Positions 1 through 64,000 of a stretch of DNA of 64,000 bases are shown piece after piece. The notes under the pieces were generated by a model, which saw only the letters and a program-made list of their open reading frames with translations, did not search any database and was not told the origin of the DNA. Location of the stretch: NCBI GenBank assembly GCA_903813345.2, contig CAIIXF020000001.1, forward strand, positions 53,523,885-53,587,884, in the 5' to 3' direction. The position numbers and the translations under genes were made by a program. Source of the DNA: Owenia fusiformis (lineage: Eukaryota; Annelida; Polychaeta; Sabellida; Oweniidae). Every line of letters starts with the position of its first letter. The stretch's first letter is position 1.

Positions 1-1879
1 TCATTATCATTTGTAATTGTATAAGTACTTCCGGGTACAATGGAATTATATGTTAGGTATTTTATGTATCAATACTGTTTTAGAAACAACTGTTCTCCTT
101 CTTTTCCTATTTTACAAACTATAGCTGAGAAACAGAGGTCAGTGCAGTACATGGCAATATTTACAACAAATATCCACCCTGGTCAAGAGTATGCCATTGT
201 AGTTGGCTATACAAATTGTTAAGTTGTCAGAGGTACTTGGGCAACTATTTGGACTCAGTGTTCAGGGTACAAGTAGTGTCAATTAACAAATAAGGACCAA
301 CTGACAGGTTTGTAGAACTAGAAAGGCTGTTTGGTAATAAGTGGTACAGGTAGCTTTCTGCTATACAAGGATTATTACTTTACTATCCCCTGAAATTCCA
401 CCAGATAGTTCCACTACTTTTTTATTACTACAGATGATTTTCTTAATCATGATGATCCCAAATGGACGTTTCATTGCCTTAATGGGAGTTTGAATGTGAA
501 ATTAATTTTAGGTTACTTAAAGGCAGAGAATGACTAAATCAGAATATTATCTCTTTCTAAGAGTGCATAGAAGTCCAACTCATGTGAAGGGTAACTAACA
601 TGTTCCTAACATGAGAAACATATCACAGCTTCGTCTACCAGCAATCCATTTAAACAGTATTTTAGTATTTAATTAAGAAGTCTATCTGTTAAAGGTATGT
701 TAAATCAAGAATGCATGGAGACTAGGTTTGTTAAATATAAATGTATTGTCAATAGTTAAACCTGTCAAGAGGAAGAGGAAGTATTTCACAGTCATTTTAC
801 CCTTGGACTTAATGTAAATAGAACCTCTTAAGTGGAACACCTTTTACTTGAACCAGGGGACGAGGGGTTGAGGGGACAAGTTCCACTTACACAGGTTCTT
901 CACTGTGTTAATGTTATGATCAAGTTCTACATGCATGACTTTTTTTAAATATTCAAAAGATTTGTGTACATGTGGTCACCTTCCTGAAATTAAGGTGATT
1001 GCTATACCTGCCGATGTTATTTTCTGGTACAAGATAAAGTATGAAAACCTGAATGTATTTCCTTGCTTTCAGGAAAGAATTAATACATTGTCTTCTTTTA
1101 AGAAACCTGGTAAGCAGTCAATGACAATTCAGTGTTATCGAGAAAATTGGAGAAGAAAATTGAAAAGGCATTTTGAATTAATTTTCTTAATATATCAGCA
1201 TTTCCTGCAGTTGGCACTGGCCTCTTACCAGGTTTACTATAAGAAGAAAATGCAAGGATACTTTCCTAAAGAAAGCAAGGAAGTACATGTATGCCTTCAT
1301 AGTTTATTTAGTACAAGAAAATAACATGTGCAGGTATAGCAATTTTTCGAAAATGTTTTTTCCACATGTACCTTAACCTGTCGAATTTTGAAAATTATTT
1401 TCAGTTTCATTTTTAATGATTTCCATTGACTCCCATGTTAGCAGACCCCTTTTAGGTGACCACTCAACATGCATACAGAGTTAGTCCCAGCAATGTTCAC
1501 TTTAGAAAGATTTCACTGAAGCTTGAATTTATTTTCCTAGCATTGATGGTCACTGATCAATGACTCCACATAAGCATGCACTATGTGGATGACAGATTCA
1601 TGCATAACTCCTAAGAAAATATTTAAGGAACTCACCGATTTTTTTTCTTTCTCCTAATAAGAAAAAAAATGACAGAAAGTAGAATCAATAGGCAATGTAG
1701 AATATTTAGATTGCTTTAGAAAATCCATGAAAGAAAATCCTAATTAACTAAGTGTTACATTTTTATTTTTCATGAATTTCAAATTAAGGTCATTGATCAA
1801 TGGCACTAACATGATACAAGCTGAAAGAATAGAACAATAACAGTTATTAAATTATTATCAAATCGTATTCGTAACTCAC
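1..1879. other. SMARCE1 intron sequence; no further exon seen
   Basis: This lies 3' of the last recognised SMARCE1 exon on the minus strand. I looked for the conserved segment that should follow (the region around the DPDDYDDGF motif and the coiled coil) and did not find it, so the rest of the gene must lie left of the window. The only structured content I see is a MITE copy near 985-1357. Confidence 0.5.
985..1357. mobile_element. MITE, copy 1 of a family also at 42802
   Basis: The ends are inverted: ATTGCTATACCTGC on the left (about 998-1010) and GCAGGTATAGCAAT on the right (about 1330-1343). Internal stretches (TTATTTTCTGGTAC, TACATTGTCTTCTTTTA) recur in the same order at 42802-43077. A 129-codon open frame at 935-1324 falls almost wholly inside this repeat and is not a gene. 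Confidence 0.7.
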
Positions 1880-1923
1880 AGTTTTTTTGCTGTCCTTTTC
1901 CTCCTCTTCTATAACTGCCTCGG
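1880..1923 (-). CDS. SMARCE1: SMARCE1 exon 7: acidic linker
   Basis: 44 nt between TTTTAG and GTGAGT. Completes one codon and adds [14 protein letters not shown], which corresponds to the AEAALEEES segment in human BAF57. Short and low in complexity, but the phase fits the previous exon. Confidence 0.8.
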
Positions 1924-4900
1924 CTAAAAAGAGAAAATAAAATTTTACAACTGCATGAAAATTTCTTCACAAAATGATTATCATGAGTCAATTTCTAGAA
2001 AATATTTTGAACTATGGATCATAAAATCCAGTTGTCATTTTCATTATTGCCACCTAAAAAATAACTGATTTCAAGCAATTTAAAGAACATTTGTAAAAAT
2101 GCTTCAAAAGTATAGACTAAAAGAAATATACTGAACAGTCCATACCTTTTCCTTTGGCTGCCAAGTATGCCTGGAAGGCTGGTGAATTGTGATACTGTTT
2201 CATCGTCTCTTGGTACTGAATCTAGAATAAAAAAGAAAGTCCCAATGTTTTGACATATGTCATATTGTATTCTATTGCAAAACCACAACGCTGCGTTAAT
2301 GTTGTAGTCTTAGTTATGATATCATCTCTTCATTTAATGTGCAAAACAAATTGATATTTCTATGAAGATTAAATATGTTTAAATAACATGTTGTGTTCAG
2401 ATCTGTTTTCTATGCTTTCTCTCAACCTGTTTCTACTTAAAACAGAAAAACATTTACTGTTCTTCAATCATCAGTATGTTGCATAACAGAAGTCTTCATT
2501 TACAGGTACAATACACATATTACTTATTATGCACTGTACATGCAGCTATGCAGCTATACTGTAACAATTGATAACTTTGTTTTAACAACTGTGAAATCGT
2601 TTTGGCAGTTACATGAAATAAATATGACACTAAATGATGTGATAATTATACCTCCTTACATGCTCAGAACTATTTCATATAACATTTTTGATGTTTTGTG
2701 AGACAGTATAATCACAATCAATAATAACTAGAAAAGCAAAAAACCCCAAGACTAGCAAATCCCAGTAAACAAAACATATTTTATCGAATCACCCATCATT
2801 TTGACCATAACGTCATGAAAGACATAACTAGGAAGTAGTATTATCTCATTTTGGCAAAATGGCATGGTATGATACCAAATTAGAAATTTCTTCTTGAGTA
2901 GAGGTTCTTTGCCCATAAGGCATTGTGGCAGATATTATGTTTCTTCTAAAAAATATAAAGTATCACCAGATACAATCTGAACCAAATCTGTCGACTGGTA
3001 CTTGAGTTATCAAAAACTATTTTTTTTATAAAAAAGCAGTGGCCATTTTGAATTGAGCAGTCATACTGAAAATTCTTGGGATCCTATTCCCATTAGACAT
3101 TTGTCTATAAAATTTGGGCCAAATCCATCAAGTGATATTTAAGTAATCAAAAATCATGTTTTTTAAAGAAAATGTAGTTAATTTTTGAATTTGCAGTCAT
3201 CTTGAAAACTACTTCTAGAACAGAGGTCCTATATCCTAGGGCATTAGCATATAGAGATTCATTCTTGAGCATTAAGGTTCTATGCCAATAAGCCATCAAC
3301 CTGTAAAATTTGAACTAAATCCATCAACCTGAGTTATCAACCGGACAATGCTGGGTGCCATCCAGCTGGTGCCATCACTAAAAACAATGGTTATAACAAA
3401 ATTCCCAGTGGTAACATAACAATCATGAGCTATAAAACTAGAATATGTCAACTCAATAGAAAAGCAAATTCCAAGGAACAGGTATGCTTCATTAATCATT
3501 ATTCTGGGCATCATTTTAATTTTGAATATTTCATGCAAAAAATAATTAAAATGGAAAATATGATATCATATCGAAAACTCTTGAACATCTTTAAGAATAA
3601 TAAGAAATAATAAGACTAACCTGAACCAATTTTGATCATGTAGACAGGCGATTCATCAGAGCTGTTTTTAATAAAGATGTGGTGTTAATATCAACCACAA
3701 GATTTTGATTTGATAACCAACCTGAATTATTTATAGCAAATAACATCAATGAACAAAGACCTAATTACATGGACTAAAATTCCCTGAAATCAAAACAATA
3801 TCAAAGCCCCTCTCAAATCATGCCCCTTGAATCTTACCCCCTGACAAAATCAAGTAAATCCCAAAATATAAGTTCTGCATACCTTTTCAGCCTCATATTC
3901 ATCAGAATATTCTTGCTTCTCTTCATCCGTGAGTTCACGCCACATCTGCCCTATAACTTTGCCTATTTCCCAAAGCTTCATCTCGGGATGAGTTGTCTTC
4001 ACAGAATCCCAAACCTGCATGAATACATGTGTCAAATGAATATTTTCCTCCCCTTATTTTTGTAAATTTGCACTATTTTGCAATATAAGGTATTTGGATT
4101 CAGTTGTTGTGCATGCAACCTTCGTGGTGATACATGGACTAGAATTTCATTTTTGGAAAATTCTTTGTTATTAATAAGTTTATTTTTGGATCATCCAGGC
4201 TACAATAAAATATTTGTGAAAATAATCGGCCTAAGAGAAATGAAAACTTGAGTTAATAGTTTGTATGACAGTCTACCTATTATATTAATATATTATAAAC
4301 ATGCTGCAAAGGATAATGATAATGCTTTTAAATGAGGACATCAGTTATTTTACAGAAAATTCTTGTGTATCTATAAATTACACAAGGGGTCTTACCTTTC
4401 TACTGTATCTCATGTAGGGCATAAGGGGCCTCTCGGGTTGTTTAGGAGGTTTTGGAATTCTGTTATCACCCTATAAAGTTCAATATGGTTCAAAATATAT
4501 TTACAGTGATTTTAGGAATAAGATTTTTATCCTACCAATTTTTTAATTGAATGATCTCAAAGTGCAGCTTACAAGAATCGCAATCATTGCAATCTTGTTT
4601 GATACTCACAGCTGCTAAATTACCAATGGTGATGATTAACTCTTCTTATATAATCGACAACTGATCGGCTTAAGCAAAGAAGTCTGCTTGGTTGGGACTG
4701 TCTTGTTAAACTTTTGGATGTGTTAATGTATAATATGTGATAGCATATAGAACTCAGGCCCATAGCTAGGGGGAGCGGAGGGAGTGGCTGCTGCCCCCCC
4801 CCCCCCCCCAGCCAGAAATTCTTTCAAAATCATGCAGTTTTCACCATTCTGAGAACTTTTGGAATGATATGTTGCCAAAACTGTCAAAAAGCTCCCCCTT

Positions 4901-5630
4901 AGCAAAAACTCCCCTCTTGGTAAATCTTATCTATATTGGTAATATCTTTAGTGAAGTTACTCGGAACATCAAGATGGGATTACACATTGGGAAGGACTTG
5001 ATGTGAGGCCCAGAGATGTCAGGCTCATAGCTAGGAGGAGGGGAGATTAGGGGGCTTGAGTGAATCCCCCTGGCCTTCTTTCAAAATCATGCAATTTTTC
5101 ACCATCCTGAGCACTTTTTAAGTGATATGGATCAGTTGTCAAATGTGAACCCCTGGAACTTTTTGAAAAGTGAACCCCCTTGGCAAAAGCTGGTTGTGGG
5201 CTTGGATGTTTTCTACATGACATATTATTCACTTACCGTCTTTGTTCCCAGTTTGATTGGGTTGAAGTTTGGATTTCCATGTTGCATTGGGATGAAGGGA
5301 TTTGGTGTCTTATCTTGTGAGCTTTTGTCTCCTCTCCCGCCATATCTCTCTGAAGTTGATACATTTAAATTGAAGATTATCGATTATAATACAGATTGAG
5401 TATTATGATATTTCTCTGTTATCAATCAACTTTTCCAACCATAAATATTTTGATGAAGCTTTTATTGTTCAAAACTGTTTTAAGAAGTTCTTCTGATTCT
5501 TCTTTGTAATATAAAATGTGGGATGAAACAGCTGAAAGTTCTTGAACATGCCAATGACAAACAAAGAAAGATGCAAACAACACTTACGACTAGCAGGTGA
5601 CTGCGAGCTCCTGTAGTTTGGGAGAGACAT
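1880..5630 (-). CDS. SMARCE1: SMARCE1 (BAF57), BAF complex HMG-box subunit, 5' part
   Basis: Subunit of the SWI/SNF (BAF) nucleosome-remodelling complex in the nucleus; its HMG box binds DNA. The coding exons join in frame as 5630-5588, 5349-5237, 4470-4396, 4014-3883, 2221-2146 and 1923-1880, all with GT-AG borders, giving about 161 residues. Residues 1-52 are a polar, Pro/Asn-rich leader as in vertebrate BAF57. The HMG box runs from about 58 ([20 protein letters not shown]) to about 128, with the hallmark [19 protein letters not shown]. After it come [14 protein letters not shown] and the start of the acidic helical region. Vertebrate BAF57 has about 411 residues, so roughly 60 percent of the protein is missing off the left edge. 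The start is the first ATG of a spliced exon and the leader resembles the human one. Family assignment is secure; only the extreme N-terminus is less certain. Confidence 0.94.
2146..2221 (-). CDS. SMARCE1: SMARCE1 exon 6: end of HMG box
   Basis: 76 nt, TTCTAG acceptor, GTATGG donor. Encodes [20 protein letters not shown], matching human [20 protein letters not shown]. Confidence 0.95.
2840..3350. repeat. Degenerate tandem repeat in SMARCE1 intron
   Basis: About three diverged units of roughly 170 bp share the order 'gaggt(t/c)ct-ccataa', 'aatttgaac-aaatcc-tcaa', 'gagttatcaa', 'gccattttgaat'. The same word order occurs in the array at 43.5-44.5 kb, so the two look like members of one repeat superfamily. 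Confidence 0.5.
3883..4014 (-). CDS. SMARCE1: SMARCE1 exon 5: HMG box core
   Basis: Exactly 44 codons, VWDSVK to YEAEK, between TGCAG and GTATGC. Carries helices 2 and 3 of the HMG box ([20 protein letters not shown]). Confidence 0.97.
4396..4470 (-). CDS. SMARCE1: SMARCE1 exon 4: start of HMG box
   Basis: Exactly 25 codons between a TATAG acceptor and a GTAAG donor; phase 0 at both ends. Encodes [20 protein letters not shown], nearly identical to the human HMG-box entry. Confidence 0.96.
4753..5215. repeat. Two neighbouring copies of a CAGGCCCGTAGC-type repeat
   Basis: Copies at about 4753-4920 and 5022-5215 both start CAGGC(C/T)CATAGCTAGG and share CTTTCAAAATCATGCA and TTTTTCACCATCCTGAG. 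A related copy with clearer ends is at 12959-13145. The G- and C-runs inside explain short spurious open frames here. Confidence 0.6.
5237..5349 (-). CDS. SMARCE1: SMARCE1 exon 3: polar leader
   Basis: CTTCAG acceptor, GTAAGT donor, 113 nt (2 + 37 codons). It reads [20 protein letters not shown], resembling the human STPGFVGYNPYSHL segment that precedes the HMG box. Confidence 0.85.
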
Positions 5631-5634
5631 TTTT
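5588..5634 (-). CDS. SMARCE1: SMARCE1 exon 2: start codon exon
   Basis: TTGTAG acceptor, four untranslated bases, then ATG at 5630-5628 and 14 codons ([14 protein letters not shown]) to a strong GTAAGTG donor at 5587-5581. It leaves one base over, which fits the 2-base start of the next exon. An upstream non-coding exon is implied because this one begins with an acceptor. Confidence 0.8.
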
Positions 5635-6199
5635 CTACAATCAAAGAAAATAATGGATGCAACAAGCTTCTAATTTTGGAATGCCTTTTTAAATAATGAT
5701 TTCATGGGCATGGCCCCTCCCCCCACCCTAACAAAAGAAGAAAAAAAAGAAAGAAGCAATTTTGTAAAATTTAACAAAATTAAAGTTTGAAATGCTTAGA
5801 AGGCCCCATATACAATGTAAAAATTCGCATCCCCCTTAACATTTGCTGGCTAACACCCCTGCTTTGTGAATTTTCTTGTTTAAATTGTTCAGTGTGTGAA
5901 GCGAGTGTACTTATATAGCACCATCAACAACTCTTGAGATTGAGAGATATTCAATATTCTATCTAGACTGCAAGTTAAGAAATTGATCGATGTCAATATT
6001 TAAGAAATAAATCAATGGAGTAAAACACTCAGATAACAGAGTTCTGCTTTGATCTATAGTCAGTTGTATTTGAATTCATTTCTAGAAATAGAGAAAAAAT
6101 GAAAAAACTGATTTGAAATCTTTTTTCTTTTTTATGACCACATTTTTTGTTTCAAACAATTTTTCTAATTTCCAAAGCTCCCATCATTTAAAGCAACAT

Positions 6200-6320
6200 A
6201 TTGTGCAGGGGTGTCGGATCATGATAGAAAAGGGTGGTGTGTTTTCAAGAAAATATAGGTGGCGCTGGAAATAAGGGTGTCTTGGGAGGTCCGGGGACAT
6301 GCTCCCCCAGGAAATGTTTT
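6200..6320. repeat. Dispersed repeat fragment
   Basis: Contains GGTGTGTTTTCAAG, GGTGGCGCTGGAA and GGTCCGGGGACATGCTCCCC followed by CAGGAAATG. In my experience this GC-rich 'ggggacatgctcccccaggaaa' word is widespread in marine invertebrate genomes. No ends could be fixed. Confidence 0.4.
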
Positions 6321-7041
6321 TTCGAACATGTTATTTGGTGCAATCTGAGCATTTTCAAGGACTATAAATAGTTCTTGTTGATTAAAACTAAATCGATGTT
6401 TATACGATTTATCAGATTAATATTGATACTACATAGAAAATTTAGAAAATTGAACATCATTTGGTGCATTCTGAGCAATTTCAGAGCACAATATCCTAAA
6501 ATCATTACAAATCACTTATTATTAACCTGTGCTTGTTTATGAATACTTACCTAATAAAACATTCAATTTCTCTGTTGTTTGATGCAACATTTGATGCAAC
6601 ATTTTTTTGTTTTAAGAGATGGGTTCATTTTTAAAATTTTAAGTCCGATAGATCTACTGCTGACATGTTCTTCTGCGAAAATACATTACATTTTAAAAAG
6701 TAGGCTTATATGTTCATTTCTCGGAACATATTTCTTTCAAATGATTTCTGGATCCAAAAATCCACATGTTTTTTTCATTTCCTGTTTAGTGTAAATTTCT
6801 GATAACTATCCCATCCATAAGTAAATTTTTGCCATAAACTCATATTTAGAGTGTACTATCCTTACTCGGTTTGTTTATCTCATGGTATGAGGAAAGTAGT
6901 TCTATTAAACCTGCACATCGCTCCAAAACGCAATATGTTGACATATATTGTTTTTACATTTTCAAGCTCTAATATAAAGTTTATGTAAATAAAAATTGTT
7001 TTTTCTGCGTAATATCAAAGAACAATCATTTAGTTAAAAAA

Positions 7042-7123
7042 ATAAAAACGCGAATGCGGGATTCGAACCCGGGCCTCCCGCGTGCTAAGCGAGGATTCTA
7101 CCGATACACCACCGTGTTTTTAT
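7042..7123 (-). tRNA. tRNA-like sequence, anticodon AGC on a Gly-tRNA-like body (probably a pseudogene)
   Basis: The minus strand shows a D arm (GTGTATCGGTAGAAT), an anticodon arm CTCGC-TTAGCAC-GCGGG with anticodon AGC (Ala), and a T arm CGGG-TTCGAAT-CCCG with intact A- and B-box-like sequence, then TTTTT as a Pol III stop. Body and arms resemble animal tRNA-Gly(GCC) rather than tRNA-Ala. A normal 7-bp acceptor stem does not form. Instead the flanks ATAAAAAC and GTTTTTAT pair perfectly outside the body. I therefore read it as a tRNA pseudogene or the head of a tRNA-derived element. It lies in the probable SMARCE1 first intron, same strand. Confidence 0.5.
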
Positions 7124-8017
7124 GAATAGTAGAGGTATCTAAACGCTACTTATTTTGAATGCTATGATTCGGAAGTGACGTCACGTTCTTCATTTAGAAA
7201 CCTTTCCAAAATCATATCGCCGGCTCCGATCGAAGCAAATTCAATGAAAAATCTTTGAAATGACACATTTATCGTAAGTATTTCTACACAAGATTTGCCC
7301 CATTTGTTCATCATTCTATAATCTTTCATTAAGCTCAAAATGATAAAGTTCACCCCGGAAACAACCCAAGATTGCATTTCGGAACGAAGTCCAGCTTTAA
7401 TAACCTGTTTGGGGACTTCAATGATATACTACAGCACCATATTTGGATAGAATACTCTAATTTGCAGACATATAATGCACAGAACAACTGCATGGGAAAC
7501 ATCGTGATCAGAACAGTGAACAGTAAAATATTTGGGATTATTTTCTGTGGATGGATAAGCTTGGTAGTGGTGAATTGCTCAATGTACATAAATATGATGT
7601 TGTTTTGGCACTCCAACTATGTAAGAGAACAGAACTGTTGATTTTCGTGGGATACTTTTGTTGACATTTTTTGACGTGAAGGTGAGATGTTTTGTTGTTT
7701 TTCCCTGAAATTCTTTTAAAATCAATGGGCTGCGATTCGAGAAATTCTAATTTGAACTTTGTCAATTTAACATGCACCTCAATGGTACAAAGAGTAAGGA
7801 GAGTTCTACCTTAAAGTTACTGCCTGATTAAAATATCAATTTTATGGGCGATAATAAGTGAAGTGTTTATAAAATCAAGCGTATAAACCACAGAGGAGCA
7901 AATTAAATAGTTCGCTTTTGGCATATAATATATTGCATATACATTTACAGCCTAAATGATCAAATAATGTTTTACTGCCTCTTAATACACAAGAAAACGA
8001 TGAAATATAGGACTCAC

Positions 8018-8100
8018 CAAACAAAGACGTCGGAAGTCTCGTTGAATCTCGTGTAAATTCTCGAAAGCTCTCGAAAGATTTTTTTAGGAGGCGTCTCTCA
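8018..8100 (-). promoter_or_regulatory. Candidate SMARCE1 5' exon and promoter
   Basis: A good donor (GTGAGTC at 8017-8011, minus strand) follows a stretch slightly richer in CpG with ACGTC and CTCGAGA-like words. SMARCE1 needs a non-coding first exon upstream of 5634 and this is the best candidate I see. No TATA box is evident. Confidence 0.3.
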
Positions 8101-8285
8101 CTAAAACAGGTATACTTTCTTCTATTTCATTCAAATGTGGTATTTTTCTTTCATGTTCTGTAATGATGGCTTAACAAGCACAAGAAGGGAATCTATTATT
8201 TAAAGATCAATATCCGATTCAAGCAAATTTTGAGAAAGAAACTTAATTTCACTCTAATATCGCCCACAACAAATTTTTGCAGGGA

Positions 8286-9118
8286 CTACTACTTTTTTCA
8301 AGGCCTGACTGCGTCGCTAACATGCTAAATATAAAAGTTAGCTGACGTTTGGGAGTCTGACTTACCTTCTAAAGGTTAGAACCCGAATCTTAATGAAACC
8401 ATATCACCTTTGTTCCGTCAACCATGGAGCATTTGCCACAACATCCAAGAGGTAAATCATGGATCGAGAAAATGAATGATTTCCTTGTAAGTTCCGGAAG
8501 TTTCTATACGAAAAATTACCGAATATATGTGAAAACCGAATATTTGTTCGTTGTTTTCACGATTTACAGGTTCGTTTGTTCTTCAATGTTTTGGTCTAAA
8601 TTATAAAGCATCACCAACAGGTCTTACTCTATTAATCGACTAATACAGCAGACGGCTCATATTTCTACGTAGCATTTCATTCAGACCAATAGTGGGAGTG
8701 TAGATCACGCAGTTTCGTTCGTTGCGTACTTCACTTGAAATTGGTAATTTTAAATATTGACTACTTCACTTAGCTTGGCGGATGTAGAACATTGCTTAAT
8801 ATTCTTTTAATTTTCACACCAGACATGCTTGGTTGACACGTCAACAAAGTAAAGTTCAAGGGTCAATGCGTTATTTCGTGATAACTACAACGCCTTCCCG
8901 GAGGTCAACATTGATGAAAAATGAAAAAGTCGGAAAAGCATTTACGCTAATTTCTATCAAATGCTATGTTTATGCATCATCATCGACGCAACAAAGGTGA
9001 TATGGTTTCATTAAGATTCGGGTTCTAACCTTTAGAAGGTAAGTCAGACTCCCAAACGTCAGCTAACTCTTATATTTAGCATGTTAGCGACGCAGTCAGG
9101 CCTTGAAAAAAGTAGTAG
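8286..9118. mobile_element. Inverted-repeat element with 134-bp arms
   Basis: Arms at 8286-8419 and 8985-9118 are almost exact reverse complements, both ending CTACTACTTTTTTCAAGGCC at the outer edge, around a 565-bp centre. The centre holds no recognisable transposase; a 60-codon frame at 8424 is not supported. No clear target duplication is visible. The length and long arms fit a foldback/MITE-like element. Confidence 0.85.
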
Positions 9119-9131
9119 ACTATAGAGTCAT

Positions 9132-9547
9132 TACCACGCGGTACAAACTTCGACCGTTAATTTGAATTTTTGACCTACCAGATGCTTGAAAATCAAGGAT
9201 TGCGAGTCTCATACTGCACCGTTTTTCGTCAAACTTATACCATAAAAGCAAAACAAAATTGCCTTTCTGTCGGTGCATTACTTTATTGTAAAGAGTCCCT
9301 CGTTCAAGCAGCGTTTTGGTCCCCAGCTGTTAGAAGGCCTTCTTACAGCTGGGGACCAAAATGCTGTTGGAAGTAGGGACTCTGTTTAAGAGAATAATGT
9401 GCCATCAGAAAGGGATTTTTGTGATGCTTTGAATGGAACAAGTTTGAAGAAAAACGGTGCAGTATGAGACTCGTAATCCTTGATTTTCAAACATCCGGTA
9501 GGTCAAAAATTCAAATTAATTGGGCGAAGTTTGTACTGCGTGATTAC
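9132..9547. mobile_element. Full-length palindromic (snap-back) element
   Basis: About 415 bp that reads as one long imperfect palindrome centred near 9337 (AGAAGGCCTTCT, flanked by TTTTGGTCCCCAGCTGT and its complement). Outer words such as ACCTACC-GATG-TTGAAAATCAAGGATT and GTGCAGTATGAGACTCG recur inverted on both arms. It starts 14 bp after the previous element ends. The open frame at 9170-9376 lies wholly within the hairpin and is not a gene. Confidence 0.85.
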
Positions 9548-12047
9548 GTCTGTTTCCAAACACCCCCATCAAATGTAGTTAGGGTGGCTGTACTGCACAT
9601 CTGTAGAATAATTTTATAAATGTTATGTGAATTAGACGCTGTAAAATGCATTTGCAGAAAAAAATTCCGATAAAATTGTCAAAAAATCTGGGTTAGACAT
9701 GCAGTTGTTTAATTCCTGCGAAATTTACCCTTCTAAATATTTTGACCTCCTTCAAAAAAATCTTTTTTTTGCGTTTGCTACTGATTTTATTCGTTATATT
9801 TTATAAGATATTTATTTCTAATGTAGTAAGAATCCATTCGTAAAAAAAATATTAAGTAATTCGTAACAAACAGTTAAAAGTGAATACTTAAGAATTTGCA
9901 AGGACTTCCGATCAGAACACCGTTGCTATGCAGTTCGTTTTGAAATGACGTCATCCCCATATTCATAATTTTCAATGTCTAATAAACGAATACCACATGT
10001 CGATGTGATGTTTTAATCAATAAAATTGAGTTTCTTACATATTTCCTTATCTTGTTGTTAGATAACAAGTTATGATATTGGTGAACTCGCCAGAAATTAA
10101 CATAATATTATTTGAAGCGTTTTTTGAAAATTTTGACACCGCCATCTTGAAATCGTGTAGTAATGTTGAACACAGTGATTATCGATCTTGATATTTTACA
10201 ATTTGTTGCTCCGCTGAGATTTTTACCTAAAAACACATCAAATACAACATTGATTACCAATTTCGATGGTAAAATTGTTTGTAAACGTTATGATTTATGG
10301 AATATCAAAGTTTTGGCATTGTTGATTTTGTAATAAAGAAAGTACTAATTTAAATTTCTGAAGCTTTCTCAGATCGTGCCCCGGGAATTTTGGAACTATT
10401 TTAACATCGTCAGAGAGGTAGTGAAGGTAGGCAACGGACGAAATGAATTTTGAGAATGTGAATTTTAGGGGGGTAAATCCAAACAGGAGATTTTTTAGGA
10501 GGTAATTCCGAACACTAGCATGGGGGTAATTCCAAACACTTAACTAAACTTCATTGTTTTACTTGTTAGATTGATGGAATATCATTATATGGTACCCTGA
10601 ACTAATGATACAGGACCCTGACACCCCTGCATATCAATAACCCCAAATATAATTGATTTATAAGTGACACAGTCTGAGTGACATCTATTTATTTAAAGGC
10701 ATAGGGTTTGTGGGGGTAATTCCAAACACTAGCATGGGGGTAATGCAGAACACCTAAATCATCATAATTGATTAATTTATCGTTAGAGTATTGGTATATA
10801 TCATTATATGGTATCTTTTAGAATATAAATGTTTTATAGAGGTAGCAGAGGTACTATTATTCAATTCAATGATTTGCTTGCCATTGTTTGCAACCCGTTC
10901 GGGTTTACCCCCTGTTTGGATTTAGACGTATTGACCCTAGTCAAAACAGTAATGTTTGTGAGTACTTTGAATTTAAAAAATAAGCAATGAAATGACCATA
11001 TTGAAACAGTTTATGTAAAATAGAAACATTTATATTTATCCTAACTTAAAAAATGACCTTCTCAAAGTCAAAAAGGTCTTTTTTCAACTTGCTTCAAATT
11101 GACCAATATATTTCTTCAAAATCATCTACAAGTTCTCAGAAATTCAAATCTGACTTAAGATTGAACTCATAATATTGTGAGCAACTAGGTGGTGACATTT
11201 TGTCATGTTAATGCCTTGTTAGAGCTTGTTTTGTATGTGCACTATACGTACACATTACTGTATTGATTCATAGAGTTTGCGTTCACGGTTATGTTATGAA
11301 AAACATTGCAAACTTAATGTAAAAAATAACATGACAGAGAAAATCAAACAAAGACATATTCTTCATATGTCTCAGAATCTGCATTAAAGTATAAAGGGGT
11401 CACACATTTTAAAAACACTCTCGAGCGATACCTCCTTATGTTTTACATCACGGAAATGTCTATCTTGCTTAGATTTATTGTAAGGGTTTGTCATGCATCT
11501 GTATAGGCGCCATATTTAAAATGAATAGCTTGTTAATAGAACAACTGCGAAGTAATGAAATATGAACTGTCTAACTTTGACTTCCCTTGAGTATGCCCAA
11601 ACGCTAAACCAAGAGAAAAATATAAGACATACATGTAGTTCCTCATCCACATGTGTTTTGTGGAAGTCCAAAAGGACTTTCAAAACTGAGTTGAACTTCC
11701 TCTTTAAAAAATAGACTTCTATACAATGCACCCTGCATTGAAGAGAATAATATTTTTAATGTGTCAAACTCTCAAATGTGGTTCAAGTATTGTTTTGAAT
11801 TTATAAACGTGCGTTTGTACACTTCATATTTTAGAAGAGTGAGTAAAGTACATTTAAGCTCAGAGCAACATATCTTAAATGTTCAAAAAATGATGATTGT
11901 CGTATACTCACTTTAAGATTTGAAGAAGCATTAATCATTTTAAAGCTGACAATCATTTATATTCAGTAGACTAATGATCAAGTAAGGCATGCTAGCAATT
12001 AAAGATAACATTTGATAAAGTTGAAGTAATAATCTATAATTTTACAG
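9548..12047. other. Intergenic, no gene seen
   Basis: No exon recognised. A motif of the form GGGGGTAATTCCAAACACTA occurs four or more times between 10467 and 10758, twice as the pair '...AACACTAGCATGGGGGTAAT...'. This suggests a short degenerate repeat. Otherwise AT-rich single-copy-looking DNA. Confidence 0.45.
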
Positions 12048-12137
12048 GTGACAAGGTCTAAAGAAGGCCTGGTTGAATATATGAGAGACTTGGGACATGT
12101 GAACTGTGTTATATACATTGGATATTACAAATGCTAG
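12048..12137 (+). other. Candidate non-coding 5' exon
   Basis: A TTTTACAG acceptor at 12047 and a strong GTAAGT donor at 12138 bound 90 nt without a long open frame. It lies upstream of the CRT-like gene on the same strand and could be one of its 5'UTR exons. Splice-like signals alone support it. Confidence 0.25.
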
Positions 12138-12819
12138 GTAAGTTTTGACTTTGTTGGTATTTTGGTTTACATAATATTCCTGTTCCTATACTTTTTAACT
12201 AAGAATTCAGTAATGCCAGTATGCTTATTGTCCATTGAAGTGTTGGGCCATTGGGATTGTATTGATTTCTAATGAAGGGGAAATGTGACCATTTTATACA
12301 GGAAGTTCATTACAGTCTATAACACTTTGTCTATTACTTTTGAATCAATCCTCCTATTGATGGCTGCTTCGGTATAAGGTTGTACAAACCCCTTGGCCTG
12401 ATCCATGATCAAAAGCTAAATTCATCTCTAGAGACTAGAAAGTCAGAGAGTCAAACAGGAGTACATGTAGCTTAACAGAATATAAAAAACAGGTGGGGGT
12501 CTAAAGATTTGAAAATCTTTTAATTTTGACAATATTATTAAAGCTTATTTGGGTCTAAATTTTCGAAAATAGGCTTCATAATAGGCTTTGGAAAAATAGG
12601 CCTTAAACTTGAAGAAGGACCCACCACCCCTGATGAATGTAACTGATGTGAACATAGTTGATAGAGACAGATTTGGAATGGAAATGAGTTGGGGAATATC
12701 AAACACATGATCAATTATAATACTTTCCCCCCCTCTCCTCCTCCTTCCTTCTCACCAGCATCTTGTAACTAACAGTGTTGTCGTAGTTATTATCCTGATG
12801 AGGTATCAGTGTGTCAAAG

Positions 12820-12906
12820 AAAATATAACCTACACATACATAGTCTATGTATAGTATATACATATATGTATATGCATATACATAGTATACTATGTACATA
12901 TAAGGT
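12820..12906. repeat. TA/CATA-rich low-complexity palindrome
   Basis: Runs of TATACATATATGTATATG and CATAGTATACTATG form an AT-rich self-complementary stretch. It behaves as a microsatellite-like sequence with no coding content. Confidence 0.6.
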
Positions 12907-12958
12907 CCTATTTGAAAGGAGAAAAACTACAATGCTGCATGGGATCAGTATGATATAT

Positions 12959-13145
12959 CAGGCCCGTAGCCAGGATTTGCCAAGGGAGTGGGGGTTCAGT
13001 TTTAAAATTTCCAGGGGGTTCACATTTAGCTAAAATCACTTGAGAAGTGCTCAAAATGGTTAAAAACTGCATGTTTTTGAAAGAATTTTTGTCATGGGGG
13101 GGGGGGGTTCGCCCGAACTGCGAACTCCCACTAGCTACGGCCCTG
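12959..13145. mobile_element. Small MITE with CAGG(C/G)CCGTAGC ends
   Basis: Left end CAGGCCCGTAGC and right end GCTACGGCCCTG are inverted with one mismatch across 187 bp. Related copies or fragments are at 4753, 5022 and, in reverse, about 47738-47805. No clear 8-bp target duplication survives. Confidence 0.65.
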
Positions 13146-13149
13146 TATA

Positions 13150-15360
13150 TCGTTCAGATTTTAGAGAATTCCGTACTCTATTGTACCATCTGCATTAGAG
13201 TCAGACTTTGAACCACTTGTAAACATAAGTGTATTGATTGGGAGTCATGTGAATCAAAGACAATGTAAGAATTATTATGCAGATAGGTATCCAGTAAAAC
13301 CTGTCCTTGTAAAACAGTTTTTTGAGTGACTTACCAATTCAGCTGACTGACATATCAATATTAATGCATCTTTCAAATGAATATCAATAAATTGGTAATG
13401 GTTCCAGAAATTAGGATACATGTATTTATATTAACATGATATGATTGCCTTGTTTGAGTATTCTTAAAGTAAATGAAATGTATGATACTATCATAAACCC
13501 TAAATCCTATTATAAAACTTATCATAGCTTCAAAGGAGCTGTTGATCTGGTTGAGATTCCTCTCCTTTAGGAGAAAGTAGGAGCTTAATATGCGGCTGTT
13601 TAGTTTGGCATTGTAAGGCTCAGCAACAACAACCTTGTACATTTTCATGATTTTGGTGATAAAATCATATCTGATTCCGTATACATGTAGAATGTACTTA
13701 AATCATACCTAGTTTTTATCTGCATGTACCATTTCATTATAACCCATGATACATTTGACATGTTTCTCCCCCATTTATGAGTCATATGTGATAAGAATGT
13801 TTCATTCATGCCAATTATAATCTATTCTTATACCACAAAGTCACAACCTCGGATTCATTTTATATCAAAATATGATTTAATTCTGGTTTAAATCCTTATT
13901 TTTTATCTAACAAAGAGGTCAAATCACTAAAAAGCAAAATGTTCTCAAATTAAATCATTTGCCTTATGGTGAAACACTTCTGTCTTATCACAGATGTTGC
14001 GGATATTGAAGGGATTAATGTGTGCAATCATGAGTCATTTTATTGCAGTTGTGTACAAACATTATTTATGTTGGCCCAGTGTAGTGCTTACTTTTACTCT
14101 GGAAGTGGTATACTAATGATTAACTTTGGATGTTGGGTTCATTCTGAATAATTTAATATCAATAGCTTTTGAAATCCACAGCAGCCCCAGGCACATTTTG
14201 TTCTTGGTGACAGATCTGGAAAAATAAGTTGCCACTGGGGAAACACAGTGGCGGATCCAGAAATTAAAAGGGAGGGGGGCAAATTTTGAGTCTGGAAAAA
14301 ATAAAGGCTCATTTTTTCATAAATTGACCAAAAAGGCCTTTAAATGCCAAATTGTGCCCAAAAAGGCCCATTTTTTGAGGCCCTACAAAATTTTTGGGCC
14401 CAAAAACTTAAACAGAGCAGAGGCATTTTGATTCGCAGCTATTTACATTTTAAGGTTTCTTAATATTATGTGAGTCAATGGGAATTTTTATATTGATAGG
14501 TGTTTGGAAGGTAGAGGCATTCAGATAGACATGTTTTGCAGTATCTACTATTATATGCATATGTAATTTCAATTATACATTTTAAGAATACTTGTTTGTT
14601 TCAAAGTCTGGGCAAAACATTGATTTGAATATAAGCACATTTTTGTTAACACGTTTTGGATGTCCATCTTAACGAATAATTAATTTTGTTTCTGAGAGGA
14701 TAGAATGTGATTTGATTTTATAAATTATTATTTGATTATATGAATTAAACAGTTACACCCTCTATGTTTATAAATTATTTTGTGTGATAACTGCTAAACA
14801 AGAATATTTGAACTGTTGAACATTATGCACATAAAGCTGTAGTCTTATTCAGTAATAAACGAGAACAATGTAGTGCATGTTAGGTTATTGCCTACCCTTT
14901 TCAAGAAGTTGATTTTGCACTTTAAAAGAGAGTTTCATGTACAATCTAATCAAATTAGACATAAGTAGCTGCCATTTAAAATCCAATTAAATGGTATGCC
15001 AGCAACCCAGTAATTTTGGGGTTCAGTAAGATCTATTCAGGATCAGGACTGTAAAAGTGTCTATCCTATCCAGAGGCTAGGAATTACTTAGATGCACTCT
15101 AGGCTTCAGGGTAGTTGTTGCCCCTTGTATATGAAGATAGGTGTTGCATTAAGGAGTGACATCACTATTTTTACAACAATTTAGTTGAACCATGGTACTG
15201 TAGTTGTCACTTTTTTTTGATGAAGAGATGGGTTGCGTGAAGTTAATCAACTCTTAGGCGCAGCACATAAGACTGTCCTGCAAATATTCAATACCCTTTG
15301 CATTCGTTTGACTTCACTTCTTAAAAGAGAGCTTCGTCTTCACTCTTTCAAACTAAAATA
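13150..15360. other. Intergenic, repeat fragment only
   Basis: No exon recognised. Positions 14246-14410 carry a one-ended fragment starting CAGTGGCGGATCCAG with 'aaaaaggcccattttttgaggccc', related to the element at 55139. The rest looks non-coding and AT-rich. Confidence 0.4.
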
Positions 15361-15379
15361 AACCTGTGAACTCACCGCG

Positions 15380-15527
15380 CCAATCAGTGTTCGTCGGCCA
15401 AATTTGACCGACGTTCTATATATGGTCATTCATTCTGATGTCATCGTTGAACCCGGAATTGACCAATGACATGCGCATATTTAATTAGAACGCATTTGGC
15501 GTATGTTTTTTCAAGCTCACTGATTGG
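15380..15527. promoter_or_regulatory. Candidate promoter with inverted CCAAT boxes
   Basis: CCAATCAGTG at 15380 and its inverse CACTGATTGG ending at 15527 face each other, with a third CCAAT at 15463 and a near-perfect 22-bp palindrome around GTCGGCCAAATTTGACCGAC (15392-15413). The block is richer in CpG than its surroundings and lies 1.3 kb upstream of the transporter start codon. CCAAT boxes are NF-Y sites in animal promoters. The assignment to the transporter is inference. Confidence 0.35.
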
Positions 15528-16007
15528 TGGAAGAAAGGTCAGCGCGTAGGTCAAAAGTGATTTATTACCCAAACTGTCACCGGTACCCGTAACATGGTCT
15601 ATACTAGGCAGAGTGTAGTTAAACTAGACTCTGCATGCAGGGTAGATATTCAATAGAATAATCTTAAAATAATGATAATAATTTGCCACATAACGTTATA
15701 GATAGTATAATATAATCCTGAATTATTGTTGGTACATTCAGATCATTGTACATTTTGATATTGGATTGAAATGCAAATGTTTCTAATAAAACTTTGATAT
15801 ATTAGCTTATATTGACAAATTGTCAAATAAAGTTGATGTCTAAACCACAATCACTTTACTTTTATTAGTTAAACATTCAAAGTTGAAAGTGCTGCAATTT
15901 ATTTTTGTTAATTTTCTTATCTGACATCTAATAAATTATGTTTTACCTCATTAAGACTTATACCTTTGTCTTTGAGGTCATTATTTTATTTAGGGGTTAA
16001 ATAACCC

Positions 16008-16364
16008 AGATGCGAGTAGGTAGTTATCAGTTTCACCACCAGGTGGCTAATTCAGGGCAGATAATGGCAGAGTAATAGAAAGTTCCCTTAAACTTGAATA
16101 GTCATGAGTTTTAGTGGTATGTAACTGGGAGTGGTGCAAATTAAATATGTCCAGTAAAAGAAAATTTCATCTGTCCAATCCAAGAAAAGCTATTTCACTT
16201 TTTGTGATTTAATAACATGGGGTCTATGTTGATAAACACATTTTTAAACCACATTTGTAGACTTTGTAATTTTACATGTAGATTTCAAATATGATAGTAC
16301 TTTGACTGAATTTTGATTTTTTAGTAACGTAGATCGAGATTATTTCTTCTTGCATCTAGTCTAC
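16008..16364. repeat. Dispersed repeat, copy A
   Basis: Starts AGATGCGAGTAGGTAGTT, ends CTTGCATCTAGTCTA, so the two ends are short inverted repeats (AGATGC(A/G)AG). A diverged copy in the same orientation lies at 33482-33876 inside PLOD. Shared internal words include ATGTAGATTTCAAATA and GCTAATTC-GG-CAGATAA. Confidence 0.7.
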
Positions 16365-16372
16365 TATGTTTT

Positions 16373-16406
16373 ACCATGGGCTTTCAACTAGTTGAAAGCC
16401 CATGGT
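16373..16406. repeat. Perfect 34-bp palindrome
   Basis: Arm ACCATGGGCTTTCAACT followed directly by its exact reverse complement with no spacer. It sits nine bases after the end of the dispersed repeat copy A. Confidence 0.9.
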
Positions 16407-16869
16407 TTTACACTACAAAGAATTTAAACATTTTGTTATTGAGGCCTGATCTTTCTTTTTTAGTCATGGCATGTGGTGATATATATATCATAGATAGAAT
16501 TGGTGTTATTTTATCATGTAATTGATAATTTGAAATTATAAATAAATAGTAGGTTTGGCTGACCTCACTCTGTTATGTCAAATTCACATGTCAAATTTCC
16601 ACATCAAACTTAACTTGATATAGAGAATTGAATTTCATTTACATAATAACAGTCTGATTCAGAGTCATACATACATGTAATAAGGAAATCTATGAGTATT
16701 TTGTGTTTGAATTAAAGATTAATTCTTAATCATAAAGGTTGAACTTAAAGAGAGTGCATACCTGGTTATGTGTTGACATATCGTTAACTTTGAACTGTAG
16801 ATATTAAAGAAAATCTCTGAAGAATTGTCTTGGTCATATCGCATAAAGTAGAACATTCAAAGCTTGACA

Positions 16870-17018
16870 ATGGCTGAGTTTGGTAAGGTTGGTTCCCCAG
16901 AGTTCCAGCCAGCAAGTTATGACAACAATAATATTCTTAAAGAAAGGATTAATCTGAGGACTAGCAGTATTAATAGTGGATCAGCTCCAACTGTTGTCAG
17001 TTCAGTTGCAAAGAACAG
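16870..17018 (+). CDS. CRT-like exon 1: cytosolic N-tail
   Basis: ATG at 16870 followed by 49 codons and AG, donor GTACAA. Hydrophilic and Asn/Ser-rich. A TTG two codons upstream is in frame but the ATG is the natural start. Confidence 0.75.
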
Positions 17019-20000
17019 GTACAAATATGACAAAAACAAAGAGAAGAAAAATGCATAAATTTTGATTACCGTTGCAAAAAGGCAAATTGCACAATTTATA
17101 TATACAGTATTATGTACATTGATGAAATATTAAAATATTTTTATTTGTGTTTTTCAGTCAAAACAGTAATGAAAACTTTGATTCAATAAGTGTCATCAAG
17201 CCATCATTGCCCTGGTATAGTCAAACAATGGGACCTAAAGATGAAGAGCGTAAACCATTGCTCTACCATGATACCATTCCAGAAGGGAACGAGGACCATG
17301 ATGACACCAACAATCCACTGATTAACTCACACAAACAAGACATTGACCCTAGCCTTAAATCAGAGGCACACATAATGGGGGCCACTAAGACCCGCCTGGA
17401 GAAAATAAAAGCTAAAATCATGGCAATAACGATACCAAAAAAGGCTATAAACGTGATATTATCAGTAACAACAATTTTAGCATTTGTCTGTATGCAAGTG
17501 AGTCTGCCAATGTACACTAAAGCGATGAATGACCAAAGAAGTGACCCATACAATGCAATGTTATTCTCAGCCTTTTGGTTTCCTTGGGTTTTCTTCTTAC
17601 AGTTAGCATTTATCAAACTTTTCATCGATCGAGACTTGAGCTTAAAACCAAAGACCAGCTGGTCTGGGATGTTTATAACAGGAGCTTTAACTGCATTAAA
17701 TGGATTGTTGATTGCATATGCTAGTCTTCCATCACGGACACCTCCTTACTTACAGGCCATCTTCACCACCACGCTTATTCCATTCACGATTCTTGCCAGA
17801 CTTATTATATTGAGAAAAGGTTTGTGGATTTATATATTTCCTACTTTCCTAAATAAATTATGTTTAAACCATCAGTTATTTCAAAAACCTGTATTTATCC
17901 GAATTTGAAAAGTGGACAATTTTTAAGAAAGTCTGGATTTTTGCTGTAATAGTGTATAAAAATACCATTTTTAACTATTCTAATTTCAAAGGTTTTTAGG
18001 AGAAGCATTCATACATGTATTGATATATGTTCATATGAGGTGGTGTTTAAGCAAATTTCACTGTACGTGTCCATGCAATATTTATTTCAGGTGTGAGTTT
18101 AAAACGTGCAGTTGTATGTGGAATAATCCTCATCGGATTGTTCATTTGTATTGAACCTAATCTATTTAATATCAAAAGAGGGGATTCCCATGTGATTCCG
18201 GCCTCTACTGGGAAACCGCACCAAATGTTCTGGCCACTCGTATTTGCTGCGGGGTTTATCCCTAATGCAATTGCAGGAGTTGTCATAGAGAAGGAATTAA
18301 AGCAAGCTCAGGTTTGTTTGGATCAATTGTATTCATCAGCTTGTTTGGTTGCTTGCTTGTTTGTTTGTTTGCTTTAAAGTTGTTTTGTTATTGAATTATA
18401 GGCATTTACTTGGATTGCTTGATTTGTAAAGCTGATTTTGGTGGTGTGCTTTATATTTACATGTTTTGTAGCATTTTAATTTTTTTCAGGTTTGCTTCTT
18501 GCTTGCTTGCTTACAAAAGTTCATACTTAATACAGTGTGAATGAATATTTGAAAGCACCCAATTTGGATCACGCTCAAATATTCATGATTTTTGCATGAA
18601 ATGCTGCACATTCCTCAACTTACAGTATAATACCTTCTTTTTCAGCAAGCCTAATAATATATCCAACATGCTTGATTTTAACCTTGACATTTATCATTAT
18701 AACAACCAATGCCTGTTGCTTACAACATATTTTTGCTTGCTTTCACAGGTGTTAGTAAACGTCAGTTAGTTGTATGTGGGATTATCCTAATTGGTATGTT
18801 CATATCTGTGGAACCCCAGATCTTTGGGCTGGAGAGAGGAGGAGGTGGCAGTGAGGGTATACATGGTATTTTCTGGCCAATGATATTCATGCTTGGCTTT
18901 ATTCCTAGTGCAATAGCTGCTGTTGTCACTGAAAAGGAGTTAAAAAATGAAGAGGTAAATAGATGAATATCGCAGGCCTATACTTACATTGAGGCAAATG
19001 AGGCAGTTGCCTTAATCAGAATGCTGACTATATATGTATGGGCCTGTATGTGTTCATTTGTATAAAAGATTTAAGAGAATGGCTTCAGAATGGCTTTCTA
19101 AAGAATGGCTTTCTTAAGAATGGCTTCATAATGGCTTTTTAGAGAATGGCTTCACATATGGTGTTTAATTGTTTTAAGTTGTGGAACTACCAATGTTAGT
19201 TTCATAATTGAAGATTTTGTGAGGAAAAAATGTTGGGAAAATTAACAAAGAGACTAAGGGACAGCAAATCAACAAGTCAAAAATTTAAAAGTAGTGGGGG
19301 GTGGTGTGATGGAACCAAAACAGATTTTCCACAATTGTCAACATTTAGACACCGACTTTTATTGTATGTGAGATTTTAGTGATATCATTTGTATCCACAA
19401 CTCGATATTGCTATCTATACAAATTAATACTGATATTGATGATGACAAGATGAAAAGATATCACGAAAACATCATAAGATGATTTATTTAGCCCACAGTT
19501 CACATACATAGCTTATTATCTAAAGATGCTTCTCACTTTGTATTTGAAAAGTTATGTCACAGTGGAATCTCATATGTTTGTCAACAAATGTCATATTATA
19601 TGAGCCAGTACTTGACCAAATAAACATATTGTGTACAAATAAGATATATCAAAATATTATATAAATTGCTTTTCAATTCAGACTTGTCGTGGTCAGACAC
19701 TTAACCTATATATAGTTATCATTTAAAAGATACATCAACCGGTTATTTATGTCAATTAAATTTGATTTGTAACATATGACATTTTAATTGACCTTGTACT
19801 AAGAGATAACTATTTTGTAGGCCAACTCCATGGTGTTTATAGCCTGGACCCAAGTCTTCATGTATTCCACAGTCCTTCTCTTGTTCTGGACTGACTTCAT
19901 CCCCCACTTTGGCATGGTAAGTGCTAATTGTTGCTACTTTCAGATTGAATCAGGGTAAACTGGGTTTGATGCCTCAATGTTTCGACTTTTGAATGAAGTA

Positions 20001-21055
20001 TTTGATTTAGGCACATTATAGACTAGTATAGAGGTAAGCACCCTAATCCAAGTGATCCATTCCATGACGCTGGGTTTGTTGATATTCCTATGAATATAAG
20101 TGATCATTTCAGTAAACATGGTGACCTTACTCTTCAGAAATGGAGATAATATTTCCGAACTAGCTGTGACACATATCTCCATTTCCATATGGCAAGGTCA
20201 CCATTTTTACTGGATATGATGTAGAGCTTGACCAGTGAGAAAGGTCCCAAGATGTTGATTGTTGTTTGTCTCTAATTGAGGAAGGTTAACACAATACATT
20301 GCAATAATAATATTCACAGCGATTTAGAATTGTAATGTAGTATGAATATTTGTACTGCAAGACCACTTGTTTTTGAAATTAAACATGTGCATGAAGCTAA
20401 TAAAATCTGCCGCGTATTTGAGATTTTTGATTTTCTATTTTAGGCCACTTCACCTACAGATTTCTTCAATCGCTTCAAGACTGGTCTTGTGTGCCAATTT
20501 GGAATTGATCACAGTTGCAGTAATGTCGCAGGTCTCTCCTGGATGTTTATTCTCTCCTATTGCTTCGCCAACCTCTCCAATTTCCTTCTCATCCGTTATG
20601 CTGAGGGTGCCGTATACTCGGTCGTCGTCATGGCATTAGTAACACCCCTCGGGACAATTTTCTGGAACTTCTTTTCTCTGACCCCAAACTTCCATTTCCA
20701 TCCAAATTTTGACCAGACCAGTATATACGTATTTGTTGGGCTGTTGATCATGACCCCAGCTGTTGTTGTCTATACAGTGTTCAGTATGGAAGAAGAAGCT
20801 GAGGCTGCAATGAAAGAGGCCTCAGAACCACCACCTCCACCAGGCCCTAAAAAACCACATGCAAAAGTGAAGCCTTATGCTCGTAGACATAAGATTAAAC
20901 CTCTTGGGAAGTTGAACGATTTGATAAATAAACGGAGGAAGAACAAAGACGTGAAAACTCCTCTGTTGTTAGACCAAGATGTAGAAGACATTAATGATAA
21001 CACAACTAACAAATCAGCTATACCTCGCAGGGCTAGTAGTCCTTCATTAGTGTGA
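16870..21055 (+). CDS. CRT-like (chloroquine-resistance-transporter family) membrane transporter, complete
   Basis: Member of the drug/metabolite transporter superfamily related to the CRT proteins known from Plasmodium digestive vacuoles and from Dictyostelium, where they sit in acidic organelles. Exons: 16870-17018, 17158-17819, then either 18091-18311 or 18749-18954, then 19821-19916 and 20444-21055, giving 579 or 574 residues. About 10 hydrophobic helices are visible: four in exon 2, two in exon 3, one in exon 4 and three in exon 5. The N-tail has ERKPLL at residues 80-85, an [D/E]xxxLL lysosomal/endosomal sorting motif. The loop after helix 7 has the paired cysteines typical of the family (VCQFGIDHSC). 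Longer than PfCRT (424 residues) because of hydrophilic tails; the C-tail is Pro- and Lys/Arg-rich. Substrate unknown. The family call rests on the FWTDFIPHFG and RYAEGAVYSVV segments and helix pattern from memory, not on an alignment. Confidence 0.88.
17158..17819 (+). CDS. CRT-like exon 2: sorting motif and helices 1-4
   Basis: TTTTTCAG acceptor and GTTTGT donor; 662 nt, entering with one base to finish a Ser codon and leaving one base (G). Contains ERKPLL and helices near AINVILSVTTILAFV, FSAFWFPWVFFLQLAF, MFITGALTALNGLLIAYA and LQAIFTTTLIPFTILARLII. Confidence 0.93.
18091..18311 (+). CDS. CRT-like exon 3a (alternative to 3b)
   Basis: 221 nt, TTATTTCAG acceptor, GTTTGT donor. Encodes VSLKRAVVCGIILIGLFI through FWPLVF-GFIPNAIAGVV to EKELKQAQ: two helices and the loop between them. 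Its loop is five residues longer than that of 3b. Entry and exit phases equal those of 3b. Confidence 0.93.
18749..18954 (+). CDS. CRT-like exon 3b (alternative to 3a)
   Basis: 206 nt, TTTCACAG acceptor, GTAAAT donor, 437 bp after 3a. Encodes VSKRQLVVCGIILIGMFI, then a Gly-rich loop (ERGGGGSEG) and FWPMIF-GFIPSAIAAVV to EKELKNEE. Clearly a tandem duplicate of 3a. Confidence 0.93.
19075..19155. repeat. Short tandem repeat GAATGGCTT
   Basis: GAATGGCTT occurs about six times with 12-17 bp spacing in the intron after exon 3b. Confidence 0.75.
19821..19916 (+). CDS. CRT-like exon 4: helix 7
   Basis: Exactly 32 codons between TTTTGTAG and GTAAGT. Encodes MVFIAWTQVFMYSTVLLLFW followed by TDFIPHFGM, a stretch I recognise from CRT proteins. 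Confidence 0.93.
20444..21055 (+). CDS. CRT-like exon 5: helices 8-10 and C-tail
   Basis: Acceptor CTATTTTAG, 203 codons and a TGA at 21053-21055. Helices near LSWMFILSYCFANLSNFLLI, VYSVVVMALVTPLGTIFW and IYVFVGLLIMTPAVVVYTVF. The tail has PPPPPGPKKP, a basic stretch and PLLLDQD near the end. Confidence 0.95.
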   Translation, partial: ATSPTDFFNRFKTGLVCQFGIDHSCSNVAGLSWMFILSYCFANLSNFLLIRYAEGAVYSVVVMALVTPLGTIFWNFFSLTPNFHFHPNFDQTSIYVFVGLLIMTPAVVVYTVFSMEEEAEAAMKEASEPPPPPGPKKPHAKVKPYARRHKIKPLGKLNDLINKRRKNKDVKTPLLLDQDVEDINDNTTNKSAIPRRASSPSLV

Positions 21056-21136
21056 AAACATGAGTCAATAGATCATTGAAATGCAGTAATTAACAAAGAC
21101 TAGGACAAGCCAAAGAAAATGCGCAGTGATTAGTAC
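21056..21136 (+). other. Start of transporter 3' UTR
   Basis: Directly follows the stop codon. Candidate AATAAA sites further on (for example near 22563, 24113 and 24571) are too common in this AT-rich DNA to fix the transcript end. Confidence 0.4.
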
Positions 21137-21383
21137 TTCATCCTCCTAAGCAGGTATCCAGAATCCGTACCTCCTTCTTCCCCCTGCCATAACCAATTTT
21201 GAAGCGCCCGATTAAACTGAATCACGTGATCTAATTATGCGCAATGACTTATGCATGATTTGTGTCGCAGTGTTGCGACAGCTAATCAGATTGCGAGTTC
21301 TTAATCGGGGAAATGCTAACTGCTTATCACAGGGTGTAAAAGGAAAGAATATATTCTGGATTTTGAAGCCCTGTGATCGGAGG
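21137..21383 (+). repeat. Left arm of a 4.76-kb inverted repeat pair
   Basis: Begins TTCATCCTCCTAAGCAGGT and runs to CCTGTGATCGGAGG. The reverse complement, about 85-90 percent identical by eye, is at 25647-25896. Contains CACGTGAT and CGATTAAACTGAAT. Either the terminal repeats of one element or two opposite copies of a 250-bp repeat. Confidence 0.85.
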
Positions 21384-24300
21384 ATGTTAGTACTTCAATG
21401 GGTAATAAAATTAAGGCAATACAAGAGCACCCCTGATGTACCAGGATTTGACATGTATAGTGCCTATAGTTGTACATATCATGGCTAATTTGTTCCACTA
21501 TTGCATCGTGGTCACACGTACAGGTGATTCATTAGCAGAACCCAACAGTGATTTTTTCAGTTACTTTTACCCAAATTGCCAATCGTTTTGAGGAATTTTG
21601 CCATTGTTTCTACTTTAAATTGATAATTTTCAATAATTGTTTTCCTTTATTTTGCCTGTCGCCAAAAATTCATATGGCAGCCATAAAACTAAATAAATCA
21701 TGAAAGTGACGTATATTCACTAATCAAAATGATTCATCATTCCACGCTGGCAGATACCACTGATGAATCCAATTGTTGGGAGTTGTTTGTTGAATATGAG
21801 ATATCTGTTTAAGTGGAAGAAATTCTTAAGGAATGATGTTGAAGTACCATCAAAGAACACTATTCAGTGACCTCATTATGATAATATATGAATTCAGATC
21901 CTTCAAAGTTATGACAGCTTAGCAATAACATGTACACATATCCTCCAATTTCTAATTATGAAGGAGTCATACTTTTGTCATATGTTATTTGTTTGTCATG
22001 TTCTCAATATTCCAGTATAATATAGTGTTATCTTTAGTGATATCTTAAGTGGTACCAGGTGGAAAATGAAGAGAATTGTAATTGTGTTTATGGACACAAA
22101 TGTGACTTTTGATGACACAAAATTGATTTTAGTATATTGTTCACCCTAGTTGTTATATATGTATGTATGTTATTTCATTTTTTAGTAACATTATGTGAAT
22201 TTGTGAACATTGCAGTACATGTACATACCTGTATATATTTAAAACTTATAAAAGGTTTTGGGAACCAAACATAAAGACATGGCTGCAATGCTATGGTCTT
22301 TTTCACACCAGCATTGGATTTCATTTTGGGTTTTCATTAAAAATACATTTTATGCAGCAATCAACCTCCATGGTGCAAATGATTTTAAGAATAATGAATT
22401 TTATATGTGCAATTATCAAAAAATATATTTATTACTATATAATTATTATATAACTCTACAGATATTTTTAAGGAATAGTGATTTTTAGAAAAATATTATG
22501 TTGATTTATATATGATACCAATGGATCTATAGCATTATACCGATATATCTTTAGTACAAATGAAATAAATCATTCAGGTCAGTGCAGAGTGTTTCATAAT
22601 GTTTTGATGCCTACTGGTCAAACCATGTAACTATGTCACCACCACAAGTTGTGACATTATGTTATAGTCTCCAATGTTTTTTTTTGTGGATGTTGTTTCA
22701 CGTTGGTGCTATTTCAGCAGTCGGCATCTAACAAATGGCAAGTGGTGACATTTTGCATGGTGTATACATCACAGGTAGTATTAATACACCCCCAATTATA
22801 AGGCATGCAAACTCATGGTGTAACAGCAATGTGGTGACAATGTAGTATAACATTTCACTGCTGCATGATAGCGATAGGGCATGAATACTCTGTCATTGTC
22901 CAGAGGATTATTGGTTGTGCTACTAGTAAATGAAACTGCTGATTTTATATCATAATTGATACACCATTTGTAATGAATACCAGGTGCTTTCAAATGTTAA
23001 ATATGTAAGTGTGGTTTGTGAATTTGCAATGCTCAATAATGATTATTTTTGATTTGTATTTTAACTTTGTGAGCTTAATTTAATGACAAAATGCAAAATC
23101 CATGTGTGGATGGGAGTTTTTTCATTCCGGAACGGAGCAAAATTAGTTGTTACCTTAAATATGTAAAATGTGCATGGATTTATATACTCATTAATGTTTC
23201 ATTGTTTTCTTTGTTCAGTTGTAACCAGGCTTTTGTAATGTAAAAACTTTGGACCTTTATGGTATCACATAAAACAAACTTGATCTCAGTAATAAGGACT
23301 TTATTGTTGGACCTCACGATTGTTAAAGCCTTCAGTAAAATGTTGGTTTTCATTTTAGATGCTGTTAATGTCCTATATTTTTGTGATTATCATGATTTTA
23401 AACACTAAAACAGAATTCTTATTTATAAAATATTTATATATTATTATACAGTGTTATTTATGACTTTAAATTAAACTTTAAGACATGTGAATTTTATATT
23501 AGGGTTGCAGTGCACCTTTCTATTTTCAGTCATAATCTCTTTATGGTATTTGTATACAGATAATGGCCAGCACTTGAAAGCGTTGAGAGATCACATGTGC
23601 CTCTGTCAAATAATCAGTGTTTGTACACAATCTTGAGTCAATGGTTCAGCTAGTATCTCAAGGTTGGCCTTAGTTCATCTCGTACAGTCAGAATCAGATG
23701 TTTGTAGTTGTATGTTACAATTATTTGTCTTCAGAATCAGATTTTTGTAGTAATATGTGCATATCCTGTCAGTTGGGGAGGGAGTTAAGATTATTTGTTG
23801 TTCAAATGCATGAATTTTAATACATATTTATTAAAAATTGGGAACATTAATCTACTTCCCGGGTCCTCCCTCTACCATAATGTCAGACATACAGTCAACT
23901 TATTTTTGTTAGATTGTCATGAGCTCCTATTTAGCATTATGTACAGTCTTAAGCAGAGCTTAAGAGGAATTATATTTATTTACATAGTATGCCTATGTCA
24001 TGAGGCAGTTTACAATTTGAACATTTTCACTGAGCTCTGCAATAAACTGAATACATGTTGTTCTAATTATATCATATAATAGCTTCCTTTGACATGTAAG
24101 ATTTAGTATAAATGAATAAAATGTTTAGCATACATTTTATTTATCTAGTTCTGTATAGCAGAGACATATAATATATTTTATATGTCTCTGTGTGTAGGTA
24201 ATATTAGTTCATGCAGCATTTAAAGAAAATGAACCGAATTTCTCGCATTTTGTGTGTATGTTGTTAGAAGTATTGTACAACCAGATTTTGTTGAAAATTA

Positions 24301-25646
24301 AATCTCAAAATCACCCTTCTATAAAGACATTGTAAAGCTAAACATTGAAATAATGCATTACTCTTACAGAACATAATTTGTGAAGGGGAGCTTTGTTGTC
24401 GATTATTGTTGTATTGTTGTCTATTATTGTTGTCTATTGATTTTGTTCATTAATATTTTGAAATACCTATTTGCAGTAGTCGCAGTTTCAAAGTGCAATC
24501 ACACAATAACACAATATTATGTTATCTATACTTAATTGTATAGAATGATTTTGTAAGGAAAATTTATGCAATAAATAAATTTTACATGTAAATACAGGAG
24601 AAAGTTTTGTGTTATAATTACAGCAAGTTGATCATCTCACTTATTCAGGTACTTCAGGAATTGAAGTTCAGAATGCAAAAATAGCCTCTGTGTAAAAAGG
24701 AAATTAAAGTGAAATATATTGCTCCATGACAGATATATGGGATGATGTGTTTTATAGGGGCCATTAATTCAATAAATCAGTCATATCTAAGCTCGATCCC
24801 TGCTATTTTTTGGTGTTTGTCTATGTGTAGAATTGCATGCCTTTTTGGATCAGTAAGGAATGTTTGTATATTTATAAAGTTCTCACAAATGTCTCATTTG
24901 TTTCAGACATTTCAACATTTTTGTTTGAACATTTCACACTAAAAATATATCAACGCTTACATCTCTACATGTATTGTGTACATCTTAGAATGAAACTCTC
25001 CTAGTTTCTTTAGTAACATAAAAAATGAATGTAAGAATGAAATTCTGTCCATCTTCTTCAATCTAGAATTAAACTCTTCAGCCTATCATGATAATAAAGT
25101 AACATGAAACAAATGTTAGAATGAAAACAAAAAATATGATACTTGTAGATGCAGAAGTATTATATTTGTAAGGACCACTGCCGATTAAAATGCACCAAGA
25201 TTTTGCTGATGTATCAGTGTTTGTTTCATTATTATTATACTGTTGCCATGGTTTTATTGTCACATAGCATGTTTTATTGAACATAAACTCACCATTTTGA
25301 CAAGCGTTAGATGTTCATGAGAAGTTGATTAATATAGTCATACACCGTCAAACATATAACCCTTTTCAAGAACTTGACCTGGTCTTATCTCTTAAAATAA
25401 GAAATAATTTTGATATCCAATCAACATTGAGCTTCTTATTCGGTGACACTTAATAAAAACAGTGTTAAAAAGAAAATATGAAAATATTACTTTCACCGAT
25501 GTAGATGTACTTTTATTTTATAAGAACAAAAAAGAATCTGTACAAGATTATGTAAATCAAGTCATACTTATCGCAAAACATTGCATAAGCAAGTTTAAAT
25601 ATGGAGAACATCCAAATATAGCTTTTCTATTTCAAAACGAACTCAA
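21384..25646. other. Non-coding interval between the inverted arms
   Basis: AT-rich with no recognisable exon or transposase. Open frames here are all under 100 codons (for example 23795-24079) and resemble nothing known to me. A short perfect hairpin is at 24159-24190. Confidence 0.45.
24159..24190. repeat. Short hairpin, 13-bp arms
   Basis: CAGAGACATATAA, six bases, then TTATATGTCTCTG. It may be only an AT-rich palindrome; there is no sign of a longer precursor stem as in a microRNA. Confidence 0.6.
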
Positions 25647-25896
25647 CCTCCGATCACAGGGGTTCAAAATCCAGAATATATTCTTTCTTTTTAGCCCCTG
25701 CGATAAGCAGTTGGCATTTCCCCGATTAAGAACTCGCAATCTGATTGGCTGTCGCAACACTGCGACAGAAATCATGTATAAGTCATTGCGCATAATACAA
25801 GATCACGTGATTCAGTTTAATCGGGCACTTCCAATTTGGTTATAGCAGGGGGGATGAAGGAGGTACGGATTCTGGACACCTGCTTAGGAGGATGAA
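25647..25896 (-). repeat. Right arm of the 4.76-kb inverted repeat pair
   Basis: Reverse complement of 21137-21383, ending ACCTGCTTAGGAGGATGAA. The flanks of the two arms show no convincing target duplication. Confidence 0.85.
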
Positions 25897-25948
25897 ACGA
25901 ACTAGAAATGAGAAAATTATTGTAAAATGTTTGTATTTGTTGTTATTA

Positions 25949-27129
25949 TTAGCTCACATGGTGAGCTTTTGCAATCGCTCACTTGTTCCTCTGTCTGTCC
26001 GTCCATCCGTCCATCTGTCTGTCCGTCAACAATAGTGGCACGTTTTAAAACCTCTGTCGATAGGATTCCTGTTTTAAGTTATTTCTGTTCAACATCAATA
26101 CAGAAAACTCCCCTATGACTCCTGGTTCAAAAGCTCGCCTTATTTTCAAATTGGCCACCATTTTTGTCTCGCGAAATTCACTTTTGGCCCATTTCCTAGC
26201 TTTACAAATAATTTCAAGTGTCCTACATTGTAAAAATCCATGTCAATGTAAAGAGTAGATGTATGAAATAATTTTGTTACGAAAAATCAGCAAAAAATTC
26301 CATCCATTTTTTTATTTGCAGCCATTTTAGTTAACATTGATTTGTCCATCTGCCTCGCAAAATCCACTTTTGGACCATTTGCCTTAAACCCTCTGTCGAT
26401 AGGATTCCTGTTTTAAGTTAATTTTGTTCAACATCAATACAAAAAACTCTCCTATGACTCTTGGTTCAAAAGCTCGCATATTTTCAAAATGGTCGCCATT
26501 CCTATTTTGTTCAACATCAATACAAAAAACTCTCCTATGACTCTTGGTTCAAAAGCTCGCATATTTTCAAAATGGTCGCCATTCCTGTCTCGCGAAATTC
26601 ACTTTTGGCCCATTTCCTAGCTTTACAAATAATTTCAGCTGTCCTGCATTGTAAAAAGCCATGTCACTGTAAAGAGTAGATATATGAAATAATTTTGTTA
26701 CAAAAAATCAGCAAAATATTATATCCGTTTTTTTATTTTCAGCCATTTTAGTTAACATTGATCCGTCCATCTGTCTCTCAGTCAGTCCAAAATAGTGGCA
26801 AGTTTTAAACCTCTGTCAACACTTTTTAAATCCTCTGTAGATAGGATTCCTGATTTAAAATATTTTTCTTCAACATCAAAAAGAAAAAAAAAACCTGTGA
26901 CTCCTGCTTCAAAATCTTGCCTATTTTCAAAATGGCCACCATTTTTGTCTTGGGAAATTCACTTTTGGCCCATTTCCTAGCTTTACAAATAAGTTCAGGT
27001 GTGCTGCATTGTAAAAAGCCATGTCTATGTAAAGAGTAGTTATATGAAATAATTTTGTCACAAAAAATCTGCAAAAAATTATACCCGTCTTTTTTATTTT
27101 CACTTTTGAGCAACACCATGTGAGCCTAG
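25949..27129 (+). repeat. AGCTCACATGGTG element with GTCC microsatellite and internal repeats
   Basis: Opens AGCTCACATGGTG, runs into CTGTCTGTCCGTCCATCC microsatellite, and closes with CACCATGTGAGCCTAG, so the ends are inverted. In between, a unit holding CTATGACTC-TGGTTCAAAAGCTCGC, ATTTTCAAAATGG-C-CCATT and CATTTCCTAGCTTTACAAAT recurs about four times. No protein is encoded. I associate this repeat type with molluscan genomes; that is from memory. Confidence 0.75.
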
Positions 27130-27683
27130 TACCCACGGTACTAATTTTATTTTTTTCTTCTATTACTCCTGCTGACTAATAACTCTGTATTGTAAAATGT
27201 TGAAAAGGAAATAAAAAAAACAAAAAAAAACATCAACATTGAGCTTCAAAAGTAGGTAACTGGGATTTGTGAAAAATCAATGAAGTACAATTTGGGAGAG
27301 GGTGTTCAATCTGAACTATAATTAAGGTAGTTATACACCGTCAAAAGATTGCGCCATGCAATAGCATAGGAGCAATGATTAGGCTAGAGTACTTCAGATT
27401 TTTGGATATTATCACATTTTTAGTTTATATAAATTCATACACATTTTTGATGGATTCAATGAAATTATCCAATTAAATTATCCTGCATGTGAAATTGAAA
27501 AGGTTCTGTTGTTCTGACCTAGAAACATAGATCTGATCCCGAAGAACAATTCAATTTCATATACTTTCTTTATACATGAGATCATAGATAATACACTTAC
27601 GACAATGCAAATATCAAACAAAATATTAATTTTATTGAAAATGTATATTTCATTTATTGCATATTAATATTGCATCTTTTCAT

Positions 27684-27747
27684 ACATGTTAGTACTTGTA
27701 CAAAGAGTACTGACTACATGTTAGTACTTGTACAAAGAGTACTGACT
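27684..27747. repeat. Two perfect 32-bp tandem copies
   Basis: ACATGTTAGTACTTGTACAA followed by AGAGTACTGACT, repeated twice head to tail without a mismatch, suggesting a recent duplication. Confidence 0.9.
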
Positions 27748-27749
27748 AC

Positions 27750-30700
27750 TGGGCAAGTTGTATTTGGATGGCGCTTCTAATAGCTCAATAATTATAGTCA
27801 TCAAGGCAGAGCTTACATATAATTGTATGTATACACCTCAAACAGTGTTTAATTGTATGATAAATAGCTGTTGAAATACATCTTGCATATTCAATCAGTA
27901 CTTTTCAATAATATTTGATACCTTTTGAGACAAATGCCTAAAATACAGGTTAAGTGTCATTATTTTGTTCAAAAAGTTTTGTTCTTTTCCACCATTTGAC
28001 TAGAGAAAGTGTGTATTTACATATTAGAATAACTTATTTGTACACAAATGTTACCTTAAGCCCTATCCCCTGTACAGGTTTGGAATTAGAATATTCATAT
28101 TAAAGCAATTTTGTTACCTATACACAGCCAACCTGAACCATACAGTACCATACAGAACCTTATCAGGCAGGGGTTTAACTAGAATTTCTCACAACAGGCT
28201 ATATAAATGAAAACAACAGGCAAAATTAATGGAAATCATGAATTTAATATGGAAAACAACAGGCGATTTTGTGAAAACAACCAGTGAAAATCATCTGTTG
28301 CCTGCTGCTAAAGAAACCCCTGTCAGGTGAGGTACAGTACAGTGAAATACAGAACAACACTGTTTTCACAAATGTTACCATTATCCCAACATTATATATA
28401 GTATTGTGAATAGGTACCATGATTTCAGAGTGTGGATTAGGGTTGTACATAACAATATTATGAAAACACTATAAGGTAATATTACATCATAAGTAAAATA
28501 CAATTTCATATAAGGTGGTGGTTGTAATCTCCAGCATATAATAATCTCACGGATGGGCTACATTATACTTACACCCAAAATACAATATATTATTGTTATC
28601 AAAATGTTTGTTGTAAAAACAATAGGTTTCTCTTTGATATTTCAGTGGCTCCAGACATACTCAATAATGTTCTGTTTGGATTTATACATCAACTTTGAAA
28701 TTCAGGATTTCTTGTTATTGCGTAATTCATTGCATATGATCTCAATGTTAGTCAAGCACTAAGTACAACATCAAGTTTGATCACTCCCTTGAAAATGTAC
28801 AAAATGTCTAAAAATCTAAAATCTCATTCCAGTCCTTCGTGTCCTCATATGCTCCAAACAACTTCTACACTCAGAATACAAAGTTTGAAACAATGCTTAA
28901 CAACCTTGTTGCATATAAAGCTTAAACATAAGACACATTATGTGACTAAAAACCAAACACTCATAGCACCCTCATTAATGCCTCATTACATACAATTAAG
29001 CCTAATGCCTTGGTCACATTTGCTCCGATTTTCACTACGGCGCCCAGCCAATTGAGTATTTTGTTCAAAATTGAATACAATATTGAACAAAACATTTAAT
29101 CGCCCAGGCGCCGGCCGATGAATCGGGGCAAATATTACCTTTCATTATCATGTTACAAAAACTAAATACTGAAGAGTAAAACCTGTTTACGTGAGCACTT
29201 CTCGAAGAACATCTACAAATCTCAATCACTTTTCAGTCAATTTGTCTTCATAACTCCAATGTTATCAAAATCTCTTCAATTCATCCCTGTACTGTTCGAT
29301 ATTGACAAATTCTACTGTTATAGCATTGATACATTTTATTGTGATCTATCGTTGGTGAATATACCATAGCACCTACCAACTGGCACCTACACGTATGTTA
29401 TATTTCTAATAACTAATGCTGATACAAATGAAACGAAATACTGTTATCACACTTGAATATATTGATCAAATCACAAAACTCATAGTGCAAACAAATATTA
29501 AAAGGACTGCAAAGACAAGAAGAGAGTAAATTGAGAAAATTGTCACAGTTTTACAATATTTTTGCTCTCATCATTCCATTTTATGACTATTTTCTAAAAC
29601 ATCGAAAAGTTGACTACATTTCAGGATGATCATTTGAAGGTTATCCACCATAAATCTAAAAAGTGAACTCCGTTTATTTTCAATTCTTATGAATTTAGAC
29701 ATTCATGCATCTTGTATCTTCAATAACTTTCATTTGATTAAATACATGTAAATGTATATCAGTTTCAGAAAATGAAATTAGAATTGTAAGGGAAATATTG
29801 GCATATTTTTGAAAATACTGCTTATTACATTTTACACTCTTTAGTCTCTACTGCCTCTTTAATTAATAGTGATTCACATTTAGATTTCATTTTCTGATGT
29901 AATCGATGGAAAATCAACTTGAAAGTAATATTTCTGCAAATATGAATTTAATATTAAATGCAATATCCCAAATGTGTTAGACTAAATGCCTATATGCACA
30001 TATTATTTTGCACTTTACAATGTACATTCACCCTGCAAAAAAAATGATATATACCGATTCAAACCACTTGAAAAAAATTGAAAAGTTAAATTGCAGGTTT
30101 AAGGGTTTTCAATGTATTTCACATCAATCAAATTTTAAGTGAAAAACAGTCCTTCAAGAAAAGAAAGATGAAAAAAATATTGCATTGCCTTTAATCAGAG
30201 AGAAAATGCTTATTTACTAAATGTGCCAGGTATATTTATAAATCTTGATACCCAACATAAGACCAAAATTGATATAGTATACAATCATATTAAGTAATGT
30301 TTTACATTTAGAACATGTGGTTAAATTAAGTACACCCGCCCCTAACATATGTACATGATTGTATAGTTTCTTTGCAACCGCCACTACGCAACAACAAATG
30401 AGCAAGCATCTTTGAGAAATATCAGCAGTGTCTATATATAAAATACATTTATGTAAATTAACTGATCCCACGAAGTATCGATTCAACCTTGCATTTTTAA
30501 ATCACTTTAATATAGATAATACACAACCATTATTTTGCAAATTTTGTCGAAATCGAGCCTCTGCCTCCCCCCATAATATATATTTCCCCCATTAGAGAAC
30601 ATGGAGGGGGCGAGACAGGGGTTTGATTTTAATTTAGTCTACAGTCAACATTATGCTAATTAAGACAATGCAATCTAGCACGCAGGCTAAATAGAGTGTG

Positions 30701-30795
30701 TTAAGACTGAACATTTTGAAATTGTGAGATCCTTACAATAAAGTCTATACTGTGACCCAAGGTTGAAAAGATTCGTGTGAAGGGATGCTGTTGAC
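27750..30795. other. Region 3' of PLOD; no gene seen
   Basis: On the minus strand this follows the distal PLOD stop codon and may hold its long 3' UTR. I see no exon of another gene. Confidence 0.4.
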
Positions 30796-30951
30796 TTATG
30801 GGTCTACAAAGGAGACCATGATATATCGAACTCCACTGGTTGTTCTAAGTCCCTCATGATAGTGAGTGAGACGACCAGGGTGCATGAGGGCCCAACCTCG
30901 ATGTGGTGAAGTTATGCTGCAATTGTAGCGTAAAAATCTGCAGCCTCCACC
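30796..30951 (-). CDS. PLOD: PLOD last exon 18b (distal)
   Basis: 51 codons and TAA; TTTTCAG acceptor. [20 protein letters not shown], then [20 protein letters not shown] and FVDP. Cys692 and Cys699 are both present as in LH3 (Cys691/Cys698). Exactly the same length as 18a. Confidence 0.96.
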
Positions 30952-33900
30952 CTGAAAATGCAGCATGAAAAACATACAAATCAATTGATTTACTGGTTTC
31001 CAGAATGACAATATTGTGTAATTTCTAAATTACAACCTTCCTGTTTCTAGATCTCTTCATCTATATCTTATAAAGTTCTCACTTAAGTACCTCACTCGTA
31101 CTCCAAAGCTTTCTATATCGAACACTACATTCAATCATTTTTTTCATTTGCCGACAATCATTTTTTCTCAGTTCTAAGCTACATCAATGCATTAGAGTTC
31201 GAGTAATACAATTCTACATGAAGCTGCCCTTTGCAAGACCTCACTAAGAATGTGAAGTTGACTACATTAAGTTTTACCAATTAATAATATTTATTTGTTA
31301 AATGCATCTTATTTAAGGTCTAAAAGAGACCATGTGTGAACATATGTATAACTTAACATATAACATATGTATATACATGTAGTACATTATCACATATGTA
31401 ACCCAGTGTACATATAAGGGTGAATTGGTTTATCATGGGTCTACAAATGAGACCATTATATATCTAGTGCCCTTAGTGACAGGCATGCCCTCATGGTAAT
31501 GTGTGAGGCGCCCTGGGTGCATTAGGGCCCAGCCCCTCCGAGTGGCCTTCATAGAACAGTTATACCGTAGGAACCTTGGCCCTCCTCCCTACAAAAGTAC
31601 GATACATATCAGTATGGTATCATGTGCCTACATTCTCAGCTTAGTCTGGTAAATTTCAGTTGTATATGGTATTTTGGAGTTTGGATTGTTTTGTATTTTT
31701 GAATGTTGCCCTTTATGGTGAATCATTAATCATGGATGTTCTGTAGTTGAGTAAATTTCTATTTTTCTTAGAGCCCCCCCCCCACATTTCCTTTTAAAAC
31801 ATAGTTCTTTAATTCTAAAAGCCAACTTGCAAGAGACCTCATGGTACTCTGAACTTTTGAAATCTTTGCAAGGGAAAAGAGAAATGGTGATGAACTTAAG
31901 GTATTTAAAAGTGAAAATTATTTACAAGACTAAGCATTAGAATGGCCACCAAATGATGAAATTACGCTTACCTCAAAAAAACAGCATGAGGCATCATGCT
32001 GTATTCCATGAACCGTTCACTAAACTACATTTGGTTAGCAACTAAATGTTTTGCGATTTAGCTCTCACATTAAAAGAGGGGTTTACATGATCTACAGTCT
32101 AGAGAACTATTTTCCTTATTCTATGTAGAGCAATGTGAAATTATCTGCTGCACAGTTAGGATGAATGTTAGTATTTAAGAAAATTTCAAGAAAATATTAA
32201 GGAGAGGAGATAGAAAAAGAAGGATGTCAAGTCCAAAGAGTGTACAATATATAAGGTTAGGTATTAAAGTATGTCGAAAATAAATATTTTTTGTATGGGA
32301 AATCAAAACTTGGCAAAGTGTAGGTGAGAAATTAGAAGACAGTCTAACGGTTAGAATTAACACTGCAAAGGCTGCAAATAATTTGCAAATTGCTCATACC
32401 TTGGTATATAGATGATCGATTTAGTTCACCTGGCATTGCTTGCTTTTGAGAAAGATTTGTTTTTAAATAAATAAAAAACTGACTGAACGAACTGTCTGAA
32501 ATTAAAACATCGATCAGGTGAAATAGGAGATTGATGACGTTGATATCAACATACCTCATAATCAACGCCTACACGATTCAAAGCTAAGTTGATGGTAAAT
32601 GTGGAGGAGTCATGATGTGGCCGAAGGAGTGGTTGTTCATCTGGCTTGTAGCGAACCACAAAGTTCATAATGGCATTTGACTGAAAAGTAAATTAATGAA
32701 AAATCAGTCCATTTCACACAAAACCAGGTATTCTAGATATAGATCTTGAAGAATCTGCAAATTACAATTCATCAAGATTTTGCGATATCGCACTTCCTAG
32801 CAAATCCTAGCATGGCAAAATGTCATCAAGTGTGTAAGTATGACAATTGTTACAGATGATAATAACGTATACCAGTACAAAAATGGTGGTTACTTAATTA
32901 AGAAAACAGGTCCCTGGTTCAGAATCTATGAAGAGTAACAGATTCAAAAATAAATTTTATATAACAGTAAAAACATATCATTTCAAGTTGTGCCTAATAC
33001 CCAGTGATTGACTGACAGCTCAATTGAAACTGATGCCATATAGTCAATTTAAGGCAATTAGCCAAAAATCCATATTTTACGAATCATTTTTATAGACAAT
33101 TTTTTCCTTGCAAAACAATTTAAGTCATCTCTACTAAAACATTCTCATTAACACTATAGCAATAAAGCAAAAAAATACATGCCTGTTGTCTAATTCAATC
33201 CTACATCAATTAGACTATTTCTGTTGGTTAATAAAAAGTAAGTCAGTAGATGTAAATGAAGAAGTAAAACAGATAATACAACAAGATAGTATGGAAGTTC
33301 AGTTAGATGGTTTGGATGAATAAAGCTTTAGTTAATTCATTAACTAGTTAGTGCAATACAACTAAAAGCTACATGGGCCATAGCCAGAAAAGAGGCAACT
33401 AACACAATCAATAGCTCTTGATCATTTTAAATTCAAACACAGTGTAGAGCCTAAATCCTGGCTATTCAAAGGTGAATAACCTAGTTGCAAGTAGGTAGTT
33501 TCCAATTTCCAAACCAGCTGCTAATTCGGGTCAGATAACATGGGAGACATAGAAAAAATCTCTTGTAACTTAAATTGATTTAGAGAACCTTTTGGAGTTT
33601 AATAATTATACAATTTCAAATGTCTTTAATTATCGTCTGCTCAGCAGAACAAGAAAAGACATTTCACTTCAATCTCATGATTTCCAAACTTGGGCTATAT
33701 GGGGAATCTATCTAACCTAGAAATCACATTTTCAAAGAATATCAAAATTACAAAATTGATAAACCTTGTTTTTGAATGTAATTTTTTATGTAGATTTCAA
33801 ATAGGAGATTGAGATCCCATTTGACTAAATTTCGAGTATATAATGATGAAAGAATATTTCTACTTGCATCTAGTCTATTGGGGAAAGGTGATTACTAATG

Positions 33901-36900
33901 AGCTTACATCTGTGTAATACCCAGGGAAGGCCTTCAACTGTATGGGTGCTATAAACTCCTTGAGGAATTCAAGCCAGGTTTTCTCCAATCCCACTTGTTT
34001 CATATGAATGTCTACTGTTGGAACATTCTCATAACCAGTAGATAATCGGGAATCCTGGATGGAGAAAAATCAACTTGACATAAAATCTATATTAGGTGCT
34101 ATAATATTAGTTATTCTGGACATAGAATCATAAGCTTTATATACATCTGTATAACACCAAGGAGTTGTAATGTACACCAGCCAAACTGAAATTATTCATG
34201 TACATAAAACCAAGATGTTATACATATGCATAAAAACTTATGCTTGCAAAGATGCCAAAATGCAACAAGCCAAGCTGCCACATCCACAGCTGCCTATTTC
34301 TTAGTCCAAACAAGCCTAAAATTAGAGGGTGTCGGTTTGAGTCATGATTGGTAAGAGGGGTGTTTCTTGTCATGGAATCCAGGAAGTCCTACCCTTGTGT
34401 AAAAGCCTGGGAACGCCTTCAGACTGACTGGTGCTATGTAGTCCTTCAAGAAAGTCAGCCAGTGGGGTTCAAGGCCAACCTGGTTCATATGGATGTCAAC
34501 AGTGGGGACATTCTCATAGCCACCTGCTAGTCTCGCGTCCTAGATATACAAACAATGTTACATTTTGACAGAATATCAAAACTCATCATGCACCAATTTA
34601 AAAACTAGACATAATTCAAAATATGTCTTCAATTTGGTCATATACTGAATACTAGACTATTATTAATATATAATGTAATATATATAAAACTTAAACAATG
34701 TGTAAGCACAATAGCTGAAGGGAACACACCAAAGTACTAAAGAAATTGCTTTTACAATTTTAAATCATTAAATAAAAAAAATACTATCTGATGAATGCAA
34801 GGACGACAAATTAGGGCTTAGTGGTTGGAAGACTGACTCGTGTACTCGAGTTTTACTCGCATTTGTCCTAAAAATCAATTGATCGAGTTGAAAACTTGAA
34901 CTCGCGATTTGAAATGTTTACCAAAAATTATTTTTCACTCGTTTTCACCTTACCTTGACTCGCGATTCGTCTCTCCTATTCGCAATTTCCATGCTTATAG
35001 TTGTAATGTTCTGCTTAATCTGTATAGAAAACAACTTATTTTCTATTTAATGCCATGTGCGGAAGACAAACATACTCGGATTTTATTCTGCGTTCGTTAT
35101 TTTTATGCAAAAGTTTCATTTCCGGTTTGATGCATTCTGGGAATATCCAACAGCCGGGAATTTTAAAATATTTGTCTACCGCGGTGCATCCTGGAACTTT
35201 CTGGATTGACGAAGTTTGTTTTCACTATTTATTCGGTAAGTTTTACTATCTATAGGGGACTAGCGGTGAACTTTAACGATCTATAGGGATGTGCAATACG
35301 ATTTAGACAATAAAAAGTATAAAGGCACTTGAAAGACTTGATCAAATTGATGAATTCTGCCGCTACTTCGGAAACTGAAACAGAAAAGTAACTCAACTAA
35401 GTCAAATCGCGATTATAATCGTGGTTTTTCATGGCCCACTCGAGTGGAGATTTTCAGGCGAGTCCGACCACTATTAGGGCTCCAATGATTTTCAAAATTT
35501 CTCAGTTCCGTTTCAGTACACCATCAGAGCAATACAATATATTTCCAGAGGCATGAACTGAAAGTATATTTCTCTCCGGAACATACCTCATTTTTGCCCC
35601 CAGACCACCCTTTTCCGCCGTCATGCGTCTCCATGATCTCAATAAGGTGTTCACAGTACTCAGGGGTCACAACAGGGTACCAGTAGACATCAGGGCAGGG
35701 TTGTGTCAACTCTAGCTCATTCAGGTGCTTGTAGTAATCTGGGTGGATGTATTTTCTCTCCCAATCCTAAACAAAAAGACTGAGTCAATATTTGAGAACT
35801 TCACTCAATAAATTTCGACTCATATTGTTGTTTTCATTAGAGCAACCCACTATCACGCACACTCCCTCACTGGAACACTTTTAGAGGTACCAAAGATGTT
35901 CCATGTGTGCAGGTTTTACAAATAATTGCACTCTGTCAAAGATTACTTGTATTGCCACTCATGAAATTAATAGAATCGAATCAATTAATCAGGGTGAGTT
36001 GTGTCACTAAGTAAGAAATAGCCTAGTTCAGAAATATGTCACTAAACATACTTTGTAAATTTAATCAATCTTGGGAATATACACAAACCCTTGTGTCACC
36101 CACTCATTGTATATGTATATTGTATGTGTTTTGTGAAATAAACAAATTGAAATTGAAATATTTTGATAAGCTACGTCAATTGACTATGGTGGATCATCAT
36201 AATGACATGCTCCTTTCAACCTTTTAGCTTCATCACCTTAGAGCTTGTGTCAAAATGATGACAGTTTTGGAAATATTAAGTTGATTTCATAATGGTTTAA
36301 CATCCACCCTTGTATTAACTAAAGCATTTATTTATTTGCACTGATGCCCAACAGCCAAACATATATCCAACAATACATAAAATATTACAACTTTACAATA
36401 TTTTCATATCACAAAAAATGAATTTTAAAATGTTGATTTGCCTTTCACTTGAATCATTCAAAAAATCATCATTCCTCATTTATACCCTCAAGCCAAATGA
36501 AATAAACATCATTCTTCCATTTCAACACCATCCATTATGTGTACCTGTCTGTTGTCAAACATCTGGTACATCTCTTCATGGACGTGCGTTGGATCAACAT
36601 TGTCACTGTTGATCAGGTGACCATAGTCGTCAGCTTTGTTCATCACATACATGAACACACCCTGGAATAAAATCAGAGTCATTTTTCATTCAAGACATGG
36701 TTACTTGATGGTTGTGATTGGTTGAACACAGGTCTATTGAAATGAACATATCATACAGTTTTATAGTCAACCTTGTTCATCACATACATGAACACACTCT
36801 GGAATAAAATCCATATTCAGATCATTTTTCATAAAAGACATGATTGCTTTATTATTCTGTGATTGGTTGAATGTAGCTATCCTTGTCAGTAGCATACATG

Positions 36901-39900
36901 GACACATTCTTGAGCAAAATCATGATCATGTGAATCTTCAAACAAGACATGGCATCTTCCTATATAAATAAATACTGCATTTGATATGATTTATGTATTT
37001 CTTCATTATTATGTCACAGCTCACATTTCAGTCCCTTTGGTAGGAAAACAACAATAAGAAAAGAAACATCATCTGATATTGCTGAATCAAATACATGTGA
37101 ATCATTTAACATGATAATCAAATCAAATAAAATCGACAAAAAATATATAATGTACCTTATCTCTAAGTGTTTTGCAGAAGGCCATATCAGGGTCCAGGTC
37201 TCCATTGAGAAAAGCTCCCCTAAGTTCCTCCAGTCTGTGACCATGCACTAAGATAACATTGGCCATGTATGGAACATTCCAGATTCCTCTGAAAATGCGA
37301 AATATTTAATTATTTCTTTGAGCGATCAGTGGGAATTACACTGACTTCCAAGCTATCAGAACCTCTCAATAGTTGGATTTACACAACACTACACTTAGCT
37401 AAAATGTTTTAGTGTTAATATTCCAAGGATTTTCATGTATTGCGCTGATCACAAGGATTTTTGTATGAGCTCTAAGCGAATCCCACTTGGAATGCTTCGA
37501 ATATTGCAAATAGGTCCAATGGGTATTTGAATGCTAAATATTAAAATATGAATGTTGCTTATATCTTAAATAAACCTACTTTTTTCTGTATTCAATAATT
37601 TCCATGTAGTCATCAGAACGTTTATAGAAACCATCTCTCCCTATAGCACCCCAGAAATTGGACCAGAGCTTGCCAGGACGCATGATCAATGGGGCAATAA
37701 CTGATCTGTTCTGTTCTATCAATGTTGTCAGTACATTGGCATTGTCTAAGTGAGCCTCACTGTCCAGCATGAAGAAGTACTGGCAGTTGATATTGATGCA
37801 CTCATCACTGGAACATATATTCAATTATGTTTGTATGCACTTAAAGCCTCAGTCACATTTGGTCATCGTATATCAGCCATACACAAAATCGATATAGAAA
37901 ATCAACATTGTATTGCTTTTTATCTCTATATCTTATATTACTCTCGATTTTGGGAAGCTACGGTCACCGTACGGATGCTGTAGATCAAAAGTGATTGAGC
38001 CATAGGTAAAGCACATTTTTGTGAATTCTCGTTTTATAGTATTTCAGCGAGCCAATTATATGACATCAACGAACAGTTTCTAGGGGTCACACGGTTTGAG
38101 ATTTCACGGTTCGGTTCGGTGATTGTATTTCACAGTTCGGTTCGGTTCTGATTGCGGTTCTCACGGGCCTCGTGAAATGAGCAAAAATATATGAAATTGA
38201 TCCGAAAATCAGAAAACATACTAAGTGTGTCACAGTGTTTTATTGTATTCAGTATTGTAAGTATCCAGTTTCACACAATGTTTGTTTGTTTGTTCAGTCT
38301 TTTTTCCCTCCCTCCCTTCAAAAATATCTGTGTGTTCACTGTGTTGATCTTCTTGTTTGATGTTCAAATTTTTTCAACACAAAATAACTTGTCAACTGTT
38401 GGCAAAATTACTTTGTCAGGACTCAACATGGATCAAAGGCGAACGTAATACACAGAACGTGACTCGTTCGCAAATTCAATGCATTCGGCGTTCGGCTTTT
38501 TACAGTATACTGTTCTATCAACCAATAGGATTGTGCGAAATGTTTAGCGTAGGTCCAGGAGGAGTGAGTAGCTCCCATAATTCTTTCATATTCTATCGTA
38601 TTCGGGGATTCCCCATTACATCATCTCTTGCATCATCTCCAATCAAATTGCAGGATTCGATCACGTGAACAATCATGGGCACATGCTCTCTCAGTGCTGC
38701 GCATGCGCAGAGTTAAATTTTAAATCGTGAGAATGGCGTTTACATCAGTTCAACATCGTCATTTCAAACCTACGGTAATACTATTGAAGTTACTCGATCC
38801 ATACTTGTAGAGAATACTCATAAAACTACAGTGAACATTTGGAGATCCATTTCAACGGAAAATTGAGGCCTGTTTATAAAATTTGTTTTCGAACGTGCTA
38901 ATATGATAGGGCATCTTTGGGAAATCTCCCCCCCTGGCATAGGTCACTTCCAGGTCAATATGCCGGTGAAATTTATCAACATTTTCCTTTTGTTTTTGTT
39001 ATCTGCCGTCTATATCAGAAGATCGTCGTAAATATCAGGTATGTTTCGCATTATTGCATGATGATTAACGATTCCAGACGATGTTTAGTTAATTGGTATT
39101 ACACGAAAGCTTGAAATGGAGTTTAATTCCGAGTTTACATTTTTATTTTTCTGAAGTGAAACTGAAAATGTCACGGTTCTTCAAGAACCGCGGTTTTCAA
39201 GATTGTGTGCGAGCTAACCGTCGTGGAGGTATGAACCGCGGTAACCGCAAGCCACGGTTAACCGTGTGACCCCTAACAGTTTCCATGTCAAATCGATTTT
39301 AAATGATGTCAAGGTATTATACTTACATGGCCATATTTTTGGCTTTCCATTGGTTAATTTTACTCTCGGGTGTATATTGAGTGACGGAGGCATAATCATT
39401 CTGGTGTTCTAGGAGGAACTTATTCACATCTTCAGTATGGTAAGTATCCTGCAAATAGATAATACACATGACATATTGCACAATGCATATTAGTACAGTG
39501 TGACAGGGTCCCAAGAGGGAGGTTTTAGAAAAACAACATGGTACTAGTAACTCAAAATTCAATTTTGACCAGTAGGTGTGAAATCCTTACTACACCCTGG
39601 CATATACAAGAATATTACCTTACCAGGTGTCTTTTCCTAATTCCAAGATTATCATAAGATAAATAAATTACAACTGAAAAATATTTTTACTTACAGTTCA
39701 AAATGTGATACAATGAAAAATGGAATTTCAAAGAGTTAGAATCTAACTTACAGCATAGTGTAGAAAGATGTCAATTCTGCTCTTGGGGTATTTCAGAGCT
39801 GCTACCTTCTCAAAGAACTCCTTAATGAAAGGTGTTGGTCTTTCAATAAAGATACTAAGGAGAACCTTGGGATGATCTTCTTCCTATAACAAATAAAAAA

Positions 39901-42900
39901 AAAATGATCTTGTTACAACACTTCTAGGCTCAGAGGTTCCTAAATTCCTTAAATGTAGTTTTCTAAAATTCTAAATCTACTACAATTTTAACAACAAAAT
40001 TTAAAATAAATCAGACTCATCAAATAAATACACAACAAAATATATAAATGTTGTCACACATGCATTTTGCCACAACATTATTAATAGTGGAGACAGGAGA
40101 ATACAAGTGTTTCCTAACCTTGAGTCCATTGATGGAGATGGTGTCTTCTTTACAACCTTGACAGCCATTGATTGGTGTCCAGTGGTCTACCAGGTAGTTG
40201 TTTAAAGCATTGAATTCAGGCTGGAACCAAATACATATAGTTGAAATTACACATGCAATCTAGATTGAAAGCAATTTTCCATTCAACTTTAACTTGAAGT
40301 TATTATCCCCAATTGTAAAATGTTCCATAACAAGAAGGACAACTTAACTGAGAAAGTTGCATTGAAGAAAGTACCTTGATGGAGTCATTCTCATGTTACT
40401 TGTACTTGTGATCTTCAAGGTTTTGGATAAAGTTTAGGAAGTTGATGCTTCGTGGTTCAGAAATGTAGGCAAATTACAAGCTATATATGTTGTACCTTGA
40501 TGGGGCCATTTCCATGAACTACCATAGGTGTGCTCCCAGAATATGTGTTGTACAGAAAGCTGCTTCCTCCCTTAAACTTCAGTTTGACCTCATCTAAAAC
40601 AATTACATACATCCAGGATTTTACAGCTGAGTAAGCATTATCATAGATACAACAAGGCATTAACATGCAAAATGTCACCACCAGCCATATGTTACAGACA
40701 CTGAACACACACCACCAAACTCAGACCATCGAACACCAATCACCAAACATTCACCACTGAACACCATCCAACAAAATATTTTATCTTGTGGTTATCACAA
40801 CCCTTCTATCTATCCATATTCATGAAATATCTTCTTATTAATATATTATCTGACAACAAAATTATATTATTTAAAGATAAAATTGCCAACATTACCTAAT
40901 GCACCATGTAGATTTTGGAAGATTTCATTCTTGGTGTCCAACTTGATTGATAGCTGTTTCTGAAATTATATGAAACAAAATTAATCTTTTTCATTCTATC
41001 CTTTGGTATTTGAGAAATAATAGAACTGCAGTAAGAACTAAATAGCAATCACAAACCTAGTTTTGTTAAAAAAAAATATCTTGATTTTTCAATATTCTCT
41101 ACGATAAATAAAAAATGATTGTGTTACATCCTCTACAAGGTTTTACTGGGATTCTCAATCATAATGGGCTACTTACCCTAAGATCTTTATTGAGGAAAAT
41201 CTTGGTGTAGAAGAGTTGGTCATCATCCTCAAATCCGACAGCTGAACTGGTCAATATAGAGTATATTTGTGGGGCATAACCCATGAATCCTGAAAACAAC
41301 ACCATTTGTAGATGATAAATATATAGTCCTATTCTATATCTCAGAGGCCATGTGAAAATATCTTTTCTGTAGAAGTAATTTGAAAAGAAAAGAAAAACAT
41401 ATTTCAACATAAGCAACATATTAATACATACCCATAAGCTAATCAGAGAAATGGGTCTAATCCTTTGTTTTTATCTTGCGAAAAAATGAACCTTTGTAAT
41501 ATATGTGAGTGAAGTGAAGTTTTACTTTTGGCATGAAATGACACATATGATTATTCTGAGACTTCCAGGATAAAGGACACTTCAAAAGTGATTTTTGGTA
41601 CTTTGCAACTTGTTTTTTGTATTGTAACTTTTAATGACACCCTGTACAACTTTTTGGAAAAAATTGTAACTTTCTCGGTTGTCAAAATATTACATCATGG
41701 ATTCTGTATGTAATCTTCAAAATAAGACAATGTGAACTTTGTGATGATCACTGGCTTAATATTATAACTTTTGATTTATCAAATACTATGCAGCCAAGTA
41801 AATGTAATATTTATTGTACATTACTATGTAGTAATAATGTTTCATTGGCCGTTCATGGCTTTATAGCCTTAAAAGGGAGCACTAAACTCTTACCTCCAGA
41901 GTTCAAGTACCTCTTCTCAGTCATCTTTACAAGTGGATAATCATCCTGGAATCACAATCAACCATCACATAAAAAATTAGCATATAACTTTATGCAATAA
42001 TTTCAATGTTTCTCTATCCCATTTGATTAATCATGTAAAATAAATATGCATCATTTCATTAAAAAAAATGTTAAATTCATGATCATTTTCAATAACTGCT
42101 GAATGGACATTATTTTGATATACATTGTACATGTACTTCAGGATGTGACCCAATGCTTTACAAAACATATCTTCAAGAACACATGTACCAACCATTAGAT
42201 CTCTATCAGGCCAGCAAAACCCTTCTGCAGAGAACACAACTTTGGAGTTCATCTTTTCGAATGCTGCCAGGATATCTTTTTCACCACTTGTGAACACAAG
42301 ATCATAGCTGAAAATAGAAGATAAAAGAAATATTTGAGATGATCTAAAATTTGAGTGTAACAAATTGGCTTGAAATTTTAGGGTGAGGCGAGTCAAAAAA
42401 GTAACCCAAATAAATATTAATAACTCAGTCAGTTAGCCAGGTGTTCAGATATACAGGTTTCACTGTATTTTTTTAACAATTGGCAATCCTGGTATTGTGT
42501 TGTATACATATGCTCTACTTTATCAGAATTTCAAAGTGGTACCAATTGATTCTACATGTCATATTGATATGCACAATAGAATAAGCAATTTTTTATTTTG
42601 ACAGTTTTGATAAATTGACTAAATCTGAAAAAGATTGCTCACTTACACAAATAGGGTGTTTCGTGAGGGTTTTCGATATACTGGTCAAAGATAAACAATG
42701 AAAGAGAAAGCTGGATTAGACTGAAAGAAACTGATCAGGACCATTTGACTCTTGCTTATGTCACACCCTGGACACAAATGTTTTAAGGACAGGTGGAAAA
42801 AAACATTTTGGTAAAAAATTGCTATACCTGCACATGTTATTTTCTGGTACACTATAAAGTATGAAGGCATGTGTTAAATTCCTTGCTTTTTTCAGGAAAG

Positions 42901-45900
42901 TATTATTACATTGTCTTCTTTTAGTATATCTGGTAAGAGGTGAATGGGAACTCCAGGAAATTCTGATATTTCACACTTTCTATTTTTCCAAATTTTCTTT
43001 CAAAGTTTCCAGACAACACAGGAGCTACCATTGACCTGTTTCCATGTGCAGGTATAGCAATTTTTTACCAAAATGTTACTTTCCAGCTGAACCTTAAATC
43101 ATTGACATAAATTTTGAACATGTACTGACCTGTCAGTGAACATGACAATAAGGTCCTCCCTGTCTTTATACTGCTCCATGGCCTCCTTCAATAGTATGAT
43201 CTTGTGACCACCTCCAGTTCCCATCTCCATATCTCCTCCCTTCCACTCCTCTCCCAGACCAAGGGTCTAAATTAAACCACATAGTAATATAAGGGTTACG
43301 TCCTACTGGGAGGATGATACGGTAACATAAAACGGAAAAAAAATCTTAATCCTAAAGAGCATAGAAAGAGTCTTTACTCGCTACAGAGAGCTACAATATA
43401 TAATTGACATTTGAAAACAATATCAATTATTATAACCAGAACAACGGCAACACCAAAGCGTAGCGAATCCCATCGAACAGAAATGGCTGGCATTTTTACA
43501 AACGAAATATACAGCAAATATCATAAAAACACACCAGAAAGGCCACCATTTTCAAAATGGTTGCTCACTAGCCAAGTTATCATCAGAAGAAATAATATGC
43601 TTTTAAGTAGCCACCTATAAAATTTTTGAAAAATCGCACACATGTACTTGTAAAATAACACACATAAAAATGGTGGCCATTTTTCAAAATGGCCGACTAC
43701 ACCCCAAAGTTTTATTAGACAATGTGCCATGCTTAGAGTATTCATATATCAAATATGAACAAAATCGCTCCACTACTTTTCAAGTTATAGTAAAAAATGT
43801 AAAAATGACAGCCATTTTTTAAAATGGCCGCCTACTATCTGAAGTGTCATGAGACAGTGTGCAATGCTCAAGCTCGTAAGTATTCACATATCAAATATGA
43901 ACTAAATTGCTTCACTACTTTTCAAGTTATAGTAAAAAACGTAAAAATGGTGGCCATTTTTCAAAATGGTCGCCTACTACCTAAAGTGTCATTAGACAGT
44001 GTGCCATGCTTATAGTATTCACATACCAAATATGAACAAAATCGCTCCACTACTTTTCGAGTTATAGTAAAATATGTTAAAATGGCGGCCATTTTTCAAA
44101 AAAAAATTTCAAAAAGTGTCATAGGACAGTGTGCCATGCTTATAGTATTCACATACCAAATATGAACAAAATCACTCGACTACTTTTCGAGTTATAGTAA
44201 AATACATTAAAATGGCGGCCATTTTTCAAAAAAAAATTTCAAAATGGCCGCCTTGTACCAAAAGTGTCATAGGACAGTGTGCCATGCTTATAGTATTCAC
44301 ATACCAAATATGAACAAAATCGCTCCACTACTTTTCGAGTTATAGTAAAATATGTTAAATTCTACCAAAAGTGTCTTTAGACAGTGATCAATGTTTATAG
44401 TATTCACATACCAAATAAAAACAAAATCGCTCCACTACTTTTCGAGTTACAGCAAAAATCGTAAAATAACGAGTAAAGGCCGCCATTTTTTAAGATGGCT
44501 GCCATGTGCTTTTTAATATCTACATTTGTAGTTTTATTAATGTCCTTTATAATTTTTTTACTCTAAAAACATATTGCTATTACAGTTTTACATATTGCAC
44601 CTAAATTACTGTAAAATCGGCACTAAAATGGTCGCCATTTTGAAATGAGCGGCCATTTTGAAAATCGGCTTTCGAGCAGAACTCCTACCCCCATAGGGTA
44701 TATGTGTACAAAATATGAACAAAATCGGGCCAACGGTATTTGAGTTATTGCCCGGACGGACGGACGGACAGACGGATGGACTGACGGACGGACGGACGTA
44801 CGTACGTACGGACGGACGGACGGAGGCGTTCCCTATATCCCTCCGAACTTCGTTGGATGGGATAATAATATAGAGTTGAATCTCTGTCATATTATTGAAT
44901 ACCATATGCAAATAGATTTAACACGGGTAACTAGAGTATCCGCGTATATTGAGTATGACCGGTTCTAAGCTTACGAGTGTGACCGTATTTCTGTTCCTAT
45001 AAACAGACGAGGTGAGTACTTGCTTTTTATGAACACTTTCGAACGTTTTCTTTTTATCCTACTTGGTCAATGAATGATACTTGGTATACTTATAATGCCA
45101 GGCATATCACAAGGGGCCTTAATCAAGAGAAAACGTATTAATATTAGATTGAAGCCGTAAAATCCTAGTTTCCAGCATCTTTGATCAGTTTTTGTGTAAC
45201 ACAACGCAACTCCGAAGAGGATGACACATCTTATGTATAATATATAGCTAGATCTACGAATTAGTCATGAATATTTTAAATAATTTAGCCTGCTCTGTCC
45301 AAATATGATACATCTTTGAATTTTTGAGAATACGAATGTCACTGGTGCCCCATTATTGGAGAATACGGTTGTGAAATGTCTTGGATCGGCATTTAACCGG
45401 TGTTTGGACTTTTAGCGGTGACAGATGCAAAAGGTAATTCGAAATACCAGAATGTTGAGGCTCTTCAGACGCTTTCAGTAGGTCTCCAATATAAAGTGGG
45501 AAGAACTAAATAAGACTTATAGTGTCAAGAGCCTATTTTTTCCAAAAGAATTCAGTTAAACGTAGACCGAAAACAATAGCCTTGTTTGATTATAATTATG
45601 TTGTCCCATTTCAGACCTTTTGTAGATTTGTGGTTAAATCAGTTGACCCGATTTCAGAATGTTGGCGAAAGTAATGCTTTTAGAACATTTTTTATCGAAT
45701 TTCAGTAATATAATAAGACAGGTTTTATACCAATACATTACAATGCATGGAAAGAAAAGTTTATCATGTATTTGAAAATATAAACATATTACTTTGTAAC
45801 CAAATTGCTGAAACTACACATTTAACTTAAAATACAACATTTTTCAGATGGCAGCATCAGTAACACCTCTTATTGAGGAGCTTGACCTCAGTGTCATCAG

Positions 45901-48900
45901 TGTTGGCGCAGAAGAGGAAATGCAGCATATTATGTACCTGGATGAAAACAGAAATGAACTGGATAAAATTTGTCAGTCTACCCATAAAGGTATTCAACAG
46001 CTGATTGGTACTAGCGATCCCGATGCCACAAAACGCAAGATACTGTTGTGCGCGTTGTGTGAATTTAACACCACACACAAAAATAGTCTTACAAAGCATA
46101 TGTCCAGAAAGCACACCTCTGTTTATGATGTTTTTGAATGCGATCAGTGTGGCAAGATTTATAAAAGCAAGGACACCTTGAACGATCACGTTCGAGGGTA
46201 CCATAATGGAGAGTTTAAGTGATCTCAATGCATACACTCGTATTCTACACCGGTAACATTCCGATCACATCAATCAGTGGGCCGTGTTACACTCGTTTCC
46301 ATGACATTTCACAAGCGTATCCTCTGGGAAAAGATAAATCCTTCTCTTGCTCACTCTACGGGGGATCATATAAACTGAGATTTGGAGATCTTGTTCAGGT
46401 TAGCCATAAAAAGGTTTGGGATTTGTTTTTTTCTACTGTGATATTAATGATTTGGCTCTAAGGCGAGAAATCTGTACTTTCTGATTGATATTCCATTATG
46501 AACAGTTACATTGCTAAAATAGCTCATGTTTAACATTTTTTTGTTACATTACTATTAAATACAGCATAAACTATATTCAACAAACACAATTTCAAAAAGG
46601 ATAATATAGAAGTTAACCTTTATTTTCCATTTTTAAGCAGCTGTGCCTCTCATGACTTTCCAAAACAGGTTATATTCGTAGCCTAAGAACCGGTCATACT
46701 CAATATACGCGGATACTCTAGTATCCCGTGTTTAACCTAAACATTACCTAACCCAACAAAGCGTTAAATTTGATGAATGTTTAGTTTTTGATAAAAAGAA
46801 CATTTTACAAAAATGCTACAGCTGGCCAGATATATTGTATAAATACTGTATTGACAAAAGTTTGGGTATTTTAAAAAGTTCTAAGTCACTGAAAGTTTTA
46901 AATGTTGATTTATAATCAAATTATTCTACCTATAAAGGTAAACACAAATAATCTTTGGGGTATAGCTAATTTGTTTTCACTTTGAGACTAAAAAATGCTC
47001 ATTTCAGCAGAAATAAAGGTCTTATTTTTTTGGAAAATAGGCCCAAATTTCCACAAAGTATGACCTTTTTCAAACGAAATGGCTTGTGGGAGTGTGGGTC
47101 TTCTTATCATATTGCTGAAACAAATTAAGATTTTCAACTCACCTTGACACTGAGACCATATTTCTTGGTTGACCTGATAAACCTCTTGAAGCCATCAGTC
47201 TCTGCTGTGGCAACTGTGAAGACAAGCAACTCTGAAACCAGAAACCAACAAGTGATATACATGCATGTAGAATGTAGAGAAGTAGAAAGTCAACATACTC
47301 TTTTAGTCTTTTCTTTATTTTCTTCTATACATCAAGCATAATCATATATCAGGAACATGAATGTCTGACATGTCAAAAGATTGTTTTTATGTGGCGATTT
47401 CTCATTAACTGTTGTATTCAGAACTGAAATAAAAGACTGAATCTTCAAGAATTATTACAGAAAATTGCCTTGTATTCAGTATAGGTGTATGAACATACAT
47501 ATTTGATACCTTGTCTAACAACACAACCCCCCCCCCTTCCCCCCAAACCGGCCCCCATATCCTACTCAGATTCTACCTTTAACTTTATATGTGTAGATCG
47601 ATAACTTAAGGGAAGTTGTGAAACGAGAAATAAGATATATAAAAACTAGTTTACATTGTATATATGGCCATGTGCACAATTCATAAAAACATATATAGCT
47701 AAATGCCCAAAAGCATTTATTTAAAAAAAATTATGTGAACCCCCCCCCCCCCTTGAATTTTTCAAAAAGTGAAACCTCCCTTTGCAAATCCTGGCTACAG
47801 GCCTGATACATATAGTATACAATATACTATAAATTTGGCACCATAATGAGTCACTATTCACCCACAACACTGGAAAGAAGAAAGGAAACCAGTTCTCAAA
47901 AAGTTGCCCAAGATTTATCCATATAACTAATGGATAAATACAGCTGTAGTACTAAATACATGTAAATATAAGTAAGCAATATAGAAAATAGAGTTATGAA
48001 CATTTCAAAAGTCATTGTGTTTAACATAATATTATGTAGGAAATGCCAGTCTTAAAATAGATAATGAGGAAGTAAATTATCTGGATATTTATGTCATATT
48101 TATGAGTAAACATTGCCTTAACATGTCACATGGAAAACATAAAGATATAATTTGTAGGAGAAGAGGTTTGGGAAAAACTAAGTTTCTATAGAAACAATGA
48201 AAAACATATTCACTGAAATGAGTACATGTCTCCATGAGTGCATTTGTTTTTAGACAAATACATGTTTTACAGCATGTACTATAAGATTAGATGACCTCTG
48301 AAATCCCAGACATCCTTCCTTCCTAAAAGGCTAATACCTCAATCACCTATATATCAAACTCTCAACAACCACAGAAGCCACATATGATGTCTATGCTGTG
48401 CACATAGACATGTATACCGGTACATATATCTAATGTGCCCAAGAGCTTCAAAATGGCCAGGTAGACCGAATATCCAAATAATCAGAAAACCAATTTCCTT
48501 GAATATATTTTGATTCTTGATTTTACATCCCTAGTGCATCCTTCAATTCAATCCAGACAGATTTAAGGACAAAAAACTAAAAATGGCCCTTCAAGTTTTC
48601 CTACTTCAAAAACTTATTACTAATCTATACCAATCTAATAGTTTTAGAATTACAAAGGACTTTAGTATCATTGAAGTAAAAAATCATAAAGACAAAATTC
48701 AGTTTTAATACACCAACATTTACAAATAAAGTTTTGTGATAACTGTTAGGTTAAGTTTCAGCAGAATTCAGCATCATTTTTCATTTTTCTTACTTGTGTG
48801 AATGAATGGCCAACAAGAGTAAATCATAACAATACTGCTGTACTTTACTAAAATGAAATGGAGAAGACTAACATAACATCTCTCTTTGGAATGCCTATAA

Positions 48901-51203
48901 TCCGGTCTGAGCATGGTTCTATATACAAAATGGTAGAATTTAAAAGCAGATGTTATTCAAACAAAGCTGAATTTTAACTATAATGTATATCAGTGTTCTC
49001 CACAGGATTATTTCTCAAGTAGGTGCAAAATTCTCATTTTCACAATTCAGACCAAAATTGAATAAAATATGCTCATTTTCATGATTTTCTTATTTTCAAG
49101 TGGGTGCAAATGGATTTTCAGGTGCCGGGTGCAAGCCTTTTTTTAAATCTCAGGCGGGTGCTGCGCCCACTTGCTTTAATGCCAGGGAGATCACTGCATG
49201 TAATCAGTTTTTGAAGTATAGAATATAGATTTGTTTTCATAAAAAATAAACAATGGGATAGTCAATGGATCACTGTGAATAGTATATGGAAAACACAAAA
49301 CAGAGGTCTATGTTTTGTTCAGTTTGGATTATTAGTTGAGGGTAAATGATTGTTTACAATGTCTGAATATGTAAAATATTCAGTACAAAAGATGTAGGTC
49401 ACTGAATTTTCTCCTTTTTTGTTTTAGATATATTTAGAATATGCATCATACCTGAAGATAACAAGAGATTCCGATTAGGAAGCCATAAAACTTCTGAAAA
49501 TGTTGTGGAGGCCACACATTTGTGAGCCAAATCAAAAGCAATCCAAGATATGCAAATGTTTTATATCTAAAAATTAATGTGTTTTTCATTTCCATATGAG
49601 GGAATAGTTATTCAACTTTAACAAGTGACCAAAGGCAGCATTAAGTGCCAATGCACAGGTTATTTTATCCTTGGTACACAGAGAGGGGGGTGAATTTTTT
49701 TTCCAATATATACATGCCAACTGTACTGTAATAGGATAAAGATGAAACATTTCATAAGATCAATATCATAATATCACACTAACTTTATTTTCTAAATAAG
49801 GGAGAGGGGGTCCATGAGCCCCTAGAGTTAGCTTTCTGACATCATTCCAGAGAAATGTTAAGCATCTTGCAAGTACTAATATGGTAGACAACAAGTAGCA
49901 TACAAGTTGTATTTTGCGGTCTGACTTGAGACTGTCACCTTGCAGAACTTAGTAAACATTCATGAATCCCATCACATAGGACTTTGTTGTGTCAATATTC
50001 AAGAGATATTAAATTACTATAAAACAGACTCATTTCTCTCTTTGCGATCCTGATAAGTTCTGGAAGTTTTGATAACTGAACACATGTGAAATTTGAATTT
50101 TAATACGCTATATTTTGAGCATGCATGCATACACGTTAAACTTAAAACTTGATTTTCACATTTAGATAGCAGTGGGATCTTTGAACAAAGTTGTAAAAAT
50201 CAAACCAGAAGATGTGAACCTTGCCCAGATTACCTCTACTCAAAAATGGAAAATTGAGAATCGTTTTACATCTACCTAGATTCTACCAGATAGATCTACA
50301 TGCTTATGCTTCATGATTGACAAAATGCGCTCTTTTTTTTGGCGTTTGTTTTTTTTGCTGTATCGGCGATCTGCAATCACAAGTTTTTCTAATACAGTTG
50401 GGGACATAAATAAATGACAGGTGGATTTGCTGAAGTGAGGATTTCCCATGTTAAAAATAAGAGAATTTACAAGAGGCCATACATCAGTGGATGAGATTAT
50501 ACAAAATGTAAAATATACAAATTTTAAGGGATATGTATCTAGACAATATTGGAAATTATGGGCTTTCAGACCACCATAATTAGGAAATGGTGATCGAAAA
50601 TCGACCTGTCATTTATTTTTGTCCCCAACTTTATATATTTTTGCTTAACAATCATCAGGTAAAATGCGTATATTCTGTCACGCAAAAAAAACTGGTGTGA
50701 CTTCAAATTTTCCAGCAAGTGCGTGACAAATACGCAAATTGCGGGACAGTTGAAGTCATGAAAATAAAGCTGATAGAGTTACATTCATGAAATATGCTTT
50801 AGACTTAGAGGCACTTCAACTTTCAAGTCTGTCGTGTCTGTGATTTATGGGAGTATCTTTAGAGCGATCACTTCTCTATGAGAAACTAATCAATTGGTTT
50901 AAAAACCATTCAGTTCTACACCAAAAGTCTCCCAAATTCATTCATGCGGGTTCAGGTTTATCGTGTCTAAAAATAGCATAAAAACTGAACTTTTGCACGT
51001 CATCACATTTATAAGGTTCAAATTTCACATCAATTTCTTGCGTGTTTTAGCGTCATTTCAATTTATTTTACGAACTAAAATGAACAAAACTTACCCTCTG
51101 ACTCTTCCGCTTCTTTTGATTCTGCTAATAGCGAGCCTAATTGTAGAATATAAGTAAAAATGTATAAGTACACTAAACTTTTGCAAAATTTTGAGCTGGC
51201 CAT
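30796..51203 (-). CDS. PLOD: Procollagen-lysine hydroxylase/glycosyltransferase (PLOD, LH3-like), complete
   Basis: ER-lumen enzyme that hydroxylates collagen lysines using Fe(II), 2-oxoglutarate, ascorbate and O2; LH3-type members also galactosylate and glucosylate hydroxylysine. Eighteen exons join in frame to 739 codons (human LH3 is 738), plus a spare copy of exon 16 and of exon 18. Exon 1 gives a signal peptide (hydrophobic [18 protein letters not shown]). N-terminal glycosyltransferase domain: Cys143 in FSAEGFCWP and DDD at 189-191 before QLFYTK, matching LH3 Cys144 and Asp187/189/191. The middle domain has [10 protein letters not shown] and DPDMAFC. The C-terminal dioxygenase has His668 and Asp670 (PHHDSS), His720 (LTHYHEG) and Arg730, each one number off LH3. 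The protein ends VSFVDP like vertebrate enzymes. No ER-retention tail is present, as in vertebrate LHs. Confidence 0.97.
31290..31295 (-). terminator. Candidate polyadenylation signal for exon 18a
   Basis: AATAAA on the minus strand between the two last exons, 138 nt downstream of the 18a stop. A short hexamer in AT-rich DNA, so weak on its own. Confidence 0.35.
31433..31588 (-). CDS. PLOD: PLOD alternative last exon 18a (proximal)
   Basis: 51 codons and TGA; TTTGTAG acceptor. [20 protein letters not shown], then [20 protein letters not shown] and FVDP. Keeps the third iron ligand His and the 2-oxoglutarate Arg but has Pro where the family has Cys (residue 692). An AATAAA on the minus strand at 31295-31290, 138 nt after the stop, could end this transcript. 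Confidence 0.93.
32555..32680 (-). CDS. PLOD: PLOD exon 17: HxD iron site
   Basis: 42 codons, TTTTCAG acceptor, GTATGT donor. [20 protein letters not shown] carries the first two Fe(II) ligands, His668 and Asp670. Confidence 0.98.
33482..33876. repeat. Dispersed repeat, copy B (PLOD intron)
   Basis: Same family and orientation as 16008-16364: starts TAGTTGCAAGTAGGTAGTTT, ends CTTGCATCTAGTCTA. Ends 31 bp before the donor side of exon 16b. Confidence 0.7.
33908..34054 (-). CDS. PLOD: PLOD exon 16b (tandem duplicate of 16a)
   Basis: 49 codons, TCCAG acceptor, GTAAGC donor, phase 0. [20 protein letters not shown] to PGYYTD. By my count 36 of 49 residues equal 16a, with no stop or gap, so it is under selection or very young; third-position divergence argues for the former. 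Confidence 0.94.
34393..34539 (-). CDS. PLOD: PLOD exon 16a
   Basis: 49 codons, TCTAG acceptor, GTAGGA donor, phase 0 at both ends. [20 protein letters not shown] to PGFYTR. Closest to the family consensus (human [16 protein letters not shown]). First of two tandem copies in transcription order. Confidence 0.95.
34819..35473. mobile_element. Non-autonomous hAT-type element with 8-bp target duplication
   Basis: Flanked by perfect direct repeats TTAGGGCT (34811-34818 and 35474-35481). Terminal inverted repeats TAGTGGTTGGA and TAGTGGTCGGA (as reverse complement) differ once. 655 bp, no transposase; ACTCG-rich inside. Eight-bp duplications and TA-starting ends are hAT features. It lies in the PLOD intron between exons 15 and 16a. 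Confidence 0.9.
35587..35766 (-). CDS. PLOD: PLOD exon 15: entry to dioxygenase domain
   Basis: 60 codons, GTTTAG acceptor, GTATGT donor. [15 protein letters not shown] and [20 protein letters not shown], matching human DWKEKYIHQNY and PCPDVYWFPIFTEVACDE. Confidence 0.97.
36545..36661 (-). CDS. PLOD: PLOD exon 14
   Basis: 39 codons, TTCCAG acceptor, GTACAC donor. [20 protein letters not shown] to MYQMFDNRQ. Decayed partial copies of its 5' edge lie just upstream (36755-36960). Confidence 0.95.
36680..36960 (-). repeat. Decaying tandem copies of the 5' edge of PLOD exon 14
   Basis: The exon-14 start (TTCATCACATACATGAACACA on the plus strand, differing slightly per copy) plus about 70 bp of adjoining intron (TGGAATAAAAT, TCATTTTTCAT, AGACATG, TGTGATTGGTTGAA) recurs at about 36770 and, more diverged, at about 36885. 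Copies lack the rest of the exon and a donor. Confidence 0.8.
37156..37288 (-). CDS. PLOD: PLOD exon 13
   Basis: 133 nt, TTTTCAG acceptor, GTACAT donor. [20 protein letters not shown] and [14 protein letters not shown]; human has VGVWNVPYISNIYLI and KLDPDMAFC. Confidence 0.96.
37580..37807 (-). CDS. PLOD: PLOD exon 12
   Basis: Largest exon, 228 nt, TTCCAG acceptor, GTAGGT donor. [14 protein letters not shown], then [20 protein letters not shown] and [12 protein letters not shown], highly conserved in the family. Confidence 0.97.
38081..39275. mobile_element. Non-autonomous hAT-type element, 1195 bp, perfect TSD
   Basis: Ends TAGGGGTCACACGGTT and AACCGTGTGACCCCTA are exact inverses. Flanked by perfect 8-bp duplications ACAGTTTC at 38073-38080 and 39276-39283. 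Subterminal CGGTTCGGTT and AACCGCGGTT clusters look like transposase-binding repeats. No transposase frame; the open frames inside are under 105 codons. Inserted in the PLOD intron between exons 11 and 12. Confidence 0.95.
39327..39448 (-). CDS. PLOD: PLOD exon 11
   Basis: 122 nt, TTTGCAG acceptor, GTAAGT donor. Ends WKAKNMA, equivalent to human ADARNMGA. It sits 52 bp from the right end of the hAT element at 38081-39275. Confidence 0.94.
39752..39883 (-). CDS. PLOD: PLOD exon 10: middle (accessory) domain
   Basis: 44 codons, TATAG acceptor, GTAAGT donor. [20 protein letters not shown] matches the human VFIEQPTPFVSLFFQ motif. Confidence 0.96.
40119..40220 (-). CDS. PLOD: PLOD exon 9: linker to middle domain
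   Basis: 34 codons, GTTCCAG acceptor, GTTAGG donor. [18 protein letters not shown] keeps the two cysteines of the human TGCTVC motif. Confidence 0.94.
40496..40593 (-). CDS. PLOD: PLOD exon 8
   Basis: 98 nt, TTTTAG acceptor, GTACAA donor. EVKLKF through to [10 protein letters not shown], the end of the glycosyltransferase domain (human VLIHGNGPTK). Confidence 0.96.
40896..40959 (-). CDS. PLOD: PLOD exon 7
   Basis: 64 nt, TTTCAG acceptor, GTAATG donor. [20 protein letters not shown], matching human INITLDHRCRIFQNLDGAL. Confidence 0.95.
41177..41289 (-). CDS. PLOD: PLOD exon 6: DDD metal site
   Basis: 113 nt, TTTTCAG acceptor, GTAAGT donor. [10 protein letters not shown] and [19 protein letters not shown]; the Asp run binds Mn2+/UDP-sugar in LH3. 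Confidence 0.97.
41894..41945 (-). CDS. PLOD: PLOD exon 5
   Basis: 52 nt, ATTCCAG acceptor, GTAAGAG donor. [17 protein letters not shown], matching KYPVV-GKRFLGSG in human. Confidence 0.93.
42193..42307 (-). CDS. PLOD: PLOD exon 4: FCWP cysteine
   Basis: TTTTCAG acceptor, GTTGGT donor, 115 nt. [17 protein letters not shown] carries the cysteine equivalent to LH3 Cys144, needed for glycosyltransferase activity. Human LH1 has IYP instead of CWP here. Confidence 0.95.
42802..43077. mobile_element. MITE copy 2, intact 35-bp terminal repeats
   Basis: Left end AACATTTTGGTAAAAAATTG continuing GCTATACCTGCACATG, and its near-exact reverse complement at the right end. 276 bp. It lies within 55 bp of PLOD exon 3, and shares its inner sequence with 985-1357. 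Confidence 0.9.
43130..43266 (-). CDS. PLOD: PLOD exon 3: glycosyltransferase domain
   Basis: TTTAG acceptor, GTCAGT donor, 137 nt. Encodes [20 protein letters not shown] and ends DLIVMFTDS, the segment leading to the nucleotide-sugar site. Confidence 0.96.
43480..44870. repeat. Tandem array (about 140-bp units) ending in a GGAC microsatellite
   Basis: About six units between 43.65 and 44.48 kb share GCCATTTTTCAAAATGGCCG, GACAGTGTGCCATGCTTATA, GTATTCACATACCAAATATG and TCGCTCCACTACTTTTCGAG. It ends in a GGAC/GTAC-type microsatellite (44755-44825) and GGCGTTCCCTATATCCCTCC. Lies in PLOD intron 2. Related in style to 25949-27129. Confidence 0.85.
44922..46731. mobile_element. TTAA-flanked inverted-repeat element carrying a zinc-finger ORF
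   Basis: Both ends carry CACGGG(TA/AT)ACTAGAGTATCC continuing CGCGTATATTGAGTATGACC GGTTCT, in inverted orientation, about 47 bp with few mismatches. TTAA flanks each end (44918-44921, 46732-46735), although one extra base sits inside the right end. TTAA targets are typical of piggyBac and Kolobok superfamilies, but no transposase of either is visible. It sits in PLOD intron 2. Confidence 0.85.
45848..46222 (+). CDS. Two-finger C2H2 zinc-finger protein inside a transposable element
   Basis: 124 codons from ATG to TGA. Residues about 1-65 are acidic and helical ([19 protein letters not shown]). Two C2H2 fingers follow: [20 protein letters not shown] with KH, then [20 protein letters not shown] with YH, joined by a short linker. 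An in-frame-looking TTTTTCAG directly precedes the ATG, so it may be a downstream exon of a spliced element transcript. It may be a transposon-encoded DNA-binding protein or a captured host exon; I cannot tell which. Transcribed opposite to PLOD. Confidence 0.6.
   Translation: MAASVTPLIEELDLSVISVGAEEEMQHIMYLDENRNELDKICQSTHKGIQQLIGTSDPDATKRKILLCALCEFNTTHKNSLTKHMSRKHTSVYDVFECDQCGKIYKSKDTLNDHVRGYHNGEFK
47143..47231 (-). CDS. PLOD: PLOD exon 2: start of glycosyltransferase domain
   Basis: TTTCAG acceptor, GTGAGT donor, 89 nt. [20 protein letters not shown] matches human [20 protein letters not shown]. Confidence 0.96.
47738..47805. repeat. End fragment of the CAGGCCCGTAGC family (reverse)
   Basis: A C-run, then TTTTTCAAAAAGTGAAACC and TCCTGGCTACAGGCCTG, matching the end seen at 5022-5215 and 12959-13145. 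Confidence 0.55.
48991..49196. mobile_element. Small MITE with CAGTG(T/A)TCTCC ends
   Basis: Left CAGTGTTCTCC and right GGAGATCACTG are inverse with one mismatch, 206 bp apart. Interior has AGGTGCAAAATTCTCATTTT and GGCGGGTGCTGCGCCCACTT. No intact target duplication. Confidence 0.75.
51095..51203 (-). CDS. PLOD: PLOD exon 1: signal peptide
   Basis: ATG at 51203-51201; 36 codons plus one base to a GTAAGT donor. [10 protein letters not shown] then a hydrophobic core and a likely cleavage after LLA, followed by an acidic [10 protein letters not shown] linker. Confidence 0.9.
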
Positions 51204-51338
51204 GTTGATGATGCGTCAAACTTGCAAACGTGAAATAAACTGCGTCAGGTTCCGTTCGCGAATATTTATAGCAACATGAGACATCTATCGATAAATCAAA
51301 TATCATAATCACAGCTACTACTTCTTAGCCTATATGCC

Positions 51339-52285
51339 GGTGTAAAAGGGTAGGTGGTCCTATCAAATTTTGGTCCTACTCTCTATTGATTTATATGGAG
51401 ACCTAATTACAATTATTTATACACAGTCAGGGCCAGTAAGGGTAAGGAAAGGGGACCATAATTCCCAGGCCAGGGGGATAACTGCAATTAAATAGGTGTG
51501 TTTTTAATATAGATCTATGTTTTAATGTAAAGGGTCCTCAGTGCACAGCAACAAGCCTGCACTACTGGTAAAGAGGGGTGATGTCAACGCGGTAGCCTGA
51601 CAGTCTCCCCAGGTAAAATGAGTTGTAAACCATAGATCTATTTTTAAATGTTAAGGTTTTAAATTATATTCTATTCAAATTCTATCACTGTTAAATTATA
51701 TATCTGCTTTATATGGGCTTATTAGCCTTTTGCAGATTATTGACATAGACATAGCGGACCATAATTTCTTTTACACCGGGTGGCTCGCTATATAGAATAC
51801 CGCCCGGAACGTATTCTTAAGCCCGGTATACACCAATGGGGCAAGTTGGGATCTCCATAGACTTAACATTGCGTGGGTGGGACCTCGTGGGACTTCTTGG
51901 GATTTTGCCCCATGGAGTCCCACTTGGGACTCCATGGGGCAAAGTCATCAAGGTCCCATGGACTTGGTGGGATTCGATGGGGCAAATTGGAATTCGATGG
52001 AGCAAGATGGGACTCGATGGGGCAAGTGGGATTTTGCCCCATTGGTGTATAGTATACCGGGCTTAAACAACAGTATCTAGGCCTTTGGCCCCCTTTAGGG
52101 CCCCTTCTCCTCAGGCGCACGGGCCCGATGTAAAGGAAATTATGGTCCCTTGGGGATTATGGTCCCCTTTCCTTACGGCCCTCACTGGCCCTGACTGTGT
52201 ATAAAAAATAAGGAAACAATTGTAATTAGGTCACCATATAAATCAATAGAGAGTAGGACCAAAAGACCACCTACCGGTTTACACC
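51339..52285. mobile_element. Element built of concentric inverted repeats
   Basis: Outer arms, about 140 bp each (51339-51480 and 52145-52285), start GGTGTAAA and share GGTCCTACTCTCTATTGATT and CACAGTCAGGGCCAGT. A second pair lies inside (51757-51780 and 52121-52146: GGACCATAATTTCTTTTACA). A third element forms the core (51821-52062). No transposase is visible. Confidence 0.85.
51821..52062. mobile_element. Core TTAA-flanked MITE with GGGGCAA repeats
   Basis: Ends GCCCGGTATACACCAATGGG and its near-complement, flanked by TTAA on both sides (51817-51820, 52063-52066). Inside, words like TGGGACTC(G/C)ATGGGGCAA repeat many times and also as complements, which creates several overlapping spurious open frames on both strands. 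Confidence 0.8.
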
Positions 52286-52663
52286 TGATTTGAATGGCAA
52301 CAGGCACGCGTGTAATTCGCCTAAAAGTTAGGAAGTCATGAAAGAATTTTGACACTACTTGATTTGTTATGATATCCCGTCCCTATAACTTCTCACTAGT
52401 AGACAGGAGCGTCTCCGGGAATTTCGAAAGAGGTGCATCTACATCTAAAACCTGCTAACAGCCTCCATCATCAATATTTTTAATATTGAATTCCCATGCT
52501 TGCACCGGAAGCCCTAACTTCTGCCACCTCCGTAGTTTCGCCAGACCACATTTCGTCCCGGGGGTTTCGTCCCTCTGAGTCTCTTGCTCCTGGGTCTACG
52601 GAAAAGATCGACCCCGGGCTCACCGACAACCCATATCGAGATTTTCACGTAATTTGATCAATG

Positions 52664-52737
52664 GAGGGATTAAGCTAGCATAAAAATCGAAACGCCAACC
52701 CGTTATACCATGACCTATCGCCCATACAAATGCATCG
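52664..52737. repeat. Direct repeat, copy 1
   Basis: Shares GCATAAAAATCGAAACGCCA and ATCGCCCATACAAATGCATC with 53106-53179, same orientation, 442 bp apart. About 74 bp, roughly 80 percent identical by eye. Confidence 0.8.
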
Positions 52738-53105
52738 CTTAAATGTTAAAATTCCAATACTTTACATAATGTTATTGATCTAAAAAAGTGCCAATTAAAG
52801 CGGTCATATTGCGTAATTCAAACGGAGATTTTGCCCTTTTGCTTTTAAATCGATCATTAGGTCAGGGTTGGAAGTTAAAGAACTAGACTAACAAGTTTAC
52901 ACATCTTATTTTTACCACTTTAATAACTTTTCTCCCTGGTGAGTTACAATTAAGGTCGTTTTTAAAATACGACCCCGTTTTCAATACAAACTTATGTAAA
53001 CTTATGCCGTCACCGCCTTCAATTTGACGCCACTCATTTGACGCGCGGACGTATAAGTTCATGGTTTGCTGTAAAGCTATTGGATTAGCGGAATCACGTG
53101 ACATT

Positions 53106-53179
53106 AGGGAGTTTATGCTTGCATATAAAATCGAAACGCCAACAAATACGTATGACAAATCGCCCATACAAATGCATCG
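53106..53179. repeat. Direct repeat, copy 2
   Basis: Second copy of the 52664-52737 repeat. The pair could be terminal direct repeats of a small element or a local duplication. Confidence 0.8.
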
Positions 53180-53299
53180 TTCACGTTCAGGTTGTGAGAA
53201 ACAGTGCAAGCTTTAACTCTCTAATAACAATAAAAGCACGTGGTAAAATGGCGCTAAAATCTGATATGCGACCGGTCGGTGTTTTCGACGGCTAGCCTC

Positions 53300-53470
53300 C
53301 CGCGACTAGCCCCCAAATAGGTTTGGGGAAGTTTGTAAAAGACCGACCAATGCCGGTAGGCCTAAAAGACCGATGGGGTGTAGCCAGCAATTGTCCGGGG
53401 TGCGATTTTTTGGGTTGGCATCACTGCGAGCAAAGCGAGCCCTGAAGGAGGGTGGGTAACCTTACGGGGG
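53300..53470. repeat. GC-richer repeat-like block
   Basis: Contains GGTAGGCCTAAAAGACCGAT and GCGAGCAAAGCGAGCCCTGA. The 'gcgagcaaagcgagc' word is common at ends of marine invertebrate repeats in my experience. Ends not defined. Confidence 0.35.
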
Positions 53471-53814
53471 TTCATTCCCGGATATTTTTTATTATTTAAA
53501 TTGTATAATGTACCCTATATAGGCCTATATACGGATTGTGCTCGTATATACGAAATTCGAACATGACTGTATTCACACGGTGTCCAACCGAAACGCTCTT
53601 ACATGCACGACGGAGAATTTCATTACTGAAACTAAACGGCCGGAGTAGGAAAACTGGAGGGCGGGAATGATGAGCCGTCTGACGATTTCCCCAATAATGG
53701 AAATAGGTATTTTGGTCAAATTCCAAAGCTTCAACCGAGCTTTGATTAAGCAAATAACAGTTTACCACCAGAAGTTGAATAAATAAGATCTTTGCTCAGG
53801 GTATTGTTCATCGA

Positions 53815-54699
53815 ATGGTAACATAATAGAGAGATTTCGCACCTAGTGAAAGTACAACTTATAACGTATACTTATACTTATAGGTAAACGTACAAGGTGT
53901 TTCATAATGTGGGCTTTTCGTCAGGAAAGATCATCTCGGACTGTAATAAATACAGGTCAAAGGGATGCCATTTGTACTTTCTTGAATTGTAGCAGTTTAG
54001 TTGATCCAAATGTGTTTGTCTAGAATAAAATAGGCTCATATATAGTACATATGTTATAGACCCATCTCTTCTCAAATTGACCTTTGGAGATGCTCGTTAT
54101 GAAACACCCTGTATGTCATTTGTTGAGCTACTGAATGGGTCGTTTCCAGGATTTGCTAGAACCTACTGGTTTGATTGGTGTTTCAAATTGATGGTTAAAG
54201 TATTTGATTGGATACTGTTCCCACTCAGCCAATTAATTTCAAAAAATGCTTGCGGTCAATTGTTCCACACACATGTAGGCAAATCTTTATACGGAGATCC
54301 AACTGTATACGTTATCATCTACGTAAATATACCGTTTTGTAAGTTCATTGAACTTATACTGATCATGAAAACATTGAAATAATAAACTTGTTTATGTAAT
54401 GACTCACTTTAAAGAATCATGACTCACTTTAAAGGATCGTGTTTATAATACACTACAACTACAAGGACACGGAAGCAAGCATTTAATTATAATGTGCATA
54501 ATCTACACGTGCAGATGATAGTGCATTTACAGTCTCTAGTTGATGGAGCTTTTCTATAACGGGAATAGTTATGTTCCATTAAGTACAATTTAAAATTGAT
54601 TTTAGTAAATATAATAGTTCGACATGACCCTTTAAACTATACGTATACGTATAAGTTGTACTTTCACTTATGTGCGAAATCTCTCTTTTATGTCACCAT
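53815..54699. mobile_element. Inverted-repeat element with about 60-bp ends
   Basis: Both ends carry ATGGT(A/G)ACATAA, AGAGAGATTTCGCAC and GTGAAAGTACAACTTATA in inverse order. 885 bp. A 101-codon frame at 54077-54382 lies inside and resembles no transposase I know. A 20-bp tandem duplication (ATGACTCACTTTAAAG) is at about 54400-54440. Confidence 0.8.
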
Positions 54700-55138
54700 A
54701 ACGTATGACGCCGGGTGATCGTACAAATGGGATGGGGGGGGGGATTAGGCGATTTCTGCAAGAAAACTCAACAAATTGGGAAGATTTATTTTTTCAAGAG
54801 AAAATTAACAACTGAATTGCCAAATGAATAGGCGCAGTGCATGGCAAAATATGTTAGGTCATCTCAGTAGTATTTTTTTGAACTGATACCCTTCTAAGAT
54901 ATGAGATCTACTAAGAAAGGCGCATCATCACCAACGTGCAAAAGTCAATGTTTTTGCTATAAATCGGGCAACAATGGTCTAACACCCCCCTCATAGCTCG
55001 TTCGCTTCGCTCACTCGTGCCATACACTCAATCAGCCTTTCTGACGAGGTAAGTTCCCGGGACTGCCGCCATACTTGAAAAGCATGGTATCCGGACCGTG
55101 ATCGCCATACTGTATAGGCGTACAATACTATAATAGTT

Positions 55139-55398
55139 CACTGGCGGATCCAGGGCGGGACCCAGGGCCCATGGGACTCGTGCCCCCCCCCTCGGGGTGG
55201 GCTCAGAAAAAGATTTGACTGAGCCCAAAAATCGTTTTTAGGCCAAGTATAGGGCTTTTTGGGCATTATTTGCCTCTCTTGGGCCTATCAAAAATGGGCC
55301 TGAAATATTCAAACTTCTTGTTCGAAATTTTTTCTTATTTGAAATGCCCCCCCCCCATTTTGAAATTCTCCCCCCGCCCCTCCTTGGGTCCGCCAGTG
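55139..55398. mobile_element. MITE with CACTGGCGGATCC ends
   Basis: Left CACTGGCGGATCCAGGG, right TTGGGTCCGCCAGTG, 260 bp, C-rich runs and 'gggcctatcaaaaatgggcctg' inside. A related one-ended fragment is at 14246-14410. Confidence 0.8.
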
Positions 55399-56229
55399 TA
55401 TCTCCCTGAGATAATGCATTATTATCCGAACATAATATTTTATTTTTTTCATTTCAATTTCAATAAAATGGAAATTAAGACAAAACATTTCGATCACAAG
55501 TTCAACCATGGTTCAACCCACAGATCCTTTTTATGAAATATTGCCGATTGTTCGTTTACTGTTTTATTTTTGTTTTGTTATGTTTTCGTTTAAAAATTGT
55601 ATTAGTTGCGCATTTAGACTAATCGGGCAGGCCAAAATTTTCTTATTGCATTTTGATAAATTGGTGACTTATTCTCATGGCAATGATGTTTATTTGGATT
55701 TGAGGCCTTCTAAGGTTTTTAATATAAGCCTTTTACTCAGTAAATTGTGGAATTCAGATGTTTAATTAAGAGGAATTCTATAAAATACACTAACAAAAAT
55801 TTCTGTTCGCGCAAGCGCAGTGGTATATTTTCAGTGCTACAGGGTTTCTGATTGTAAATGCAAGGGCACCGCACCCTGTGGAAATATACAGACGAATTAA
55901 TGAAGAATTTATGATAGAAATAGAGGGGTGTATGGTCCAGTGATCGTCTGTTGCCTACCTTGGTTCTTTATTAGGGTAAGTGTCCTGGCCAGGTTTTGAT
56001 TTATGCGCGAAATATTGGAGTAAAACGGTGATGAACTGACCCACCATTCTCGCCAATATTTCCGGAAAGTCGCTGTCACTTTTTATTTTTGATATTGAAA
56101 TACGATTGTATGCAACTATTTGCATACACTTTTACTATATAAATCGCTTGTGTGATATATCCTCGATTATCGTTCTAACGATCGAGTAAAATGGGTGCAC
56201 TAACTTTGCAAAAGCTACTTTTAAAATTT

Positions 56230-56480
56230 TCGAACCGTTGCTAAACCGTCCGCCATTGATCAATGGCAGCTTGGAAACACCGGTATGAATAAAGAATTCA
56301 ATACAACCGTCTTGTTAAAAGATTGTCGATGTTTTACATTTTGGGGCATTAACGTTGATATATGGAAAACGGGTCTGCGTACAGACATGTCCTCATATCT
56401 TCTTTGAATTTGAGATAACAGTTGATGAAGCCTCCATAATGATATGCAAATAAACATGGCAGCCATCTTTGACAGTCCCA
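56230..56480. promoter_or_regulatory. Candidate promoter region for GNB
   Basis: Has CCGCCATTGATCAATGGCAG and, on the minus strand, AAGATGGCTGCCATG, which fits YY1-type initiator motifs. A donor-like GTATGA follows at 56283. The region is richer in CpG than its surroundings and 3 kb upstream of the start codon exon. Tentative. Confidence 0.25.
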
Positions 56481-58331
56481 ACATAAACTATGTTTATTGA
56501 AGGGGTTTGGGCATTAGAAAAACCTTAAGTCGTTTTCACGTGTTATAATCTCACATCTGAACAATTTCTTTGTGTTGCGATTTGGCTTTTTGCCCCCATT
56601 TTTATCTATGATCAATTTTTTTCTGTGCATATCCAAAATTTGGTCACTCCCTCCATCAGGGAGAGGTTCTTGCATCTTTTGTTCTTATTTATCAGCAGTT
56701 TTGCAGCATTTTAACTACCTTGGTTGACTGGGAGTTTTAAATTAACCCTTTTCAACATAGCAATGGTACCCTTCAGTGCCTCCTCCCAGATTATTCAAAT
56801 TCAAGTCTAGGACTCCGGTTCAAGATTTTCCTGTTCGTTCTCCCTAACATTTACAAACCATTGTTTTGGGATACCCGTTACAGATATCATACCTCATTGT
56901 ATAAGGCTGTAGAAGTATTATTCAAATTTGGCTGGTCATTTTAAAACAGTTATGGAAACTTCCTGGAAACGATAAAAACAAATGCCTTTGTTCCAGTTGA
57001 TTCGGAGTTAGGCTATGCTAAAAAAAATCCTTTTGCAGTCAAAAGTATAATTTGAGGTATGACTTTTAGCCAGTAAACCATGATCCAAAACCATGGGTTT
57101 GTAAATGGTATGGGAGACAAACCCAAACTTTAGTAGAACTAAAGAACTTTGAGTAGAACAAGGTAATTTTAGATATTTTGATATGGGTTTGTTTTTCAAA
57201 TGCAGACCTTTGAACTTTCTCATCATCATATATTTCCTCTAAATGATAATGATCTGCAGGTCATACATCTGTTCTAAGGATGAGATCGCCCTCAAAACGC
57301 CAAATGTATTGTTAATTTTTACATTAAGAATAAATATTATTTATTTGTATTTACTTAGCCTATTTAATATTTATCTTATCTGTAAAATATTTGACATGAA
57401 CTTTGTATATTCAAGGTCTGAGCACTTCATAATGTTAAATGATTTGCTTTCTAAAGTTATTCTTATGTATGTTTTCAGGAAAGCTTTCACTCAAAGAGAA
57501 TCGTTTATACAAGCGATTCAGAATAAATTTTTACAGGCGATATGATTCAAAGGAAATAGGTACTTCATAGTGATTGCTGCATGTAACTGAAGAATGGAAA
57601 ATAAATATGCCTTCCAAATTTTTTTAAATTATTATGTTTTCCTGTTTAGAGCTAGAGGGTTCCATGAAATGGCCTGTTACTCACAAATAATGTATTTTTG
57701 AATGTTTATAGCATTTGGTATAAACATGCAGTCTAAATCATGGGTCTGAGATAGCAAAATACATAAAATGGAACAGTACTGAAAATTATTTTGACCTAAG
57801 GCTGTAACATTTTTGTATTTATGTAGTGTGGCAGATCGCCTGTGGGCTTGGCAGATCGCCTGTGGGCTATCTCCAAATGGGAATGGAAAAATAAAGGTTG
57901 AGACTCGAGATCCATGTTAATACCACTTGTCTATCTATCGTCATCAAAACTAATGCCACTGTACAAGTTCTTGTTGATAAAAATCAAAATAAGTTGGAAG
58001 TCATGGTGAAAAGCTTGGCAAAAAGTGACAATTATATTTAACTGGTAGCATGCTCCTGAACAGGCCTAGTTCATTGACTTGATAGGCTCTTGAATGAGAC
58101 AATGATTTTGATTGGTCAAACATTGTCTGTCGAAGTGGGCGATAATAGAGTATTTACACTCAAATGGATAAATGTGGCGTACATTGATGTCATGAACTTT
58201 CTAGTTTGGCTATTCTCTGTATTCTCATTGATTTACGCAAAAATCTAATATAATATGTAATATGTCAGTATCTAACACTGAAAATGATTCCCTCACTTGG
58301 GAAACTCATTTGGGGATTTATTCGATATTGT

Positions 58332-58793
58332 TTAGTTAGATTCTTGGTTCATTTTAGCGATCTTTACCATAAACTCTCCAATAATAGTCGAGTCCATGTC
58401 ATTATTGTAGAAATATGAAATATTTTTTTGTTTCCTCACCATTCTTGGCAACAAAAATTGACATAAATGAAATCTTGGGAATTTTAATCCATAGATGGTG
58501 TCAGCAGTCCTTAAGTAGTGGGAGAACTGCAACAGGAAGCCTGTATTAGAAGCCAATGTAGATATCACTGACCGAAATATCATGACAGTAGGATAACAAA
58601 GATGAGGATTTGTATTCCTAAGATGAAAGTATTTCAAAAATAAAATGGCATTCTTGACTTGCTGGATAACGAAACGTGATAATTCCTTAAACATTTTCCA
58701 TTTATCGTACTGTGCACAACGTTTCAATAAACTTAGAATCGCAAGATTGAAAACAAAACTTTTTTTTTGAGGAAACTTACCCCCACTCGCCAA
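58332..58793 (-). CDS. Unrecognised 153-codon open frame
   Basis: The longest unspliced frame in the GNB upstream region, ATG to stop. The sequence is basic and aromatic-rich (FPQKKSFVFNLAILSLLKRC at the start, MVRKQKNISYFYNNDMDS near the end) with no signal peptide, domain or repeat I know. Codon use cannot be judged by eye. Most likely chance or a decayed element; a lineage-specific gene cannot be excluded. Confidence 0.2.
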   Translation of the reverse strand: MASGGKFPQKKSFVFNLAILSLLKRCAQYDKWKMFKELSRFVIQQVKNAILFLKYFHLRNTNPHLCYPTVMIFRSVISTLASNTGFLLQFSHYLRTADTIYGLKFPRFHLCQFLLPRMVRKQKNISYFYNNDMDSTIIGEFMVKIAKMNQESN

Positions 58794-59512
58794 ATGATGG
58801 TGAGTGAAAAACTAATTTGGCGAGTGAAAATAGTTTTCTTGTTAGAAAACTTTTTTATCTGTCACAAATGAAATTGATCATTCTGAATTGTTTTATACTT
58901 CGAAGCAGGCTAAATGATATAACATGATTACAGTTTCATAAAAATATCCAAGAAGCCATGTGTCCCTAAGTCTGAATACATGGCATGCATATCGGTATTT
59001 AATATTACTTTACTTTGTTGCAGCATGCAGTTAATACTATTTTAATATTAGACACCTTGGATCAATCGCAGTGAACTGTTTAGCAGTGAGATTAGCATGT
59101 ATTACTTAGATGCAAGAATCAATATTGCTTCCTAGTAAATGCTATGACACACTGCTTACAGTATTGGAAATCCATGGTGTTGAGAGGAGCGTTTATGTTG
59201 CACAGTTTATTGTTAGATACCAGGCATACCTTGCTGAGAGAGAAGATTGGAGCACTTGCTATGATTCAACTATGATTTGGAATATAATGTCTAACCATAT
59301 AGCGTTTTTCTGTTTTCACATCTAGGATCTTCTTAAACTTTGATGTTAGTAGAACATAGCAGGATCTGTCTAATTTTAATATATCATGTCGCAGACTGTG
59401 AATTGATTGAACTAATTATTATCACATATGTAACATATCTTGACAGTTTCTAATTCATTTTCTTTCTTTTTTGTTTCAGTTTTTTTTAGTTTTTTTATAT
59501 CAAAAAATCACC

Positions 59513-63861
<4,349 letters not shown>

Positions 63862-64000
63862 TGAGTACAGATTTTTAGTATTTCTCATCATCAGTTAGCT
63901 CTATCTGTCTGTAAACAAACATGCTGAGTATCTGCTGTATTTGAAGTCATGCATGGTTAGTTGTAGATATAGAGCTGAACTGCACTGGCATTTAGAAAAC

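Follow-up and report, generated by a model that had tools for sequence, protein, structure and literature searches.

In the procollagen lysyl hydroxylase (PLOD) gene of Owenia fusiformis, the part encoding the hydroxylase domain contains two pairs of tandem homologous exons. One pair is internal (16a/16b), and the other consists of alternative last exons (18a/18b). The gene was located in the window, i.e. the whole stretch of 64,000 nucleotides analysed in this study. Judged from the DNA, both pairs are real and old-looking, and apparently functional. We regard it as probable that they are mutually exclusive exon pairs, through which the hydroxylase site of a single multifunctional PLOD would be tuned. 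Tandem homologous exons as such are of a known kind; their placement in the active site of a lysyl hydroxylase, twice in one gene, was not found described.

The PLOD gene lies on the minus strand and runs from approximately 47.2 to 30.8 kb of the window. As located, it extends over positions 30796-47229 (minus strand) and comprises glycosyltransferase (GT), accessory (AC) and lysyl hydroxylase (LH) exons, which are numbered here according to the scheme of the preliminary description. No location within the window was assigned to exon 1, and a small exon sought between 39326 and 37779 yielded a single unconvincing candidate. When concatenated, the GT exons gave a match of 271 bits to human LH3 (query 1-253 of 256). 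For the concatenated AC and LH exons, which are approximate at some edges and without one small unlocated exon, the match to LH3 reaches 527 bits (query 4-439 of 439). Exon 1 and the small exon aside, the domain order GT-AC-LH and the similarity to LH3 along the protein are those of a PLOD.

The Fe(II) ligands and the 2-oxoglutarate Arg expected of such an enzyme were found. Exon 17 (32555-32680, minus strand), of which one copy was found, encodes the HxD iron ligands as HHD (LH3 His667/Asp669) as well as Tyr656, and the third Fe(II) ligand, His, and the 2-oxoglutarate Arg are encoded by both 18a and 18b. Cys691 of the 2-oxoglutarate pocket is provided by 18b, the residue in 18a being Pro. In the GT half, the glycosyltransferase DxxD motif (TDSYD) is intact. 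Exon 15 (35587-35766, minus strand), the start of the LH domain as aligned, ends with the residues GGKNE and has Asn (35590-35592, minus strand) in place of LH3 His595, a ligand of the second metal. Three of the four residues of the second metal site (His595, Asp597, Asp611, His613) are thus present; this site is regulatory, distinct from the catalytic iron, and is not taken here as a defining feature of the family. It is called fully conserved in the LH family in the part of the 2018 structure paper available (PMC6082870).

A genome search returned four matches, three of them to exons 18b, 18a and 17 of the window; the fourth is a weak match to a distant oxygenase-like frame on C12 (E 0.028). 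With exon 16 as the query, only the two copies in the window were matched. At the search sensitivity used, the genome apparently contains a single PLOD locus, which would be the only collagen lysyl hydroxylase gene of the animal.

The preliminary description had reported two terminal exons encoding 51 residues each, 40 of which agree, and this was confirmed at the positions stated. Exon 18a, the upstream alternative, occupies 31433-31588 (minus strand) and consists of 51 codons and TGA, with a second stop, TAA, next to it. Exon 18b, the downstream alternative, occupies 30796-30951 (minus strand) and consists of 51 codons and TAA. Each has an AG acceptor, is in phase 0 and measures 156 nt with the stop, and the translations from 31588 and 30951 both end with VSFVDP. 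The pyrimidine content at positions -20 to -4 is 65% for the 18a acceptor and ranges from 53 to 82% for ten other scored acceptors. It was rightly stated that both exons retain the His that binds the iron and the Arg that binds 2-oxoglutarate; the numbers 720 and 730 given for them follow a numbering specific to the preliminary description and correspond to LH3 His719 and Arg729. The Pro noted in 18a where 18b has Cys also holds, and falls on the position of LH3 Cys691, which is Cys in human LH3 and in mimivirus L230 as well.

At the DNA level, 101 of 153 nt are identical between 18a and 18b (66%). Identity amounts to 83/102 at codon positions 1 and 2, compared to only 18/51 at position 3, i.e. 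33 of 51 third positions differ versus 19 of 102 first and second positions (Fisher P = 2.6e-8). The Nei-Gojobori comparison gave a pS of 0.83, which is saturated, and a Ka of 0.19. The 300-nt flanks of the two exons show no clear similarity, since 25 of 200 shuffles scored as high upstream and 52 of 200 downstream. In simulations of neutral drift of one exon-18 copy by only 0.4 substitutions per site, 3000 runs retained at best 35 of 51 residues, compared to the 40 observed, and 18% of the runs were stop-free. Four rates were simulated with 3000 runs each, and none of them reproduced an identity of 40/51. Saturated synonymous sites, the low Ka and the outcome of the drift simulation together indicate that both copies are constrained; each appears to have been kept as protein-coding for a long time under purifying selection. 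Exons, frames, splice and stop signals and this long selection on both copies can be read directly from the DNA. The long selection and the intact signals support the earlier claim that 18a and 18b are two functional alternative last exons.

A second tandem pair, absent from the preliminary description, is as clear as the first. Exon 16a (34393-34539, minus strand) and its tandem copy 16b (33908-34054, minus strand) have 49 codons each (147 nt, phase 0-0) and cover most of the gating loop. The gating-loop and second-metal residues Asp597, Arg599, Gly602, Asp611 and His613 are kept in 16a. In 16b, Arg599, Asp611 and His613 are kept, and AGG of the gating loop is changed to STG, which places Thr at LH3 Gly602. 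The copies are identical at 36 of 49 residues, with a pS of 0.76 (Ks-saturated), a Ka of 0.25 and an excess of differences at third positions (P = 4.4e-5). Residual similarity was found in the flanks upstream of exon 16 (1 of 200 shuffles as high) and none downstream (195 of 200 as high); going by the upstream similarity, the 16a/16b pair may be somewhat younger than 18a/18b.

In the order 16a-16b-17-18a-18b, the two pairs flank the HxD exon 17. A block duplication of exons 16-18 was rejected on account of this order and because the search for a further copy of exon 17 found none. Within each pair the exons are adjacent, homologous and coding, share phase 0 and are of equal length (147/147 nt and, with the stop, 156/156 nt), and coding constraint was found for both copies, as is characteristic of tandem duplicated exons. 

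No internal stop occurs in any of the four combinations 14-15-16x-17-18x. The frame is also kept when both 16a and 16b, or neither of them, are included (tested with 18b), and exclusivity of this pair is therefore not enforced by the frame. Due to the stop in 18a, 18a and 18b are exclusive at the protein level whenever 18a is spliced in. The intron between 16a and 16b measures 338 nt, which is too long for exon exclusion by crowding. A list of 20 inverted repeats was obtained for a stretch of 5 kb; no convincing pairing of the docking/selector type was picked out among them, in an inspection with neither a control nor a cross-species comparison.

The explanation that we propose starts from two presumably old tandem exon duplications in the LH domain of a single PLOD gene, an internal one (16a/16b) and one of the last exon (18a/18b). 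We infer that one exon of each pair would be used per mRNA. For 18a, splicing would proceed to the first acceptor and the transcript would end there, and for 18b, 18a would be skipped. Up to four enzymes could be formed in this way, with the glycosyltransferase half and the HxD core in common. The swapped parts would be the gating loop (Gly602 or Thr) and the wall of the 2-oxoglutarate pocket (Cys691 or Pro). As exons 16 and 18 are located on either side of exon 17, gate and pocket wall could be exchanged while the HxD core is kept. The effect would be a tuning, e.g. of cofactor affinity, gating or substrate choice, and not a loss of hydroxylase activity.

The exchanged residues were compared with two relatives only, human LH3 and mimivirus L230. 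Exon 18 has 22 positions common to 18b, LH3 and L230, and 18a differs from these at two, Cys691 to Pro and a Leu to Met. At the 14 positions of exon 16 common to 16a, LH3 and L230, 16b likewise differs at two, Gly602 to Thr and a Tyr to Phe. Conversely, each exon has one site at which LH3 and L230 agree with 18a or 16b but not with the other copy.

Cys691 and Cys698 had been described at first as a pair near the active site, a view that we do not uphold. In the available text of the LH3 structure paper (Scietti et al. 2018, PMC6082870), Cys691 is termed free and is a residue of the 2-oxoglutarate pocket that positions the 2-oxoglutarate carboxylate toward Arg729; the loop 590-610 is the gate. 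The viral L230 has Cys691 but not Cys698. A disulfide or redox pair of the two cysteines was rejected on these grounds as unsupported, and the Pro substitution therefore points to cofactor handling instead of a lost disulfide. For the gating loop, the accessible part of PMC9120662 lists the Bruck syndrome changes Gly622Cys and Gly622Val of LH2b; Gly622 is three residues past Arg619 (older numbering Arg598). By residue arithmetic (Arg599 plus three), LH2b Gly622 corresponds to LH3 Gly602, which would place the Thr of 16b at the position affected in this human disease.

Instead of tuning hydroxylation, the exchanges of Cys691 for Pro and of Gly602 for Thr could also cripple it. Exon 18a, exon 16b or both would then yield a hydroxylase-weak or hydroxylase-dead PLOD with its GT half kept, and the choice of exon would set the balance between hydroxylating and glucosylating collagen. 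We hold this to be possible but doubtful. It is in line with the loss of the cofactor-positioning Cys691 in 18a and of the Bruck-hotspot glycine in 16b, and with a GT half that matches LH3 and has an intact DxxD motif. Human LH3 truncations without His719 lose hydroxylation and keep GT/GGT activity, as reported in the portion of PMC6082870 at hand, and the hydroxylase and glycosyltransferase activities are therefore separable. Moreover, splicing of human LH2 already alters glucosyltransferase activity via exon 13A (PMC8055892, available in part). What speaks against a crippled enzyme is that 16b retains Arg599, Asp611 and His613, and that 18a retains His719, Arg729 and 20 of the 22 positions common to 18b, LH3 and L230. 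The kept iron ligand and Arg729 lean weakly toward an active site in 18a; with few changes overall, the retention of two particular residues is unsurprising.

More doubtful still is a bolder form, in which the choices at exons 16 and 18 would be coordinated and form an ancient splicing dial for the hydroxylase site of the only PLOD. The combination 16b/18a would have a stiffer gate and a pocket without Cys691, and would show weak hydroxylation or an altered response to 2-oxoglutarate, iron or redox conditions while still glycosylating collagen. If this were true, splicing of one invertebrate gene would accomplish what is distributed over LH1-3 in vertebrates.

It is very improbable that each pair includes a relic copy, or one that is hardly used, conserved-looking but functionally a minor by-product. 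Duplicates do arise and decay in this gene, where the start of exon 14 has been copied in part and the copies have decayed; for the exon pairs, however, Ks is saturated, Ka is low, splice sites are intact, stops and frameshifts are absent, and neutral drift never gave the identity observed for exon 18. Identities to human LH3 are 30/49 for 16a and 30/49 for 16b, 42/51 for 18b and 39/51 for 18a. Sites at which one copy alone matches LH3 number six for 18b and three for 18a, and three for each copy of exon 16; neither copy is therefore simply a decayed version of the other.

An assembly artefact, or collapsed haplotypes or paralogues placed side by side, can be dismissed: no point was found in its favour, and against it stand the DNA difference of approximately 34% between the copies of exon 18, the flanks of exon 18 without clear similarity, the one locus in the genome search and the presence of two separate pairs within one gene.

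Divergence between the copies is approximately equal to their divergence from human LH3, and for exon 16 it is somewhat less. Either the duplications would be very old, or the copies would have diverged fast after duplication. With a mutual divergence about as large as that from human LH3, the pairs may belong to a system common to a large animal lineage.

A polyadenylation switch between 18a and 18b had also been proposed, based on an AATAAA located between them. The hexamer is indeed present (31290-31295, minus strand), 138 nt past the stop of 18a, and is a candidate poly(A) signal. The switch is plausible but unsupported. As 0.6 AATAAA are expected by chance in the 481-nt gap, the occurrence of the hexamer is no better than chance, and it was discarded as evidence for the switch. 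Past 18b, ATTAAA (30628-30633, minus strand) follows 163 nt after the stop as a further candidate poly(A) signal; for this one hexamer, the chance expectation over the stretch is 0.16.

Among known systems, human LH3/PLOD3 (PDB 6fxk, 6teu, 8zgc) shares with the Owenia gene the GT, AC and LH domains, the iron ligands, the 2-oxoglutarate Arg and Arg599, Asp611 and His613. Unlike LH3, the Owenia gene provides a choice of two exons for two separate parts of the LH domain. Position 691 is Pro in 18a and Cys in 18b, position 602 is Thr in 16b and Gly in 16a, and position 595 is Asn. The mimivirus L230 LH domain (PDB 6ax6) aligns over the hydroxylase domain and has HxD and Cys691. It differs in being a viral gene without Cys698. 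We know of no exon choice for L230. Pattern scans of viral contigs (14 and 70 matches) and of prokaryote genomes (47 matches) returned no relative; both were run with no positive control, the viral scans did not return mimivirus itself, and the results are uninformative on absence.

Human PLOD2, with its exon 13A (LH2a/LH2b), also forms isoforms through alternative splicing. According to the accessible part of PMC8055892, however, the 21 residues encoded by exon 13A belong to the accessory domain, and the exon has an effect on glucosyltransferase activity; it is not a duplicated homologous active-site exon. In a human set of 236 tandem duplicated exon substitutions (PMC9741552, as far as available), homologous exons are adjacent and differences are mostly conservative, as in Owenia, and 77 of the 236 events swap C-terminal regions. 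The human regions tend not to overlap small-ligand sites, in contrast to the Owenia pairs, which are located at the cofactor pocket and the gate.

In the open-access literature searched, no report of duplicated exon pairs in PLOD was found; subscription papers were mostly outside this search, and an earlier report is possible. Exon pairs are unmentioned in the available part of PMC5120351, and 'PLOD' is absent from the main text of the tandem exon duplication papers PMC9013439 and PMC9741552. Lysine hydroxylation affects the cross-linking of collagen, and in humans the same gating loop is a site of disease-causing mutations. Two natural versions of gating loop and cofactor pocket, both under long selection, would provide a ready-made test of the roles of Cys691 and Gly602. 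Owenia PLOD would also be a test of how one gene could supply functions that vertebrates split among three.

Several other features were observed in the window. The start of exon 14, which lies at 36661 in the real exon, has been partially copied in tandem at 36881-36951 and 36766-36871 (minus strand). The copy at 36766-36871 corresponds to the 5' end of the exon (81% identity over 107 nt), keeps the acceptor and encodes 15 residues before an in-frame stop; it is a decayed or possibly a poison exon. Inside a PLOD intron, on the opposite strand, positions 45812-46222 (plus strand) contain an open frame of 136 amino acids that includes a zinc finger of the C2H2 type (Pfam zf-C2H2, 1.9e-7). Several diverged repeat copies, which are 61-75% identical, lie in a PLOD intron at 43519-44748 (minus strand). 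Exon-like frames at 17126-17908 and 20444-21055 (plus strand) resemble parts of a multi-pass membrane protein, and the former alone gave a weak CRT-like match (PF08627), which is below the cut-off.
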